In this document: one piece after another, positions 1 to 64,000 of the stretch
How positions within the stretch are numbered: the stretch's first letter is position 1
Layout of the letters: every line of letters starts with the position of its first letter
Assembly: GCF_026240635.1 (NCBI RefSeq)
Contig: NZ_CP110848.1
Span: forward strand, 2,703,501 to 2,767,500
Length of the DNA: 64,000 bases
DNA from: Trichothermofontia sichuanensis B231
GTDB taxonomy: Bacteria > Cyanobacteriota > Cyanobacteriia > B231
Direction of reading: 5' to 3'
Translations under genes and position numbers: made by a program
The notes under the pieces: generated by a model
Databases searched by the model: none
The model's input: the letters and a program-made list of their open reading frames with translations, nothing else
Told to the model about the DNA's origin: nothing

Positions 1-484
1 GGGGAATATCCACCACATTGCGCAGGCCATAACTCAAGGTGATCGCATCAAAGAACTGCTCCGGAAACGGGAGGGCCAAGGCATCCCCCTGGAGCCACTG
101 GATGGGTAGGTGTGGGGCTGTACGCTGGTGGCGTTGACGGGCGATCGCCAATTGGCCTGCGGCAAAATCCAGACCGTAGACCTGACCCGCTCTCCCAACC
201 TCTTTGGCCAACAACAGCGTCAGATCGCCACTGCCACAACAAATATCCAGACAGGTATCCCCTGGTTGAGGGGCACACCATTTCACCGTCATTTGCTTCC
301 AAATGCGATGGAGACCCAAACTCAGCCAATCATTGAGGGCATCATAGCAGGGGGCAATTTGGTTAAAAATAGCCTGAACCCGACTGGCCGCACTATCGCC
401 CAACCCGTCGGGGGGGATACTTAAGCCAGGGAAAACGGCGGATGGGGCAAGCGCGGCAGCGATCGGGTTTTGAGCAGTAGACAT
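1..484 (-). CDS. menG: UbiE/MenG quinone methyltransferase, C-terminus beyond window edge
   Basis: N-terminal 161 codons of a SAM-dependent C-methyltransferase of the UbiE/MenG family. In cyanobacteria this enzyme performs the last methylation of the phylloquinone (or plastoquinone-type) ring. The translation shows the family signatures YDALNDWLSLGLHRIWK, the SAM-binding DICCGSGDLT, a following GLDF, and AITLSYGLRNV near the edge. The ATG at 484 is the first in frame and precedes a short variable N-terminus of about 33 residues. The reading frame runs open off the left edge, so the last third is not visible. Which quinone is the substrate cannot be decided from this fragment. Confidence 0.86.
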   Translation of the reverse strand, partial: MSTAQNPIAAALAPSAVFPGLSIPPDGLGDSAASRVQAIFNQIAPCYDALNDWLSLGLHRIWKQMTVKWCAPQPGDTCLDICCGSGDLTLLLAKEVGRAGQVYGLDFAAGQLAIARQRHQRTAPHLPIQWLQGDALALPFPEQFFDAITLSYGLRNVVDIP

Positions 485-567
485 AGTCAAAACGCAGACA
501 GTCACATTGTTAGTCACACCGAGTTCGCACCCGGTTCATGCATACTCCCAAGGTGTATGCGTTGTCT

Positions 568-674
568 TATAGTCATTGCAATTTAGGCTGAAACAGCACC
601 GTCACCCCCAGCCCCTCTCCCGCTCTGAGAGAGGGGAGTGAAAAACTGTATCGTTCTTATTTCGATTGACCATA
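568..674 (+). repeat. R1 interspersed element, copy 1 (107 bp)
   Basis: Full-length copy beginning TATAGTCATTGCAATTTAGG and ending GATTGACCATA. Its first and last 29 bp form an imperfect inverted repeat, and the interior holds a CTCTCCC/GGGAGAGG-type palindrome. It lies between menG and the 3' end of mtnP. The other full-length copies are at 9622, 27596, 52944, 55470 and 57221. Confidence 0.9.
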
Positions 675-698
675 CATTCACATATTTTTCACATATTT

Positions 699-1571
699 TT
701 ATAAATGCTTTTGCAATAGCCAGTGCAGCTTCGCCTTCGTTGCCTCTGGCACCTGATCTAAGGGTGTTAGAATGGCATGTTTCAGTGCTGTATGGGCTGC
801 CGAAGCCGGTGGATCGAGGTGCAGGCGCCGCACGGTTTCCTGGACTACCTTTTGGGCATTGGTCGCATTCCGGTGTAAGTTCGTGAGGACCATATCAACA
901 GTGACGCTATCATGCTCAGGGTGCCAACAGTCATAATCTGTCACCAAAGCCAGGGTGGCATAGGCAATTTCTGCTTCCCGCGCTAACTTGGCTTCTGGTA
1001 AATTCGTCATGCCAATAATATCGGCCCCCCAACTCCGATACAGCCGCGATTCCGCTTTGGTGGAAAACGCCGGCCCTTCCATACATAAATAGGTGCCCTG
1101 GCGATGCAGCGTCACATCCGGCAAATCCAAACTGGCCACCGCGTCCGCTAAAACACCCGCCAACTGAGGACAGATCGGATCACTAAAGGTAATGTGGGCT
1201 ACAATGCCGTCACCAAAGAAGGTGGAGGGACGGTTCTTGGTGCGATCGATCAACTGATCCGGAACCACCATATCCAGAGGTTTCACCGCATCTCGGAGGG
1301 ACCCCACCGCCGATGCGGAGAGGAGGTATTGCACTCCCAATTGCTTCATGGCATGGATATTGGCCCGGTAGGGAATCTCTGAAGGCAGCAGCCGGTGGTG
1401 GCGACCATGACGCGCAAGAAACGCTACCCGCGCGCCTTCTAACGTTCCCACCATGAGGACATCCGAAGGCGGACCAAAGGGAGTTTCTACCTGCACTTCT
1501 TCTACATCCGTCAGGGCGGCCATTTGATACAGCCCACTGCCGCCAATAATACCGATCGTTGCCTGGGTCAT
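699..1571 (-). CDS. mtnP: S-methyl-5'-thioadenosine phosphorylase
   Basis: Phosphorolysis of methylthioadenosine to adenine and methylthioribose-1-phosphate, the first step of methionine salvage after polyamine or ethylene synthesis. The sequence shows the family N-terminus [10 protein letters not shown], the phosphate-binding [20 protein letters not shown], and the purine-site block [19 protein letters not shown] followed by [20 protein letters not shown] chose the ATG at 1571 (290 residues, normal length). The open frame extends 11 codons further upstream to a TTG at 1604, but that stretch is not family-like. The gene appears monocistronic, with an R1 repeat just past its stop codon. Confidence 0.93.
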
Positions 1572-1684
1572 CTCTGGGTTAGGGTTTAACTGCTGAGGTT
1601 TCAACTAAGCTTGGTTTGAGATTACCCTAGGATACCTGGATTTTACCCACAGAATCTGGCAACATCCGCGATATCCCCTGTTCA

Positions 1685-2500
1685 CTAGCGATGCACAACA
1701 ACCGGTGTTCCCAAACTGGCCCATTCAAATAACCACTTCGCGTGATCGACTGCCACATTCACACAGCCATGACTCACGGGTGTCCCAAAGCGGTTGTGCC
1801 AGTAGGCCCCGTGGATGGCGTAGTTACCGGAGTAATACATCGTGTAGGGAACATCTGGGACATCGTAGTCGGCTCCCCGCATCCGCGCATAGCGATGGCG
1901 GCTCTGGATGGCAAAAACCCCTGATGGTGTCGGGGTTGAGGGCTTACCCGTAGACACAATCACAGCATAGACCTGTTTATCTCCCTCCCAGGCAAATAGA
2001 CGCTGCCGCGAGGTATCAATTTCAATCCAGCGTTTACCTGACTGCTTCAAGCGCTCCATTGGGGTGAGCGGACGACTGGGCGGTGGTGGAGCAGGGGGCG
2101 GAGTAGGTAAGGCGGGAGGCGCTGGCTCCGGCCAAGGGGGTTGGGGTAAAGGGGACGCTGGCGGCACGCTCGGGGTGATATCGGGCGGCGGTGCGATCGG
2201 GCTGGCAGGTGTCGTTGTTGTGGGTACGGAAGTTGCTGGACCGGGCACAACCGGTACCACCACATCCGCCAGGAGGACAGGGCGTTGGGCCAGGAGACTC
2301 ATCTCAGGCGCTAATTCCGGCATGGAGAGAACCATACTTCTCTCCTGAAGACCTTGCGCAAACGCCGCTGGGCCAGTACCCAGGACAACCCAGCCCACTA
2401 CCCAGCCCATGCATTGCCCAATGCGCCCTGGGGTTCTCACTCGCATTGAAGTTAGTGTATGAGTTAGGGAATGAGTTAGCACATGAGTATTGCCATTCAT
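1685..2500 (-). CDS. L,D-transpeptidase (YkuD domain), exported
   Basis: Cell-wall enzyme predicted to form or remodel 3-3 peptidoglycan crosslinks or attach proteins to the wall. Residues 1-49 hold a basic segment and a hydrophobic stretch ending in AAFAQG, read as a signal peptide. Residues about 80-150 are a Pro-rich, low-complexity linker. The YkuD domain covers about 159-271 and carries the catalytic signature HGAYW...[11 protein letters not shown] with the nucleophile at Cys246. The ATG at 2500 has AAGGGTGA just upstream. An internal ATG at 2446 is an alternative that would still leave a signal peptide. The substrate is not determinable from sequence. Confidence 0.9.
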
Positions 2501-3141
2501 AATTCACCCTTTTGTGCCCTGCCGATCGCGGCTGATCCCCACTTTTAATATCTGCTTACTATCCCTGTTTTTAAGCGTTACCGGGAATACTCAGGAGAAC
2601 CCCAGCCGTTGATATTCAGCCTTTGTCTAGCTAACCCCGCCAAGGACTCTAATTTAGATCATCCTGAATAACGGTAACTCCAAGTCTTCGCGAACATCCC
2701 AGTTTGGTAACAGGCAGCCCTCCTCCCCCACCCCTTCGCCTCCTTTGGGACAAGGGGAGCCGGATGTTCAAGTCCCTTTCCCATCCTGGGGGCGGGACCT
2801 AGGGTGAGGGGTGCAAAAATCGAAAATAAAAAAGGAAGGGGAGCCGGATGTTCAAGTCCCTTTCCCATCCTGGGGGCGGGACCTAGGGTGAGGGGTGCAA
2901 AAATCGAAAATAAAAAAGGAATAAGAAAGAAAAAATGAAAACTATGTTCGCGCCGCGTTCCTCATCAAGAATCGCGTCTTCCCCGATGACTACTCCTACT
3001 ATAGATCTGTAGATCTGTTGTCTAGAGAGTGGTTAATAAGAGTTGTGACAGGGGCATACCAGAGCTTTCAGGAGCATTAGACCCCACAATTGTTCATACA
3101 AGTAACTCGGAGTCAGTACCTTAGAGTGAGTGAATGCTGGC
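2501..3141. other. 641-bp intergenic region, repeat-rich
   Basis: No credible gene was found between the L,D-transpeptidase and cobO. The left part is unremarkable. From about 2700 the sequence becomes C-rich and resembles the interior of the R3 repeats (CAGCCCTC...AGCCGG). It contains an 84-bp tandem duplication, listed separately. The remaining 200 bp before cobO shows nothing I can name. Confidence 0.7.
2752..2919 (+). repeat. 84-bp tandem direct duplication
   Basis: Two adjacent copies of an 84-bp unit starting AAGGGGAGCCGGATGTTC and ending in an A-rich run (AAAATAAAAAAGG). They are identical as far as I can compare by eye. The boundary can slide by a few bases because the junction is A/G rich. 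This looks like a recent slippage or unequal-exchange event inside a decayed repeat. Confidence 0.9.
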
Positions 3142-3807
3142 TTAAAATTCAATACCGGGTTGAGCTTTAATTTTCTGTTCACGGAGGGGGTGCTTAATCA
3201 AGGTCATTTCGGTGACTAGATCGGCCTGTTCGATCAAAGCAGTGGGAGCGCCCCGTCCTGTCAGGATCACATGGGTATCCGGGGGTTTGCTGGCCAGTCC
3301 CGCTAACACTTGGTCTGTGGATAGATACCCGTGCTTGAGGGCGACATTCACCTCATCCAGCAGAATGGTCCGAAAGTCTGGGTTATGGAGGAAGGTGATG
3401 GCTTTTTCCCAGGCGTGTTGGGCCATTGCCCGATCGCGATCGCGATCCTGGGTTTCCCAGGTAAAGCCCTCCCCCATTGCGTGGAATTCCAGTTGGGGCG
3501 CAGTCCCATTCGGTGCCGTTGTCCAAGGCGCAAACGCCGCCTTTTCCGCTGGTTCCCACGCGCCTTTGATAAACTGCACCACTGCGACCCGAAACCCATG
3601 ACCGAGCGATCGCAACACCATTCCCAGGGCTGCCGTGGTTTTCCCTTTGCCATTGCCCGTATGGACGATAATCAGACCTTTGGTTTGGGTACATTCGGCC
3701 AGGCGTTGTGCCTGGATTTGCTGACGCCGCTGCATTTTTTGACGGTACTGCTCTGGCGTGAGGATATCCAGGAAGGGAGTGGGGTAATCGCGGTCCAAGT
3801 CGGTCAT
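3142..3807 (-). CDS. cobO: Cob(I)yrinic acid a,c-diamide adenosyltransferase (CobO/BtuR)
   Basis: Transfers the 5'-deoxyadenosyl group of ATP to the corrin cobalt in adenosylcobalamin (or adenosyl-pseudocobalamin) synthesis and salvage. The P-loop TGNGKGKTTAALGM is at residues about 50-63. It is followed by family segments VAVVQFIKGAW, ILLDEVNVALKHGYL and VILTGRGAP, and the length (221) is normal. The first 40 residues are a charged helix typical of CobO. The ATG at 3807 is clear. The 3428-3446 stretch is a run of overlapping HIP1-like GCGATC units. It sits 89 bp downstream of the GH13 gene on the same strand, so co-transcription is possible but functionally unexpected. Confidence 0.94.
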   Translation of the reverse strand: MTDLDRDYPTPFLDILTPEQYRQKMQRRQQIQAQRLAECTQTKGLIIVHTGNGKGKTTAALGMVLRSLGHGFRVAVVQFIKGAWEPAEKAAFAPWTTAPNGTAPQLEFHAMGEGFTWETQDRDRDRAMAQHAWEKAITFLHNPDFRTILLDEVNVALKHGYLSTDQVLAGLASKPPDTHVILTGRGAPTALIEQADLVTEMTLIKHPLREQKIKAQPGIEF

Positions 3808-3895
3808 GGGCGGCAGGCAGCGTTAGCCAGAAGACAATGGGCAAAACTGGGTGGCGAACGATCGTCACAAGGTTAACTTGAATCTGAATGAGCCG

Positions 3896-5410
3896 TTAGG
3901 GGTTGTGGGCAGGCTTCTCCAGTGGCAAGGCGGCTTGAGTCTTCAGGGGGGTGATGGTAAACACATGATACCCCCAGGCGGGTAAATCTAAGTACAACCC
4001 CTGCTGGCGTAAATTCTTGCCTGATCGTTCATAACGATAGGGTCCCATGAGATCTTTAAATTCATAAGGCTGATCCGTTAAATGAGCGATTGGGAGGGGA
4101 ACATAGCACTGCCCCTGGTTCGGGGCGTAATTGACTGCGACTAACCAGGCCTCGGTTTGGTATTGCCACAGATAGAGAATGAACTGGTTCCAGGTGGGAT
4201 TATCCCCCCAGGCAGGAATCGCATCTAGCAGTTGCCAGGTGCCATGCCGCACGATTGGGTGCTTTAGGCAGTTTAGCAGTTGTTGATAGAATGCCTGCAG
4301 GTCGGGGTTGATCGCTTCCGTTGCAGCCCGCAGTAGGTGTACCGAAGTGCGTACCTTACGACCATTGAGCTGCCCCTGATGGAAGAACCGGAGGCCAGGG
4401 GCTAAGAAGGTAATGATGGCAGCAGCCTGGTGAACCCCTGGGGGAAAGACCGCTGCTGCCCGGCGCTCGTCGTGGTTTTCCAGAAATCGGGCCAATTTAC
4501 GCTGAAAGTCCATGTCAGCCCGCAGGTGATCACGGACTGAGTTAACATTACCGGCCTCTAGGCGATCGTACAGACGTTTGTCGTAGGTATAGTCAAACCC
4601 CTGCTGTTGTAACGTCCACTCCAAATCCCAATACACTTCCGCCATAAAGACAAAATCGGGGTGCGTTTGGCGCACTTGGGCGATCGCAGTTTCCCAGAAA
4701 GGTTCACAGGCAATCCCCCAAGTACGTTCAAACACATCGGGCAGTACCAGCATGGCCATATCACAGCGCACACCGTCACACTGGGTGGCAATTTGGGTGA
4801 GGATCGCCCGCATCGCTGCCTGAAGTTGGGGATTCCCGTAGTTCAATTGCAATGTGTCTGGCCAACCGGGGAAGTAGGGATCCCGCCCATAGGCAAAGAT
4901 GCGAGACCCCGTCGGTGACTTTAAACGATAATAGTTCTGGGGTTCGCGCGCCAAATCGGCCTCGGTTCCAGCAATATAAAACTCTGGGTGGCTTTGGGTC
5001 CACGGATGATCAAGCGCCGTGTGGTTGGGCACAAAATCGAGCATTAACCGCAATCCCCGTTGTTTCAGGCGCGATCGCAGGCGGCTGAGGGCGGCATTGC
5101 CCCCCCATTCCTTAGCGACGGTGTAGTCGGCAATGGCAAAACCCGATCCGCCAATATCGGCTTCCTGAAGATCGGGCAGATCCATCCGAAATTGCTCTCG
5201 CCAACCCGGATGCGATCGTGACACCTGACGTCCCACTGGCCCGGTTTGCCATACACTCAATAACCAGATCCAGTCAAACCCGGCCTCAGCGTAGGCATCT
5301 AGCTCTACATCTGGCCAATCATCTAGTGTTGCCGGTCGTCCCAACTGTTGGGAGAGAGCAGTCAGATAAACCCGTGTGTTAAGTTGATACAGACTTGGAT
5401 AGGTCGGCAT
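3896..5410 (-). CDS. GH13 alpha-amylase family glucan hydrolase
   Basis: Alpha-glucan hydrolase or transferase of the GH13 family, 504 residues. Conserved region I is LMLDFVPNHT. Region II, GVRCDMAML, supplies the nucleophile Asp217. Region III, FMAEVYWD, supplies the acid/base Glu258. Region IV, LENHDERR, supplies the stabiliser Asp314. The N-terminus YQLNTRVYL resembles cytoplasmic cyanobacterial amylase-type proteins; there is no signal peptide, so it probably acts on internal glycogen-derived chains. The C-terminal 120 residues form a beta-rich domain C. Exact specificity (amylase, glucanotransferase or other) cannot be read from sequence. Confidence 0.9.
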   Translation of the reverse strand: MPTYPSLYQLNTRVYLTALSQQLGRPATLDDWPDVELDAYAEAGFDWIWLLSVWQTGPVGRQVSRSHPGWREQFRMDLPDLQEADIGGSGFAIADYTVAKEWGGNAALSRLRSRLKQRGLRLMLDFVPNHTALDHPWTQSHPEFYIAGTEADLAREPQNYYRLKSPTGSRIFAYGRDPYFPGWPDTLQLNYGNPQLQAAMRAILTQIATQCDGVRCDMAMLVLPDVFERTWGIACEPFWETAIAQVRQTHPDFVFMAEVYWDLEWTLQQQGFDYTYDKRLYDRLEAGNVNSVRDHLRADMDFQRKLARFLENHDERRAAAVFPPGVHQAAAIITFLAPGLRFFHQGQLNGRKVRTSVHLLRAATEAINPDLQAFYQQLLNCLKHPIVRHGTWQLLDAIPAWGDNPTWNQFILYLWQYQTEAWLVAVNYAPNQGQCYVPLPIAHLTDQPYEFKDLMGPYRYERSGKNLRQQGLYLDLPAWGYHVFTITPLKTQAALPLEKPAHNP

Positions 5411-5529
5411 GGTTTAGGAGCCTAATGTATTATGAAGAATATCTCTATTAGGCCCATAAAACCAGGGTCGCACCGGTAAAGCGATGAGAAATCTTTGGAA
5501 TTGTTCAACCCGATTGACAAGGATGGCCG

Positions 5530-6825
5530 TCAGGGTGCCATCGGATTCACAATTGCCCCCATAAAGAGGAGCGTACCGGTACGATGCTCCTGAATCACAC
5601 AAAAGAACGGGCGATCGACCACCAGGGTAAAGGGAGCCGCGGGCAAGGCTGCCGATCGCACCCCGAGGCCGATCGCAGTGGTCCCTGCCGCCGTTGTCCC
5701 TTCTTCATTGACCTCCACGAGGGTCGCGTGTTTCACCCGGCTGACATAGGCTGGCTGGGGCGTCAACTGGGCAAAGTTAGCCCGGTTGCGATCAAAGGCA
5801 ATACCCATGCCCAGGGCCTGGAGCGCCTCGTTGAGGGTCACATCAGACGCCAGACGCAGGCGGGGCAGGAACAAATGACCGGGACGGCGTTCCATCTGTT
5901 GAGTCCACTGCCGCCAATTCTCTGCATTCAATTCGCGATAAAACCCCGCCAGCCCCACCGTTGGGCTGGGCAAGAAAATATTAAAGCTAAAGCGCCCATC
6001 CCCATAGGGAATGCTGACGGCTTGGAAAGTTGGGGTTTCATAGTAACGATAGGTACCGGTTTGTGCCATAAACGGGTAGGACCGCTGTTGCCCATTGGGT
6101 AGGGTAAAGGGGTGATCTCGCGTCTGAGTTGGATCAAATGGGGTGGCCCACTGGCCTTTAAAATAGATAGCATTCAGCAAAAACAAAGCTTCATCAGCCT
6201 GAATTTGATTAATAATTTGGGGAATACGCCCCTCGGTTTGGGTTTTTACCCACTGGTTAATCGTGGCCACGGCATTGGAATTACCAAAGTCTAAAAGACT
6301 CACCCGTGCCTGGTAGTCAGCCTGCATCCGCTGTACAAACGTCGGCTGAAGGGGTAAGTGCTGGTCAGCCCACAGGGAGTTGACCAAACGGCTGTGTACT
6401 GAAGCGCTATCCGTTTGTAAGGATTGAAGTAAAGCAGCATTTACCTGATTCACGTCATCGAGGGAAATTTCCGTAATCTCCAGGGTAGCCGCGATCGCCC
6501 GTTGGGTTTCGCCCGTGGCTCCGTTGTAAAGCATACTCAGCGCGATCGCGACACTGGTGGGTGAAATGAATAGGTTTTGATGAGTATGGGTAGGCAACAG
6601 GGCAGCGAACAGCTGAAACCCAAAGCGTGTCTGGGCGCGCGTTAACTGGGACTGAGCGGCTGATGTCTGAGGGCGTAGGGTCACAATCGTCATGGGGTCG
6701 CTCGGAAGACTGGCGGAGGCAGCCAGGGCGACGATCGCCAGGGCTGGGATACCCCCATCCAATGGGACACCACTCCCCGCCAACCAGAGCCAGGGCCAGA
6801 ACCAGCCAAGTTGAGGGTACTTCAT
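5530..6825 (-). CDS. Serpin-family serine protease inhibitor, exported
   Basis: A serpin, a suicide inhibitor that traps a target protease. The serpin fold spans about residues 60-430: LFISPTSVAIALSMLYNGA near the start, the breach and shutter segments LFLLNAIYFKGQW and VSIPYGDGRFSFNIFLP, and the C-terminal VDRPFFCVIQEHRTGTLLFMGAIVNP block. The hinge reads EEGTTAAGTT, with small residues at P15-P9 as in inhibitory serpins. Aligned to alpha-1-antitrypsin, the scissile bond falls at Arg-Ser, predicting a trypsin-like target. The ATG at 6825 starts a hydrophobic N-terminus that looks like a signal or anchor; an in-frame GTG at 6861 is the alternative. Neither start has a good ribosome-binding site. 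Confidence 0.92.
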   Translation of the reverse strand: MKYPQLGWFWPWLWLAGSGVPLDGGIPALAIVALAASASLPSDPMTIVTLRPQTSAAQSQLTRAQTRFGFQLFAALLPTHTHQNLFISPTSVAIALSMLYNGATGETQRAIAATLEITEISLDDVNQVNAALLQSLQTDSASVHSRLVNSLWADQHLPLQPTFVQRMQADYQARVSLLDFGNSNAVATINQWVKTQTEGRIPQIINQIQADEALFLLNAIYFKGQWATPFDPTQTRDHPFTLPNGQQRSYPFMAQTGTYRYYETPTFQAVSIPYGDGRFSFNIFLPSPTVGLAGFYRELNAENWRQWTQQMERRPGHLFLPRLRLASDVTLNEALQALGMGIAFDRNRANFAQLTPQPAYVSRVKHATLVEVNEEGTTAAGTTAIGLGVRSAALPAAPFTLVVDRPFFCVIQEHRTGTLLFMGAIVNPMAP

Positions 6826-7272
6826 GGGCAAAACCAAATTGCACTGAGCAGGGGTAGGCACAGGGGGGTAGCCAGTACCCTAGATCTTCACTAGCTTAGG
6901 CCAGGTTCCCGGCAACTAGCCACTCCTGAATAGGGTCTCGATCGGCCTAGTACAATAGACCTTAAAGTCCCCCCCGGTTAGCAGTAGCGACTCAAGTCAT
7001 TCCCCCAAACCACAAGCCCATATCCCACAGCCGATCGCTGTGCCCCTAAGCGCACTTGGCCTCAAACGGCCCCTGCCTCAACAACTCAAGCATTGATTAA
7101 ATTTATAGTATTTTTGTTCTGGTTGGAGTATGCTTGACTTTGGCGGACTGCGTTAACCCTGGCGCGATCGCGGCGGGGACCCTTCTCGCTAGTAGGGGAC
7201 TGTTGGGGTGGCAGGCTCGCGCAGTTCCTGACGCAGGGACCTAGGTGGTGATAGAGGTGATCAGGGTGCTGC

Positions 7273-7445
7273 CCTGATTACTAACACAACTCGAACTGCC
7301 CTCACCCCCACCCCTAGCCTAGCGTGTAGGAGTGAGGATAGAGAAGTGAGCAGTGAGGGCAACTGAGTAACTATCTCTGTTCTCTGTTCTCTGTTCTCTG
7401 TTCTCTGTTCTCGTGAAAGGGGAAAAGATAGGTCAGTCAACCAGG
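7273..7445 (+). repeat. R2 interspersed element, copy with decayed left end
   Basis: Right terminus GGTCAGTCAACCAGG matches the R2 end well. The left terminus (CCTGATTACTAACACAACTCG) has diverged from CCTGATTGACTGACAAAACTCG. The interior AGTGAGGGCAACTGAGTAAC matches the 53.1-kb R2 copy. Confidence 0.75.
7374..7412 (+). repeat. Heptamer tandem repeat (TCTCTGT)5 within R2
   Basis: Five perfect tandem copies of TCTCTGT followed by TCTC. The homologous place in the 53.1-kb R2 copy reads TCTCCGTTCTCTTGCCTCTC and is not expanded, so the array grew inside this copy. Confidence 0.95.
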
Positions 7446-7606
7446 TGTGCTACCTCAGTTTTAAGAGAGGTTTTGATTTGTAAGTGATTCTTAAGAGTTA
7501 TTCCAGAACGGGTTAAACTTCGGCCACGGGAAGCCGGGGGTACGATCGCGCGTCCTAAGATTTTAAGGGTGTCTTACCGGATGTTGCTCAATGGGGGAAG
7601 CTCGGC

Positions 7607-9604
<1,998 letters not shown>

Positions 9605-9621
9605 GAATCCTAACGCGTGTT

Positions 9622-9728
9622 TATATTCATTGCAATTCAGGCTGAAACAGCACCCTCACCCCCAACGCCTCTCCCAGAGCGGGAGAGGGGAGTGAAGAAC
9701 TGTATCGTTCTTATTTGGATTGACTATA
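9622..9728 (+). repeat. R1 interspersed element, copy 2 (107 bp)
   Basis: Full-length copy from TATATTCATTGCAATTCAGG to GGATTGACTATA. It sits 18 bp upstream of the yccF start codon, so it may replace or alter that promoter. The 9729-9975 remainder before the ABC permease has no recognisable gene. Confidence 0.9.
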
Positions 9729-9975
9729 TGTTTGGGAATATCGCTATAGTCACGACGCTAAGAGCATTTGGGCAGAGGGGACTATAGGGGCGTTGCCCCC
9801 AGCCGGGAGTTCTACCCCTGCCCCCATCCTAACCATAATGACTGCAGCTATCACTGAAACTGATCAGTCAGAGGACTCGAAGCATTCGGTCTAGCCGTCA
9901 TTGTAATGGCAGTGCCGTAGTAACTGATTAGGCGACAGTAGCAGAGTCATCCTTGCCGTGGAGAGGGTACTTGTG

Positions 9976-10995
9976 ATGAATCGTATTGTCTATTGGGCGA
10001 TCGCGTTGATTGCTGCCCTGGGTTTTATTGCCCTCATGATTCTATGGGTGGGGGGGTCACCTTGGCAGGTCGGAGTGAGTCTTCTAGGGGGGGCGTTTGG
10101 AACCCCGGATCAGTTGGCACGGGTGCTGGCCACCTTGGCTCCCCTGCTGCTCTGTGCCAGTGGTCTGGTGTTTACCTTCACGGCAGGGCTATATAACCTG
10201 GGCATTGAGGGGCAGATAATGATGGGGGCGATCGCCACGACAGGTCTACTCCGGCTCTTGGCCCCGGTCCTTCCCGCGAGTTTAGTCGTATTCCTAGGGA
10301 TTATTGGCGGCGCGATCGGGGGCGCCCTTTGGGGATTGTTCACCGGCTGGTTGAATGTGTTTGGCAAAGTCAATGAAATTTTTGCCGGCTTGGGGTTGAA
10401 TTTTGTCGCTCAGGGGTTAATCCTGTATCTCATCTTTGGTCCCTGGAAACGACCGGGGGTGGCGTCGATGAGTGGGACGGAGCTATTTGAACCCGCCCTG
10501 TGGCTAGGGACGATCGGTAAGACAGAGGTGAGTCCCGTGGCACTGCTGCTGGGGGGATTGGCGTTGATCGCAACCTGGCTGGTCATGCGCAGTACCTACC
10601 TGGGGTTACGCCTGCGTGCGGTGGGGCAAAACCTCCGGGCAGCTTACATTTTGGGGATTCCGGCCACAACGCAATTACTCAGTGCCTTTGTCCTGTGCGG
10701 CGCGCTGGCGGGATTGGCGGGGGCACTCCAGGTGACGGCGGTCTTCCATCGCTTGATTCCCAATATCTCCAGTGGCCTCGGATTTCTTGCCCTATTGATT
10801 GTCCTGCTGACGGGATCGAGTGTTTTGTGGATTTTGCCGATTGCCTTTTTCTTTAGCGCTCTTAACATTGGCGGCCTGCAACTCCCCCTTGCCCTCCAAC
10901 TCGAATCTTCCCTGTCCGGCGTTATCCAAGGTGCCATCGTCCTCCTGGTCCTCCTCGGTCGTGGCTGGGACCAACGCCACCGCTCGACCCCCTAA
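9976..10995 (+). CDS. ABC transporter permease, BPD_transp_2 family (nucleoside/simple-sugar type)
   Basis: Inner-membrane permease subunit of an importer resembling BmpC/YufP-type nucleoside permeases. About nine hydrophobic helices span the 339 residues. The family core appears as FTFTAGLYNLGIEGQIMMGA and LRLRAVGQN...AYILGI. The ATG at 9976 is preceded by GGAGAGG at 9960-9966; the frame also has an upstream GTG at 9958. No ATPase, second permease or binding protein lies in the window, so its partners must be elsewhere. The substrate is inferred from family resemblance only. Confidence 0.85.
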   Translation: MNRIVYWAIALIAALGFIALMILWVGGSPWQVGVSLLGGAFGTPDQLARVLATLAPLLLCASGLVFTFTAGLYNLGIEGQIMMGAIATTGLLRLLAPVLPASLVVFLGIIGGAIGGALWGLFTGWLNVFGKVNEIFAGLGLNFVAQGLILYLIFGPWKRPGVASMSGTELFEPALWLGTIGKTEVSPVALLLGGLALIATWLVMRSTYLGLRLRAVGQNLRAAYILGIPATTQLLSAFVLCGALAGLAGALQVTAVFHRLIPNISSGLGFLALLIVLLTGSSVLWILPIAFFFSALNIGGLQLPLALQLESSLSGVIQGAIVLLVLLGRGWDQRHRSTP

Positions 10996-11109
10996 CCCTG
11001 CGTGCCTGTCCTACGTGCCTTCGTGGTGAAAACCCAAAGACACCAAGACACCAAGACAGGAACCGAATCTTGCTAGCATGAGGGATGCTGTTTTTAATTC
11101 CCTGTGCTT

Positions 11110-12561
11110 GTGACTGTTCGCGTTCGTATCGCCCCTAGCCCCACTGGCAACCTCCACATCGGCACCGCCCGGACCGCTGTCTTCAATTGGCTGTTTGCCC
11201 GCCACCACGGGGGCCAGTTTATCCTACGCATCGAGGATACGGATCAGGAACGATCCCGGCCCGAATTCACCCAAAATATCCTCGATGGCCTCACCTGGCT
11301 GGGATTGACCTGGGATGAGGGTCCCTTCTTCCAGTCGCAACGGCTGGCTCTCTACGAACAGGCCGTGCGGACCTTGCTGGATAAAGGGTTGGCCTATTAC
11401 TGCTATTGCACGGAGGACGAACTGGAGGCGATGCGATCAGCCCAAAAGGCACGGGGGGAAGCACCGCGCTATGACAATCGCCATCGGCATCTGACGCCGG
11501 CGGAACAGGCAGCGTTTGTGGCACAAGGACGGCAACCGGTAGTGCGCTTCAAGATTGACGACGATCGCACAATTAGCTGGACAGACCTCGTGCGGGGGAC
11601 GGTGACTTGGCAGGGAAGTGATTTAGGCGGCGATATGGTAATTGCCCGTCGTGCCCCGGTGGGGGAAATTGGGCAGCCGCTCTACAACTTTGTCGTGGTC
11701 GTCGATGATATTGATATGGGCATGACCCACATTATTCGCGGTGAAGATCACATTGCCAATACGGCAAAACAAATTCTGCTCTATGAGGCGCTGGGGGCTG
11801 CCGTACCGCAGTTTGGCCATACGCCGTTAATCTTGAACCAAGCGGGCCAAAAGCTCTCAAAACGGGATGGGGTCACGTCAATTTCTGACTTCCGGAAAAT
11901 GGGTTACCTGCCCCAAGCCTTAGTGAATTACATGACCCTATTGGGTTGGTCGCCGCCGGACTCAACGCAGGAACGGTTTACGTTGGCGGAGGCAGCGGCA
12001 GTGTTTGGGTTCGATCGCGTCAACCGAGCGGGGGCGAAGTTTGACTGGGATAAGCTCAACTGGCTGAATGGGCAATATCTCCATGATTTACCGGTCCCTG
12101 AGTTAACGGATTTGCTGATTCCCTATTGGCAGGAGGCAGGCTATGCATTTGATCCGGTGGCCGATCGGGCTTGGTTGGAAAGGCTGGCGGCGTTGCTGGG
12201 ACCAAGCCTGAGCCGGTTGGATGAGGCGGTGGCCATGAGTCAGTTGTTCTTTAGTGAAACGGTGACCCTGGATGGGGAGGCACAAGCGCAGTTACAACAA
12301 GACGGTGCCGCGGCAGTGCTGACGGCGATCTTGGCTGCGATCGAGACCCGTGGGCTGGATGCGGAGACAGCGTCGGGGGTGTTGAAAGAGGTAACCAAAT
12401 CAACGGGCCTGAAGCGGGGGATGGTTATGCGGACACTGCGGGCGGCGTTGACGGGTGCAGTGCATGGCCCGGATTTGACCCAAGCTTGGTTGTTGTTGCA
12501 TGAGCGGGGAACCGATAGGCCGCGTTTGCAGGCAGCGTTAGCGGTGGCCCAACCTGCCTGA
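11110..12561 (+). CDS. gltX: Glutamyl-tRNA synthetase
   Basis: Class I synthetase charging tRNA-Glu, which in cyanobacteria also feeds tetrapyrrole synthesis. The N-terminus [20 protein letters not shown] holds the HIGH-like motif. The KMSKS-like loop is [10 protein letters not shown]. The C-terminal anticodon-binding region (about 330-480) includes the conserved [14 protein letters not shown] take the GTG at 11110 as start because cyanobacterial homologues begin there; the frame is also open to a GTG at 11104. The length (483) is normal. It lies 114 bp downstream of the ABC permease on the same strand. Confidence 0.95.
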
Positions 12562-12574
12562 GTGCAACCAGACT

Positions 12575-15385
12575 TTATTTCATCAAGGTAGTCACCTGAT
12601 TGGGGTCAGCGAGGGGGACAACCAGGCGACTCAGGGTTCGCCCGTCCTCCAACGCATAGAAACTCAGATCGCCGCCGAGTTGGTGGAGCAGCGCCTGACA
12701 GATAGCCAGGATGAGACCGGGCAGGCGATCGATCGCCGAGGGTGCTAATAAATCTAACGAGCGACCATGCTGCAATTCAGCCAGTAGGGCGGGTTCGATC
12801 GTGCCATTATCCGTAATCGCAATTTCTAAAAACTGATCATCGATGGGTTGACACCAGATGTCTAAGCGTCCCTGAGCCGGCGATCGGCGACAGGCTGCGG
12901 CCAGCACCTCGTAAAGGATGGACTCCAACTTCACCATATCGCCAGCTACCTTAGCCCGGCTATCCAGGTTGTGGACTTGTGGCCACAGTTGGCGCTTTTT
13001 GACCAGGGAGTCAATGCGATCCATCGCCCGTCGCAGGAGGGTCGCGAGGGAAGCCGCACCTTCAGAGGTTTGCAACTGCCACTGTTCATGCCGCAGTAAG
13101 GGCAACATGCTATTGATAGCAATCCCGAACTGACGTAGGGTTTGCTCAAAGTGGAGATCGGCTGGGATCTTCCCCTGATCAAATAGGCGCTGGAGGCGTT
13201 GGGTCGCAGCACCTACCATTTTGTAAAACTCTTCCAACTGGCGGTTTTTATACCAGTTCAGTTGTTGCAGGGCACTGCGCTGGGCTTGAAAGACATCGAT
13301 CAGCACCAGGGCACGCCGGGACCAGGCCAGTTGGTTCGCCAGCGTCAAGAGGGCGTGTTGATCGCGATCGCGCCAGAAGCGCTCAGGACCATCCGCCACG
13401 ACCACAATTCCCGTCGCCTCATGGCCTGCTGCCGTCCGTAACGCGGTTCCCAGCAATTGTCCAATGCCGGTGGCACTCAACCATTGCCGCGATTCTGCCG
13501 GTAAATCGCCCACGTGGAGGGGCAGGGTCGTCTCACTTTGCAATAACCACTGCACCAGGGCATCCTGATACAGCAAAATCACACTGTCCTGGTGAATCGC
13601 AAAATTCTTGTTCTGGGCAGAGATCGCCGCAATCCGAGCGACCTGATCGCTGGGAGACCAGGTGACTAGCACCACTAGGGGCACATTTAAACTTTGGGCA
13701 ATGTTATGCACGGCGGTTTGCTCCAGCACCGTGATTTGCCCTGCTTGCCGAATTTCTGCCAGACCGCGATCGAGGGCCTGGTAGTGTTTTTGCATCTGCT
13801 CCGTTTGCTGTTGCAGACGGAATTGTTGGAAAATGACGCCCAACTGTTGGGCCGCCGATTGTAACAATTCGCGATCCGCCTGACTCCAGGTGCTATGACT
13901 TTCCCGCGCCACCAGCACAACCCCAGCCAAGGGTTGCTGCCCTGGTGCCATGTTGCAGACCAAGAGCGAGTTCAGATCCACCTCTTGCAGATCCGGTCGC
14001 CAAGTAAACAGTCGCAAGTCTGCCGTCAGGTTTTCGATCGCCACCGCCGTTTCTGCCTGTTCCAGCATTTTCCAGTCCACCTCACTGAGACCGGGTAAGA
14101 CGGAGGGCAGGGGGCGACGACTTTTGGCGTGGTGTTGATAGGCAATGGTAAATTCGCCGGTTTCCGCGTCGGCCTCGATCAGGGCAAAGCGTTCTGCTTG
14201 CAGGCGTTTACAGAGTTGCTCAGCCGTTTGGGTGAGGGACTTGTGCCAATCCCGCTCACTGTAGATGGCACGGGCAATCCCCGCCAGCAAGAGCTGATCG
14301 TTGCGAATGGTTTGGATGGTAGTTTCGATCGCTTCCAGGGGAGCCAAGAGGGAAATCACATGCGTCACCCCTTGGACAAAGGTCTTTTCCGCCTCATCCC
14401 AAATGCGGGCTTCGGTGGTTTTGACCAACAGAAATCCTCGCAGTTCACCCGCCCCCAGAATTGGGGCTGCCAACAGCGATCGCGCTTGGAATTCCCGCAG
14501 CAGCCGGGCGGTTAGATCCGCCTTAAAGGGGCTGTAGGCATCCCCGATCGCCACCAGCCGATTGGCATTCAACGCCTCGTAAAAGTTCCACACTGCCGTT
14601 GCTTCGAAGCCCTCCCCCTGACCATCAGAGGAAAAACGGGCCGCTCGTTTAGCGGGATATCCCAAGCGCAGTTGGAAGCGTTGGGGCAGGGGATCATACC
14701 AGTAGATTTCTGTGCGCGTGGGGGTTAGATGGCGATGTGTGGTTTCAACGATCGCCGTTAGTCGTTGGTTGATGTCCGTTGACGCCTGGGCCTGTTGCAG
14801 CAGGTTGGGCCAGACATCCTCAGTCGAGGATTTTGTCGCCGATCGCAGTTGGTGTTGGCTGAGCATGACCCGGTGGATCGCTGCCCCTAACTCCCCTAGC
14901 ACGATCTCAAGCTGGGCCTTTTCACCCTCCCGCAGCGAGAAGCCCCAATGGGAAGCCCCCAGAATCATTAACCCCAGGCACAAATCCTTTTGACGGATCG
15001 GCAGGATCAGGCACCCCTGCACCCGCCAATGTTTGGCCATTTGTGCCCATTCCCCAGCCCGAACCTCGGCCCCCAGATCAGGAAGCGTCAGCGGCTGCAT
15101 CTGGATCAGGACCTCTTCGAGGCGATCGCCGGCGCTCAGACTCAGCGATCGCGTCAGAAAGCTACTATCCTTGCCCGGCACTTTGCCGCCTTTGCCGATT
15201 AGACAGTGTTTTTTGCGATCGTAGAGGCCAATCCAGATCAAGCTGTAGTCCAACGTAGCCTTAAAATAGCTCAGGGTCGCTGCGACTAATGGATCAATCT
15301 CTTCTGCCTCACGAAAAACCTGGAGCACTTTGGCCAGGTTCGCCAGGGATGGGTTACGGTTAACTGATTCAGTTGCTTGCGTCAT
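12575..15385 (-). CDS. Multi-GAF sensor protein with C-terminal histidine-kinase-like ATPase region
   Basis: Large cytoplasmic protein (936 residues). Four consecutive GAF-like units can be followed, at about 20-165, 190-355, 375-530 and 550-700, each with the alternating LxxPI/ILGAG/VVxAxxxxxW pattern of the fold. After a helical linker, residues about 760-930 resemble a HATPase_c domain with a weak N-box (LESILYEVLAAACRRSP), ITDNGTIEP and LAICQALLHQLGGDL. I cannot find a clear phospho-acceptor H-box, so kinase activity is doubtful. There is no conserved bilin-binding Cys context that I recognise. The frame is open back to a TTG at 15517, but the ATG at 15385, preceded by CCAGGAG, begins the family-like sequence. 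It is divergent from pyrD. Confidence 0.8.
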   Translation of the reverse strand: MTQATESVNRNPSLANLAKVLQVFREAEEIDPLVAATLSYFKATLDYSLIWIGLYDRKKHCLIGKGGKVPGKDSSFLTRSLSLSAGDRLEEVLIQMQPLTLPDLGAEVRAGEWAQMAKHWRVQGCLILPIRQKDLCLGLMILGASHWGFSLREGEKAQLEIVLGELGAAIHRVMLSQHQLRSATKSSTEDVWPNLLQQAQASTDINQRLTAIVETTHRHLTPTRTEIYWYDPLPQRFQLRLGYPAKRAARFSSDGQGEGFEATAVWNFYEALNANRLVAIGDAYSPFKADLTARLLREFQARSLLAAPILGAGELRGFLLVKTTEARIWDEAEKTFVQGVTHVISLLAPLEAIETTIQTIRNDQLLLAGIARAIYSERDWHKSLTQTAEQLCKRLQAERFALIEADAETGEFTIAYQHHAKSRRPLPSVLPGLSEVDWKMLEQAETAVAIENLTADLRLFTWRPDLQEVDLNSLLVCNMAPGQQPLAGVVLVARESHSTWSQADRELLQSAAQQLGVIFQQFRLQQQTEQMQKHYQALDRGLAEIRQAGQITVLEQTAVHNIAQSLNVPLVVLVTWSPSDQVARIAAISAQNKNFAIHQDSVILLYQDALVQWLLQSETTLPLHVGDLPAESRQWLSATGIGQLLGTALRTAAGHEATGIVVVADGPERFWRDRDQHALLTLANQLAWSRRALVLIDVFQAQRSALQQLNWYKNRQLEEFYKMVGAATQRLQRLFDQGKIPADLHFEQTLRQFGIAINSMLPLLRHEQWQLQTSEGAASLATLLRRAMDRIDSLVKKRQLWPQVHNLDSRAKVAGDMVKLESILYEVLAAACRRSPAQGRLDIWCQPIDDQFLEIAITDNGTIEPALLAELQHGRSLDLLAPSAIDRLPGLILAICQALLHQLGGDLSFYALEDGRTLSRLVVPLADPNQVTTLMK

Positions 15386-15773
15386 CTCCTGGAACCCTGC
15401 GTCCTGCCAACGAGCTAGCACTAAGTTGGGCACGATACTAACGCGATCCTGAACACCCTGATGGTTGTCTGTTCCACCCCATCCGTGCCCAGCAGTGCGG
15501 ACAGGACCAGTTGCCAATCGCTGGGGAGATCGGCGATCCTGACGATCGGCCCACGCGCTTTTATCATCTAGCCTAAAGCGTGTTTTTAAAGTTGGTTAGG
15601 GTAGTAATCGGGATTTTTCTAAACTTTAAACTGTAAACCTCGTTCGTGCAGCCTCGCCAGCGGCGCAGTGTGCCTCGCTAGAGACCGCAACCCGTCGCTG
15701 ACAGTCGCTGACAGTTCAGTTGCCAGTTTAAAGTAGCTGACGGTCGCAATCATGGTATTTTGGGAGTCCTGTG

Positions 15774-16919
15774 GTGGATTTGTACAAGGCTGGCCTACGT
15801 CCCCTCCTTTTTTCTGGCTTAAATGTCGATCCGGAGTGGATACACGAGCGACTAATCCATACTCTGGCCAAGCTCGATCAACCGCACCCTTCCCCACTGC
15901 TGCGCCCAGCCTACGCATGGGCCAAGCGCACCTTTGCGGTTGCGGATACCCGTCTATCCCAGTCCCTCTGGCAGTTACATTTTCCGAATCCCCTTGGTTT
16001 AGCGGCGGGGTTTGACAAGGATGGACAAGCGTTGGGGATCTGGCCCCAGATCGGCTTTGGCTTCGCGGAAGTGGGAACGGTAACCTTCCATGCCCAACCG
16101 GGTAACCCCCAACCCCGTCTATTTCGTCTCATCGCGGATGAAGCGATCCTGAACCGCATGGGTTTTAACAATCAGGGAGCCGCCGCCCTGGCGACCCGCC
16201 TGCAAGCCTATCGTGAACAGCAGACGCGCAGGGCAGATGTTTCCCATCCCCCGATCGGCGTTAATTTTGGTAAATCCAAGCAAACGGATCTCGCCGACGC
16301 GATCGCCGACTATCTGGGTAGTTTTGAGCGTCTCCAACCCTGGGGCGATTACTTCGTCGTCAATGTTTCCTCGCCCAATACCCCCGGCCTGCGATCGCTG
16401 CAAATGGCGGACCAACTGGGTCCCCTCTTAGCGGCCCTGCAGCAAGCCAACTTGCTGGGCAAACCCCTACTCCTGAAAATTGCCCCCGACCTCAGTTGGG
16501 ATGACATCACCGCTATCCTCGACCTCGCCCAGCAGCATCACCTTGCCGGCATTATTGCCACTAACACCACGATCACCCGCGAGGGACTGCGGACTCAGGT
16601 CCTGCCCCGCACCGGCAATCCTATTACGGCGGAAGCTGGCGGCATCAGTGGGGCACCCCTACGGGCGCGATCGACCGAGATTATCCGATTTATCTACCGA
16701 CACACCCAGGGCCGATTACCTATTATTGGCGTGGGGGGTATCTTCACCGCTGCCGATGCCTGGGAGAAAATCACCGCCGGGGCCAGCCTAATCCAGGTCT
16801 ATACGGGTCTGGTCTATGAGGGACCCGGTCTCATCCGGCGCGTCCTCCAAGGACTGTTAGACCAACTCGACGCCCACCAGTTACCCACGATCGCTGCCGC
16901 TGTTGGCCTCCACGCATGA
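15774..16919 (+). CDS. pyrD: Dihydroorotate dehydrogenase (quinone), class 2
   Basis: Oxidises dihydroorotate to orotate with a membrane quinone in pyrimidine synthesis. The N-terminal helical quinone-binding extension (MDLYKAGLRPLLF) marks class 2. The FMN domain shows FPNPLGLAAGFDKDG, LFRLIADEAILNRMGFNN, VNVSSPNTPGLRSLQ (catalytic Ser) and GVGGIFTAADAWEKITAGAS. The GTG at 15774 follows GGGAG with 7 nt spacing; an adjacent GTG at 15771 is the alternative. Its TGA overlaps the ATG of holB (ATGA), indicating translational coupling. Confidence 0.95.
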   Translation: MDLYKAGLRPLLFSGLNVDPEWIHERLIHTLAKLDQPHPSPLLRPAYAWAKRTFAVADTRLSQSLWQLHFPNPLGLAAGFDKDGQALGIWPQIGFGFAEVGTVTFHAQPGNPQPRLFRLIADEAILNRMGFNNQGAAALATRLQAYREQQTRRADVSHPPIGVNFGKSKQTDLADAIADYLGSFERLQPWGDYFVVNVSSPNTPGLRSLQMADQLGPLLAALQQANLLGKPLLLKIAPDLSWDDITAILDLAQQHHLAGIIATNTTITREGLRTQVLPRTGNPITAEAGGISGAPLRARSTEIIRFIYRHTQGRLPIIGVGGIFTAADAWEKITAGASLIQVYTGLVYEGPGLIRRVLQGLLDQLDAHQLPTIAAAVGLHA

Positions 16920-17959
16920 CCCCTTTCCAACCTCTGCGCGGTCAACCCCAAGCCGTCGAACTGCTCACCCAGGCAGTCCGGAAAAACCGCATTGCTCCCG
17001 CCTATCTGTTTGTGGGGCCTGATGGGGTGGGCCGCAGCTTGGCCGCCCGTTGCTTTGCGGAACTCCTCCTAGCTCCCTCGCTCACCCCACCTGATGCGAC
17101 AGGGGCAGGTTCACAACTGCCATCGGTTGCTGGGGAAACTCAGCGTTCAACCTGCGCCGACAGGGTCCTGCGGCAACGAATCGCCCAAGGGAACCACCCT
17201 GACCTACTCTGGGTTGAACCCACCTATTGGCATCAGGGGAAACGGTTATCGACCCAGGAAGCGATCGCCACGGGGATAAAGCGCAAGGCTCCGCCCCAAA
17301 TTCGCCTGGAACAGATCCGGGAAGTGTCCCAATTCCTGAGTCGGGCACCCTTGAACGCCCCACGCTCGGTGGTGGTGATCGAACAGGCGGAAACGATGGC
17401 CGAGGCTGCCGCCAATGGTTTGTTGAAAACCCTAGAGGAACCGGGACAGGCCACCCTGATTTTGCTGGCCCCTTCCCTGGATGCCCTCTTGCCAACGCTA
17501 GTCTCTCGCTGTCAGCGCATCCCGTTCTATCGCCTAGCCCCTGATGACCTCGCCCAGGTATTAGTTCAGGTGGGTTATGGAGACCTGGTCCAATCTGCCC
17601 CAACAGCCGCAATGGCGAATGCCTACGCCTTGGTGTTGGCAATGGCCCAGGGCAGTCCGGGGGCGGCGATCGCCCACTACGAACAACTGCAAAGGATGCC
17701 CTCCGATCTCCTACAAGCCTTGCAATCGCCGCCGCGATCGCTGCGGGAGGCCCTCGACCTTGCCCGCCAGATTAGCCAAACGTTGGAGAGTGAACAACAG
17801 TATTGGCTGCTCGACTATCTCCAGCACTGTTATTGGCAACCCCAAGTTGGGTATGATCCCACCCCCCTCCTCCTCACCCTGGAAAAGGCGAAAATGGCAC
17901 TCCGTAGCTACGTCCAGCCGCGTTTGGTGTGGGAAGTCACCCTGATGCAGTTGTGCTGA
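16916..17959 (+). CDS. holB: DNA polymerase III delta' subunit
   Basis: Clamp-loader subunit of the replicative polymerase, 347 residues. It begins with FQPLRGQPQAVELLTQAV and YLFVGPDGVGRSLAA. The Walker A lysine position is Arg (GPDGVGRS), consistent with delta' not hydrolysing ATP. Further family blocks are APRSVVVIEQAETMAEAAAN, LLKTLEEPGQATLILL and the SRC motif in LVSRCQRIPF. The start overlaps the pyrD stop by 4 bp, so the two are probably one operon. The stop at 17959 is 17 bp from the convergent response-regulator gene. Confidence 0.92.
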   Translation: MTPFQPLRGQPQAVELLTQAVRKNRIAPAYLFVGPDGVGRSLAARCFAELLLAPSLTPPDATGAGSQLPSVAGETQRSTCADRVLRQRIAQGNHPDLLWVEPTYWHQGKRLSTQEAIATGIKRKAPPQIRLEQIREVSQFLSRAPLNAPRSVVVIEQAETMAEAAANGLLKTLEEPGQATLILLAPSLDALLPTLVSRCQRIPFYRLAPDDLAQVLVQVGYGDLVQSAPTAAMANAYALVLAMAQGSPGAAIAHYEQLQRMPSDLLQALQSPPRSLREALDLARQISQTLESEQQYWLLDYLQHCYWQPQVGYDPTPLLLTLEKAKMALRSYVQPRLVWEVTLMQLC

Positions 17960-17976
17960 GCCGGCCCCAAAACCAA

Positions 17977-18645
17977 TCAGCGGACCAGATGGTTATCGAT
18001 CGCGAAGCGAACCAGTTCTGCCCGATTGCTGGTATTAGACTTCCGCAGGAGGCTGCTCACGTGTTTTTCGACCGTGCGCGGGCTGAGGTGTAGCTGTTCT
18101 CCGATCTGGCTATTTGAGAGTCCTTCAGCCAACAGGTGCAACACATCCTGCTCCCGTGGGGTGAGAGCGACCTCTTCGGCTGTCGGTTTGGCTATCGCTC
18201 GATCACCCCCACTCGTTGGAGGTGACTCGACCTCTGCCGATTTCAGATGGGTACGCCACTCCGTCTGGATCAGCTGGGTTCGCTCCATCAGGTTGCGGAC
18301 AACCGCCCCCAATTCGCTGAGATCAAAGGGTTTCGGCAAGTAAATATCACAGCCCAGTTGATACCCCTGGATCCGTTCCTTAGTCGTAGAGTGGGCCGTG
18401 AGGAAGATGACCGGGAGTAGCCGAAAATGGGGCTGTTGCCGCACCCTTTTCACCAATTCAAACCCATCCATGTGGGGCATGGCCACATCCGTGATCAGGA
18501 GGTGGGGAAGATAGTCTTTCAAAATTTGCAGCGCTTCACGGCCATTGGTCGCTGACACAACCGAATAGCCAGCCTGCTCCAGGTAGTCACTGATGGTCAG
18601 ACGGGTCCCTGGATCATCCTCAGCAACCAGGATTAGCAAGGGCAT
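17977..18645 (-). CDS. NarL/LuxR-type response regulator, Ycf29-like
   Basis: Transcription factor with an N-terminal receiver (about 1-125) and a C-terminal LuxR-type helix-turn-helix (about 155-222). The receiver has the acidic pair EDD, the phosphorylation site in LLITDVAMPHMDG, and a switch Lys in YLPKPFD. The HTH reads LTPREQDVLHLLAEGLSNSQ then IGEQLHLSPRTVEKHVSSLL. The layout and sequence resemble cyanobacterial Ycf29 proteins, from memory of the family rather than a search. There is no sensor kinase next to it. Confidence 0.9.
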   Translation of the reverse strand: MPLLILVAEDDPGTRLTISDYLEQAGYSVVSATNGREALQILKDYLPHLLITDVAMPHMDGFELVKRVRQQPHFRLLPVIFLTAHSTTKERIQGYQLGCDIYLPKPFDLSELGAVVRNLMERTQLIQTEWRTHLKSAEVESPPTSGGDRAIAKPTAEEVALTPREQDVLHLLAEGLSNSQIGEQLHLSPRTVEKHVSSLLRKSNTSNRAELVRFAIDNHLVR

Positions 18646-18959
18646 GGAAAACGAGTCACAGAGACATAGGATGTGTTGTAAATTTTAGTTAAAATCCTGG
18701 TTTGTCAAACCAATGTTTATCAAAACTATTTAGTCTTTTTAACTTAAAGTTGGCCCAAACATTAGGGAGCCGCGATTTTGCCGTCTGGTTTGATGCCATC
18801 CGGTTAATCCCAGCATGATTGCGACTTCCCCTGCCAACATCCTAGACCATTGCACCGGGATCAGATGCGCCAAATTCGCCTGTCTTCACCGCATACCTGC
18901 CACTATCCCCCCTCGGTTGGGCGAGTGAGCGGAGACTTCGATGCTCCTGCGATCGCACC
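18646..18959. other. 314-bp intergenic region
   Basis: Holds the promoter of the minus-strand response regulator. The part beside it (18670-18760) is AT-rich, with runs such as TTTTAGTTAAAATCC and CTATTTAGTCTTTTTAAC. I see no RNA gene or ORF. Confidence 0.5.
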
Positions 18960-19343
18960 TTAGAGACTCTCCAGATAGGTCAGCAGGTCGGCCATCTCTT
19001 GGGGATTGGGTTGAAACTTGGGCATGGGTGGGGTTTCACCGCTGATTACCTGGCGAATCAGCGCCGCCTGGGTCTTACGATCGGCGATGTGCCTTAAGCT
19101 AGGACCCACAAACCCGTCAGCCATCGAACCATGACAACCCGCACAGTTGATCTGAAAAATCATGGCTCCTTGCTCGCGATCGCCTTGGAGTCGCAACACA
19201 CTTTGAATGTAGGGGTCGGCTGTTTCTAGCTGATGCAGGCCCAATACAATCGCCAAAATGAGGCCTCCGATCGCTAACAGGATCGTGGCAATCCGCTGAA
19301 TGGGGACATCCCCGCACACGTTGATTGTCTGTTGTTCGTCCAA
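18960..19343 (-). CDS. Membrane-anchored class I cytochrome c
   Basis: Small c-type cytochrome. A hydrophobic anchor (about residues 17-37, IATILLAIGGLILAIVLGL) leads into a haem domain with the CXXCH motif INCAGCHG and a likely Met axial ligand in ETPPMPKF. I place the start at TTG 19343 because GGAG lies 5 nt upstream and the resulting 127 residues resemble cyanobacterial homologues. In-frame ATG 19391 and GTG 19442 are alternatives. It faces away from petG, suggesting a shared divergent control region and a thylakoid electron-transfer role, but the redox partner is unknown. Confidence 0.82.
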   Translation of the reverse strand: MDEQQTINVCGDVPIQRIATILLAIGGLILAIVLGLHQLETADPYIQSVLRLQGDREQGAMIFQINCAGCHGSMADGFVGPSLRHIADRKTQAALIRQVISGETPPMPKFQPNPQEMADLLTYLESL

Positions 19344-19593
19344 ACTGTCTCCAGCTAGCTGCCTCGCCAAGCGACTTTTAATTATAAGCATTTGTACAAA
19401 AAACTTCTTAATTTCATCCTCTACTCTAAAGATTTGTTGCACTATCGTCAGCCGTGGGAGAGGGGAGGGGTTGGCGATCGCATCAAGTACAGGATTGCGG
19501 CGAGCGGGATTCCGCCCAAGGGCGCGGCGATCGGGGTATGCTGATCACAGATAATGTGTGTTGTTTTGTATCGAGGCCCCGGAGGCACTTCTC

Positions 19594-19707
19594 ATGGTTG
19601 AACCCCTACTCTCTGGCATTGTGCTTGGCTTGATTCCCATCACCCTGGCGGGCTTATTCGTTGCGGCTTACCTCCAGTACCGTCGGGGCAACCAACTCGG
19701 CCTATAA
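19594..19707 (+). CDS. petG: Cytochrome b6f complex subunit 5 (PetG)
   Basis: A 37-residue single-helix subunit needed for assembly and stability of the cytochrome b6f complex in the thylakoid. The translation begins [20 protein letters not shown] and ends [10 protein letters not shown], close to identical with PetG of other cyanobacteria and plastids. A strong ribosome-binding site, GGAGG at 19581-19585, sits 8 nt before the ATG. It is divergent from the cytochrome c gene, with about 250 bp between the starts. Confidence 0.97.
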
Positions 19708-19973
19708 GCAGGTTAGAGACGACCCCATAGAATCAGGGGATGGGCAGGGATGGGCGGCTCGCCCGTCCTAGTCTAGCCTCGCCTGGGAGTGGCAGGTTCA
19801 GAGGTCGGCGCATCAACTCGATCAATCTTCTGAACAAACCGCATCGAGGCCGTTCCCCACTGGACGACAGGTTGGCATCCCAAGAGACCAGCCCGATGCC
19901 ACCGTTCGGATATCGACCCCAACTGGCTTGCGATCGCAGGCTTCCAGTTACCTCAGCCCCTCTCTTGCAGGTT

Positions 19974-20039
19974 CCTCTCCCCCTCTGGGAGAGGGGTTGG
20001 GGGTGAGGGGGCTGTTTCAGCCTAAATGGCAATAAGTGT
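19974..20039 (-). repeat. R1 interspersed element, partial reverse copy
   Basis: The reverse complement gives the left part of R1: TTGCCATTTAGGCTGAAACAG, then CCCCCTCACCCCCAACCCCTC and the start of the palindrome. The terminal TATAGTCA and the whole right half are missing. It lies in the 379-bp region between petG and the minus-strand gene ending at 20086; nothing else was recognised there. Confidence 0.8.
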
Positions 20040-20085
20040 ATCTTTTGGGGAACATATTGGGGACAGACTGGGTCGTAAGGTATCC

Positions 20086-21165
20086 CTAATCATTGTCAAT
20101 ATCCGGGGCATCCATTTCCTCGGTGAGCATTTGCAGGCGGATTGTCCGTTGCGCAAGCGCGGTGGTTGTGGGATCGCCCCCAACTCCTAGTTGCACTTCA
20201 ATCACGCTGCCGGTGAGTTTTCCTAAACACTGAACCAGACGCCGCAGGTGGGGGGTACTCACGCCGCTGTCAACATAGAGGCGATCGCTGAGGCGATTGA
20301 GCCGCTTCCAGGCCGTGTAGAGCTTGCCGATCGCCTGCTCCACTTGGCTGGCCTGGGTGACCACATCGGCAGCGATATTGAGAATGCCTAATCGTAAGGC
20401 TTCCTCGAACGCCGTTTCCAAATCAATATCGGCGTCATTGAGGGTCTGCACCTGACTGGCAGCGTTGAGGTATTTGGCTAACGACCGCGCTTCACTGGTC
20501 ACTTGCTTGAGGGTATCCAGATCGGGATTGGCCCGCATTTCATGCTGGAAACTAGCCTGGTGGGAGGCCGGAAGTTTTTCTAACTCGCGCACCAGCGGGG
20601 CCAAGTAGCGGGTGGGGATGGTATGGTCAGCAGCCTTTTCCCGCACTTCCACCGGCAGCAAATCTGAAGTCATGGCAGTCCATTCGTCCGACAATTGCCG
20701 CACCTCCCGCCGAGTTACCCGTTCCCCCCGATGGGCCGCTTCACTCACCAACTGCTGCACTTCTGGCGATGCGTGGGCTGCTTCAATAAACGCCCGTTTG
20801 CTGAATTGGTTAATATCTTCTGGCTCTAGATGGCCCGTTTCCAGCAGGGTATCGGCACTGTTGGCCAGTTCGATCCAGTGGTATGCCTGACTTTTGCTAA
20901 TCTCCCGCTCCTTCAGCCAGTTGAGAAACCCCGTCCCACGCTGGTCGCCTCGCTGTTTTTCGCGATCGCGCACCACCCGCAGAATTCGTCCGCGCCAGAT
21001 ATCCGTTTGCAGATCAAAGCGATCGCACACCTGCCAAGCCCGATCAACCTGCTGCTGGAATTCCCCATCCGGTAGCTGCTCGTCCTCTGGATCCGGTAAC
21101 TGGAAGTTGAGGGGATAAGGGTCCAGATCCGCCGTTAAGGGGCCTGTGACAGCTATAGCTGGCAT
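20086..21165 (-). CDS. Conserved hypothetical protein with HTH-like segment, function unknown
   Basis: I do not recognise a named function. The 359-residue protein (from the ATG at 21165) is acidic at the N-terminus. It then has a helix-rich part (about 55-150) containing GFLNWLKEREISKSQAYHWI, which resembles a helix-turn-helix of the DUF3102/ParB-like sort, followed by long charged helices and a Ser/Thr-rich end. No membrane segment is present. The frame is open to an ATG at 21294 with a better Shine-Dalgarno (AGGGCGAG) but an N-terminus that looks non-coding. It is divergent from the NTRC gene, the two starts being under 200 bp apart. A DNA-binding role is inference only. Confidence 0.7.
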   Translation of the reverse strand: MPAIAVTGPLTADLDPYPLNFQLPDPEDEQLPDGEFQQQVDRAWQVCDRFDLQTDIWRGRILRVVRDREKQRGDQRGTGFLNWLKEREISKSQAYHWIELANSADTLLETGHLEPEDINQFSKRAFIEAAHASPEVQQLVSEAAHRGERVTRREVRQLSDEWTAMTSDLLPVEVREKAADHTIPTRYLAPLVRELEKLPASHQASFQHEMRANPDLDTLKQVTSEARSLAKYLNAASQVQTLNDADIDLETAFEEALRLGILNIAADVVTQASQVEQAIGKLYTAWKRLNRLSDRLYVDSGVSTPHLRRLVQCLGKLTGSVIEVQLGVGGDPTTTALAQRTIRLQMLTEEMDAPDIDND

Positions 21166-21347
21166 ATCCAGCGTTTCCGGAGAGAAGTCGGGAACAGCCA
21201 CGATCGCAAGGAGGTAAACAGCCGCAACATTATCCCATGTTCGTTTGCGGCCTGTAATGCCGGAACCGGCTTCCCCGCGGGCCGGCCCCTTCATCGCTCG
21301 CCCTGTGTTACACTAAGCGTAGTCGTTATGAGTTTGAGATAAGGTCT

Positions 21348-22730
21348 ATGAGTCGCCCAGCCGTTGAGAATTTGGTGATTATTGGTTCTGGCCCTGCTGG
21401 ATATACGGCAGCTATCTATGCGGGACGAGCGAATCTGCGGCCTCTGGTATTTGAGGGGTTGCAGGTGGGGGGAATTCCTGGGGGGCAATTGATGACCACC
21501 ACCGAGGTGGAGAATTTTCCGGGTTTTCCCGACGGTATTACTGGCCCAGAGTTAATGCAGCGGACCAAGGCTCAAGCTGTGCGCTGGGGGGCCGAACGGA
21601 TTACTGAAGATGTAACGGCAGTGGATCTGGCTCAGCGGCCTTTTGTGGTGCGATCAGCGGAACGAGAGGTGCGGACACACAGTCTGATTATTGCCACGGG
21701 AGCTACGGCCAAACGGTTAGGCTTGCCCTCAGAAGCGATCTACTGGAATCGGGGCATATCTGCTTGTGCGATTTGTGATGGGGCCAGCCCGATCTTCAAG
21801 GGAGTTGATCTGGTGGTGATTGGCGGGGGTGATACGGCAGCCGAAGAAGCGGTTTATCTCACGAAGTACGGGTCCCATGTGCATTTGCTTGTGCGTCGCG
21901 ATCGCATGCGGGCTAGCAAAGCCATGCAGGAGCGAGTATTGAATCATCCCAAAATTACTGTTCATTGGCACACAGAGGCTGTCGATGTCGCGGGGGATGG
22001 TCAGCGTTTGCAACGGGTGAAGGTGCGCAACAACCAGACGGGGGAAGTCAGAGAAATCCAAGCGGGGGGGCTGTTCTATGCGATTGGACATACCCCGAAC
22101 ACGGCCCTTTTCAAGGGCCAACTAGAGCTGGATGAAAAAGGGTATATCAAAGTCCAGCCGGGTTCTGTGGCTACCAGTGTTCCGGGGGTTTTTGCGGCAG
22201 GGGATGTGCAAGACCATGAATTCCGGCAAGCGATTACGGCAGCCGGCACGGGTTGTATGGCGGCGCTGTTGGCCGAACGCTGGTTATCTGAGCATGGCCT
22301 GATCCAGGAATTTCATCAGGAAGTCAGTGAATCGGTTGTGTCTGAACCTGCCTCGACGGGCACCTCAGCCCCAGAAACCAGTGCCGATCCAGCCGCCAAT
22401 TTTGATCCGAACGCAACCCGCCATGTGGGGGGGTATGCCTTGCGCAGGCTTTACCACGAGAGCGATCGCCTGATTATGGTGAAATACGCCTCGCCAACCT
22501 GTGGTCCCTGCCATACCCTGAAGCCGATTTTGAGCAAGGTGGTGGATGAATTTGAAGGTCAGATTCACTACGTGGAGATTGACATCGAGGCTGATCCGGA
22601 AATTGCCGAAGCCGCAGGAATTACGGGTACCCCAACGGTACAGTTTTTCAAAAATAAGGAAAAGGTGGGTGAAATGATCGGGGTCAAGCCAAAGAGCCAG
22701 TACCGCGAGATGATTATCAGCCAGATGTAG
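21348..22730 (+). CDS. trxB: NADPH-thioredoxin reductase / thioredoxin fusion (NTRC type)
   Basis: Bifunctional redox enzyme that passes electrons from NADPH to disulfides, for example in 2-Cys peroxiredoxins and photosynthetic regulation. The FAD-binding part starts [20 protein letters not shown]. The reductase redox centre is CAIC (Cys140, Cys143). The NADPH site is [13 protein letters not shown] and the C-terminal FAD motif is [17 protein letters not shown] linker of about 50 residues rich in Ser, Glu and Pro follows. The thioredoxin domain has its active site CGPC at Cys385 and Cys388. The ATG is at 21348. The gene is monocistronic, followed 152 bp later by a PPC-domain gene. Confidence 0.96.
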
Positions 22731-22882
22731 GAACAGAGGTGGGGAAGTATAGGTTCGGTGAGGGAGCACCCGGAAGGGGGAAGGGGCATCGTGTATTAAG
22801 AGGAACGATGGGCTTGCTGCGGGCCTGAAATTAGGTCATTCTGAATGAGATCAACCCCAATACACTTGACCCCCCCAATTGT

Positions 22883-23371
22883 ATGCTTACCGAACCGATA
22901 GATTCTTCACCTATGCTATTGAAGCGTCGCGTCCGCTACTGGGGATATCTCCTCAGCTTGCCGGGGAGCTTGTTATTAGTGGGGTTGACCAGTTTGGCGG
23001 CTCCGGCCCAATCCCGGCTGTATAATCCTATCCCGATGCCACCCACTAATGAGGTGAACGATACCCTCTCAACCCAGGATATTCCGACGGGGCAGGGGGG
23101 GTTTGCGCGGGATTATGTGGTGAACTTGACAGCAGGCGATCAATTGGCGATCGATCTGTCCTCTGATAGCTTTGATACGATCGTTACCCTATTGGCTGAA
23201 GACGGTACCACCATTGGCGAAAACGACGATGGTCCTGATGGCAAAACCAATTCCCTCCTGTTCACCCGCATTATCAAGACTGGCCGATACATCGTGCGAG
23301 TGCGGGCCTTTGGCGAAGCTGCCGGCGGCCCGTTTAGGCTAAAACTAACCCGTTTACGTCCAGTACCTTAG
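22883..23371 (+). CDS. Exported protein with a PPC (pre-peptidase C-terminal) domain
   Basis: Small secreted protein of 162 residues. The basic stretch KRRVRYWG and a hydrophobic run ending LAAPAQS form a signal peptide. The mature part is a single beta-sandwich PPC domain with DYVVNLTAGDQLAIDL, SDSFDTIVTLLAEDG and ENDDGPDG (Ca-binding-like). No protease domain is attached. An internal ATG at 22913 gives a more standard signal peptide and may be the real start. Substrate and partner are unknown. Confidence 0.82.
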   Translation: MLTEPIDSSPMLLKRRVRYWGYLLSLPGSLLLVGLTSLAAPAQSRLYNPIPMPPTNEVNDTLSTQDIPTGQGGFARDYVVNLTAGDQLAIDLSSDSFDTIVTLLAEDGTTIGENDDGPDGKTNSLLFTRIIKTGRYIVRVRAFGEAAGGPFRLKLTRLRPVP

Positions 23372-23430
23372 TAAAGAGAAAAGAGGATGGAGAAAAGAGA
23401 AAAGAGTAGGGTAATACCAGTCCCTCACTC

Positions 23431-23590
23431 CCTAGATTGACTGGCAGAACTCGCAGCACCCTCACTCTAACTCCTTTGCCAGAGCGGGTGAGGTGATCAT
23501 CGAGGCAGGTTTTACTGGCAGTTCAAGTCCCTTCGCCCCTTGTGGGAGAAGGGATTTAGGGATGAGGAGCAAAGATTTATCAGGTAACCA
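23431..23590 (+). repeat. R2 interspersed element, diverged copy
   Basis: Left end CCTAGATTGACTGGCAGAAC and right end AAAGATTTATCAGGTAACCA match the R2 termini with several changes. The interior has CCCTCACTC and GAAGGGA blocks as in other copies. Its right flank continues into a short tandem of TCACTCCTGACTTC that touches the end of trmD. Confidence 0.65.
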
Positions 23591-23622
23591 CTCCTCACTC
23601 CTGACTTCTCACTCCTGACTTC

Positions 23623-24330
23623 TCACTCCTCACCCTGCAAACCCTGTTGCTGTAACCAACGCACATAGAGGTCCGGGCGGCGCTGTTGGGTGCGTTCGAT
23701 TTGCTGTTGTCGTCGCCAGGCGGCGATCGCTTGGTGATTGCCCGATCGCAGGACCTCTGGGACGGACCAGCCGCGAAAGACCGCTGGGCGGGTGTATTGG
23801 GGATAATCTAACAATCCATCTTCAAAGCTTTCGGTCTTGAGGGAGGCTTCTTTGCCGACGGTCCCCGGTCGCAACCGGATTACGCCGTTCAATAAGGCTA
23901 GGGCTGGAATTTCTCCACCGGTCAGCACAAAATCGCCTAGGGAAATCTCACGGGTAACCAGGTTCAGGACCCGCTCATCCACCCCTTCATAATGGCCACA
24001 CAGGATGACGAGCTGATCGTAATCATTGGCCAGTTTTTGTAATAGGGCCTGGTGCAGGGGTTCGCCCTGCGGGGTCATCAGGATCACCTCCCGGCGGGGC
24101 AGTACGGGTAAGGATTCGACCGCGGCAAACAGGGGTTCCGGTTTCATGAGCATACCAACCCCGCCCCCATAGGGTTCGTCATCCACGCGATGGTGTTTAT
24201 CGGTGGTGAAATCGCGGGGATTGGTAAGGTGGACCGTGGCAATACCCTTCTCCAAGGCTTTACCCATTAACCCCGATCGCAAGGGTGAGTCAAAAAACTC
24301 TGGGAACAGGGTTACCAGATCAAAGCGCAC
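23623..24330 (-). CDS. trmD: tRNA (guanine37-N1)-methyltransferase
   Basis: SPOUT-class enzyme making m1G37, which prevents +1 frameshifting. It begins with FDLVTLFPEFFDSPLRSGLM. The trefoil-knot SAM site appears as LVILCGHYEGVDERV, ISLGDFVLTGGEIPALAL and the LDYPQYTRPAVFRG block. The length of 235 is normal. The start is GTG at 24330 with GAGGTAGG upstream. It is 13 bp downstream of sir on the same strand and may be co-transcribed with it. Confidence 0.96.
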   Translation of the reverse strand: MRFDLVTLFPEFFDSPLRSGLMGKALEKGIATVHLTNPRDFTTDKHHRVDDEPYGGGVGMLMKPEPLFAAVESLPVLPRREVILMTPQGEPLHQALLQKLANDYDQLVILCGHYEGVDERVLNLVTREISLGDFVLTGGEIPALALLNGVIRLRPGTVGKEASLKTESFEDGLLDYPQYTRPAVFRGWSVPEVLRSGNHQAIAAWRRQQQIERTQQRRPDLYVRWLQQQGLQGEE

Positions 24331-24343
24331 CGTCCTACCTCAA

Positions 24344-26311
24344 TCAAGTTTCTGGGCCTAGGTAGGCATTAATCGCTTCGGTGGCCAGTTCTACGATCGA
24401 TAAGCCCCGCTGTGCGGCAGCGGTTTTCAGGCGTTGATAGACCGGCTCGGCCACATCTACCCGTCGCCGTAGACGTTTTTTCGCGGAGGGTTTGGGGGCA
24501 TCCGCCACAACTGCAACGTGGCCATTGGTATTGCTCATTGCCAGGGAGGTGTCTGAGGTCATAAAGGTTGCTCGGAATTGACGAATGGCATCCAAACCTA
24601 CCCGGTGGCAAAAGTCACCAAAGCCTTCGCCAGGTTGGCGGGCTTGCTTAAAGTAGGTCAAGACAGGGGTTAACTCGGTCTCTAAGTCGGCGATCGCTAG
24701 CCGCTCCAGATAGGGTTCAGCTAAACGGCTTTGATTCGCGGCCCCCCCTAACCAAACCTGATAAGCATCAGGCGCACTGCCCACCAGACCCAGTTCGGCC
24801 ACATAGGGACGGGCACAGCCATTGGGACACCCGGTCATCCGAATCACAAACCGTTCCTGACCGAGATCCAATTGGTCGAGCAGAGCACGCACCCGACCCA
24901 CAACACTGGGAATCACCCGCTCGGCTTCGGTGATCGCCAGGCCACAGGTGGGCAGCGCCGGACAGGCCATTGCCGTTCGTACCAGCGGATCGATCGCGGT
25001 TTCTGACTGAACGCCACACCGCGCCAGGATCGCTCGCACCTGCGGTTCCATCGCCGGTTCAATATCGGTCAAGATCAGGTTCTGGTGGGGGGTGAGTCGC
25101 ATCGGTAACTGGAACTGCTCAACAATTTGGCGCAGGGCCGTGCGCAGCTGCAAGGTGTCGTCATCCTTGATCCGACCGTTGTTGATCGAAATGCCCACAA
25201 AGCGCTTGCCATCCCCCTGGTCATGCCAACCCAAGAAGTCTAAGTACTCAAAGGGGGGGAGAGGCCGGAAGGGTTGTAGGGGTTTGCCCAGGTATTGCTC
25301 TACCTTTTGCCGGAAACGATCGACCCCCCAGTCGTGGATCAGATATTTCAGACGGGCATGGCGACGTTGGCTGCGATCGCCATAGTCCCGCTGGGTCGCC
25401 ACGATCGCCTTCACCACGTCGTAGATATCAGCGCGATCAACATAACCAATGGGATCAGCCAAACGGGCAAAGGTTTCTTCCTTATTGTGGGTACGCCCCA
25501 AGCCCCCCCCAGCCAGAACATTAAACCCTTCCACTTCACCCTGATCATTGCAAAAAACCACCAGGCCCAAATCCTGGGTGTAGAGATCCACCGAATTATC
25601 CCCAGGAACCGTCACCGCACATTTGAACTTACGCGGCATATAGTGGGTGCCATAAATCGGCTCCTCCGGATCATCCAGGAGCATCCCATTTAAATTCCGC
25701 TGGCGGGCCAGCTTCACCTCCGGATGCTCTTCGCCACTGAGGATCTTTTCGCCATCCAGCCAGATTTCGTAATAAGCCCCAGTTTGCGGCGTCAGTAAAT
25801 CCGCCACCCGATTGGCGTAGTCCCAAGCATGTTGGTACGCCGGACGATTCTTATAGGGCGCAGGCGGAGCCATCACATTGCGGTTGAGATCCCCACAGGC
25901 CCCCAGGGTAGACCCCATATTGCGGACGATCGCCGCCACCACCGTCTTAAGATTTTTCTTCAAAATGCCGTGGATCTGAAACCCCTGGCGATCAGTGACC
26001 CGCAGCGTGTGGTTGCCGTATTCATCACACAGGCGATCGAGCGTAAGAAACAACTGGGGCGGGATTAGGCCACCGGGGCTACGGGTGCGCAGCATAAACT
26101 GATAGTCTTTCTCTTGCCCCTTGACCCGATTGTCACGATTGTCCTGCTGATAAGAGCCATGAAACTTCAGGATTTGCACCCCATCCTCACTAAAGTGGGT
26201 GGTATCCTGCAACAACTCCGTGGCAACGGGTTCGCGCAGATGCTGACTACGTTCCTTCAAAGCTTCAACTTTGGATGGCTTTTGGGCCGGTGGCGCAGAG
26301 ACATTGACCAT
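24344..26311 (-). CDS. sir: Ferredoxin-sulfite reductase with a basic RHH-like C-terminal tail
   Basis: Six-electron reduction of sulfite to sulfide with ferredoxin, the central step of assimilatory sulfur metabolism. The siroheme/4Fe-4S ligands are in [14 protein letters not shown] (C-x5-C) and [13 protein letters not shown] (C-x3-C). The substrate-site block [13 protein letters not shown] and the [11 protein letters not shown] segment identify the family. The ATG at 26311 follows GGGGAAAAG; the frame is open 40 codons further. Residues past about 600 form an extension: a basic linker KKRLRRR, then about 35 residues resembling a ribbon-helix-helix ([20 protein letters not shown]). With cysK upstream on the same strand this is a sulfur-to-cysteine cluster. 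Confidence 0.95.
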
Positions 26312-26477
26312 TGTCGACTTTTCCCCGGTAACTCGGTCGGGATTGCGTTGAATTCCGATCGTACCACCGTGTGACCCCGGCCTGGGAAGGCTGTTGCAAA
26401 AGTCGCACGATCGCAGCAAAACTTCATACAATCGCCCCTAGGGCAGGCAAACTGCCTACCCCAGGCGAGGAGAAGCC

Positions 26478-27419
26478 CTAAGCATCCGGGATTTGGAAAA
26501 GAATTGTGCTCAGATAGCGTTCGCCAAAGCTAGGTTGGATCGCCACAATCAGTTTACCCGCGTTTTCCGGACGTTTGGCCACAGTAATGGCAGCACACAG
26601 GTTTGCGCCCGAAGATAGGCCGGACAATAGGCCCTCCTCCCGTGCCAGTCGCCGACCATAGGCGATCGCCTCCTCATCCGTCACTGTGATCACCTCATCA
26701 ATTAAATCCCTGCGGAGAATATCGGGCACAAACCCCGCACCAATTCCCTGGATCTTATGGGGGCCAGGGGTACCGCCAGAAAGAACAGCACTCCCCTTGG
26801 GTTCGACCGCGATCGCCTGGAAACTGGGTTTGCGTTGCTTAATGACCTCTGCGATCCCGGTAATCGTGCCGCCCGTCCCCACCCCTGCGATCAGGATATC
26901 CACCTGACCTTCGGTGTCCTGCCAAATCTCTTCTGCGGTGGTTTCACGATGGATTTGGGGATTGGCCGCATTCTTAAACTGTTGCAACATGAAAGCATCC
27001 GGTAGCGTGGCTGCGAGTTCCCCCGCCCGTCGGATTGCGCCTTTCATCCCTTCTGAGCCAGGGGTGAGTTCCAGTTCGGCCCCGTAGGCTTTCAGCATGG
27101 CCCGCCGTTCCAAACTCATGGTTTCCGGCATGGTCAGAATGAGGCGATAGCCCTTAACTGCTGCCACCATTGCCAGGGCAATGCCCGTATTGCCAGAGGT
27201 GGGTTCAATCAACACCGTGCGACCGGGCTGAATTTCGCCCGCTGCCTCAGCCGCCCGGATCATGTTGAGGCCAATGCGATCTTTCACTGAGGCCGCCGGG
27301 TTCATGCCTTCGAGTTTCATGACAATCTGCCCGACACAGCCTTCTGCCTGGGGAATCCGCTGTAAACGCACCAAGGGGGTCTGGCCAATCAGTTCCGTAA
27401 TATCCTGTGCAATTTTCAT
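26478..27419 (-). CDS. cysK: Cysteine synthase A (O-acetylserine sulfhydrylase)
   Basis: PLP enzyme combining sulfide with O-acetylserine to give cysteine. The N-terminus [16 protein letters not shown] is followed by the PLP-lysine site [12 protein letters not shown], the substrate loop [13 protein letters not shown], and the PLP phosphate-binding [10 protein letters not shown]. The length of 313 is normal. The start is ATG 27419. Its stop is about 170 bp upstream of the sir start on the same strand, consistent with a shared role in consuming the sulfide made by Sir. Confidence 0.95.
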
Positions 27420-27595
27420 TACTTCACTCTGCTAAAGAACACACTCAAGAACGTTTCATGTCCCACCCAGTACCATAAATCAATTAGGCCAAACCGTTTT
27501 GTTAACTCCCCTGCGAGCGGATCAAGTCTTGAGCGTCTCTGTGGATATCTTTACCTGATTTGTACAGCCCCTCGCTCAATCATCCAGTACCGTTT

Positions 27596-27702
27596 TATCG
27601 TCATTGCAATTTAGGCTGAAACAGTACCCTCACCCTCAGTTCCCCTCCCAGAGCAGGAGATGGGAGTGAAAAACTGTATCGTTCTTATTTAGATTGACCA
27701 TA
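27596..27702 (+). repeat. R1 interspersed element, copy 3 (107 bp)
   Basis: Full-length copy from TATCGTCATTGCAATTTAGG to TAGATTGACCATA, with several changes in the central palindrome. It lies in the 432-bp region between cysK and nifV; the rest of that region is C-rich repeat-like sequence without a gene. Confidence 0.88.
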
Positions 27703-27851
27703 CGTGGGTAGGCTGGGTACATCCTGCTGGTGCACCCCTCACCCTGGCTCCCTTTTCCAGAACCGCTGGGGGACTGGCCAATTCGGCTCCTCTTCGCCCG
27801 GTTTGGGGGAAGGCGTTAGGGGAATGAGGAGACGAGGGTTTAGGGCGGCAA

Positions 27852-29081
27852 TCATGCGCCTTCCCGACCTGGGGACGGTGCGACTGGCAGCACCTGCGCT
27901 TCTTCAGATAGGGGAGGAGCATCGGCCTCTGGAGAATTGGGTGTAGGTGCTTGGGCTACCCAGGGACGCAGGTGGTCGGGTAAAAGGTTCATCAATTCAG
28001 CGGGGGTCAGATCCCGTTTGGCCTGAATCGCCTGGTGGCGGATGGCCGTCAGGAGGCTATGGGCTTCCTCTGGACTCAGGGTAATCCCCTGTTGTTTCAG
28101 GAGGGCGATGACCTGGTGCCGACCGGAATGCTTACCCACAACGAGCCGCCGTTGCCAACCCACATCCCGGGGATCAAAGGGTTCGTAGGTGGTGGGATCT
28201 CGCAAAATACTATGGGCATGAATCCCGGCTTCATGGGCAAAGGCATTACTCCCCACGATCGCCTTCCAGGGGGGGACATGGCTACCGGAGGCGTGTTCAA
28301 CCAAACGAGACAGTTCCAACAACCGTCGGGTATCCACGCCCACATCCAGGTGATAGATCCGCTTGAGGGCCATGACCACTTCTTCGAGGGCTGCATTGCC
28401 AGCCCGTTCCCCTAACCCATTGACGGTGGTATTGACTGAAGTGGCTCCCGCCCGCAACCCAGCGAGGGCATTGGCTGTGGCTAGCCCTAAATCATTATGG
28501 GTATGAATTTCGACGGGAATGCTCAAGGTGTTGACGAGTTGGCGCACCTGTTCGTAGGTGGTAAAGGGGTCCAGAATGCCAACCGTATCGCAAAATCGGA
28601 AGCGGGATGCCCCTAACTCCTGGGCATAGAGGGCGATCTCCCGGAGGGCATGGCCAGTTGCCCGTGAGGCATCTTCCCCCCCGACCGCGACAAATAGGTC
28701 GTGATCCAGTGCCGCCATGACGGCATCGCGTAACTGTTGAAGCATCACTCCCCACTGGCCGTGGAACTTGGCTTCCACCTGGACGTCGGAAACGGGAACC
28801 GCGATATGCACCCGCGTCAGACCACAGGCGATCGAGGCTTGAATATCACTCACCACAGCTCGATTCCAGCCTAGCAGATTAGCCTTGAGTCCTTGTTGGC
28901 AAATCGCGGCGATCGCCTGGGCCTCTTCACCCCCCATTGCTGGAATTCCGACTTCCAACTCCTGGACGCCAATCTCATCGAGAACTTTAGCGATCGCAAT
29001 TTTTTCGGCAGCATTAAAGGCAACCCCAGCGGCCTGTTCGCCATCGCGGAGGGTTGTATCATTGATGTGAATGGTAGACAT
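27852..29081 (-). CDS. nifV: Homocitrate synthase
   Basis: Condenses acetyl-CoA and 2-oxoglutarate to homocitrate, the organic ligand of the nitrogenase FeMo cofactor. The N-terminus [54 protein letters not shown] and the C-terminal KHSGRHQV are characteristic, and the order and length (409) fit NifV better than isopropylmalate synthase (LeuA, about 500 with a regulatory domain). The ATG at 29081 is used; the frame is open to a TTG two codons earlier. No other nif gene is present in the window, so it may be an outlying nif gene or serve another route. Confidence 0.88.
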
Positions 29082-29157
29082 TATCAAGACCTTAAATTTT
29101 AGTTAATCAGGCACTCTTGGGTTTACGGTGGGGGCGCTACGCGCTGGCTCAGCGTTG

Positions 29158-29190
29158 GAGATCTTTTATTTGAGATCTTTTATGAGATAG
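29158..29190 (+). repeat. Short tandem repeat upstream of nifV
   Basis: GAGATCTTTTAT occurs twice, separated by two bases, then GAGATAG, about 80-110 bp upstream of the nifV start codon. The AGATCT core is itself palindromic. It could be regulatory or chance. Confidence 0.7.
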
Positions 29191-29802
29191 TTGCTTATAC
29201 TGTTTACACCAAAATCTCAGAGGAGTCGTTAATCAATCTCTTAATTTTTCAAATATCTTGACCATCTGTGGGCTGTCTAGCAAACGTCTAGTCATGTAAG
29301 GTGAGTCTCACACCTCCCCTTCTTTCTAGAAGATAGGGGGAGCCAAACCACTTTTGGTGCGATGGCTACCGTTGCGATCGTGAGGTACCCCAGTGGCGGT
29401 GACCTAGGGAGCACCGGCAGGATAACTGATGATTTCAACCGTATCCCTCTTCTATTATCCAAGGAAATGATCAACAGCGGCTTCTGTTCATAGAGTCTTA
29501 AGCAACTGGTGGTCAGTAGAGAGTAGAGCACGCTCAGGAGACTGACGTATCACCGTTCGCAGAGCATCTCCACTATTTATCAGTTGTTGGTTAGGATTAG
29601 TGTTAGATGCAAACCTCATCAGTATACACGATCTATTCAGGCATTTGCATCAAGGAGGCATCACGAGAGGTCTGTCCACCTTGGGCAGAATCAAGTATTT
29701 AACAATATCAAAACAATATTAATAACTATGAAAATTTATAATTGAATTGATGCAATAGTGATTACGCTAACACGTAAACTATCATAGGTTTTGGGCCATC
29801 AT
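29191..29802. other. 612-bp intergenic region, no gene recognised
   Basis: All six frames are short and look non-coding. 29310-29430 is GC-richer than the rest and might be a gene or RNA remnant, but I could not fold it into a known structure. 29640-29790 is AT-rich. Confidence 0.5.
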
Positions 29803-29893
29803 CCTAATTGACTGACAAAACTCGCATATCTTCGTTTGTTTTCCTCACCTCTCGCTCTTCACGTGAGGGGAAAACATTTATCAGTCAATCAGG
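29803..29893 (+). repeat. R2 interspersed element, short 91-bp copy
   Basis: Left CCTAATTGACTGACAAAACTC and right TTATCAGTCAATCAGG are clear inverted termini. The interior is only about 50 bp, including CTTCACGTGAGGGGAAA. The larger CCCTCACCCC core is absent, so this may be the minimal form. Confidence 0.85.
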
Positions 29894-29965
29894 GCCATGA
29901 TCTAGGACCCTGATCCAGGGTTATGATCCAGGGTTATGATCAAGTTAAGAAATAACTGTGCTCAA

Positions 29966-30175
29966 TCACTTCATGACCCGACTGGCCACCAGCAGTTCTG
30001 TATCCATTCGCCGTAATTGTTCAATCGGGACCAGTTGTAAAAATTGAGTCAGTAGAAAGAGCGAAATCAAAAGATTTTGTGGGCTTTCAGTCGGCATCTC
30101 AATGATTTCTCCATCTACAAACTCTCGCCGCCCTTCAAAGTCATTGTTGAGAGCTAAATAGTCTGTCAAGGTCAA
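29966..30175 (-). pseudogene. Uma2-family (DUF820) protein, truncated N-terminal fragment
   Basis: Sixty-nine codons beginning MTLTDYLALNNDFEGRREFV and containing the Uma2 start block with the conserved acidic turn DGEIIEMPTES. The frame ends at VASRVMK, long before the catalytic-like core of this restriction-endonuclease-fold family (about 190 residues). No continuation was seen in other frames downstream, so it is a decayed remnant. A full Uma2-type gene is at 48036-48857, but it is of a different subtype. Confidence 0.7.
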
Positions 30176-30240
30176 TTTTGTGGTAACTATCTCTCCCCCT
30201 CCCCTGGCTTGCTCCTAAGTATACGCAACCCTGTTTGGGC

Positions 30241-30403
30241 TAAAGTGCAGTACAGTTTTTACCTAATTTACTCAGTACACAGTTAAGGTTTGGATCTGGA
30301 TCCTACTGGTAATCTTCATCCCCCAACTTCTTCTCCCAGAAAGGGCTAAGGAACCCCTCACCCGTGGGCTGCACCCAGCTTACCCAGGTAAAACGGTACT
30401 TTA
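30241..30403 (+). repeat. R3 interspersed element, copy 1
   Basis: Left end TTTTTACCTAATTTACTCAG and right end TACCCAGGTAAAACGGTACT form inverted termini (ACC/GGT core plus TAAAGT-like ends). It shares the ACTCAGTACAC(A/C)GTTAAGG block with the copies at 43041 and 48914. It overlaps the 3' end of the small ORF on the minus strand. Confidence 0.75.
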
Positions 30404-30570
30404 TGATTAAGATAAAGACTGTAATAGATAAGATTTCCTGAATCAGGTGATCGCCGTCGGAAGGCCACCTGGACAATCCCCTCAATCTCAGAACGAGAGA
30501 TCAACCGCTTATGCTCTAGACCAAATTGAGCAATAATGAGCAATAACTCTGCTAGGCCACTTTGATTCAT
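30358..30570 (-). CDS. Small ORF of unknown nature, possibly a gene remnant
   Basis: Seventy codons from ATG 30570. The first 36 residues (MNQSGLAELLLIIAQFGLEH...) look protein-like and helical; the rest runs into the R3 repeat and ends there, so the original 3' end is probably lost. I do not recognise the family. It could equally be chance coding sequence. Confidence 0.3.
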   Translation of the reverse strand: MNQSGLAELLLIIAQFGLEHKRLISRSEIEGIVQVAFRRRSPDSGNLIYYSLYLNHKVPFYLGKLGAAHG

Positions 30571-30766
30571 GGCTTTCTGATGCCACTAGGCAGCCCGATC
30601 GCAGCCGTGACGAAGCCGAAGTTCCAGATATTTCCCCACCTGCTGCTGTATTAAATCTATGATGCTTTTAGGACAAGTCGTTATTCTGCAGGTGAGAGGG
30701 TACAACCACAACCAACCGCGACGGCTCAAAACTAAGCGTGACTAAGCAGGGAAAGGGAGAGTACAA

Positions 30767-31852
30767 ATGGATATTGGCGTCCCGAAGGAGACCAAGGATC
30801 AGGAGTTTCGGGTAGGTCTGAGTCCGAGTAGTGTGCGGGTCCTAACCGAACGGGGACACCACGTCTGGATTGAAACGGGGGCTGGCCTCGGAGCTGGATT
30901 TACCGATGCGGACTATCAGCAGGCGGGAGGGCACATTGTTTCTGACGCGGCACGGGCCTGGAATCAACCCCTGGTAGTGAAGGTCAAAGAACCGCTACCG
31001 AGTGAATATCCGTTGCTGCAAGCCGGTCAACTCCTGTTTACCTATCTCCATCTGGCTGCCGATCGCCCTCTAACTGAAGCTTTGATCGCCAGTGGCACCA
31101 CCGCGATCGCTTATGAAACCGTTGAGTTACCGGATCGCCGCTTGCCCCTCCTCATGCCCATGAGCATTATTGCTGGCCGTTTATCTGTGCAATTTGGGGC
31201 GCGGTTTTTGGAACGGCAACAGGGGGGACGGGGAGTCCTTCTGGGGGGGGTTCCCGGTGTGCCACCGGGTCGGGTGGTGATCCTTGGTGGGGGCGTGGTG
31301 GGAACGGAGGCGGCCCGGATGGCGATCGGACTGGGTGCCCAGGTAAAGATCCTGGATGTTAATGTCGATCGCCTCGCCTATCTGGAAACCCTCTTTGGCT
31401 TCCAGGCCGAGCTACTGTATAGCCATCCCAGTCAGGTAGAAGCAGCCGTCGTCCAGGCGGATCTGGTCATTGGGGCTGTATTGGTTCCAGGCCGGCGGGC
31501 ACCGACGCTGGTATCGCGATCGCTGGTGGAGCAAATGCATCCCGGTGCGGTGATTGTAGACGTGGCGGTGGATCAGGGAGGGTGTGTCGAAACCCTGCGG
31601 CCCACCTCCCACACCGAACCGACCTATATCGAAGCGGGGGTAGTGCATTACGGCGTCCCCAATATGCCGGGAGCAGTCCCCTGGACGGCGACCCAAGCCT
31701 TGAATAATAGCACGTTACCCTATGTAGTGAAGCTAGCCGATGAAGGACTCAAGGCGCTAGAAACCGACGCAGCCCTTGCCAAAGGATTGAACGTTCACCA
31801 AAAACGGTTGGTGCATCCTGCGGTACAGGCAGTGTTTCCCGATTTAGCTTGA
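30767..31852 (+). CDS. ald: Alanine dehydrogenase
   Basis: NAD-dependent interconversion of alanine with pyruvate plus ammonia. It shows MDIGVPKETKDQEFRVGLSP, the catalytic-region VVKVKEPLPSEYPLL, the His-containing LFTYLHLAADRPLT, and the NAD-binding VVILGGGVVGTEAARMAIGL. The length of 361 is normal. The ATG at 30767 follows AAAGGGAGAG by 6 nt. No obvious partner genes flank it. Confidence 0.95.
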   Translation: MDIGVPKETKDQEFRVGLSPSSVRVLTERGHHVWIETGAGLGAGFTDADYQQAGGHIVSDAARAWNQPLVVKVKEPLPSEYPLLQAGQLLFTYLHLAADRPLTEALIASGTTAIAYETVELPDRRLPLLMPMSIIAGRLSVQFGARFLERQQGGRGVLLGGVPGVPPGRVVILGGGVVGTEAARMAIGLGAQVKILDVNVDRLAYLETLFGFQAELLYSHPSQVEAAVVQADLVIGAVLVPGRRAPTLVSRSLVEQMHPGAVIVDVAVDQGGCVETLRPTSHTEPTYIEAGVVHYGVPNMPGAVPWTATQALNNSTLPYVVKLADEGLKALETDAALAKGLNVHQKRLVHPAVQAVFPDLA

Positions 31853-32182
31853 TGGCCCTATCAGCGGCTGTATCAGCCGATCTCAAACAAACTCAATGTA
31901 ACCTGTATACTGAGTAACTCAGGGACAAATCGAACCATAGTATGATACCGTATGCCTGTGTTGTCACTCCACGGGGAGTAAAATCCTTCTAACATTAGGG
32001 AAAGCTTATCAGCCATGCCTTTCTGACATTGAGTTCCTATCAGATACCTAAAGACTTAGGAATTTGTTAAGAATTGACCGATGGAACCCAAAGCTTATAA
32101 AGACTTCCAGCCTTTGACCGTTTTTTCTCTACCCAGAGTAACAAAAGTAGGGACACCATGTACTTAAGCGAAAGGATAGTAA
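31853..32182. other. 330-bp AT-rich intergenic region
   Basis: Begins with a small hairpin, CGGCTG-TAT-CAGCCG at about 31865-31880, that lacks a T-run. The rest is AT-rich leader sequence of the next gene, whose Shine-Dalgarno AAAGGA is at about 32170. An 11-codon ORF (ATG at 32158) precedes it; I do not call it a gene. Confidence 0.45.
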
Positions 32183-34195
32183 ATGTATAGCGTTGATATC
32201 AATAATGAAGATGATTTAGTAGTGTTACTATCTTGGGATAACGCACCAGAACATGTACCTGTGCTCAGGTTATCTAAACGACAAATTACACTCTGCTCTG
32301 ACTTGTATAGATCTGGGCAACCATTAAACAATCGTGCTCTTTATAAAATTGATCTGTGGACACCTAGTGGTATTGATTATGATCTTTATGAAATTGTTAA
32401 AAAAGCAGGGATTACAGCCAAAATTGACTTGGTGGTAGTTCAGGCTTCTTCCGTTAAAAGCAATAGACCTTATAATACTAAAGCATTCGGCTGCCCGACC
32501 TGGCTGATTGTGGGAGATACTCACCACATGGTTGAGCCGATTATCCGTATCACTGACTATGCTTGTACGGAAAAGTTTGATTTTGTCACATCATTCCACG
32601 ATCGCCAGCATTTACACTGGTTCTTTGCGGCTGGTATTGAACAAATTGGTTGGTTTCCTTTAGCCTCAGTTGAGGATTGTCCATCTCCCTGGAATGAAAA
32701 TCGTATTGATCAAGTCGTCTTTGTTGGTCAATACGGTGCCTTGCATCCATATCGTAAATATCTACTCCAAAATTTAGCACAGAATGGTATACCTCTGGAT
32801 GCATCGACTGTCCCTCGTGTGACTGCTGCTCAGAAATATGCCAATTCTATAATTTCCTTCAACTGTAGTTTGAATGGAGATATTAATTTAAGGAACTTTG
32901 AGATTCTCTCGGCAGGTGGTTTCTTATTAACCGATCGACTTTCACCGCAATCAGGGTTTGACTTAATCTTGACTCCTGGCGAACATTGTGAAACCTATAG
33001 TAGCCCAGAAGAGCTGATTGAAAAAGTCAAATTTTACCGCCAACGGCCTGATGCTGCCCTGAGAATCGCCCGTCAGGGCCATGAACACTATCAGCAGTTT
33101 CATCGTCCTGAAAAGAAGGCTAGACAGATCATTGATTGGGTTTTGCGAGGAAACTTGCCAGATCTGTATAACCCGCATTTAGATCAACGCTTTGCTATTA
33201 GTCGGCAATATCAGCATTTACTGAGTAGTCGTATCTTACTCTATGAAAAAATTCAGGAACTTCATCGACAGCACTTACAACTCTCCGTTCTCCTGGCACC
33301 AGAATGTCCTGCTATTCTAGCCCTCGACTTAATTGATTTGCCGAGATTATCTGTTTATGTGATGGAATCTGCTGGTGAGGTTAAGGAACTTGCCTGCCAA
33401 GCTGGCGTTCTCAGTCAACTTAAGTGTATTGGCCTCCAGGAAGCTAGTTCCCGTGTTTGGGATATTCTGGTAGTTATGGCTGATACGCCAACAGTACTGG
33501 ATAATACTAAGGTATCAGCAAAAATTAAATATAGTTTTTCATTACCTGCATCATTAGAAGACGGACGCCAGCAGTTTACAAATACCTGGTTCCTTTCGGT
33601 AGCTAAGCCCAACTGGGATCAACTCTTGCCACAGTTAAAACCTCGAAAAATTCTTGAGGTTGGCTCTTACGAGGGAACTGCTGCTTGCTATTGCATTAAA
33701 ACGCTATCTCCTTTAGTAGATAAGCTTGAAATCTTCTGTGTAGATACTTGGGAGGGTGGTATTGAGCATCAACGCGGAGGCGTTGCTGAATCAAATATGT
33801 CAAGTGTAGAGCGACGTTTTAAGATTAATACGGCCATAGAGGTTAAAAATGCAGCTTGTCCAGTCAAGTTAGTTTGCTATAAGGAGAAATCAATTACAGC
33901 ATTATCAAAGCTGATTGCTCAAGGTATGTCTCGTTCTTTCGATTTCATCTATATTGATGGTTCCCATGAGGCTACGGATGTCATTGCTGATGCAATTCTT
34001 GCCTTTGAACTGCTCAGAAAAGGTGGAATCATCGCTTTCGATGATTATCTCTGGGGTGGTCCTGTCCCTCAGCAACGGGATTTGCTAAGCTCTCCTAAAA
34101 TTGCAATTGATACGTTCACTAATATTTTCTTCAAAAAGGTAGCTATTGCCAGCGCTCCACTGTACCAAATATATGCTACTAAAATCGCCGATTAG
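32183..34195 (+). CDS. Glycosyltransferase (CgeB-like) fused to class I SAM methyltransferase-like domain
   Basis: Two-domain protein of 670 residues. Residues about 90-330 resemble the GT-B/CgeB family that ends in a Glyco_trans_1_2-type domain: VVFVGQYGALHPYRKYLLQ, FNCSLNGDINLRNFEILSAG then GFLLTDR, and SSPEELIEKVKFY. Residues about 470-670 resemble a Methyltransf_24-type domain: ILEVGSYEGTAACYCIK, FCVDTWEGG, FDFIYIDGSHEATDVIADAI and GGIIAFDDYLWGG. The gene is much more AT-rich than its neighbours and I see no complete HIP1 octamer in it, hinting at transfer. The probable role is modification of a surface polysaccharide or glycopeptide; the substrate is unknown. Confidence 0.8.
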   Translation: MYSVDINNEDDLVVLLSWDNAPEHVPVLRLSKRQITLCSDLYRSGQPLNNRALYKIDLWTPSGIDYDLYEIVKKAGITAKIDLVVVQASSVKSNRPYNTKAFGCPTWLIVGDTHHMVEPIIRITDYACTEKFDFVTSFHDRQHLHWFFAAGIEQIGWFPLASVEDCPSPWNENRIDQVVFVGQYGALHPYRKYLLQNLAQNGIPLDASTVPRVTAAQKYANSIISFNCSLNGDINLRNFEILSAGGFLLTDRLSPQSGFDLILTPGEHCETYSSPEELIEKVKFYRQRPDAALRIARQGHEHYQQFHRPEKKARQIIDWVLRGNLPDLYNPHLDQRFAISRQYQHLLSSRILLYEKIQELHRQHLQLSVLLAPECPAILALDLIDLPRLSVYVMESAGEVKELACQAGVLSQLKCIGLQEASSRVWDILVVMADTPTVLDNTKVSAKIKYSFSLPASLEDGRQQFTNTWFLSVAKPNWDQLLPQLKPRKILEVGSYEGTAACYCIKTLSPLVDKLEIFCVDTWEGGIEHQRGGVAESNMSSVERRFKINTAIEVKNAACPVKLVCYKEKSITALSKLIAQGMSRSFDFIYIDGSHEATDVIADAILAFELLRKGGIIAFDDYLWGGPVPQQRDLLSSPKIAIDTFTNIFFKKVAIASAPLYQIYATKIAD

Positions 34196-34338
34196 TAGGT
34201 TAACACTAAGCAGGGCTGCTCCGGTGCCCTAACAACTGAGCCGCCAAAATTGAGGGTAATACGGTGCTAGTTAAGGTTGCCTAGGAAATGGCACTGTTAG
34301 CGGTCTGGGTTTACGGGCAGGATAACGGTTTTGTCTTG

Positions 34339-35217
34339 TTAACTGTCTTGAGAACTAGCGACTTCTGGCCATTTGCCAGCCACTTCCAACTGATCCAGCA
34401 GGGGAGATGAGTAAATAGGTTGGGGGGTGCCTTTCATGGCTAGTAAAGCCAGTCGATCATGAATTCCCTGGCTAGCAAATCCCTGACTAAACTTGTAGCA
34501 TTCATACACCGAGGTGAAGCCACTGGCATGTAAACAATTCACCAGGGAAGGCCGAGTTAACCAAAAACTTTTTGGGTTATCTAAGGAGGCCCAAGTCGCC
34601 TGTTCCCGCTCCTCCGCAGATGCGTTCTCTTCATGCTCTTTGTAATAGCAGCCCCAGTAGGTTTGCCCCTGATAGGTCTGCTGCACTGCCTGGGTCAGGC
34701 TAATATGGGTATCAATAATGGCAAAGCCCCGACAGCAGGCTACGAGTTGCTCGATAAACTGGAATACATCTGGAGCATCCAGATGATAGAGAATTCCCAG
34801 ACATAAAATCACATCAAACTGCCCATAGTTAGCAACACTTAGGTTGCGGACGTCATCCTGAAAAATGGTTAGGCGATCGAGATGCCGAATGTCCTTCACA
34901 AAGCGCACCTTTTCAACACTGGCTTTGCGTCCCTCAATCGCGACCACTTCTGCCCCGTGTAGTGCAAATTCGATCGCATACCAACCTTCCAGACAGGCCA
35001 AATCTAAGATACGCAATTGTGACAAGGGGCAATGGGCAATATCGGCCACAATTTGGGTAAGCCAACGGGGCCGCACATCACGAGCCGATTGGTTGTCGAG
35101 GGTATAAATGCCGTGTCCTAAATGGATGTTATGGGCGGTCCAGGGACCATAGCGATCGATAATCGCTTGTTTGGCCTGTTCAATTTCGGCGGCAGACAGG
35201 GAAGACTCAGCGGACAT
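34339..35217 (-). CDS. Class I SAM-dependent methyltransferase
   Basis: 292 residues with a Rossmann SAM site LRILDLACLEGWYAIEFALH, acidic strand-2 end VVAIEGRK, motif II region FQDDVRNL and FDVILCLGILYHL. The C-terminal half has aromatic-rich segments (YWGCYYKEHEEN) and no membrane helix. It converges on the glycosyltransferase-methyltransferase gene 143 bp away, so the two may form a glycan-modification pair. GC content looks closer to the genome average than its neighbour. The substrate cannot be told. Confidence 0.85.
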   Translation of the reverse strand: MSAESSLSAAEIEQAKQAIIDRYGPWTAHNIHLGHGIYTLDNQSARDVRPRWLTQIVADIAHCPLSQLRILDLACLEGWYAIEFALHGAEVVAIEGRKASVEKVRFVKDIRHLDRLTIFQDDVRNLSVANYGQFDVILCLGILYHLDAPDVFQFIEQLVACCRGFAIIDTHISLTQAVQQTYQGQTYWGCYYKEHEENASAEEREQATWASLDNPKSFWLTRPSLVNCLHASGFTSVYECYKFSQGFASQGIHDRLALLAMKGTPQPIYSSPLLDQLEVAGKWPEVASSQDS

Positions 35218-35368
35218 CGGCGTCTTTAGTTGTAAGGAACCAATTCTTTAGATTCTGACCCGTTAAGGGCGATTGTGCAATGATAGGGGCCAGGGAAATT
35301 TTAGAGCTTACCGGTATAGGTTGATTAATTTTACTCTGGAGACGCGACGCAATTCTCCTGCGGAGACG

Positions 35369-35680
35369 CTACGCAATGGTCATAAATTCTACCTGGGGGA
35401 TTAGAGGATCGCGCACGAGACCCACGCCGCTAAAGCCCATGCGATCAAGGACAGATTTAACTTGAGGCTGGGAAATCCCTTCAATGCCAAAGTAGGAGGA
35501 CAGATCTCGAGCGTGGGCGTTGAGGTAACTCAGGGCTTCCGCTTGCTCTTGAAAGAGCAACAAAAAGGCAGACTGGGTCGTGGGTACTGGGTCTCCCGTG
35601 TTCTCTGAGTCGGGTATTGTGGCAACTAAATAGCGGCCATCTCGCCGCGATCGCAATACATAATACATTGTCACTTGCAT
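35369..35680 (-). CDS. Conserved hypothetical protein, 103 residues
   Basis: No named domain recognised. It starts MQVTMYYVLRSRRDGRYLVA, is soluble, and ends with a short beta-rich segment (VGLVRDPLIPQVEFMTIA). The ATG at 35680 has GAGG 7 nt upstream, preferred over the TTG at 35701. Similar short proteins are, as far as I recall, common in cyanobacteria. Confidence 0.7.
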   Translation of the reverse strand: MQVTMYYVLRSRRDGRYLVATIPDSENTGDPVPTTQSAFLLLFQEQAEALSYLNAHARDLSSYFGIEGISQPQVKSVLDRMGFSGVGLVRDPLIPQVEFMTIA

Positions 35681-36039
35681 GGCTATCCTCAACAGCAGCA
35701 AACTGACTTCTGATTGCCTACCTCCTCATTATGTGCCGATCGTACCTTTGTTCTTACCGGTCCAGTGTGATCAGGGTGTTGGCGATCGCACGGTATCAAA
35801 GTTTTTACGGTTGGGGTAAACCGGGAAGAACCAAGATAGAACGGTGTCCCTAGGTATGCCGATGATCAGCAATTAGGATAGTGGGTCCACAAGGCTCTGG
35901 CAGAGGCTACAACAGCGGGTGGGCCAAGCCTGTGTCCTATCCAGCCGGTCGCTTGGAACCCAGTGCTCACATCAGCCAATGGGTGCAGGGTGCGCTGTCC
36001 GTGGGTTGGCAAATGTTGGATGCACTCTTATCCAGTTAG

Positions 36040-36318
36040 ATGGAACGCTTCGCATTGGCCATGTGCGGGGTCCAGAAGATAAAGTTAAACCTTCGGATTC
36101 AGGTTTGCTTAGGAGCGAGCAACTTCGATATTGAGCGACGATCGTCGGGGTTTGAGATTTTGCCGAAGCGCTGGCTCGTCGAGCGCACCTTGGGTTGGTT
36201 CAATTGGTTTCGACGTTTGAGCAAGGACTATGAACTGTACACCAGTACACCAGCATGAGTGAAGCGATGCTTTACGGCGCGCTCATCCGGCTCATGATGG
36301 GGCGACTGGTTGCTTAAG
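36040..36318 (+). pseudogene. IS5-family transposase C-terminal remnant, frameshifted
   Basis: The first frame gives [20 protein letters not shown] followed by [12 protein letters not shown] and a stop. This is the C-terminal DDE-region signature (E of the catalytic triad in VERT) of IS5-like transposases. From 36258 another frame continues with SEAMLYGALIRLMMGRLVA and a stop, the expected last residues, so one frameshift separates them. The N-terminal two thirds are absent or unrecognisable. The 35681-36039 region upstream holds nothing else I can name. Confidence 0.8.
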
Positions 36319-36389
36319 TACTTAAGCTTTTGTTTACAAATTAGCTCTAAGATTAGGGCTAACTGTCTAACCCTGTTGCTTGTTGTGAT

Positions 36390-38456
36390 ATGTATGGGTC
36401 ACCGTTACCGGCTCCCGCTCCAGGGCCAATTGCCGCACCCCCCTTAGATCACTTCTTGGTGTGTGGCTTGGGCAGTTTGGGTGAGCATTGTGTGATGAAC
36501 CTCAAGCAGTTTGGCGTAGAAGTGAGTGCGATCGAGCAATCACCGCCCCCAACTTGGGAGATCCCGGAGTTGGCTACCGCCTTAACCCACTTAGTGGTTG
36601 GAGATTGTCGTCAGGCAGAAACCCTCAAACAGGCAGGCATCGATCGCTGTCGGGCAATTCTGCTGGTGACCAGTGATGAGCAGGTCAACCTAGAGGCGGC
36701 CTTTGCGGCCCGGTTACTTAATCCCCAGGTACGGGTAGTGGTGCGATCGGCTAAGCAAGAGTTGAATCAGTTGTTGGCAGAACATTTGCAGAACTACGTT
36801 GCGTTTGAACCAACCCAGTTGTCTGCGGATGCCTTCGCTGTCGCTGCGTTGGGCAATGATACCCTGGGCTATTTCCAACTGGAGGAGCAGTTCCTACGGG
36901 TTACCCGGCAGCACATTCCCCCAGGGCACCCCTGGTGTAATCAACGCCAGGTGCAGGACCTCAATACCCGACGGCGGCGCGTATTGGCGCACTGGCCGGC
37001 GGGATTTCCCACGAGTGAACATTTCTATCAATGGGACCCAGAAGCCCTGATTGGCGCTGGCGATACCTTGATTTATATTGAAACGGAAGCTGATCGCCGC
37101 TCAAGCTTGGGGAATCGTCTGAAACCAAGAGCTTGGCTACAACGGGCGATCGCCTATTGGCAGGAACTGCTTAGTACCCCTCGGCCCTTGGCTCACCTCC
37201 GGCAACAAATCTACTCACTTTGGCAACAGGGGGCTGCCCACCAAATCCAGCGCGTCGTAATTGTCTGTGCTTTGACGATCGTCACTTTATTGTTTTTGGG
37301 AACAACCCTGATCTATCAATACTTTCCCGCCCCGATCAGTCGCTATGAAGCATTCCAGGCAACCGTTGTCTTGTTATTAGGAGGCTATGGGGATATTTTT
37401 GGGGGGGTGGAATTGACCGATCCCCTACCGAGGTGGCTCCAGTCCTTCAGTCTAGGTTTGACCTTGATTGGCACCGTTTTTGTCGGGGTTGTTTATGCCC
37501 TATTGACCGAAAAATTGCTGACGGCCCAGTTTCAGTTCCTAGCACGACGTCCCCCCATTCCCACCCAAGGCCATACTATCATCATTGGGCTAGGGCGAGT
37601 GGGTCGGCAGGTCGCCACCCGGCTGCAACAGTTTAAACAACCCCTCGTGGGAGTACATTCTTCCCCCTTACCAGCCGATACGTTGCCCCAAATGCCTCTG
37701 GTGATCACTCAGGACATGACCCAGGTATTACCCAGGTTGAACTTGATGACCGCTAAAAGTGTTGTGGCAGTTACTGAGGATGAACTGGCCAATTTGGAAG
37801 CCGTCCTCACGGCCCGTGCTGCCCACGCCAATGCCAACTTGGTAATTCGCACGTACAACCGTCGGTTTGCTGAAAATATTGGTCGTCTATTCCCAGATGC
37901 CCAGGTTTTGTGTGCCTCAGAATTAGCCGCCCAAGCGTTTGCCACGGCTGCGTTTGGTGAAAATGTACTGACCTTACTCTATTTCGATCGCAGCACGATT
38001 CTGGTCACTGAATATCAGGTCGAGACCCATGACACCCTCAACCAACGGCTACTAGCAGAAGTGGCCTATGGTTATGGGGTTGTCCCCATTTTGCATCAGC
38101 GATCAGGGCAAACGGCCACCCTACTTCCCAAAGATGAGCTGCGGCTTCAGGCCGGCGATCGTCTGATTGTCCTAGCGACCATTGAGGGGTTACAACGGAT
38201 TGAGCAAGGTAATTTACTGCCACGTCAGTGGTACGTACACATTGACCGCCTGCCACTAGGGGCCGATCACAACATTCTGGCGGAAGAAGCCCGCACGATC
38301 GTTGCCTTGATTGCAGGGTGCCGCATTAATGAGGCGATCGCCCTCATGCAGCACAGTCCAGGCACCCTGCCATTACCCCTCTATCGCCACCAAGCGCAAC
38401 GTTTAGCAAAACGCTTGCGTCGCGCTGGCTTCCAGGCCCGGGTTGTACAATCCTAA
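36390..38456 (+). CDS. Two-RCK potassium-channel-like protein with a GGYGD pore motif
   Basis: 688 residues. An N-terminal TrkA-N/RCK domain (about 20-160, HFLVCGLGSLGEHCVMNLKQ) comes first. Two membrane helices follow (about 291-315 and 352-378) flanking a pore loop ending LLLGGYGDIFG (Gly331-Asp335). A second RCK unit (about 395-520, TIIIGLGRVGRQVATRL) and a TrkA-C-like tail complete it. The normal potassium filter TVGYGD is replaced by LGGYGD. The order RCK-pore-RCK differs from MthK-type channels, where the pore comes first. It is probably a ligand-gated ion channel in the plasma or thylakoid membrane; ion selectivity is uncertain. No operon partners. Confidence 0.82.
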   Translation: MYGSPLPAPAPGPIAAPPLDHFLVCGLGSLGEHCVMNLKQFGVEVSAIEQSPPPTWEIPELATALTHLVVGDCRQAETLKQAGIDRCRAILLVTSDEQVNLEAAFAARLLNPQVRVVVRSAKQELNQLLAEHLQNYVAFEPTQLSADAFAVAALGNDTLGYFQLEEQFLRVTRQHIPPGHPWCNQRQVQDLNTRRRRVLAHWPAGFPTSEHFYQWDPEALIGAGDTLIYIETEADRRSSLGNRLKPRAWLQRAIAYWQELLSTPRPLAHLRQQIYSLWQQGAAHQIQRVVIVCALTIVTLLFLGTTLIYQYFPAPISRYEAFQATVVLLLGGYGDIFGGVELTDPLPRWLQSFSLGLTLIGTVFVGVVYALLTEKLLTAQFQFLARRPPIPTQGHTIIIGLGRVGRQVATRLQQFKQPLVGVHSSPLPADTLPQMPLVITQDMTQVLPRLNLMTAKSVVAVTEDELANLEAVLTARAAHANANLVIRTYNRRFAENIGRLFPDAQVLCASELAAQAFATAAFGENVLTLLYFDRSTILVTEYQVETHDTLNQRLLAEVAYGYGVVPILHQRSGQTATLLPKDELRLQAGDRLIVLATIEGLQRIEQGNLLPRQWYVHIDRLPLGADHNILAEEARTIVALIAGCRINEAIALMQHSPGTLPLPLYRHQAQRLAKRLRRAGFQARVVQS

Positions 38457-38616
38457 AGATTTGGGAGTGAGGGGCTATGCGTTCTCGTCATAAACTCACG
38501 AGAGCCATTTTGCAGGCAGGAGCGGTAGATCGTTTGGGATAGGGTGTTTGGTAGAGTGTTTGGTAGAGTGTTAAGAATAAGCAGACCTTCACACACGGTT
38601 AATCATCGGCGATCGC

Positions 38617-39843
38617 ATGGATACCAAAGCCTTCAAACGAGCGCTCCAGCACTCCGACCACTATCACCGCAAGGGATTCGGCCACGCTACCGAGGTGGCT
38701 GGGCTCATGCAGCAAGAGTATCAGAGCGGCCTGATCCAGGAAATTCGGGATCATGATTACCAGTTGCGGCGCGGCGATGTCACGATTCGGCTAGCACACG
38801 CTTTTGGCTTTTGCTGGGGTGTAGAGCGGGCCGTGGCAATGGCCTACGAGACCCGGCAGCATTTCCCCCAAGAACGGATCTGGATCACGAATGAAATTAT
38901 TCACAATCCTTCTGTAAACCAACGTCTACGGGAAATGCAGATTGATTTTATCCCGGTCCACAACGGCCAGAAGGACTTTTCCGGGGTGGCAGCGAGGGAT
39001 GTGGTGATCCTGCCTGCTTTCGGGGCCAGTGTTCAGGAAATGCAGTTGCTCAACGATAAAAACTGCACGATCGTCGATACTACCTGTCCCTGGGTCTCAA
39101 AAGTTTGGAACACGGTCGAAAAGCACAAAAAGGTCGATTACACCTCTATCATTCACGGTAAATACAACCACGAAGAAACGATCGCGACCAGTTCCTTTGC
39201 GGGTAAGTATTTAATTGTGCTGAATTTGGAACAAGCCCAATACGTGTGTGATTACATCCTCAAAGGCGGCGATCGCGCTGAATTTATGGCGAAATTTGGG
39301 CGAGCCTGTTCAACAGGCTTTGATCCCGATCGTGACCTGGAACGGGTCGGCATTGCCAACCAGACCACCATGCTCAAAAGCGAAACCGAGCAGATCGGCA
39401 AATTGTTTGAGCATACCATGTTGCAAAAATACGGTCCTGTGGACCTGAATCAGCACTTCCTGAGTTTCAATACCATCTGCGATGCCACCCAGGAGCGCCA
39501 GGATGCCATGCTCAGCCTGGTTGAGGCTCCCCTCGACCTCATGGTGGTCATTGGCGGCTTCAACTCCTCCAATACCACCCATTTGCAGGAAATTGCCGTT
39601 GAACGCCACATTCCCTCGTACCATATTGACAGTGCCGATCGCATCGGCCCTGGCAATCGAGTAGAGCACAAACCGCTGGGGCAGGATTTAGTCGTCCAAG
39701 ATCCCTGGCTCCCTGCCGGCGAGATCACGGTTGGCATCACCTCTGGTGCCTCTACCCCGGACAAGGTTGTTGAAAGCGTCATTGAGAAAATCTTTGCCCT
39801 CAAAGCCGAGGCCACAGCCGTCCCCTCACTCCTCTGTCGGTAA
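38617..39843 (+). CDS. ispH: 4-hydroxy-3-methylbut-2-enyl diphosphate reductase
   Basis: Iron-sulfur enzyme of the last MEP-pathway step, making IPP and DMAPP for carotenoids, phytol and quinones; electrons come from ferredoxin. The three cluster cysteines lie in [28 protein letters not shown] and [14 protein letters not shown]. The C-terminal substrate site appears as [15 protein letters not shown] and [10 protein letters not shown]. The length of 408 is typical of the longer cyanobacterial/plastid form. The last 18 bp overlap the convergent CHASE2-GGDEF gene. Confidence 0.96.
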
Positions 39844-41847
39844 GGAGCCTTGCCGTGGCGATTCGGCTACTGATTCGGCTGCTAGGGACTCCTGTGGGGG
39901 AAGTCCGGCGATCGTCTTCGGTAGATACTGCACAACCTGGTTCCGGCCCTGATGTTTGGCTTGATAGAGCGCCCGATCAGCTCCCGACACCAACTGTTGG
40001 GGGGTGCGATCGGCATTCGGCACAAAGCCAAAAACCCCCAAGCTCAAGGTAACATACTGACTAACCGTCGAGTCCAGATGCTCGACCCGTAGCTTGGCCA
40101 ATTCTTCACGGATGGTCTCTGCCACCCGTTTGGCGCCCGCTGGGGGTGTACCCGGCAGTAGCACAGCAAACTCCTCCCCCCCATAGCGGGCCACTAAGTC
40201 CGTCGTGCGGCGCGCCGCTTGCTGCAGGGCATAAGCCACCTGCTGTAAACAGCGATCGCCCGCCGGGTGGCCATAGGTGTCGTTATACGCTTTAAAATAA
40301 TCCACATCACAGAGGATCAGGGAGAGAAACCCCTGTTCCCGTAACATCCGTTGCCATTCATAGCTCAGGCGTTCTTCAAAGCAGCGGCGATTGGCAATCC
40401 CAGTCAACTCGTCCAAGATCGAAATCCGCTGTAACTCTTCATTAGCTTCCCGTAGGGCTAGCTCAATTTGTTTACGTTGCTCAATTTCCAGGCGTAATTC
40501 TTGGGTGCGTTCTTCAACCTTTTGCTCCAGGGTTTGGGCATACTCTTCCAATTGTTGATAGGAAAGCTTGAGATTAGACCACAGAACCCAGCCAATACTG
40601 ACGATCGCTGCACTTGCGATCGCCACTAGCGGCGTAAACGTGGGCACCCACCACCCCAGCAGGAAAAGCAGATCTGCCGTCACCAACAGCCCCGCACCCC
40701 AGCCAAGCAGTCCCAACGGCACCCGCCAACGATAGCGGAGAAAATGAACCCCTAACGCCGAGCCACCGGCTGCCCACACCCAGATCCAGAGCCACTCTAA
40801 CCACTGTGGCCACGTCTGAATCAGGGCACGTCCATCTAGAGCGGCACTGATCAATTGACTCGTGAGGTGGGCATGGACTTCAATACCGGTATGGGCAGTG
40901 AGGTCACTGGTGCTGTAGGAAGTATAAAAAGAATCGCCAAGACTAGGTGCTCTGGGGCCAATCAGGACAATGCGATCGTAGAACAGGGTATCGGGCACGC
41001 GATCAGCTAATACATCAGACATTGTCACCATCTGAAACGGACAATCCAGTCCAGGATCATAGCAAGCCGGTCCGCGTAGGTTAAGCAAAATTTGGTAGCC
41101 GCGATCGTCGGCCCCCTGGTAGCCGCCATCGTCACCGAGGAACCGCTGAATCGTTGCCTGTCCCAGACGCACCCGTTCGCGGAGCGTCTCCCGCGACGCA
41201 TCCCCTAAGCGCAACCTAGACAAGGGATCCACGATCGGGACAGGCATAATCCCTTCCCCTTCCAAATAGCGCAGCGCTAAAACGAGAGCGAGGCTTTCCA
41301 CGACCTGCCCCTGGGCATCCGTAGCAGTCAGTAATCCCCGGCGAATTCTGGCATCTGCATCAATGACAAAATCAGCCATCCCCACTTGGCCCTGAGCAGC
41401 CAGCGTTGGGGGTGGGCTAACGCTACTGCCCAGAATCTTCTGAATCCCAATCAAGTTTGGCGTCGTCCGGAAAATGGTATTGAGGGCCGCATAGCCCGGT
41501 TCCACCGGCAAGTCACGGTAGATATCCAAGCCAATGACCCTCGGTTGTGCCCTGCGGATGCGATCGAGTAACTGGGCCAAAACCTGATCCGACATCGGCC
41601 ACTGTTGCAACTGGGCAATATCCGCTTCTGAAATGCCCACAATAACAATCCGGGGATCGGGGTTCTCGCGCGGTCGCCAGCGAAACGCTTGATCCAGGAA
41701 CACCCATTCCAGGAGTTGAAACATGCTGGTCAAACTCAGGAGGATGATTGCGCCGGTCACACCTGAGGCAATCAGTAGGGGGAGTCGCCAGGGGCGGAGG
41801 TTATGTAAGTATGCTTTAATCCCCATCACCGGGCCAACATGAGCCAT
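39826..41847 (-). CDS. CHASE2-GGDEF diguanylate cyclase
   Basis: Membrane sensor that should make cyclic di-GMP. An N-terminal helix is followed by an extracytoplasmic CHASE2 domain (about 40-330; [46 protein letters not shown]). Three closely spaced helices (about 350-420) come next, then a coiled coil ([20 protein letters not shown]) and the GGDEF domain (about 490-650). The active loop is GGEEF, and [14 protein letters not shown] and [18 protein letters not shown] are intact, so it is probably active. A GTP-inhibition RxxD site is not evident. ATG 41847 is used; ATG 41826 is an alternative. It converges with ispH, overlapping by 18 bp. Confidence 0.92.
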
Positions 41848-42177
41848 TGGAAACAACGTGCCAAGGGAGTTCTCCGCAGTGGTGATGCTATTCCCCGCCG
41901 CGGATGCCCCTTGTCAGCTCAAACCAGGCTATCCAGCGGCACACAACTATCTGTTAAACAGAAACTGGGCCAACACTGGTCCCAGTCCGTTGTCCAAAGG
42001 TAAACCAATGCGCCTTCGGAGACTATTCGGAGACTATGCCATGCCAACACCCCCATTCTAGCGATTCTCGCAATTGACAATGCATCAGGGGAGATGCTGC
42101 GTCAAGCAACCGGGGAATTGCTGCAGGCGATTCGCAATCTTCCTGAGTCGAGCGATGTGAACACTACTGGTTAGCGC
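41848..42177. other. 330-bp intergenic region with a possible coding remnant
   Basis: 42062-42175 on the + strand reads as 37 sense codons (AILAIDNASGEMLRQATGEL...) to a stop, without a start codon. It looks protein-like but I do not recognise it; it may be the end of a lost gene. The rest is featureless. Confidence 0.4.
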
Positions 42178-42366
42178 TTACTTTTTCGACGGACTTAGAT
42201 CAACGACTTCTAGCTCCCCAGGCCGAAAGGTAACCAGGTGATCCCAATTGCCCCCTTCAAAGAGAACAGCAACCTGACCATTACTGATCCGTTGCACCAG
42301 CCCCTGAAAACCGTAGTAAATGTCATCGACATTCGTCACGCGCACCGTGGCACCAGGGAGAATCAT
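42178..42366 (-). CDS. ndhS: NDH-1 subunit S (ferredoxin-binding subunit)
   Basis: Small SH3-like subunit of the photosynthetic NDH-1 complex, at the ferredoxin docking site used in cyclic electron flow. The translation [20 protein letters not shown] and then [16 protein letters not shown] matches NdhS (formerly DUF3252) closely. I start at ATG 42366 (62 residues). The frame is open for another 67 codons upstream to 42567, but that part is unlike the family. Confidence 0.92.
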
Positions 42367-42640
42367 GGTTTGTCTATCCACTTCACTACACTTTACCCTT
42401 ACTAGCCTAGCGGGTCTTGACCGCAAGTCACACCTGACGTAGCGGTTCCAGGGCAGCAGCATGGCCCAAAAACAGAGGTAGAGGGACAGTGGTACCCAAC
42501 GCTTAAGCCAGATCAAGCTCGACCAAGATAAAAGGGGCTGGTGCCCCTTCTCCTGTTTGACGGACAAATCTTTCCCCGTTGAGTGAGGAGTGAGGAGTGA
42601 GGAGTCAGGTCAGGAGAAGGAGGAAGAATGACCCGCTGCT

Positions 42641-42905
42641 CCGGGGTGACTGACCAACCTTTTCCCCCTCGCGTGAGGAGAGAGAAGTGAGGAAAGAGAA
42701 CGGGGATAATCACTCAGTGTCCCTCATTCCTCAATCCCTTCTCCCACGAGATGCGAAGGGACTTTTCTTTGCCCCCTCATCCCTCGAACTCTTCTCCCAC
42801 CAAAGGCAAAGGGACTTTAAGCCCCAAAACTGGGTCGATGAGCACGTGGCGCGCTCTAGGAGCGGGGTTGGATGAGGGCAGCCCGAGTTGTGTCAGTCAA
42901 TCAGG
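42641..42905 (-). repeat. R2 interspersed element, reverse copy (265 bp)
   Basis: Right side ends GTGTCAGTCAATCAGG and left side begins GGGGTGACTGACCAACC, giving R2 termini in reverse orientation. The interior contains GAGAAGTGAGGAAAGAGAACG, the same block as in the 53.1- and 54.6-kb copies. It lies in the 885-bp ndhS-glnA interval. Confidence 0.8.
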
Positions 42906-43040
42906 CGGCTCCTCATTACCTCCTCATTAGAGAATGAGGTTATTGATCTGCCCCTCGTGACACTCAATCCATCGGAATGGGGAGACTGAATCAATTTTTT
43001 CCTCATCTTCACAGAGGAAATACAGCCTTTACCTCAATCA

Positions 43041-43128
43041 TAAAGTACAGTTTTACCGGGGTAGGATGAGGGCTGCCGGTTGAATCGAGATCCAAACCTT
43101 AACTGTGTACTGAGTAAATTATGTTTGT
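43041..43128 (-). repeat. R3 interspersed element, reverse copy
   Basis: The reverse complement contains ACTCAGTACACAGTTAAGG, TTTGGATCTCGATTC, CGGCAGCCCTCATCC and TACCCCGGTAAAACTGTAC, matching the R3 order. It is shorter than the 192-bp copy, lacking the CTCTCCCAGAGCGGGAGAGG core. The remaining 43129-43251 up to the glnA stop shows nothing named. Confidence 0.75.
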
Positions 43129-43251
43129 AACCCTCAATCCCTCGGTAGGGGGATACTGACCCCCCTTGGGCGACCCAGGGGTGTCCCTTAGCGACTGACC
43201 AATGGCAGCGATCGTCGCAACCAGTATCCCCCCAGAGGTTAGCAGTCGAGG

Positions 43252-44673
43252 TTAGCAGTCGTAGTAGAGCGCAAACTCGTAGGGGTGAGGCCGCAAACGC
43301 ATGGGATTCACCTCATTGTCGAGCTTGTACTCAATCCAAGTCGTGATCAGATCTTCAGTGAAGACCCCGCCGGCTGTCAGGAAGTCGTGGTCCGTTTCCA
43401 GAGCCTTCAGCGCATCTAGTAGAGAACCCGGTGTTGAAGGAATCTTAGCCAACTCTTCCGGGCTGAGATCATAGATGTCCACATCCAGCGGCTCACCGGG
43501 ATCAATCTGGTTCTTAATGCCATCAATCCCGGCACAGAGCATGGCAGCAAACGCCAAGTAGGGGTTGCTGGTGGCATCAGGGCAGCGGAACTCTAGGCGC
43601 TTGGCTTTGGGATTGTTCCCCGACAGGGGAATCCGGATCGACGCCGATCGATTCCCCTGGGAATAAGCCAGGTTTACCGGCGCTTCAAAGCCAGGGACCA
43701 GCCGCTTGTAGGAGTTAGTCGTTGGGTTCGTGAAGGCCAACAGGGCAGGCGCGTGCTTGAGAATGCCGCCAATGTACCAAAGTGCCAACTGGCTCAGACC
43801 CGCATACTTGTCACCCGCAAATAGGGGTTGACCGTCTTTCCAAATCGACTGGTGGGTATGCATCCCGGAACCATTGTCGTTAAACAGTGGCTTCGGCATG
43901 AAGGTAACGGTCTTGCCGTGCTTGCGGGCCACGTTCTTGATGCAATATTTGTAGGTCATCAAGTAGTCAGCCGCCTGCACCAATTCGGCAAACCGGAACC
44001 CCAATTCATTCTGACCACCCGTTGCCACCTCGTGGTGATGCTTTTCGATCGGCACCCCACACTTGGCCATCGTCAAGAGCATCTCAGTGCGCAAGTCTTG
44101 CATCGTGTCCGTGGGCGGGACAGGGAAATAGCCTTCCTTGTAGCGCGGCTTATACCCCAGGTTGCCCCCTTCCTCCATGCGACCAGAGTTCCAGCGCCCT
44201 TCAACACTATCGACGTAGTAGTAGCCCTTGTTCTCCGTTTGATCGAAGCGGACATCTTCAAACACAAAAAATTCAGCTTCGGGACCAAAATACGCCGTAT
44301 CACCAATGCCCGTAGACTTGAGGTAGTCAACCGCCTTCTTGGCAATCACACGCGGACAACGGCTATAGGGTTGGCCTGTCCGGGGTTCGAGAATGCTACA
44401 GATGATACTCAGGGTGGGTTCTGCCGTGAACGGGTCCATCCAGGCCGTGCTGGGATCCAGCACCATTGACATGTCCGATTCATTAATCGCCTTCCAACCC
44501 CGAATGCTGGAGCCATCGAAGGGGACCCCTTCCGTGAAACTACTCTCATTGATCTGGCTGGAATGCACTGTCAAATGTTGCCAGATGCCAGGAAGATCAA
44601 TAAATTTGAGATCGATCATCTGGATGTCTTTCTCACGGATGAGATTCAAGACATCCTGGGGGGACGCTGCCAT
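43252..44673 (-). CDS. glnA: Glutamine synthetase type I
   Basis: Main ammonium-assimilating enzyme, dodecameric, 473 residues. Beta-grasp signature [17 protein letters not shown] is at about 50-70, the ATP/metal site in [10 protein letters not shown], the latch [18 protein letters not shown], the active-site NRSASIRIP, and an adenylylation-region-like [28 protein letters not shown] precedes the ATG by 5-6 nt. Transcription is very probably NtcA-dependent (see the promoter feature), and its activity in cyanobacteria is usually modulated by inactivating factors, none of which is encoded here. It is divergent from apcF. Confidence 0.97.
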
Positions 44674-44699
44674 AGGATTCTCCTTTGCTCAACTGACCC

Positions 44700-44741
44700 A
44701 TCCTATGAATAGGGTCTGCGATAATTTGTATCAGAAGTTAC
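44700..44741 (-). promoter_or_regulatory. NtcA-activated promoter of glnA
   Basis: On the minus strand GTAACTTCTGATAC is a perfect GTA-N8-TAC NtcA box (44728-44741). Exactly 22 bp later TAGGAT (44700-44705) fits the TAN3T -10 box. This is the full class II NtcA-activated arrangement, about 27 bp upstream of the glnA ATG, implying a very short 5' leader of roughly 20 nt. Confidence 0.93.
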
Positions 44742-45101
44742 AAAAATCCCAAACCTAGAGTGCGAGATCACCGGTGGACAATGTGACTAGCCATGCGAGT
44801 TACAGGGGCTTCGCAAGGGGTTTTCAGGGATCAGACGCCTCTGCAGCGAGAGCACCAGCATAATTACTTAACAAAATACCGTTCTCGTCAACCTCTGGCC
44901 CAGAATCTTTAGAATCTGTTTCGGCGTTTCGGCAACATGGTAAGCTTGAGGCTGAAATCTGGATGCTGCCTGCTTTGTATGCGGATTGAGTGGGTCAAGG
45001 AGTCCTCAGCCATGAGGACTGATGACTCATCCGGCAGGTAGGTTAGGCTGATTCCTAGTAATGATAAGTCTTAATAAAACTTTGTTTGGGAGAGCAACTT
45101 C
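44742..45101. other. Divergent regulatory region between glnA and apcF
   Basis: Beyond the NtcA promoter the sequence leads to apcF, with GGGAGAGC at about 45088-45095 as its ribosome-binding site. I see no small ORF or riboswitch-like fold. The apcF promoter cannot be placed by eye. Confidence 0.5.
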
Positions 45102-45611
45102 ATGCGGGATGCCGTCACAAGTCTAATTGCCAGCTATGACATTGCCGGTCGTTATCTAGACCGGAATGCCATTGACACCCTCAAGGACTACTTCCAAAGT
45201 GGTGAAGCGCGGGTGCAAGCGGCAGCGGTGATCAATGCCAATGCGGCTGCGATTGTCAAGCAAGCCGGGTCACAGTTGTTTGATGAGGTGCCCGAACTGA
45301 TCCGTCCGGGTGGCTACGCCTATACGACCCGGCGATATGCAGCCTGTTTGCGGGATATGGACTATTACCTGCGCTATGCCAGCTATGCCCTAGTGGCAGG
45401 TAATATGGACGTCCTTGATGAGCGGGTGCTCCAGGGGCTGCGGGAAACCTATAACTCCTTGGGGGTGCCAGTAGGTCCCACCGTGCAGGGGATTCTGATA
45501 ATGAAGGAAATCGTCAAGGAAAAGGTGGCAGCGGCTGGCATTACTGATACGGGTTTTGTGGAGCAGCCGTTCGACTATATGGCCCGTGAATTGGGCGAGA
45601 AGGATGTGTAA
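45102..45611 (+). CDS. apcF: Allophycocyanin beta-18 subunit
   Basis: Beta-type subunit found in the phycobilisome core as part of the terminal-emitter trimer with ApcE. 169 residues, globin-like. The chromophore-binding segment YTTRRYAACLRDMDYYLRYA has the bilin-attachment Cys. The conserved C-terminal GVPVGPTVQGILIMKEIVKE is present. Comparison with the common ApcB (161 residues) and the longer length support ApcF. ATG 45102. A likely terminator follows 50 bp after the stop. Confidence 0.93.
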   Translation: MRDAVTSLIASYDIAGRYLDRNAIDTLKDYFQSGEARVQAAAVINANAAAIVKQAGSQLFDEVPELIRPGGYAYTTRRYAACLRDMDYYLRYASYALVAGNMDVLDERVLQGLRETYNSLGVPVGPTVQGILIMKEIVKEKVAAAGITDTGFVEQPFDYMARELGEKDV

Positions 45612-45660
45612 CTGTCCAAGTGTCCCCCCAATTCCAAGCTGATTTGACGAGAGTATGGTC

Positions 45661-45700
45661 ACCCCGCCTGACGTTAAGTTGAGACAGTGCGGGGTTTTGT
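45661..45700 (+). terminator. Probable rho-independent terminator of apcF
   Basis: Inverted repeat ACCCCGC (45661-45667) and GCGGGGT (45689-45695) followed by TTTTGTTG. The loop is about 21 nt, longer than usual, so the efficiency is uncertain. Confidence 0.65.
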
Positions 45701-45838
45701 TGTGGGTTAGGTTTGGATAGGGCTTCAAGCACTCAGGTACCCAAGGCACTAGGACCTGCTAAGACTTGGGGGGCTTGGCAGCCTTTGGGGCTTTGGGGTT
45801 CGCTAGGGGCACAGGACAAGCTAGGTGCAGGTAGGGTC

Positions 45839-46552
45839 ATGCGTATTCTCCTCGTGGATGATGAAGTTGAACTCACGACGCCGCTCAGTCGGGTCCTACA
45901 ACGGGAGGGATATACGGTAGATGTGGCCAGTGATGGCACGCAAGGGCAACAGTTAGCCCTAGCCGGTGTCTATGACCTGTTGATTTTAGACTGGATGTTG
46001 CCGGGGTGCTCTGGGTTGGATCTCTGCCAGTTCCTGCGATCGCGGGGCCAACAAACACCGGTCCTGTTTCTGACTGCGAAGGATACTCTCGACGATCGCG
46101 TTCGGGGGCTAGATGCCGGGGCGGATGATTATTTGGTTAAGCCCTTTGAACTGCGGGAACTCCTGGCACGGGTGCGTGCCCTGCTGCGACGCCCGGCGAG
46201 GGTAGACAGCCAGTTTAGTCCTGCTCGCCTAGGGTTTCTACAGGAGAAGGGCACGCAGGTGGGGGACTTGTGTCTGGATCGGGAGAATCAGTTGGCCTAT
46301 CGGGGCAATCGGGTGATCGATCTGTCGGAAAAGGAGGCCCAGTTGCTGGCCTATTTCCTCGATCATCCCAATGAACTGCTGACCCATGAGCAACTTCAGG
46401 CCCACCTGTGGGGCAGTGACCATCAACCAGCCAGCAATGCCCTGGCGGCACAAATCCGCCTGCTCCGTCGCAAAATTGAGGGGCCGGGAGAGCTACCCCT
46501 CATTCACACGGTTTATGGCAAGGGTTACCGGTTTGGCGCTATCCCTAACTAA
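45839..46552 (+). CDS. OmpR/PhoB-type response regulator
   Basis: Two-domain DNA-binding regulator, 237 residues. Receiver: RILLVDDEVELTTPLSRVLQ, phospho-Asp in LILDWMLPGCSG, Lys in YLVKPFELREL. The winged-helix effector (about 140-237) has LSEKEAQLLAYFLDHPNEL and the end VYGKGYRFG. The ATG at 45839 preceded by GTAGGGTC is chosen; the upstream open frame (to 45713) is low-complexity and untypical. It resembles the RppA-type redox/metal regulators of cyanobacteria, by impression only. No histidine kinase is adjacent. Confidence 0.92.
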   Translation: MRILLVDDEVELTTPLSRVLQREGYTVDVASDGTQGQQLALAGVYDLLILDWMLPGCSGLDLCQFLRSRGQQTPVLFLTAKDTLDDRVRGLDAGADDYLVKPFELRELLARVRALLRRPARVDSQFSPARLGFLQEKGTQVGDLCLDRENQLAYRGNRVIDLSEKEAQLLAYFLDHPNELLTHEQLQAHLWGSDHQPASNALAAQIRLLRRKIEGPGELPLIHTVYGKGYRFGAIPN

Positions 46553-46655
46553 GGGAGAAAAGTTGCAATAACGGCAACTCAGGAGCAGCCGTGAGGGAAT
46601 AGACGGGTAACACAACCAGCAAACGGGAACTCATCGGGTAGCGCGAGGTATTGCC

Positions 46656-47888
46656 TTGAGTTGGTTAGGTTTCGATCGCAGCGTCAAGCTCAATTTAGCG
46701 ATCTTGTTCTGTGTAGGGTTGGTATTCTGGGTGAGCTTGTCCTCGATGCTGCCCGTGTTGCCGCTGTATGTTGAAGATTTGGGGGGCAGCCGACAGGCCG
46801 TGGGTTGGGCAATGGGGGCCTTTTCGCTTGGCCTGTTAGGATCGCGTTCCTGGATGGGCTACCTCGCTGATTACCGGAGTCGGAAGCTGGTTCTGGCGAT
46901 CGGATTGGCGGTAGCTGCGATCGCGCCGTTGGGCTATCTTTTCTTCCCCGCCTTGCTGCCCATCTGTATCACTCGAGCCTTTCATGGGGTCAGTATTGCC
47001 GCCTTTGCCACGGCCTATACCACCCTAGTGGTGGATGTCGCGCCGGTGGATAAACGGGGAGCTGTTATTGGTTATATGAGCTTGGCCAACCCGATCGGGG
47101 CGAGCTTGGGGCCGCTGCTAGGGGGGGGAATGCAAGCCCGTTGGGGATACGCCCCCTTATTTGGGATGGCAGCCAGTTTGGGCCTGATGGGGTTTCTCTT
47201 AACGTTATGGGTGCAAGATCACCGGGTTCCCCCTGACCCCGCTACTACCGTTGATCGGCTGGGTAACAGTTTGCGATCGCTGCTCAGCAGCCCGCGCATT
47301 CGGGTGCCGGCCCTGGTTCTGGTGTTGTTTGGAATTTGCCTGAGCACGGTTGTTTCCTTTGTCCCTTTGTTATTGCGGGAGCGGGGGATTGCACTCAATG
47401 CTGGCTTATTTTATGCGGTGGGGGCAGCGGCAAGTTTTCTCCTGCGACCGCTAACTGGGCGTTTTTCCGATCGCTACGGGCGAGGGCTATTTATTACCTT
47501 CAGCCTGTTGTGCTATGGGTTAGCGACCCTGATCCTGTGGTTAGCCCAGACCAAACCCCTCTTTTTGGGCGCTGCCCTGCTAGAGGGGGCCGGATTTGGG
47601 GTGATGATACCCATGATTGCGGCCCTTATGGCCGATCGTTCCTTGGAGCAGGAACGGGGGCGGGTTTTAGGCGTTTGTATGGGCGGCCTGGATTTGGGGA
47701 TCGCGATCGCAGGCCCCCTGATAGGCTTCATTGCCGAACGAGCGGGCTACGGTCTGGCCTTTGGGTTAGCAACAGCCCTAATGGGGATTGCGCTGATTGT
47801 TTTTATGACCCAAATTGGCAAAGATGTACCGCGATCGCTCCGGTTTGCCTTGGGGCGGGGTCCGGATAGTTATCGCATTTCAAGTTAA
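46656..47888 (+). CDS. Major facilitator superfamily transporter
   Basis: 410-residue membrane protein with about 12 hydrophobic helices. It has a motif-A-like loop between helices 2 and 3 (GYLADYRSRK) and a second one in the C-terminal half (GRFSDRYGRG), typical of drug/proton antiporter-type MFS proteins. The TTG at 46656 is supported by GAGG 7 nt upstream. The transported compound is unknown. It lies about 100 bp after the OmpR regulator on the same strand and could be under its control. Confidence 0.88.
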   Translation: MSWLGFDRSVKLNLAILFCVGLVFWVSLSSMLPVLPLYVEDLGGSRQAVGWAMGAFSLGLLGSRSWMGYLADYRSRKLVLAIGLAVAAIAPLGYLFFPALLPICITRAFHGVSIAAFATAYTTLVVDVAPVDKRGAVIGYMSLANPIGASLGPLLGGGMQARWGYAPLFGMAASLGLMGFLLTLWVQDHRVPPDPATTVDRLGNSLRSLLSSPRIRVPALVLVLFGICLSTVVSFVPLLLRERGIALNAGLFYAVGAAASFLLRPLTGRFSDRYGRGLFITFSLLCYGLATLILWLAQTKPLFLGAALLEGAGFGVMIPMIAALMADRSLEQERGRVLGVCMGGLDLGIAIAGPLIGFIAERAGYGLAFGLATALMGIALIVFMTQIGKDVPRSLRFALGRGPDSYRISS

Positions 47889-48035
47889 CCAGACTCACGA
47901 GCTATGCTGTTGCGCTCCTCCTCAGTTTCCTTGGGTTTTGGCCCCCCTTCCCCTCTAGCGGTTGCGACTGTCTGGCCCAGTGGCTCTGTAGCTGCAAAAG
48001 CGGTAAAGATAAGCTAAGGATAGTCGCCTTTGGCA

Positions 48036-48857
48036 TCAATCCCCAGCGTCTGGATCAATCCCTAGAGCACGTAGCCGTTCAGCCAATTGTTCCGCCCGCG
48101 AGCGCTCCTGCTGTAACAACCATTCTGCTTGTTCCGCCCGTTGGCGTTCCTGTTCCGCCCGCTGGTGCTCCTGTTCGGCCCGCTGCTGTTCCTGCTTGGC
48201 CCGTTCCTCACCCGTTAGGAGCAAATTACCCTGTCCATCCCACCACCGTAACCAGGGTAAGGTCACATTTTGGTATTGGCCCTGCCAAATGCCTAATTCG
48301 ACCGCTAACGGGGGAATGGCGTAATGACCGCGATCGTTCGCTCTCAGCAATTGATAAGAACCACCGCTCAGGTGATAGACAGTGACACTGGCCTTGGCTA
48401 CCTCGTAAATCCCATAGAAGGGTACCCGAATGGCCTGTTCATAGACCCAAAATTTGCCGACATAGGGAGTGGTATCCCGTTCTGCCTCACCGTCGTCAGA
48501 GACAAATTCCAAAACAATCAGCGGGGCCACAATTTCCTGCCACAGCACGTAGGAACGGCGCAGTTGTCCATCCAGTGTCGGCGGTACCTGGGGTACATAG
48601 AACCAATCCGGAGCCACGGCTCCCTTTTCGGGTGGATCAGTCAACCGCCAATAAATCCCACAGTCTTGACCAATACAGTATTGTCCGTCCGGGTGCTGTT
48701 TTTGCAAGATAGGCGTCAGGGAATCCGTTAGCAGTAGACTCTGGGGATGCTCTTGAAAATTCTTCACAAACGTACCATCCGACTCTGGTAGCTGGGTATG
48801 GTCTGGTAAAGCGGTTGGCAAGAGAGAATCAGTCGCTACAGGTTGGGTGATAATCAT
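48036..48857 (-). CDS. Uma2-family protein with a heptad coiled-coil tail
   Basis: 273 residues. Residues about 40-200 fit the Uma2 (DUF820) restriction-endonuclease fold, with the conserved APDWFYVP, IVLEFVSDDGEAERDTTPYV and YEQAIRVPFYGIYEV segments. The C-terminal 60 residues are heptads of the type RAEQEHQ/RAEQERQ, encoded by imperfect 21-bp tandem repeats (about 48100-48200), followed by LAERLRALGIDP. Function is unknown; these proteins are highly multiplied in cyanobacteria. ATG 48857 has AGGAG upstream. Confidence 0.85.
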   Translation of the reverse strand: MIITQPVATDSLLPTALPDHTQLPESDGTFVKNFQEHPQSLLLTDSLTPILQKQHPDGQYCIGQDCGIYWRLTDPPEKGAVAPDWFYVPQVPPTLDGQLRRSYVLWQEIVAPLIVLEFVSDDGEAERDTTPYVGKFWVYEQAIRVPFYGIYEVAKASVTVYHLSGGSYQLLRANDRGHYAIPPLAVELGIWQGQYQNVTLPWLRWWDGQGNLLLTGEERAKQEQQRAEQEHQRAEQERQRAEQAEWLLQQERSRAEQLAERLRALGIDPDAGD

Positions 48858-48913
48858 AGTACTAATCTCCTAGGAGAATAGGGTGGCAACAGGACATCCG
48901 TTACTCAGTATCA

Positions 48914-49105
48914 GCCTTTACCTAATTTACTCAGTACACCGTTAAGGCTTGGATCTCGCTCCGACCGGCAGCCCTCATTCCCCACCCCCTTCTCCCAAGT
49001 GGGGAGAAGGGTAGCCGGCTTTGCCAGTCCCTCTCCCAGAGCGGGAGAGGGATTTAGGGTGAGGGCCACACCCGCGGGGTGCCCCCAGCCTACCCCGGTA
49101 AAGGC
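48914..49105 (+). repeat. R3 interspersed element, full copy (192 bp)
   Basis: Bounded by GCCTTTACC (48914-48922) and its exact inverse GGTAAAGGC (49097-49105). Inside are ACTCAGTACACCGTTAAGG, CCGGCAGCCCTCATTCCC and CTCTCCCAGAGCGGGAGAGG, the last being the same core as in R1. Confidence 0.85.
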
Positions 49106-49150
49106 GACCTGGGGCCGATTCCCCCTTGCAGGCAACAGAGAGCAGCACCC

Positions 49151-49255
49151 ATGACGATCCGAACCCAGGCCGATGTCATTATTTGCTCCCATGTTTTGTG
49201 GGCAATGGGGGGCGGCTTGATTCCCATTCCCCTCGTAGACTTCGCTAAGGCGTAG
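49151..49255 (+). pseudogene. Remnant of a DUF697 (YcjF-like) membrane protein
   Basis: Thirty-four codons reading MTIRTQADVIICSHVLWAMG then GGLIPIPLVDFAKA and stop. This matches the start of the DUF697 domain of cyanobacterial proteins (usual pattern AxxIIxxHVLWAMGAGLIPIPLxD). Shortly after, AVQING in another frame may be the next piece. The rest is gone. It is too short to be functional. Confidence 0.65.
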
Positions 49256-49321
49256 GTTGGCGTCAAACGCAGTGCAGATCAACGGTACCCATACGGGGAT
49301 TAGGTCTGCCCAAAGCAACAC

Positions 49322-49777
49322 TTATTGGTAAGTTTTACCCTTATGCTTGAGCCAGCCAGCCACATGGCGACCGACAGGATCATGATGGGTCCAGTGGATA
49401 ACCCCGCCCGCTTCACTCCATTCGTATTCCCCATAGAACGCCACGATATCACCCACGCGCAGGGATGCCACCCTAGGGGCTAAATCGATATTATGAGTCA
49501 CCAGCACCGTTTGCCCCGATCGCAGGCGGAGAATAAACCGCTGGTGCCGACTGCCTTCTAAATCGTCCGGTAAGAGCCGTATCACCGTCCCACTGCCTGC
49601 AATCTGGAGATTACTTTGGCGTCGTTCAAAAGCCGATCGCAGTTGTTGATCGCTGGTAACCGCTGGTGCAGGCGGCTGACAGACAGGAGCGGCACCCGAT
49701 CGCGGCTGAACCGGGCTACAAGGTCGGGCATAACAGCCTGAGTTAGGAGGGTTAAGGTCACGAGCGCGATCACCCAA
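49322..49777 (-). CDS. DUF3465-family protein, N-terminus probably frameshifted
   Basis: Function unknown. The DUF3465 domain (about residues 45-151) is complete: LRSAFERRQSNLQIAGSGTV, FILRLRSGQTVLVTHNIDL and GGVIHWTHHDPVGRHVAGWL. In this frame the only start is a TTG at 49777 and the first 40 residues lack a signal peptide. In the adjacent frame, just upstream and overlapping, an ATG opens MFLGKGWVIALVTLTLLTQA, a good signal peptide. A one-base indel near 49690-49740 would join the two. Its neighbour is the glycosyltransferase gene on the same strand. Confidence 0.75.
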   Translation of the reverse strand: MGDRARDLNPPNSGCYARPCSPVQPRSGAAPVCQPPAPAVTSDQQLRSAFERRQSNLQIAGSGTVIRLLPDDLEGSRHQRFILRLRSGQTVLVTHNIDLAPRVASLRVGDIVAFYGEYEWSEAGGVIHWTHHDPVGRHVAGWLKHKGKTYQ

Positions 49778-49811
49778 CCCTTCCCTAGAAACATTGCCCT
49801 CCTAGCTCCCC

Positions 49812-51164
49812 TTAACCCTTGCCGTTGCTGCATCGGGCCACCTCCGTCGGCATATCGCCACCCCCTAATCCGACAAAATGTTGATAGAGCGGGATTACAG
49901 CGTTGTCAATATTAAATTCTTCAATCACCTTCTGGTAGCCAGCGGCTGCCAACCGGGCACGTAAATCCGCATCCTGAGCCATTGTTAGCATACGATCGGC
50001 CAATTGAGACCAATCCCCCGCAATAAACAGCAACCCCGTGCGCTCATGTTCGATCAGTTCAGGAATACCATTGATCATCGGCGCGATCGCGGGTAACTTC
50101 AGGAACAGGGCCTCCATTAACACCACTGGCAACCCCTCAGCAAAACTTGCCAGCACCAAGAAATCACTCTTGAGCATGGTCTCAAATACAACTGTTTCGG
50201 GCTGCACCCCCAACATCTTAACCCGTGTGTCGAGCTGGTACTCATGCACCGCCGCCCGAATTCGCGCTTCATCCGGTCCACCGCCAATCAAAACCAGATC
50301 AGCGTCCATGCCTTGCGCCACTGCCAGTGCAAACGCTTGCAGTAACCCAACTTGCCCTTTATCCGGTGCAAGGCGGGCAACACATAGAACCTGGAGCCGA
50401 TGCGGCTGGGAAAAGTTGCCGTGATTCTTCTGCACAGACGCCGTGCCAACGCCTACCGGATCGCCTGCCTTCGCTTCACCCCAAAGCGATTCACCTGCCG
50501 TAACCCGCTCCAGGGATGCGGGCGACGGAAATTGATCCAATTCCAACCCACACCGTGATACAAACAGCTTGTGCCATTCCGCGGGCGGTGTTAGACGCAT
50601 GGTCTGGGCACGGCCAAATTGGGTGGCACAGGCCACAAACTGACAGGCGGCTACCTTCTCCGCCAGGAGGATTGCCAGCGGATCGTCAAAATCACGGGGG
50701 CCGTGGAGGGTCAGCGACCAGGTGATTCCTAGATAACGGCTAATCGCCAATGCCACATTAGCCGCTGGATTGGCAAAATGGGTATGCAGGTGCTGGATCT
50801 GACGTGCCTCGAATTGCTCAGCCAGCAACATCGCCTCTAGAAAATAGAAGTAAGACCAGAGGAGTCCCTTTAGCCCTGGTAACCGATGCTTTAAGGTTTG
50901 GATCAGTGTCGAGAGATAGGCCGCCGGTCGTCGTAGAAAGAGGCTAAGATTGTTGCGCAGAACATTGAGCGGCGAATTGGGCAGTACATACCAGGTAGTG
51001 GCCAAACTCTGCTGATCAGCAAGTGACATCACTTCATCGGCTTTTGGCCGACGGATGCTGAAGGTGTCAATATCCAGCCCCCGACGCCGAAGGGCTGCCA
51101 CTTCCCGCCGAATAAAGGTATGGGAAGGCGCTGGATACTGACTGCTAAGATAGGCAATCTTCAT
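49812..51164 (-). CDS. GT4-family glycosyltransferase
   Basis: 450-residue GT-B glycosyltransferase. N-terminal domain: KIAYLSSQYPAPSHTFIRRE, HLHTHFANPAANVALAISRY and TLHGPRDF. C-terminal donor-binding domain: LQVLCVARLAPDKGQVGLLQ, LVLIGGGPDEARIRAAV, and the EX7E-type SFAEGLPVVLMEALFLKLPA. ATG 51164 is chosen over a TTG at 51179. It probably builds an exopolysaccharide or glycolipid. The chelatase-like gene ends 15 bp upstream on the same strand, so the two could share a transcript. Donor and acceptor are unknown. Confidence 0.9.
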   Translation of the reverse strand: MKIAYLSSQYPAPSHTFIRREVAALRRRGLDIDTFSIRRPKADEVMSLADQQSLATTWYVLPNSPLNVLRNNLSLFLRRPAAYLSTLIQTLKHRLPGLKGLLWSYFYFLEAMLLAEQFEARQIQHLHTHFANPAANVALAISRYLGITWSLTLHGPRDFDDPLAILLAEKVAACQFVACATQFGRAQTMRLTPPAEWHKLFVSRCGLELDQFPSPASLERVTAGESLWGEAKAGDPVGVGTASVQKNHGNFSQPHRLQVLCVARLAPDKGQVGLLQAFALAVAQGMDADLVLIGGGPDEARIRAAVHEYQLDTRVKMLGVQPETVVFETMLKSDFLVLASFAEGLPVVLMEALFLKLPAIAPMINGIPELIEHERTGLLFIAGDWSQLADRMLTMAQDADLRARLAAAGYQKVIEEFNIDNAVIPLYQHFVGLGGGDMPTEVARCSNGKG

Positions 51165-51179
51165 GAGCGAGAAACACAA

Positions 51180-52499
51180 TCAGTGAGAATGCCCCACTGG
51201 CGAGGCCGGGACGTGAGTCCTAGAAGCCTGGGGATGAACCGGATCAGGCCCGTGACCATGATAATCCCGATCATGATGAAGGCCATGTTGGTGAGGGTGA
51301 TCAGGGTGGTGAGAGTGATGATCAGGGTCATGATGCTGGTGATGGGCTGCTTGGGCAATGGCCAGGGCCGGATTTACGACTAAACTCGGTTCGCTCAAGA
51401 GATCCGCAATCAGGGGGTTTACCCAATTGGCTGCCATGCGTAGAAATTCCGGATGATCGTTCACGCAACCCATTTGTACATAGGTAACATCCGGATGCCG
51501 CCGCCGCAGGGCGTGGATAATATGCTCCACATCCAGTAGGGTTTCGTGGTTCTCGGTTGCAAAGCCGATCGGCATCATCACGATCGCCGTCGCACCCAAA
51601 TCAATTAAATTTCGTGCTGCTTGCCACACATTGGGCTGGGTCCATTCGATCAGGGGGGTGTCGTGGTTCAGCCAGCCGATCGAGATCAGAGGATAACGTT
51701 CAATCAGGCGATCGCGCACGCGATCGTAGAGCAACTGACTTTCCCTAATCCCGGAGGTAAAGCCCTTAGCCTTGTGGGGACAACCGTGGTTCATCAAGAC
51801 AATCCCAATCTGGCAAGGCAGATGGGCCATGCTCAGGTCTGATTGAATTTTGTCTTGCACTAAACGGGCTACTAAATCCAAATAGTCCGGGCGATCAAAG
51901 AATGAGGGCAAATAGCGTATTCCCTTAACCCAGTGGGTTGACGCCGTCGCCATTGCTGCCAGGGCACGATTCACCTGTTCGATCGCAATCCCGCTGGTAA
52001 AGATCGAATCTACGACTAGCAGGGGATAGATCACCAGCCGGTCAAACCCATCGGCCTGGATTTGCGCGAGGACTTGCTGCGGCAGAAACGGCGCACAGAA
52101 GTTAAACGCTTTGTAAACTTTAACGCGATCGCCCCAGGTGGCCTGCAAGTGTTGCTCAATCCCAGCCCGTTGTCGTTCAAAAATGGCGTTGTGGGGTGAA
52201 ATAAAATTGCCATGTTGATGTCCCCATTCATGCAGGTCAAACATCGCCAATAACCGAGCCAAGGCGGGATAAATCCAGGTTGGGACTGGTGCGAACTTGG
52301 CCGTCAGGAGGTTAAGGGCCTGTTCATTGTAGTTGGCAAAATCTTCGTAGCATTCGACCTCACCATAACCCATCAGTAAGACTGCTACGCGATCCCCCTG
52401 GGCAGAAACTGGACGATTCTCCTGGATAGACGCTGCACGGACAGCGGGGGAAGCCATCTCAGTCGTCGGCACTTGGATGTTGTCAGGAGTTGTAACCAC
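51180..52499 (-). CDS. Ferrochelatase/CbiX-like protein with a His-rich C-terminal tail
   Basis: 439 residues from the GTG at 52499 (GAGG 8 nt upstream; a GTG at 52520 and an ATG at 52457 are alternatives). The core (about 30-370) resembles class II chelatases such as ferrochelatase: VAVLLMGYGEVECYEDF, LVIYPLLVVDSIFTSGIAIE, QIGIVLMNHGCPHKAKGFTS and IVMMPIGFATENHETLLDVE. The tail is striking: 19 of the last 54 residues are His, mixed with Asp, like the metal-storage tails of CbiX and nickel/cobalt proteins. It probably inserts or carries a divalent metal. It may not be the housekeeping HemH, which normally lacks such a tail. Confidence 0.78.
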   Translation of the reverse strand: MVTTPDNIQVPTTEMASPAVRAASIQENRPVSAQGDRVAVLLMGYGEVECYEDFANYNEQALNLLTAKFAPVPTWIYPALARLLAMFDLHEWGHQHGNFISPHNAIFERQRAGIEQHLQATWGDRVKVYKAFNFCAPFLPQQVLAQIQADGFDRLVIYPLLVVDSIFTSGIAIEQVNRALAAMATASTHWVKGIRYLPSFFDRPDYLDLVARLVQDKIQSDLSMAHLPCQIGIVLMNHGCPHKAKGFTSGIRESQLLYDRVRDRLIERYPLISIGWLNHDTPLIEWTQPNVWQAARNLIDLGATAIVMMPIGFATENHETLLDVEHIIHALRRRHPDVTYVQMGCVNDHPEFLRMAANWVNPLIADLLSEPSLVVNPALAIAQAAHHQHHDPDHHSHHPDHPHQHGLHHDRDYHGHGPDPVHPQASRTHVPASPVGHSH

Positions 52500-52601
52500 A
52501 GTCGAAACCTCAAATAACACCAGGGGTGGGTTAGCAGCTAAGCTGAAGAAGCCATTACTCAGTCAGTGTTGCTTCACCCAAGTTTATTTATTCAGGCTAG
52601 C

Positions 52602-52618
52602 ATCCCCTCCGGGGGGAT
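52602..52618 (-). promoter_or_regulatory. ATCCCC-N5-GGGGAT palindrome, candidate metal-sensor operator
   Basis: ATCCCCTCCGGGGGGAT is an inverted repeat about 100 bp upstream of the His-rich chelatase gene. CsoR/RcnR-family repressors, which include the cyanobacterial nickel sensor InrS, bind palindromes with G/C tracts of this kind. A flanking pair CCCCTCC/GGAGGGG could also form a hairpin. Assignment is speculative. Confidence 0.35.
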
Positions 52619-52848
52619 AGGAGGGGTTGTCAGTTTCCTTAACGTTCTGGAAGGTTCTAGCCAAGACCCCGCCTGACGCATCTTGCTAGTGAGGTTATTG
52701 AGAGGAAGCATTCTTCATGGGGAGCATCTCAGTTCGGCAATCGGCAGCCCGCATCCCCCAACCCCTGCCCCCAGCAAATGGGGGTTGAGCGAAGGGCAAC
52801 CGGATTTCCAGTCTGTCGCAGCAGGAGAGAGGGATTAAGGGTCAGAGT

Positions 52849-53161
52849 CCTGATTGACTGACAAAACTCGGACTGCCCTCACCCCAACCCCTCTCCCAGA
52901 GCGGGCGAGTAAAGTCCCTTCTCCCACTAGGGGCGAAGGGACTTATAGTCATTGCAATTTAGGCTGAGATAGCTCCCTCACCCTCCCGCCCCTCTCCCAG
53001 AGCGGGAGAGGGAAGTGAAAAACTGTATCGTTCTTATTTGGATTGACCATAGAAGTGAAAATAAAGGAGTGAGAAGTGAGGGCAACTGGGCGACGATCTC
53101 CGTTCTCTTGCCTCTCTTCTCTCTCCTCACGTGAGGGGCCAAGATTTGTCAGTCAACCAGG
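52849..53161 (+). repeat. R2 interspersed element interrupted by an R1 copy
   Basis: Intact R2 termini CCTGATTGACTGACAAAAC on the left and ATTTGTCAGTCAACCAGG on the right; the outer 17 bp are inverted with one mismatch. Total 313 bp, of which 108 bp (52944-53051) is a complete R1. Without the insert the element would be about 205 bp. 52500-52848 upstream contains the palindrome and R3-like C-rich sequence only. Confidence 0.9.
52944..53051 (+). repeat. R1 interspersed element, copy 4, nested in R2
   Basis: Full-length copy from TATAGTCATTGCAATTTAGG to TTGGATTGACCATA. It is bounded on both sides by R2 interior sequence (GGCGAAGGGACT on the left and GAAGTGAAAATAAAG on the right). Confidence 0.93.
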
Positions 53162-53169
53162 GGATTGTT

Positions 53170-54357
53170 TCAGTTGAAACTTAATTCAAAAAGCAGAAGC
53201 TGGGTCGTTTGGTTTTCGCTAAAGTTATTGTCACTGATTAGGAGCAGGCTTTGATGACCGTTGGGCAGTTGAGGTCCCAAAGTCATGCCCTCTAGGTTAT
53301 CCAGCACCAGATCCAGATCACTTAGGTCGAGGAGTAGTTGTTTACGGATAGGCGTGAGCTTGGGCAGGGGATCTTTGAGACTCGCGATCGGGGTGATGTC
53401 ACTGGCGCCGCCTAGGGTGATCTGGAAGAGTTTGGCCCCAAACCCCAGCCCGCCAAAACTGCGTTCTAGGGCTAGGAAGTGTCCCCCCTGATCCAGGGCC
53501 AGGAGTTCAACCAGACCGTGGGCAAGCGCCAGTGGGGGGGGCGGATCGAGCGGATAAAGATGCTCTGCAATTAGCAATGGCGGCCCTTCACCGATGTAGT
53601 AGTGTAGCAAGCGAGTGCGATCGCCCCTAGGCGGTGCCTCTGAATTAGCAGGTGGGTTGGGATCCCAGTCCTGACTCAGTGCTGCTTCAGTAGCAGTAAA
53701 CAGGCGTAGGGGTTCACCCTGGCTTGCTACGGTACCGATTGGACTGACGGTTAAAGATTCAAACCCCAGGTTATCGCGGATACCCAGGACTTGCTTCCCC
53801 TTTGTATGGGGTCGAAAGCGCTGGGGAATGGGCAAACTGCGCCGCCAGCGTCCAGTTGCCAGTTCAAATTCGCTAATAAATGGCTCAATCCCATCCCGGC
53901 TGACCCCTTCGCTGCTAATCCAGAGCGTGTCTTGTGGTGTTAGGGCAATCCCTTCTGGATCAAGGCTCCCAGGTGCATAGGGGTCACCCAGTTCGTTCTG
54001 GAGGGAGGTGACTGCTTCAATCGTGATCGGCCCGAAGGCTGGGGCATCCGGTTGGGTCATGTCCAGATCTATCTGAAGCGTATAGAAGCGGGCCGGAGCC
54101 TGGTCACTGCGATCGTCGGAGAGGACATAGTAACGATCGCGTTGACGATCGTAGGTAATGGCGGACAAGCCGCCGACGGGGGTTTTGTCAAACTGTTGAG
54201 CCGGGAGTTCAGTGGCATCGAGGAACGTGAGATTGACCTTCAGAAACAGCCGATCGATCGCTTTCACCTGGGGCAAGCCACAGGCTCCCAACAAACCGCA
54301 GAGCAATACCAGCACCAGGTACCGGCCTAGCCGGTGGCCAGCACGAAAACTGTTCAT
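53170..54357 (-). CDS. Esterase-like / phytase-like beta-propeller lipoprotein
   Basis: 395 residues. The N-terminal hydrophobic stretch with LLGAC gives a lipobox-like site at Cys26, so it is probably a lipoprotein. The mature part fits the esterase-like activity of phytase family: GGLSAITYDRQRDRYYVLSD, GSLDPEGIALTPQDTLWISS, NLGFESLTVSP, and near the end LEGMTLGPQLPNGHQSLLLI and SDNNFS. The enzymatic activity is unproven in most members. It shares its strand with the chelatase gene but is 670 bp away and separated by repeats. Confidence 0.85.
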   Translation of the reverse strand: MNSFRAGHRLGRYLVLVLLCGLLGACGLPQVKAIDRLFLKVNLTFLDATELPAQQFDKTPVGGLSAITYDRQRDRYYVLSDDRSDQAPARFYTLQIDLDMTQPDAPAFGPITIEAVTSLQNELGDPYAPGSLDPEGIALTPQDTLWISSEGVSRDGIEPFISEFELATGRWRRSLPIPQRFRPHTKGKQVLGIRDNLGFESLTVSPIGTVASQGEPLRLFTATEAALSQDWDPNPPANSEAPPRGDRTRLLHYYIGEGPPLLIAEHLYPLDPPPPLALAHGLVELLALDQGGHFLALERSFGGLGFGAKLFQITLGGASDITPIASLKDPLPKLTPIRKQLLLDLSDLDLVLDNLEGMTLGPQLPNGHQSLLLISDNNFSENQTTQLLLFELSFN

Positions 54358-54379
54358 AACCGGATAATGTTTGGGGAAC

Positions 54380-54463
54380 GGAGAGGGTGGGATTCGAACC
54401 CACGTTGGATTGCTCCAAACTCGATTTCAAGTCGAGCGCGATCGACCACTCTGCCACCTCTCC
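54380..54463 (-). tRNA. tRNA-Ser (UGA)
   Basis: 84 nt. The acceptor stem GGAGAGG pairs with CCTCTCC at the other end; there is no encoded CCA. Anticodon loop CTTGAAA within stem CTCGA/TCGAG gives anticodon TGA (plus-strand 54427-54429). A type II variable arm follows, and the T arm reads GTGGGTTCGAATCCCAC. It lies 22 bp upstream of the phytase-like gene on the same strand. Confidence 0.97.
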
Positions 54464-54529
54464 TAGGGCTATGCTTCCCAGGACTTCAATTGTAACAGTT
54501 CCTGCTGGGCAATGCTGCGCCGGTTAGCA

Positions 54530-54670
54530 TCCTCTTACGTGAGGAGAGAGAAGCGAGGAGAGAGAAGCGAGGAAAGAGAACGGAGATCGTTGCTCAGTTG
54601 CCCTCACTTCTCACTCCTGTGTTCTCACTTCTAAATCCCCTCGTCCACTCTGGGAGCGGGGTGGGGCAGT
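54530..54670 (-). repeat. R2 core fragment, termini missing
   Basis: Contains ACGTGAGGAGAGAGAAGCGA, AGGAAAGAGAACGGAGATCG and CAGTTGCCCTCACTTCTCAC. These are the reverse complement of the right interior of the 53.1-kb R2 copy, then CCCCTCGTCCACTCTGGGAG. The GACTGACAAA-type ends are absent. Confidence 0.65.
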
Positions 54671-54681
54671 GATCGTAACAG

Positions 54682-54999
54682 CTAGGGTAAAGGTGACGCT
54701 TCTACCTCTACCGTTTGGCCAGGATGATCGACTGCCACACCTACCGGTGGTCTGGCCATATGGGCTTGAGGACCCGTGCGCCCCTTGACCCAATCCACAG
54801 CCAATTGAGAGACTTCCGCAACGAGTAAGGTAGCAATGATGACATCATCAATCTCACCCACGATCGGGAAAATATCGGGAGAAATATCGATAGGGAACAC
54901 CAGATAGGCGATCGTCGCCAGAATCACCCAACCCCGGTACTTGGGATTGCGAATCAGACTCCGATACCACTGATACACAGACTGAATTGAAAAGCGCAT
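54682..54999 (-). CDS. YkvA-family (DUF1232) membrane protein
   Basis: 105 residues. The DUF1232 core is IRNPKYRGWVILATIAYLVF followed by PIDISPDIFPIVGEIDDVII, a hydrophobic helix, a conserved PxDxxPD turn and a second helix. The C-terminal 30 residues are polar and not conserved-looking. Cellular role unknown. The ATG at 54999 is clear. Confidence 0.88.
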   Translation of the reverse strand: MRFSIQSVYQWYRSLIRNPKYRGWVILATIAYLVFPIDISPDIFPIVGEIDDVIIATLLVAEVSQLAVDWVKGRTGPQAHMARPPVGVAVDHPGQTVEVEASPLP

Positions 55000-55124
55000 G
55001 GTCGTCTACCCTTGGCAGGGTACAGCTTGCTGTTACTGTTCCCATGCTGCCAAATTTCGCCGGGCGCGATCAGTACGGATATTCCCCCCAACTGGGCGGG
55101 AACCTGAACGGCGGCCCTGCCGGA

Positions 55125-55460
55125 TCAGGTATTCAGGAAAATCTGTTTCACCAGTCGGGCAATCCGTTCCAGGTCTTCGTTTAATAAGGGGGGCCAAATC
55201 ACATTAGCTTGCAAACCAGCCGTATAAAACTGGCGACTCTCATAGGCCAGTAAGTGTAAGGCACAGGCCAATTCGCGATCGAGGTATTCTGCCTGCCGCA
55301 AACCCTCCAAAATGACCTTGAGGGCCAGCAGGATCGAGGTGACCTGACCCGGAATCGGCGGCTGACCGCGCTGAAGACGATCGAGAAATACCTCCTCCTG
55401 AACCGCAGGCTGACGACCCGCTTGTAGCAGTAAATAATCCTGAGCCGTTTTGAAGTCCAT
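55125..55460 (-). CDS. Conserved hypothetical helical protein, 111 residues
   Basis: No recognised domain. Mostly helical and soluble: MDFKTAQDYLLLQAGRQPAV at the start, VTSILLALKVILEGLRQAE in the middle, ending EDLERIARLVKQIFLNT. ATG 55460 is chosen; an ATG at 55478 lies inside the adjacent R1 repeat. R1 ends 10 bp before the chosen start, so the gene's promoter must lie in or beyond the repeat. Homologues are, I believe, limited to cyanobacteria. Confidence 0.7.
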   Translation of the reverse strand: MDFKTAQDYLLLQAGRQPAVQEEVFLDRLQRGQPPIPGQVTSILLALKVILEGLRQAEYLDRELACALHLLAYESRQFYTAGLQANVIWPPLLNEDLERIARLVKQIFLNT

Positions 55461-55469
55461 TGCGTTAGC

Positions 55470-55576
55470 TATAGTCATTGCAATTTAGGCTGAAACAGCA
55501 CCCTCACCCCTAGCCCCTCTCCCAGAGCGGGAGAGGGGAGTGAAAAACTGTATCGTTCTTATTTAGATTGACCCTA
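55470..55576 (+). repeat. R1 interspersed element, copy 5 (107 bp)
   Basis: Full-length copy from TATAGTCATTGCAATTTAGG; the right terminus is slightly changed (GATTGACCCTA). It directly abuts the start of the hypothetical gene at 55125-55460. Confidence 0.92.
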
Positions 55577-55698
55577 GTGACTACACGTTGAGGCCAAGAT
55601 CACAGTTGCTATGCCTACCCATTGCCCCTGCCGTGGCCGATTGCTCCCGTTGCCACTTGGGTTCCCCATGCAAGTATTTATCTATAGCAAATGTTGAT

Positions 55699-57066
55699 CT
55701 ATAGCAAACCCGCCGATTCGTAGAGGCGGCGCAAAATGCCGAGCACCTTCCTCCCGTAATCGGGATCCGCAGACCAGCGGCCACTGAGGTCGGCGATCGT
55801 CGGGGCAACCCCACGGGTTACCAGGGAGAAACGTGGATCAACCTGTTCCTGCACCAGCGGTTCTGTGCAGGCATAGGCTTTCAAGTGTTGCAAATGGGCG
55901 CGTACCCCCAAACGGGCACTAGCGAACCGCATTTCCTCACTGCTCCCCCCCAAACTCCCCAGCCCGCCAAAATTGTAGGCATCCACTGGCCTTTGGGGGT
56001 GGCAGCGCAGGAAGTTTGTTTCCAAACACATCTGGCTAAAGGCAACATCATGGTTAACGCCTTCAATCTGGGCCTCCCCGCGGTAGAGTTTAGCAATCTC
56101 CGGCACAGTCTCTAGGGCAGACTCGTAATTCGCCTTAAGAAACATGGTCATCTGGACTTCGCTGGTCTGGCCCAGCCCCATGATTGGGGCGCGATCGTCC
56201 AGACGGAGACGCGCGATCGAACGCAGGGCCAGTGTTTGCGTTGCACTTTCCCACTGCAACCAGATCCCAAATGCCCGCAGTTCGATCGCTTTGACATAGA
56301 CAATCCCCCGGTAGCGAAGCCGCCGCACCGAGGGGACGGCAGCCAAATTCACCCCCAGACAGTCGGCCAAGTCGATCGGAACGTAGGGATTCCCATTAAC
56401 CTCAATCCCCTGTTCACCATAGACTTGTTGATTAATCAGAATCTTGCACGGGGGGAAGACGATCGCCGCTTGGGTGGTGGCCGCCAGCAGCGTGTCCTCC
56501 GTCAGGCGCGCTCGCAGCCAGGTAACCAACCCCTCAGCAATCCCCGTCGCGATCGCCCGCCGCGAACTTTGCAGCAGGGCACGATCGTCCGCATGGCCGA
56601 GACAGGCCACCTGGAGCAGGAGTGAGGGCTGGGTAATCTCCCGGCAAAAATCCAGTTTGCCCAGATTGGTCGCGCTATCAGGCTTGGCCCCCTGGTTAGG
56701 CAATTGGGGCACTCGGCGCAGCAGGGCAAAGATTAACTGCTCGGCGTGTTGTTTACGGCTGTGGTTATGGGCGATATAGAAAACCGTAGCTCCCCGATCC
56801 GTCGTCGGATCAAGGGCATCGGCATGGATCGCCAGCGCCACATCCCCCCACTGGATGCGATCGTTGATCCAGGCGATCGTTTGGGTCGGGCTGAGTTCAT
56901 CGGGGACCGCGAGGACTTCGACCTGGCGGGCGGTGAGTTCGGCCACAATCCAGTCCCGTAGCAAGCTCATTTCCTGGGCTTCTGTTGTGCCCGCCCCTTG
57001 AAGGTCCCCATCCCACTCTAAACCTGCAACGCCGCCGCGACCGGCTGAAAGAAAGATCCGTCCCAT
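55699..57066 (-). CDS. N-acetylmuramoyl-L-alanine amidase-like protein with C-terminal glucosaminidase-type domain
   Basis: 455 residues. The N-terminal half (about 1-190) resembles Amidase_3: RIFLSAGRGGVAG, VALAIHADALDP (zinc His), GATVFYIAHNHSRKQHAEQL and CREITQPSLLLQVACLGHAD. A middle part (about 215-300) looks like the copper-amine-oxidase N-terminal/stalk domain (VYGEQGIEVNGNPYVPIDLA). The C-terminal region (about 310-455) has a glucosaminidase-like fold signature, VAFSQMCLETNFLRC and AYNFGGLGSLGGSSEEM. No signal peptide is seen, odd for a wall enzyme. ATG 57066. Confidence 0.8.
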   Translation of the reverse strand: MGRIFLSAGRGGVAGLEWDGDLQGAGTTEAQEMSLLRDWIVAELTARQVEVLAVPDELSPTQTIAWINDRIQWGDVALAIHADALDPTTDRGATVFYIAHNHSRKQHAEQLIFALLRRVPQLPNQGAKPDSATNLGKLDFCREITQPSLLLQVACLGHADDRALLQSSRRAIATGIAEGLVTWLRARLTEDTLLAATTQAAIVFPPCKILINQQVYGEQGIEVNGNPYVPIDLADCLGVNLAAVPSVRRLRYRGIVYVKAIELRAFGIWLQWESATQTLALRSIARLRLDDRAPIMGLGQTSEVQMTMFLKANYESALETVPEIAKLYRGEAQIEGVNHDVAFSQMCLETNFLRCHPQRPVDAYNFGGLGSLGGSSEEMRFASARLGVRAHLQHLKAYACTEPLVQEQVDPRFSLVTRGVAPTIADLSGRWSADPDYGRKVLGILRRLYESAGLL

Positions 57067-57220
57067 TGCAACCCGGTAGCCTGTTTTTAACCTGTCTACT
57101 ATAGCGACAGTTGCCCAATTTGCCCCTAGGGTGGCGAGATAAAGTTAATCAGGCGTGTTTTTCAATACGCAGACCCGTTTTGCAACGCGAAGACCCAAGG
57201 GTACTAAGGAGACAAGGATG

Positions 57221-57327
57221 TATAGTCATTGCCATTTAGGCTGAAACAGCCCCCTCACCCCCAGCCCCTCTCCCAGAGCGGGAGAGGGGAGCGAAGAACT
57301 GTATCGTTCTTATTTGGATTGACTATA
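57221..57327 (+). repeat. R1 interspersed element, copy 6 (107 bp)
   Basis: Full-length copy with the best-preserved terminal inverted repeat: TATAGTCA at the left and TGACTATA at the right. It lies in the 346-bp divergent region between the amidase and the zinc-ribbon gene. Confidence 0.94.
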
Positions 57328-57412
57328 AAGACAGACAGATAGTCTGGGGCAAGCATGGCAAGATGGAGCTAGTGTTGTATTTCGGGCGATCCATCCTAGC
57401 GATCGCGACTCA

Positions 57413-57757
57413 ATGTCGGACTGCCCTACGTGCCACCAACCGGTTCCTTCCCAGGCGATCGTCTGTCCCCATTGCCAAACGCTCCTGAAAGCCTTCGGTC
57501 ATCCCGGCATTCCCCTCCATCGCACTGAGACGGATGCCTACCTTTGCCCGAGTTGTGTCTACGAGGCAGATGATACCTGTACCTTTCCCCAACGTCCCTA
57601 TGCGCGGGTATGTACCCTGTATGTAAGCCAACAACAACAGCAAGCCTGGCTAGCCCAGGGCAATCGCCCCCGCTCCTCGGCAAGACCTCGCCTCGGCCCC
57701 GTCTGGTGGATTGCTCTCGGACTGCTGGGGGTTAGTTTAGTGCTAGCCTTGCGTTGA
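57413..57757 (+). CDS. Zinc-ribbon protein with C-terminal membrane helix
   Basis: 114 residues. The N-terminal zinc ribbon is CPTCHQPVPSQAIVCPHC (two CPxC knuckles). A second Cys cluster, CPSCVYEADDTC...ARVC, follows, and a single helix (WWIALGLLGVSLVLAL) ends the protein. It is probably anchored with the Cys domain in the cytoplasm. Function unknown; similar proteins occur, I believe, in many cyanobacteria. ATG 57413. Confidence 0.82.
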   Translation: MSDCPTCHQPVPSQAIVCPHCQTLLKAFGHPGIPLHRTETDAYLCPSCVYEADDTCTFPQRPYARVCTLYVSQQQQQAWLAQGNRPRSSARPRLGPVWWIALGLLGVSLVLALR

Positions 57758-57979
57758 GTTGCCCCACCGGACACGCTAGGCAGGGAGGGGTTACGAAAGG
57801 TTAAGCGGGATATTAACCTAAATAAAGATTCGGACAAAGCAATCCGCGCACAGTCGTTTGTCCCGAAAGTGATCCCACTCAAGGGATAGACCAGCAGATC
57901 GATCACCCTTGATAGAAATTAGGTATGGAGATATTTACCCTAAACCAACTGCCTTTGTGGAGTGGTGCCGACGGCTAAT

Positions 57980-59314
57980 ATGACCCCTGCCAGAACCATT
58001 TGTCTTGGCTTCCTAGCGGTAATTAGCTTAGGGACCCTGTTGTTATGCCTGCCGATCGCCCATGCGCATGGGGGGTGGGGCAATCCCCTCGTTGCCCTCT
58101 TTACCGCCACCTCTGCTGTGTGTGTTACTGGTCTCTCGGTGGTGGATATCAGTAGTTACTACAGCTTTTGGGGCCAGTTGTGCATTCTTGCGCTCGTGCA
58201 GGTGGGGGGGTTAGGCTACATGACCTCCACAACCGTCCTCTTACTCCTGGTAGGACGGCGCTTTAGCCTGCGCGATCGCATTACCTTACAACAATCCCTG
58301 GATTTACCAGCGATCGCGGGAGGACCCCAATTGGTGCGATCGATTATGGCCACGACCCTGCTTTTCGAGCTAACGGGTGCCTTTGCCTTGCTGCCAACCT
58401 TTATTCATGATTTTGGGGGTCTCCAGGGCGTGTGGCTGGCGATCTTCCACAGCATCAGCGCGTTCAATAATGCCGGATTTAGTTTATTCCCAGATAACCT
58501 TATCCGGTATCACAATTCGCTCATCGTCAATGGTGTTGTGGCAGTTCTAATTATCTTTGGCGGCATTGGCTATCAGGTCATTATGGAGATGTACCTCTGG
58601 TTGCGCGATCGCTGCTTACGCAGTCGCACCTTCTATGTGCCCTCCCTCCACTTTCGGGTCGTCACGACCACCACCCTGACGCTGCTGATTGCCGGATTTT
58701 TGGCACTGTTATTGACCGAACTGCGTAATGATGCCACCTTGGCCAGTCTGCCCCTACCCGCAGCGCTCCTGGGGGCCTTCTTCCAGTCTGTAACGACCCG
58801 CACCGCTGGCTTCAACACAATTGATATCGGCCAGATGACGATCGCCTCCTTGTTTGTCATGATTGTGCTGATGTTTATTGGGGCGAGTCCAGGTGGCACG
58901 GGTGGGGGAATTAAAACAACTACCGCACGGGTGCTCTTTAGCTGTACTGAAACCGCCCTCCGCAGCCGGGAAGAGGTCGTTTGCTACCAGCGAGAGATTC
59001 CCATGCCGTTGATTATTAAGGCCGTGGGTGTGGTCGTCGGTTCGGTAACCGTCGTGATTATTGCTACCACCTTCATTGCCTTTAGCAATCCCGATCTCGA
59101 TTTTGTCCAAATTTTCTTTGAGGTTGTCTCTGGCTTCGCCACGGTTGGTCTCTCGACGGGGATTACGACGAAACTGTCGGTCTTCGGTCAGATTGTCCTG
59201 ATTGCGATTATGTACATCGGTCGGGTGGGTGTCCTGATGCTAATGTCAGCCCTGCGCACTGAACCTAAGCCCAGTGCCGTCAACTACCCAGAGGCCAATT
59301 TGTTTGTGGGTTAA
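57980..59314 (+). CDS. ktrB: KtrB-type potassium (Na-dependent) transporter, pore subunit
   Basis: 444 residues in the Trk/Ktr/HKT superfamily, plasma membrane. Four pore loops with the filter glycine are visible: SAVCVTGLS, SAFNNAGFS, TRTAGFNT and GFATVGLS, each between two helices. The intramembrane gate region GASPGGTGGGIKTTT of the third repeat is present. ATG 57980 is chosen by family alignment; a GTG at 57962 is in frame. The NAD-binding regulatory subunit follows 142 bp downstream, so both halves of the system are here. It is important for osmotic adaptation in cyanobacteria. Confidence 0.92.
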   Translation: MTPARTICLGFLAVISLGTLLLCLPIAHAHGGWGNPLVALFTATSAVCVTGLSVVDISSYYSFWGQLCILALVQVGGLGYMTSTTVLLLLVGRRFSLRDRITLQQSLDLPAIAGGPQLVRSIMATTLLFELTGAFALLPTFIHDFGGLQGVWLAIFHSISAFNNAGFSLFPDNLIRYHNSLIVNGVVAVLIIFGGIGYQVIMEMYLWLRDRCLRSRTFYVPSLHFRVVTTTTLTLLIAGFLALLLTELRNDATLASLPLPAALLGAFFQSVTTRTAGFNTIDIGQMTIASLFVMIVLMFIGASPGGTGGGIKTTTARVLFSCTETALRSREEVVCYQREIPMPLIIKAVGVVVGSVTVVIIATTFIAFSNPDLDFVQIFFEVVSGFATVGLSTGITTKLSVFGQIVLIAIMYIGRVGVLMLMSALRTEPKPSAVNYPEANLFVG

Positions 59315-59456
59315 ATCGTGTGGGTTAAATCGTTATGGTCGGTACAGGGGCACGATAGCGGGGGACCCAATCCCCGACGGATGTAGGTGCCCACCTGAGC
59401 GACAATAAACCATGAGTTACCATCCACCATCGGTACCAAGGTAGGGTTACACAACG

Positions 59457-60152
59457 GTGAACTTATCGTCTTTGAATTTCTTTAGTACGTTGCTAGGGAA
59501 TAATCGCCAGTTTGCGGTGATTGGCCTCGGGCGATTTGGACGAGCAGTGTGTCAAACATTACATAATCTCGGTTATGAGGTGCTCGGCATTGATAACAAT
59601 CAGCGGTTGGTCGATCAGGCCTTACATGATGGGGTGGTGGCCCATGCCCTTCAGCTAGACTCTACCGAACCCTCAGCGCTTGAGGAAGCTAGTATTGCGG
59701 ACTTTGACACGGTCATCGTCGCGATCGGCAATTACATCCAGGAAAGCATCATCACCACACTCAACCTCAAGGAAGCCAAGGTACCCCACGTGGTTGCCAA
59801 GGCCTCGTCAGAGATCCACGGCAAGTTGCTAGAACGGGTGGGAGCCGATCTGGTCGTCTTTCCAGAACGGGAGATGGGCTGTCAGTTAGCCCGTGCCCTA
59901 ACCAAACCCCGCATTCTCGATCGCTTTGAACTAGATCCCGACAACAGTATTGTTGAAGTCGTTGTCCCAGAACGCTTTGATAACAAAACCCTGGCGGATC
60001 TGGACCTGCGCCGGAACTATGGCATTAGCGTCCTAGCGATCGGGGCTGACCAGAAGTTCCAGATCAATCCCCAACCTCAGCAAAAGCTGGTTAAGGGCCA
60101 AATCATGGTGGTGATTGGCAGCAATCGCGATATCGATCGGCTGCCGGTTTAA
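59457..60152 (+). CDS. ktrA: KtrA-type RCK regulatory subunit
   Basis: 231 residues, cytoplasmic ring-forming regulator of KtrB that binds ATP/ADP. RCK_N: FAVIGLGRFGRAVCQTLHNL, GIDNNQRLVDQAL and DTVIVAIGNYIQESIITTLN. RCK_C: about 150-231, including IVEVVVPERFDNKTLADLDL and GQIMVVIGSNRDI. The start is GTG 59457, without a strong ribosome-binding site. Gene order ktrB-ktrA on one strand supports the pairing. Confidence 0.93.
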   Translation: MNLSSLNFFSTLLGNNRQFAVIGLGRFGRAVCQTLHNLGYEVLGIDNNQRLVDQALHDGVVAHALQLDSTEPSALEEASIADFDTVIVAIGNYIQESIITTLNLKEAKVPHVVAKASSEIHGKLLERVGADLVVFPEREMGCQLARALTKPRILDRFELDPDNSIVEVVVPERFDNKTLADLDLRRNYGISVLAIGADQKFQINPQPQQKLVKGQIMVVIGSNRDIDRLPV

Positions 60153-60180
60153 AATCGGCCTGCTTGGACAACCAGCCTGA

Positions 60181-61089
60181 CTAGGGTACTGGGACGGACT
60201 GAAGCAGGCGATCGATAATCCCCTGCGCCTTGCGTCCTCCCGCCGGAATCAGGCGGTGAGCCAATACATAGGGGGCTAGGAACTTGACATCATCGGGCAA
60301 GGCAAACTCACGCCCAGCTAAAAAGGCCAACGCCTGGGTCGATCGCTGCAAGGCCACCGCCCCCCGTGGACTCACCCCCAGCGTAATTTCCTCATCCTCC
60401 CGCGTCGATCGCACCAGATTGAGAATGTACTGCTGCACACTTTCCTCGACCCGGACCTGACGCACCGCTTGCTGCAACGCCTCCACTTCCTCCAACGTAA
60501 TGCACGGGGTCAAATCCTCCACCGTCACCCTGGCTTGCCAATGCTTCAGCATTTCCAACTCTTCCGCCTCCGTGGGATAGCCCAGGGAGAGGGACAACAT
60601 GAACCGATCCATCTGGGCTTCCGGCAGGGGGAAGGTCCCCTGATACTCAATTGGATTTTGGGTCGCAATCACAAAAAACGGATGAGGCACCCGCCGGGAA
60701 ACGCCATCCACGGTCACCTGCTGTTCCTCCATCACCTCCAGCAGCGCTGACTGGGTACGGGGGGTTGCCCGGTTGATCTCATCCGCTAGGAGGACGTTGG
60801 TAAAAATTGGCCCCGGTAAAAACTTAAACTCGCCGCTCTGCTGATTCCAAACATTGGTCCCGGTCATGTCCGTTGGTAAAAGGTCAGGGGTACATTGGAT
60901 GCGCTGAAATTTCGCCGCGATCGACTTGGCTAGGGACTTCGCCAACAAGGTTTTCCCGACTCCCGGCACATCTTCAAGCAAGGCGTGCCCCCCCGACAAC
61001 AGGGCTACCAGTACCAAGCGAATGGCATCCGCTTTGCCCACGATCGTGCGGTTTAGATTAGCGGTCAGTTGCTCAATGCGCTCTCTCAT
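60181..61089 (-). CDS. MoxR-family AAA ATPase
   Basis: 302 residues. Walker A DVPGVGKTLLAKSLAKS, Walker B VLLADEINRATPRTQSALLE, sensor 1 FFVIATQNPIEYQGTFPLPE and the C-terminal lid with GVSPRGAVALQRSTQALAFL. MoxR proteins usually act as chaperones for VWA-domain partners; none is adjacent here. ATG 61089 is preferred over the TTG at 61101. Confidence 0.94.
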   Translation of the reverse strand: MRERIEQLTANLNRTIVGKADAIRLVLVALLSGGHALLEDVPGVGKTLLAKSLAKSIAAKFQRIQCTPDLLPTDMTGTNVWNQQSGEFKFLPGPIFTNVLLADEINRATPRTQSALLEVMEEQQVTVDGVSRRVPHPFFVIATQNPIEYQGTFPLPEAQMDRFMLSLSLGYPTEAEELEMLKHWQARVTVEDLTPCITLEEVEALQQAVRQVRVEESVQQYILNLVRSTREDEEITLGVSPRGAVALQRSTQALAFLAGREFALPDDVKFLAPYVLAHRLIPAGGRKAQGIIDRLLQSVPVP

Positions 61090-61201
61090 AGGAAGTGGCA
61101 ATCTGAATCATCAATAAACAACTGGCAAGAAACCGCCGATGGGCGCAATCCGTCCTGTCCCGATAAAAACGGGGTGGGCTAGACCCCCGACTCACCCCGG
61201 C

Positions 61202-62260
61202 TCAGGCGGCTGGCCCCAACAACATCGCCCGTGCTGCCTGACAGTCGGCATGAATTTGGGCCGCCAAATCAGCCAGACTGGCAAAGCGTTGCTCTGGCCG
61301 CAGAAACGCTTCCACGTCTACCCGGAGGGTTTGGCCGTAGAGATCCCCAGACCAATCTAGCAAATGCACTTCGATCGTCTGCTGCTGACCATCCACCGTC
61401 GGGCGACAGCCGATATTCATCACCCCCGCCCACCGCTGCGCCGGGGATACGGGTTCCCCCCCGATCGCCGTCATCGGACACACCCAAACGCTATAGACCC
61501 CCCGACGGGGCAGAAACTTGGCCGCATCCACCTGCAAATTGGCCGTTGGAAACCCGATCGTCCGCCCCAACTGCTGCCCCGCTACCACTGTACCCCAGAG
61601 ATGGTAGGGGCGTCCCAAGAGGCGATTTGCCTGGGCAATGTCCCCCGCAGCGAGGGCAGCCCGAATCATGGAACTACTGATGCGCTGATCCTGTGAGGTC
61701 TGGTTCGGCACGATCGTCACCGTTACCCCATACCTGCCCGCCAACCGGCGCAAATCCAGAGCCGTGCCTGCCCGCTGGTGGCCAAAGCGAAAATCTTCCC
61801 CCACGCTAATCTGCTGCGCCTGCAGGTGCTGGATCAAAATGGTTTCTACAAAGGCAGCGGGGGAGAGACTAGCCAAGTCGTGATTAAAAGGCAGTAGCAC
61901 CAGTTGCGCCACCCCCATCGCTTGCAGCAATTGGCGTTTCTCCGCCAAGGGGGTGATCAGGGGACAATCCGCCTGGCTGAAAAATGCCCGTGGATGGGGA
62001 TCAAAGGTGACCACCGTCGGATAGGGAGGCCCGGTCGGCGTCGCCGCACTCTCACAACTCGTCTCTAGCTGCTGCCAAGTCGGTGGTTTCCCCAGGGTTA
62101 GCGCCACATCCTCATTATTAATCGCCCTTGGCTGGTGCAGGGGCCGCCGGGGCAAAATCGGATGGATAACCTGGTAGTGCCCGCGATGAACACCATCAAA
62201 ATTACCGAGGGCGATCGCCGTCGGCGTTAAAACCGTAGTCAGTGACGCAGTAACCCACAC
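61202..62260 (-). CDS. ribF: Bifunctional riboflavin kinase / FAD synthetase
   Basis: Makes FMN and then FAD. The N-terminal FAD synthetase (about 1-220) has the nucleotidyl-transferase GNFDGVHRGHYQVI and VTFDPHPRAFF, with SSSMIRAALAAGDI. The C-terminal flavokinase (about 220-352) has GTVVAGQQLGRTIGFPTANL and the MNIGCRPTVDG segment. Residues about 35-75 form an insertion before VVTFDP not typical of the shorter bacterial enzymes. The start GTG 62260 agrees with cyanobacterial homologues (WVTxSLTT). Confidence 0.94.
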   Translation of the reverse strand: MWVTASLTTVLTPTAIALGNFDGVHRGHYQVIHPILPRRPLHQPRAINNEDVALTLGKPPTWQQLETSCESAATPTGPPYPTVVTFDPHPRAFFSQADCPLITPLAEKRQLLQAMGVAQLVLLPFNHDLASLSPAAFVETILIQHLQAQQISVGEDFRFGHQRAGTALDLRRLAGRYGVTVTIVPNQTSQDQRISSSMIRAALAAGDIAQANRLLGRPYHLWGTVVAGQQLGRTIGFPTANLQVDAAKFLPRRGVYSVWVCPMTAIGGEPVSPAQRWAGVMNIGCRPTVDGQQQTIEVHLLDWSGDLYGQTLRVDVEAFLRPEQRFASLADLAAQIHADCQAARAMLLGPAA

Positions 62261-62293
62261 GCTTTACAGTTTGACACAAATGGGGGTCACTGC

Positions 62294-63196
62294 TCAGGGA
62301 GTTTCCAAAGTCAACAGTTCGGGCTGGGGGTGAACTGCTGCCCGCGAGGGCGCAAGGCGAATCTCCAGCCCCTCCCGTGCCACCAGACTGTTGGGGAAAT
62401 GTTTAGCCACTAGATAGCCAACGCGATCGAGAAACTCGTCGTTATGGAGAGGATCATGGTGGAAAATAACCAACTGCTCTGCCTGAGCCGCCTGGGCCAC
62501 GCGCACGGCCTCTTGCCACGTCGAATGTCCCCAGCCCACCTTACTGGCCTTTTCGGCATAGTACTCCTCATCAGTGTAGGTCGCATCGTAGATGAGGACA
62601 TTTGCATGACGGGCCAATTTGATCACATTCTCATCCAGCAGATTCGGAAAGTGCTCGGTATCCGTCACGTAGGCAACGGCATAATTACGCCAATTCACCC
62701 GATAACCTACAGCCTCCCCTGGGTGATTGAGCAGCGCACTTTCCACTTGCACATCCTCAATCTGCACCGTTTCCCCCACCTCAATGTCATGAAACTGGAG
62801 GTCCGCTCCCATCGCTCGCAATGGGACCGGGAAGTTGGGGTGAAGCATTTGATCGATCAACCGTTGCTCGATCGTGACATTGTTGGGAGCCTTGGCCCCA
62901 TAGATATGAAAACGATTGCCCTTGATAAAGGCAGGCACAAAAAATGGAAAACCCTGAATATGATCCCAGTGGGAGTGGGTAAAGAACATGTGAGCCTCGA
63001 TGGGCATCTGTCGCAGCAGCTCTTGACCCAATACCCGTAAGCCCGTACCCCCATCAAAAATTAACCGCTGCCCCCCCACGCGCATTTCCACACAAGGGGT
63101 ATTACCGCCGTAACGAACTGTCTCAGGACCTGGACAGGGTATACTCCCCCTGACGCCCCAGAAGTGAACTGAGAAGTGATCTCGCATGTCAATCAT
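62294..63196 (-). CDS. MBL-fold metal-dependent hydrolase
   Basis: 300 residues, metallo-beta-lactamase fold with the metal motif FFTHSHWDHIQGFPFF, a further His in ALLNHPGEAVGYR, Asp in VAYVTDTEHFP and a terminal FHHDPLHND. The N-terminus FWGVRGSIPCPGPETVRYGG is shared with the group that includes PhnP- and RNase Z-like proteins and c-di-AMP/cAMP phosphodiesterase relatives. The substrate cannot be told. ATG 63196, with an in-frame ATG at 63187. Confidence 0.88.
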   Translation of the reverse strand: MIDMRDHFSVHFWGVRGSIPCPGPETVRYGGNTPCVEMRVGGQRLIFDGGTGLRVLGQELLRQMPIEAHMFFTHSHWDHIQGFPFFVPAFIKGNRFHIYGAKAPNNVTIEQRLIDQMLHPNFPVPLRAMGADLQFHDIEVGETVQIEDVQVESALLNHPGEAVGYRVNWRNYAVAYVTDTEHFPNLLDENVIKLARHANVLIYDATYTDEEYYAEKASKVGWGHSTWQEAVRVAQAAQAEQLVIFHHDPLHNDEFLDRVGYLVAKHFPNSLVAREGLEIRLAPSRAAVHPQPELLTLETP

Positions 63197-63516
63197 GGGT
63201 GTTATTGCAGGATTTCCTCAGGCTTGGTAGCAAAGCTCGCCCTATCCTCACGCGCCAAACCTGCGGATCAGATTAAGTTAACAGCCATGAAAACCACCAC
63301 AGGGGCCTTCATCGCATGCCGGAGCTATTTTACGGGACTCATTGGCACTTAGCAGATGCTCGCCTCCAAACTATGGGCAGTCTGGGGGGTGGGATAGCCC
63401 ACCAATTAATGCTCTTGCTCCCATCATATAGCAATTTTTAAGGAGCCGATCCGGGAAAGGAAGATTTTTTGCTCAGGGGTGGGAACAACGGGTTGCCGAT
63501 GCTTAACCTGCGATCA
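63197..63516. other. 320-bp intergenic region, nothing recognised
   Basis: Between the minus-strand surE stop and the MBL hydrolase start. No repeats of the R1-R3 families, ORF, tRNA or strong terminator seen. Confidence 0.55.
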
Positions 63517-64000
63517 CTAGGGAGCCGGGGGCGGGGGCAGCCACTGGAGTTTTTCACCCCAGTCGGGCATCACTGCCTGTAAGCATTCAAACTGGCTCAC
63601 TAGGGTCAGATCGAGACTCAAGGGGGTGATCGTGATGTAGTGGTTGGCGATCGCCCGTACATCAATGGGTAAATTCGCCAACCGGGGGACTTGTTGCGAT
63701 GCCATTTCCTGCTCTTCGATAATCTCACCCGCAAGCCAGTAATAGGTTTTGCCCCTGGGATCAAGCCGTTTTTCAAATAAGTTTTGGTAGCGTCGTTTGC
63801 ATTGGCGGGCGATCGTGACCCCCGCGATTTTGTCCGCTGGAATAGCCGGAATGTTGACATTCAACAGCATGGCTTCCGGCAGGGGATGCTGTTGGAGGAA
63901 ATGCACGAGGGACAGGGCAAAGGCGGCGGCGGGCTGAAACGGGGCTGTTGCCATTGGTTCCGGTGCCCCAATCGTTGTGCCAGGGTGGGGATAGTTGGCC
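63517..64000 (-). CDS. surE: 5'/3'-nucleotidase SurE, N-terminus beyond window edge
   Basis: C-terminal 160 residues of a SurE-type nucleotidase, open at the right edge. Recognisable: LLNVNIPAIPADKIAGVTIA, FEKRLDPRGKTYYWLAGEII and the family C-terminus DVRAIANHYITITPLSLDLT. The catalytic Asp-Asp N-terminus lies outside the window. The frame continues upstream of the internal ATG at 63954 to the edge (TTIGAPEPM), so that ATG is not the start. Confidence 0.9.
   Translation of the reverse strand, partial: ANYPHPGTTIGAPEPMATAPFQPAAAFALSLVHFLQQHPLPEAMLLNVNIPAIPADKIAGVTIARQCKRRYQNLFEKRLDPRGKTYYWLAGEIIEEQEMASQQVPRLANLPIDVRAIANHYITITPLSLDLTLVSQFECLQAVMPDWGEKLQWLPPPPAP

Follow-up and report, generated by a model that had tools for sequence, protein, structure and literature searches.

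A cyanobacterial family of channel-like proteins with RCK domains on both sides of the pore and a rewritten selectivity filter

Described systems and the plan of the protein

GsuK of Geobacter sulfurreducens (PDB 4gx0 and related; PMC3510474) is a K+ channel with a 2TM pore and two different RCK domains per chain in the order pore-RCK1-RCK2, and its nucleotide site, marked by the motif GxGxxG...D/E, belongs to the RCK without a direct link to the pore. MthK has one RCK, placed after the pore, an ordinary K+ filter and a TM2 that continues into the RCK ring. In the eukaryotic CASTOR/POLLUX/DMI1 channels (PMC6697748), which are gated by Ca2+, an RCK gating ring sits on a pore without TVGYG; both RCKs follow the pore and the filter reads ADSGNHA (AD(S/A)GNHA). 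CASTOR (PMC6697748), NirBac (PMC4607889) and NaKTs (PMC5052707) show that a K-channel fold whose filter has been rewritten can form a non-selective channel or a Ca2+ channel. NirBac, prokaryotic members of the K+-channel family known from three genes in a few bacteria, have rewritten filter loops, a Kir-type cytoplasmic domain and no RCK, and are functionally non-selective. NaKTs of Tsukamurella is a non-selective 2TM channel with the strongly non-canonical filter LPMGNGPLSP, gated by Ca2+ in the filter and not by an RCK ring; the authors of that work met no comparable filter in any other channel (PMC5052707).

The protein described here, from Trichothermofontia sichuanensis B231, resembles GsuK in its 2TM pore, its two different RCKs and the nucleotide motif on the RCK that is not joined to the pore; however, this nucleotide-type RCK precedes the pore, and an LGGYGD filter and a bL12/ClpS-like tail are added. 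It shares with MthK the continuation of TM2 into the RCK ring, but carries an RCK on both sides of the pore and a rewritten filter. It shares with CASTOR/POLLUX/DMI1 a gating ring on a pore without TVGYG, and with NirBac and NaKTs a rewritten filter loop, although the loop of NaKTs is a different one and the present family, unlike NirBac, is phylum-wide. Its last 75 residues have the fold of the bL12 C-terminal domain and of ClpS, to which sequence identity is about 20%, but here this domain is fused to a channel-like protein. With moderate confidence, we read the protein as a nucleotide-gated tetrameric 2TM cation channel of the MthK/GsuK superfamily, with an RCK ring and without selectivity for K+.

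The gene lies in a stretch of 64,000 nucleotides (NZ_CP110848.1, positions 2,703,501 to 2,767,500), referred to below as the window. ORF 36390-38456 on the plus strand, from an ATG at 36390 to a stop codon ending at 38456, codes for 688 amino acids with the following features:

36390..38456, + strand: whole gene, 688 aa, RCK1 - 2TM pore - RCK2 - bL12/ClpS-like C-terminal domain
36450..37085, + strand: N-terminal RCK1, residues 21-232, retaining the nucleotide-site residues (Pfam, AlphaFold2, alignment)
37095..37241, + strand: variable two-helix linker, residues 236-284 (AlphaFold2, alignment)
37242..37322, + strand: TM1, residues 285-311 (AlphaFold2)
37341..37376, + strand: pore helix, residues 318-329 (AlphaFold2)
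37371..37403, + strand: pore-loop motif LLLGGYGDIFG, residues 328-338 (alignment of homologues)
37377-37394, + strand: LGGYGD filter, residues L330-D335
37431..37544, + strand: TM2, residues 348-385, family consensus GxxFVGVLYALLTE, acidic residue at 374 (AlphaFold2, alignment)
37575..38207, + strand: RCK2, residues 396-606, joined to TM2; acidic residue missing from the nucleotide motif
38229..38450, + strand: C-terminal domain, residues 614-687, bL12-CTD/ClpS fold (model, profile, fold search)

Pfam recognizes two TrkA_N stretches (the best at 22-131, E 3.8e-35) and TrkA_C at 541-605, and the AlphaFold2 model of the full protein (single chain, 51 input sequences, mean pLDDT 88.8, pTM 0.77) places TM1, a pore helix with a re-entrant loop, and a TM2 running into RCK2. 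Together, the Pfam matches and the positions of the modeled elements bear out the RCK-pore-RCK order proposed by an earlier sequence-only reading of this DNA, which had also named the LGGYGD filter, found at residues 330-335; the 75-residue domain at 614-687 was overlooked in that reading. The 139 homologues described below rule out a chance ORF, a frameshift or a mutation.

The gene is present in a single copy in its own genome, which also has an ordinary MthK-type gene with the filter STVGFGE (L002). The MthK-type gene has a second copy with a broken frame (L004, G000:C1:2153785-2154452), which stands beside a second lgt-like gene, and comparison with L002 gives the impression that an lgt-channel segment was duplicated. 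Elsewhere in the window, a TrkH/KtrB-like membrane protein (57962-59314) adjoins a 231-aa KtrA-like RCK protein (59457-60152); apart from a TrkA_N match, the families of this pair were read by eye. The two probably form a Ktr K+ uptake system, 20 kb from the channel-like gene. Among 80 homologous loci with flanks of up to 6 kb, no gene family occurred near the channel gene in more than 16, so gene context points to no partner.

A family with a rewritten pore loop

A scan of 386 genomes of the phylum, with a cut-off of E <= 1e-113, found close homologues in 55 cyanobacterial genomes, at 59 places and with 35-51% identity, the gene itself aside. A single-sequence scan of genome contigs found no relative, and an alignment-based scan of the contigs returned 371, of which the best 80 were kept; these are all cyanobacterial by title and include Chlorogloeopsis fritschii PCC 6912, Nodosilinea nodulosa PCC 7104 and Nostoc punctiforme NIES-2108. 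We call class A the 139 sequences from both scans; the scans used different collections, and some species may occur in both. In literature searches of open-licence papers we met no account of the family. The earlier suggestion of an uncharacterised family and not a mutation is upheld, and the family is real and widespread.

TxGYG is the defining signature of K+ selectivity, and it was found in none of the class A homologues (0/139). Position 330 is L in 118, I in 10, F in 10 and T in 1; position 331 is G in 138/139 and position 332 in 132/139; position 333 is Y in 129 and F in 9. The third glycine, at position 334, is more variable (G 98, D 17, A 16, S 6, P 1, N 1): it is absent in 41/139, with at least 15 switches between Gly and another residue on the tree. 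At the outer mouth, position 335 is acidic in 124/139 (D 117, E 7), with N in 11 and other non-acidic residues in 4, and the inner-mouth position 374 in TM2 is E or D in 128/139. Of the GGYGD motif, whose conservation the sequence-only reading had proposed to check, the frame LxGGYxD is kept, with the first two glycines and the aromatic residue, but exact LGGYGD is not, since position 334 is Gly in 98/139; GGYGD is the commonest form and not the rule. With the TxGYG residues gone, ordinary K+ selectivity is unlikely.

The 11-residue loop has a mean entropy of 0.85 bits, the lowest such window of the membrane domain (TM1 2.08, TM2 1.39). The distance from the pore-helix anchor, a conserved residue, to the filter-Gly column is 11 residues in every row of class A and of two related classes, C and D (see below), and 12 in the rows of class B, the Streptomyces homologues, the canonical RCK-pore-RCK proteins and the MthK-type proteins. 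The distance in KcsA is likewise 12. The loop of A, C and D appears, then, to be one residue shorter than the canonical one, a difference that is uniform across these rows, though subject to the alignment. As the best conserved stretch of the membrane domain, and one residue shorter on the alignment, the loop is a rewritten element under selection and not a mutation.

These data bear on two other readings. The protein could conduct K+ after all, its GGYGD backbone giving enough K+ sites and its odd sequence being tolerated; retention of the third glycine in 98/139 and the canonical filters of relatives with the same domain order would agree with this, but nearly every member lacks the Thr and Val positions, 41/139 lack the third glycine, and the loop is shorter by one residue, and we hold this reading to be improbable. 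The other is a non-conducting pseudo-channel, a membrane-anchored, nucleotide-sensing RCK ring with its output through the bL12/ClpS-like tail or through partner transporters, for example Ktr or Kef, which we regard as rather unlikely, though less so. The repeated change of the third glycine, the filters KGEYVD of class C and LFAIGDP of Streptomyces, and the fact that class A hardly matches Ion_trans_2 would fit such a protein. However, a dead pore should drift, and here no part of the membrane domain is better conserved than the pore loop, and TM2 and the inner-mouth acidic residue are kept; conservation of the loop could also reflect a structural role in packing of the tetramer.

The Pfam family Ion_trans_2 matches 3/51 class A proteins (best E 0.0076), and the profile match of class A to MthK over pore and RCK has E 0.0012. 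Since class A barely matches Ion_trans_2, the pore homology rests on the alignment, on the fold and on class B as a bridge. Class B proteins (RCK-pore-RCK, about 570 aa; 22 cyanobacterial loci, for example L071:2938-4686) have the filter TGAGG, with the five letters invariant in 22/22. Ion_trans_2 matches 21/22 of them, and their profile matches MthK over pore and RCK with E 6e-11 and NaK with about E 1e-5 to 1e-4. Class C (about 640 aa; loci L081, L084, L086, L088 and L089) has the filter [KL]GE[YFL]VD, for example KGEYVD, and class D (736-738 aa) has TGGYGD, both in the RCK-pore-RCK order.

Outside the phylum, relatives were sought in plasmid records, and tblastn of these records with the protein found only Streptomyces homologues (L185:1696-3831 and L186:1726-3771), with the order RCK-2TM-RCK and the filter LFAIGDP/LFAINEP. 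One of these records is annotated just as "NAD-binding protein".

RCK-pore-RCK proteins with ordinary filters do occur in another taxonomic class of the same phylum: TTTGYGD (L187, L188), TTTGFGD (L189) and TVGYGD (L190), from genomes with a contamination of 1-2% for L187 and L188 and of 7-9% for L189 and L190. Most of the C-lobe of the second RCK is missing in L187 and L188. The sequence-only reading had paired the RCK before the pore with the odd filter; both are present in this protein, but the order is not tied to the filter, because these homologues combine the same layout with ordinary filters. Ordinary filters, which that reading had named as evidence against its proposal, are thus found in distant relatives and are absent in all 139 close ones.

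In a tree built after removing the filter columns, the RCK-pore-RCK proteins split from the MthK-type proteins (SH-aLRT 100), class A forms a single clade (98) and groups with class C (97); the deeper branching order is uncertain. Class D falls with B/K/S, a weak placement (support 93) that conflicts with the C-terminal domain and the shorter loop that D has in common with A and C.

Gating ring and C-terminal domain

In RCK1 of class A the motif GLGxLG (GxGxxG) is nearly invariant (G26 and G31 in 88/88, G28 in 84/88), with an acidic residue at position 49 in 77/88 and D72 in 88/88. RCK2 keeps most glycines, and its acidic position is mainly T/S/H/N. The nucleotide motif is instead on the post-pore RCK in class B, in the canonical L187 and L188 and in the MthK-type rows. 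We infer from these residues that an adenine nucleotide on RCK1 may be the ligand, with RCK2 as the transmitting domain. The similarity to GsuK RCK1 and RCK2 gave no decisive evidence that the domains were truly permuted.

Structure searches with Foldseek and VIA-align matched TrkA, GsuK, MthK, BK and the CASTOR ring, in keeping with the Rossmann fold of RCK (TrkA_N) domains; the VIA Z scores were 23.7 for GsuK (the best), 22.7 for TrkA, 21.5 for DMI1 and 21.1 for the CASTOR ring. The match to the plant proteins raises the question of a Ca2+-permeable channel like CASTOR/POLLUX, a special case of the non-selective cation channel and not exclusive of it. Castor_Poll_mid (PF06241) gives weak matches in 3/51 members (best E 0.011), and the acidic D335 at the filter recalls CASTOR, which requires the filter Asp D265 (PMC6697748). 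Nevertheless, the ring matches GsuK and TrkA equally well or better, which makes the CASTOR match generic, D335 is replaced by Asn in 11/139 and by other non-acidic residues in 4/139, and the domain order differs from that of CASTOR/POLLUX. We consider permeability of the CASTOR type doubtful.

The C-terminal domain, residues 614-687, has the fold beta-alpha-alpha-beta-alpha-beta, and its model folded alone reached a pLDDT of 89.6. Its profile, compared with PDB sequences, found bL12 in 11/12 matches (E 0.0019-0.06). The best Foldseek match was 1ctf, the C-terminal domain of E. coli L7/L12 (prob 1.00, E 0.002, TM 0.63/0.75), followed by other bL12 and then ClpS, and the VIA Z scores to bL12 and ClpS, 8.4-8.9, are just over the usual noise of 7-8. 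Pfam found nothing significant in this domain, with a Ribosomal_L12 match in 1/24 members (E 0.029). A class A model of the domain found it in 138/139 class A proteins and also in C and D, and gave no match in the class B, Streptomyces and canonical proteins; hence, shorter loop and tail co-occur, both being confined to A, C and D. Known proteins of the bL12-CTD/ClpS fold dock other proteins, which also speaks for the pseudo-channel with its output through the tail.

Proposed mechanism and significance

The nucleotide-gated cation channel that we favour builds on computed features: the domain order, the 2TM-pore-loop fold, the RCK-channel homology, the conserved rewritten filter, the RCK1 site and the bL12/ClpS-like tail. 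Four chains would assemble into a tetramer, with an intracellular gating ring formed by both RCKs of each chain, one pre-pore and one post-pore. An adenine nucleotide (ADP, ATP or NAD) on RCK1 would alter the ring, and RCK2, joined to TM2, would pull the gate. The LxGGYxD loop would lack the carbonyl/threonine ladder of TxGYG and be one residue shorter, so the pore would pass monovalent or divalent cations without K+ selectivity, while the C-terminal domain may dock a partner protein. The likely ancestor was a K+ channel of the ordinary type that already had the RCK-pore-RCK order. A more specific proposal is a phylum-wide cyanobacterial class of nucleotide-gated cation channels that derives from ordinary RCK-pore-RCK K+ channels, has a new filter type (LxGGYxD, shorter than TxGYG by one residue) and couples through a docking tail to protein quality control or translation; it is speculative and has a low probability in our view.

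A search with the motif T-X-G-[YFL]-G-D led to at least one of the founding cyanobacterial K+ channels, SynK (PMC2853561). In Synechocystis PCC 6803 the count of K+ channel homologues is five (PMC13099474). K+ channel scans based on such motifs miss proteins of the class A type. On one scaffold, these proteins and their relatives offer a natural series of filter rewrites, TTGYGD (canonical), TGGYGD, LGGYGD, LGGYAD/LGGYDN, KGEYVD and TGAGG, which allows a direct test of how a K+ filter can disappear from a loop that selection maintains. If class A proteins conduct, they would represent an unrecognised nucleotide-gated cation pathway in cyanobacteria.

Follow-up and report, generated by a model that had tools for sequence, protein, structure and literature searches.

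The chelatase gene described here probably codes for a second chelatase of the HemH/CpfC superfamily, repressed by the nickel sensor InrS and inducible by Ni(II), with a His-rich tail that would buffer or deliver metal. We infer the operator-binding protein (InrS), the signal (nickel), the metal binding of the tail and the enzymatic reaction, and the control by InrS is drawn by analogy with the InrS-nrsD system. The following features were located in the window (the whole stretch of 64,000 nucleotides that was analysed):

52602..52618, no strand assigned: operator palindrome ATCCCC-N5-GGGGAT, ATCCCCTCCGGGGGGAT; perfect, from sequence and conservation
52594..52599, minus strand: -10-like TAGCCT, abutting the operator as GC-TAGCCT
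52508..52511, minus strand: putative ribosome-binding site GAGG, from the sequence
51180..52499, minus strand: chelatase gene, a HemH-superfamily paralogue of 439 aa from GTG 52499, Pfam Ferrochelatase 122 bits
51417..52388, minus strand: chelatase core, residues 37-360 of the protein (P0001), from the Pfam match, AlphaFold2 and Foldseek
51786..51788, minus strand: His237 of P0001, aligned with the active-site His of ferrochelatase (His183 of B. subtilis, His263 of human), from the alignment to CpfC
51543..51545, minus strand: Glu318 of P0001, aligned with the active-site Glu of ferrochelatase (Glu264 of B. subtilis, Glu343 of human), from the alignment to CpfC
51183..51344, minus strand: His-rich C-terminal tail, 54 residues with 19 His, from the sequence
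49812..51164, minus strand: glycosyltransferase gene, Pfam Glycos_transf_1, GT4-type

The open frame and its tail of 54 residues with exactly 19 His, both described in an earlier sequence-only reading of this DNA, are real. The open frame, 51180-52520 on the minus strand, gives 446 aa if GTG 52520 is used; this listed codon lies 7 codons upstream of GTG 52499, which is the likely start (MVTTPDN..., 439 aa) because the relatives begin MVATPEK and the N-terminus MV(A/T)TPE is conserved. The GAGG that likely serves as ribosome-binding site also precedes GTGGTTGC in many relatives. The glycosyltransferase gene does begin 15 bp past the chelatase stop (intergenic 51165-51179), as the same reading had stated, but in the neighbourhood comparison it is not kept beside the homologues. 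An operon forming a functional unit with the glycosyltransferase was rejected, since the adjacency is not conserved and the link is local only. A riboswitch or RNA leader was likewise rejected, the chelatase leader giving no Rfam match and a folding z of -0.53. The conserved neighbour, found in 63 of 110 loci, is a divergently oriented gene upstream of the homologues (e.g., L046:5253-5831, minus strand); its product of about 190 aa is uncharacterised and has no Pfam match, and the gene is absent from the window. Upstream of the chelatase gene the window carries intergenic direct and inverted repeats of the CCCCTCTCCCAGAGCGGGAGAGGG type at 52740-53020.

Judged by sequence and predicted fold the chelatase core is HemH-like and not CbiX-like. 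P0001 scores 122 bits against Pfam Ferrochelatase compared to 37 bits against CbiX, and a profile built from 37 relatives has CpfC of B. subtilis and Listeria as its first matches and finds sirohydrochlorin cobaltochelatase with an E value no better than about 0.5. The structure prediction which the sequence-only reading had asked for was run with AlphaFold2 and gave a model with pTM 0.70 and pLDDT 71 in which the tail is disordered; the model is moderate because the alignment consisted of 37 close relatives only. The best Foldseek matches of this model are all HemH/CpfC (E 4e-13, TM by target 0.79), and the weaker ones are CbiK (5.7e-7), CbiX (1.1e-5) and SirB (4.8e-5). A chelatase fold is thus present by both Pfam and Foldseek. 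The core had been described as ferrochelatase/CbiX-like, of which the HemH-like half holds and the CbiX-like half does not; an identity as CbiX or CbiK was rejected because both are weaker by sequence (Pfam, profile) and by fold (Foldseek).

P0001 shares with HemH/CpfC of B. subtilis, Listeria and human the fold and the positions of the active-site His and Glu. It differs from them in the low identity of 16-19% in structural alignments, in the His tail and in the operator of metal-sensor type; it has no C-terminal, chlorophyll-binding CAB helix, its tail being His-rich. An active site and a core nearest to CpfC/HemH, and not to CbiK/CbiX, would suit a ferrochelatase for stress conditions which inserts Fe(II) into porphyrin and so allows haem synthesis to continue while nickel or other metals poison HemH; its tail would protect or load iron. 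The stress response of a gene annotated as hemH in Nostoc PCC 7120, alr4616, which may or may not be the His-tailed copy, is in line with this: it changes 8.6-fold at low CO2, where metal-efflux clusters rise (PMC7699953), and its level increases in a pkn22 mutant exposed to peroxide (PMC4518582). However, against the NCBIfam hemH equivalog TIGR00109 P0001 reaches only 77.7 bits, below the cutoff of 124.6, whereas the housekeeping HemH of the genome reaches 429.7 bits, and the InrS-type operator points to nickel and not to iron. We consider a stress ferrochelatase rather unlikely.

The His-tailed chelatase is a paralogue, because a CAB-type HemH is encoded elsewhere in the genome, as are two CbiX proteins. 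A search for a housekeeping hemH had been asked for together with the structure prediction; it found the CAB-type HemH at C1:2370850 (411 bits), with the CAB-type tail EVWNGRLAMIGF in that copy, and the possibility that the His-tailed chelatase is the sole HemH of the genome was rejected. Nearly all genomes bearing the His-tailed chelatase have a second, HemH-level match. One of the two CbiX proteins is CbiX-L-like, with MxCxxC and a His-rich tail of its own (HSHEHSHAHGHRHAHGHSHAHGHSHNH; L130:2969-4039), so that the genome encodes two different His-tailed chelatases; the other is a second CbiX.

CbiX-L cobaltochelatase resembles P0001 in being a class II chelatase with a His-rich C-terminus. 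P0001 is unlike it in having a core of HemH type and in lacking the MxCxxC motif by which CbiX-L is recognised, and a CbiX-L-like protein is encoded separately in the genome. A role of the His-tailed chelatase in making a cobalt tetrapyrrole is less likely because the CbiX-L-like protein (MxCxxC, His tail) and the second CbiX are present. A cobalt or siroheme chelatase of CbiX/SirB type, serving B12 or siroheme, would agree with the weak Pfam CbiX match and with the His-rich tail that CbiX-L likewise has (PMC5816740). It is nevertheless very improbable, as that function already has two CbiX proteins in this genome, no B12 genes are found among the conserved neighbours, and P0001 is without MxCxxC and has its nearest fold in HemH.

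The distribution of the family was followed in 386 genomes sampled evenly over the phylum, 186 of them Cyanobacteriia. Close homologues, mostly 67-77% identical, are present in 98 of these 186 genomes, that is in about half. The His-rich C-terminus, as used to recognise CbiX-L, was seen in all of the approximately 110 close relatives read, and it is very variable in length and sequence, the number of His being about 7 in Nostoc-like genomes and exceeding 30 at the other extreme. Being universal yet so variable, the tail would fit a non-catalytic nickel store in which an old chelatase scaffold carries the His tail, comparable to nickel buffers of the Hpn or HypB type. Retained catalysis would be favoured by the invariance of His237 and Glu318 in the 37 relatives, together with that of over 130 further residues, and we hold a mere nickel store to be unlikely. 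It should be noted that His tails are not by themselves proof of a metal role.

Several genomes contain a sister subfamily (L294-L298) of about 50% identity which has neither His tail nor operator in five of five cases; therefore the tail and the operator travel together. Small genomes of the genus g45 hold chelatase remnants, short or interrupted by stops (G183:C1:2299291-2299515 and G268:C1:2348811-2349101), which suggests a lineage-specific decay of the gene. His-rich C-termini have been reported in cyanobacterial ferrochelatases lacking the CAB domain, a subset termed previously unidentified and unstudied (PMC8529089, 2021). That group, of the HemH superfamily, cyanobacterial and with a His-rich C-terminus, is very probably the same family as the His-tailed chelatase. 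The His-tailed group is thus already on record, but that study recorded the tail only; the operator, the regulator with its InrS link, the paralogy and the coupling of tail and operator are additions of the present analysis. A search of the open-access literature (subscription papers lay outside it) found no report of the operator, the InrS link, the tail-operator coupling or a metal response.

The palindrome ATCCCC-N5-GGGGAT, which the sequence-only reading had pointed out upstream of the gene, is perfect and conserved in front of the orthologues, and chance was rejected as its explanation on account of this conservation. It has one exact match in the window and two in the genome of 4.44 Mb, and on the coding strand 103 bp separate the operator from the start codon. 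The upstream regions of the relatives show a recurrent ATCCCC-N-GGGGATG-TTA-nnCTA, with TATCCTATCCCCCTGGATGGGATA in the Nostoc group, and TAnnCT is found at the -10-like position in many of them. When sites were picked on GGATG[CT]TA, the column frequencies were 91% for the next C and 100% for the T, both outside the selection pattern. The pattern ATCCCCN5GGGGATGNTA occurs 18 times in the 386 whole genomes and 16 of these sites are directly upstream of the chelatase, therefore the site is almost a single-gene switch; the reversed control pattern has no occurrence.

One of the remaining two sites is in genome G008, at L196:3043-3063 (C16:121542-121562), where an exact copy of the operator-promoter separates a ferritin-like gene from the divergent genes cbiM-cbiQ-cbiO. 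This copy, beside the ferritin-like gene and the Ni/Co importer, may be a further target of the same regulator, restricted to G008. No such upstream site is present in the 29 further ferritin-like loci that were read (two of them have remnants with 2 mismatches), and a wider regulon including the ferritin-like gene was rejected as a general feature for that reason; a ferritin-like gene of the G008 type is absent from the genome of the window. A perfect 17-mer near hemH was also considered as a promoter element and rejected, since it is about 2 kb from hemH and shows no sign of acting in a promoter.

The genome encodes one CsoR-family protein. It matches the InrS structure (PDB 5fmn) with 163 bits, its Cys and His-x3-Cys ligands are conserved and its N-terminus is His-rich, and by these sequence characters it is an orthologue of the nickel sensor InrS. 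Among the 186 Cyanobacteriia genomes 89 have both the chelatase and a CsoR, 9 the chelatase only, 18 CsoR only and 70 neither (Fisher 8e-24, a value which is not corrected for phylogeny and is confounded by clade). An operator was scored when ATCCC-N7-GGGAT, with one mismatch allowed, lay no more than 400 bp from the chelatase. By this definition 79 of 88 chelatase genomes with CsoR have an operator, which is perfect in 45 of the 88; reversed-sequence controls gave 5/88 and no perfect site. The chelatase genomes without CsoR have an intact operator in 0/9 cases, compared to the perfect site in 45/88 of those with CsoR (p=0.003), and as these nine represent about three lineages the number of independent loss events is small. 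The earlier suggestion of an operator in the style of CsoR/RcnR is thereby borne out, as the site is conserved and its occurrence follows that of a CsoR-family protein, here the InrS orthologue.

Three of the nine CsoR-less genomes have a one-mismatch site; all belong to the genus g29, and their left half-site is broken (TATCgC), whereas those genomes of the genus whose CsoR match is full read TATCCCGTGC... with an intact TATCCC. No recognisable operator was found within 400 bp of the chelatase in about 8 genomes with CsoR; in genome G027 the operator lies just beyond this range. In g13, one of the approximately three lineages of CsoR loss, some CsoR-bearing relatives also have no recognisable site. 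The assignment of the operator to InrS comes from comparison of genomes, and CsoR and the chelatase both track clades with large genomes, as they would if the palindrome served another regulator whose distribution happens to match that of CsoR. We find this improbable, because the palindrome with its G/C tracts is in the style of CsoR/RcnR and because the decay of the operator coincides with the loss of CsoR within one genus.

InrS has been studied in Synechocystis PCC 6803, where the apo form represses nrsD and Ni(II) releases it, Cu and Zn acting transiently (PMC4235346, PMC7055735). The likeness to that system consists in the presence of an InrS orthologue and of a repressor-type operator at a promoter; the target there is an exporter, whereas the candidate target here is a chelatase. 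A search with the related operator pattern in InrS genomes without the chelatase gave no match near nrsD.

By this analogy the InrS-controlled, Ni(II)-inducible chelatase could work as follows. Apo-InrS would sit on the G/C-tract palindrome abutting the -10 element and block transcription. Ni(II) in excess in the cytosol, and transiently perhaps Cu or Zn as well, would release InrS and derepress the gene, and at high nickel the His-tailed chelatase, with the HemH-type active site intact, would be made. Its C-terminal tail would most likely bind surplus divalent metal, and might either pass this metal on to the core, which would insert it into a tetrapyrrole, or keep it away from HemH and Mg-chelatase. 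A more far-reaching version, which we regard as a speculative outside chance, is that under excess nickel the dedicated chelatase moves Ni(II) from its own tail into a tetrapyrrole, and that a nickel-tetrapyrrole new to cyanobacteria thereby serves for the disposal, storage or use of the metal.

If the preferred model is true, a tetrapyrrole chelatase would be directly under a nickel sensor, and in photosynthetic bacteria the chemistry of haem and chlorophyll would thus be tied to metal stress. The model would also provide a conserved and testable candidate InrS operator whose occurrence in cyanobacteria extends far past Synechocystis. A large family which profile libraries label just as ferrochelatase would gain a function that can be tested.
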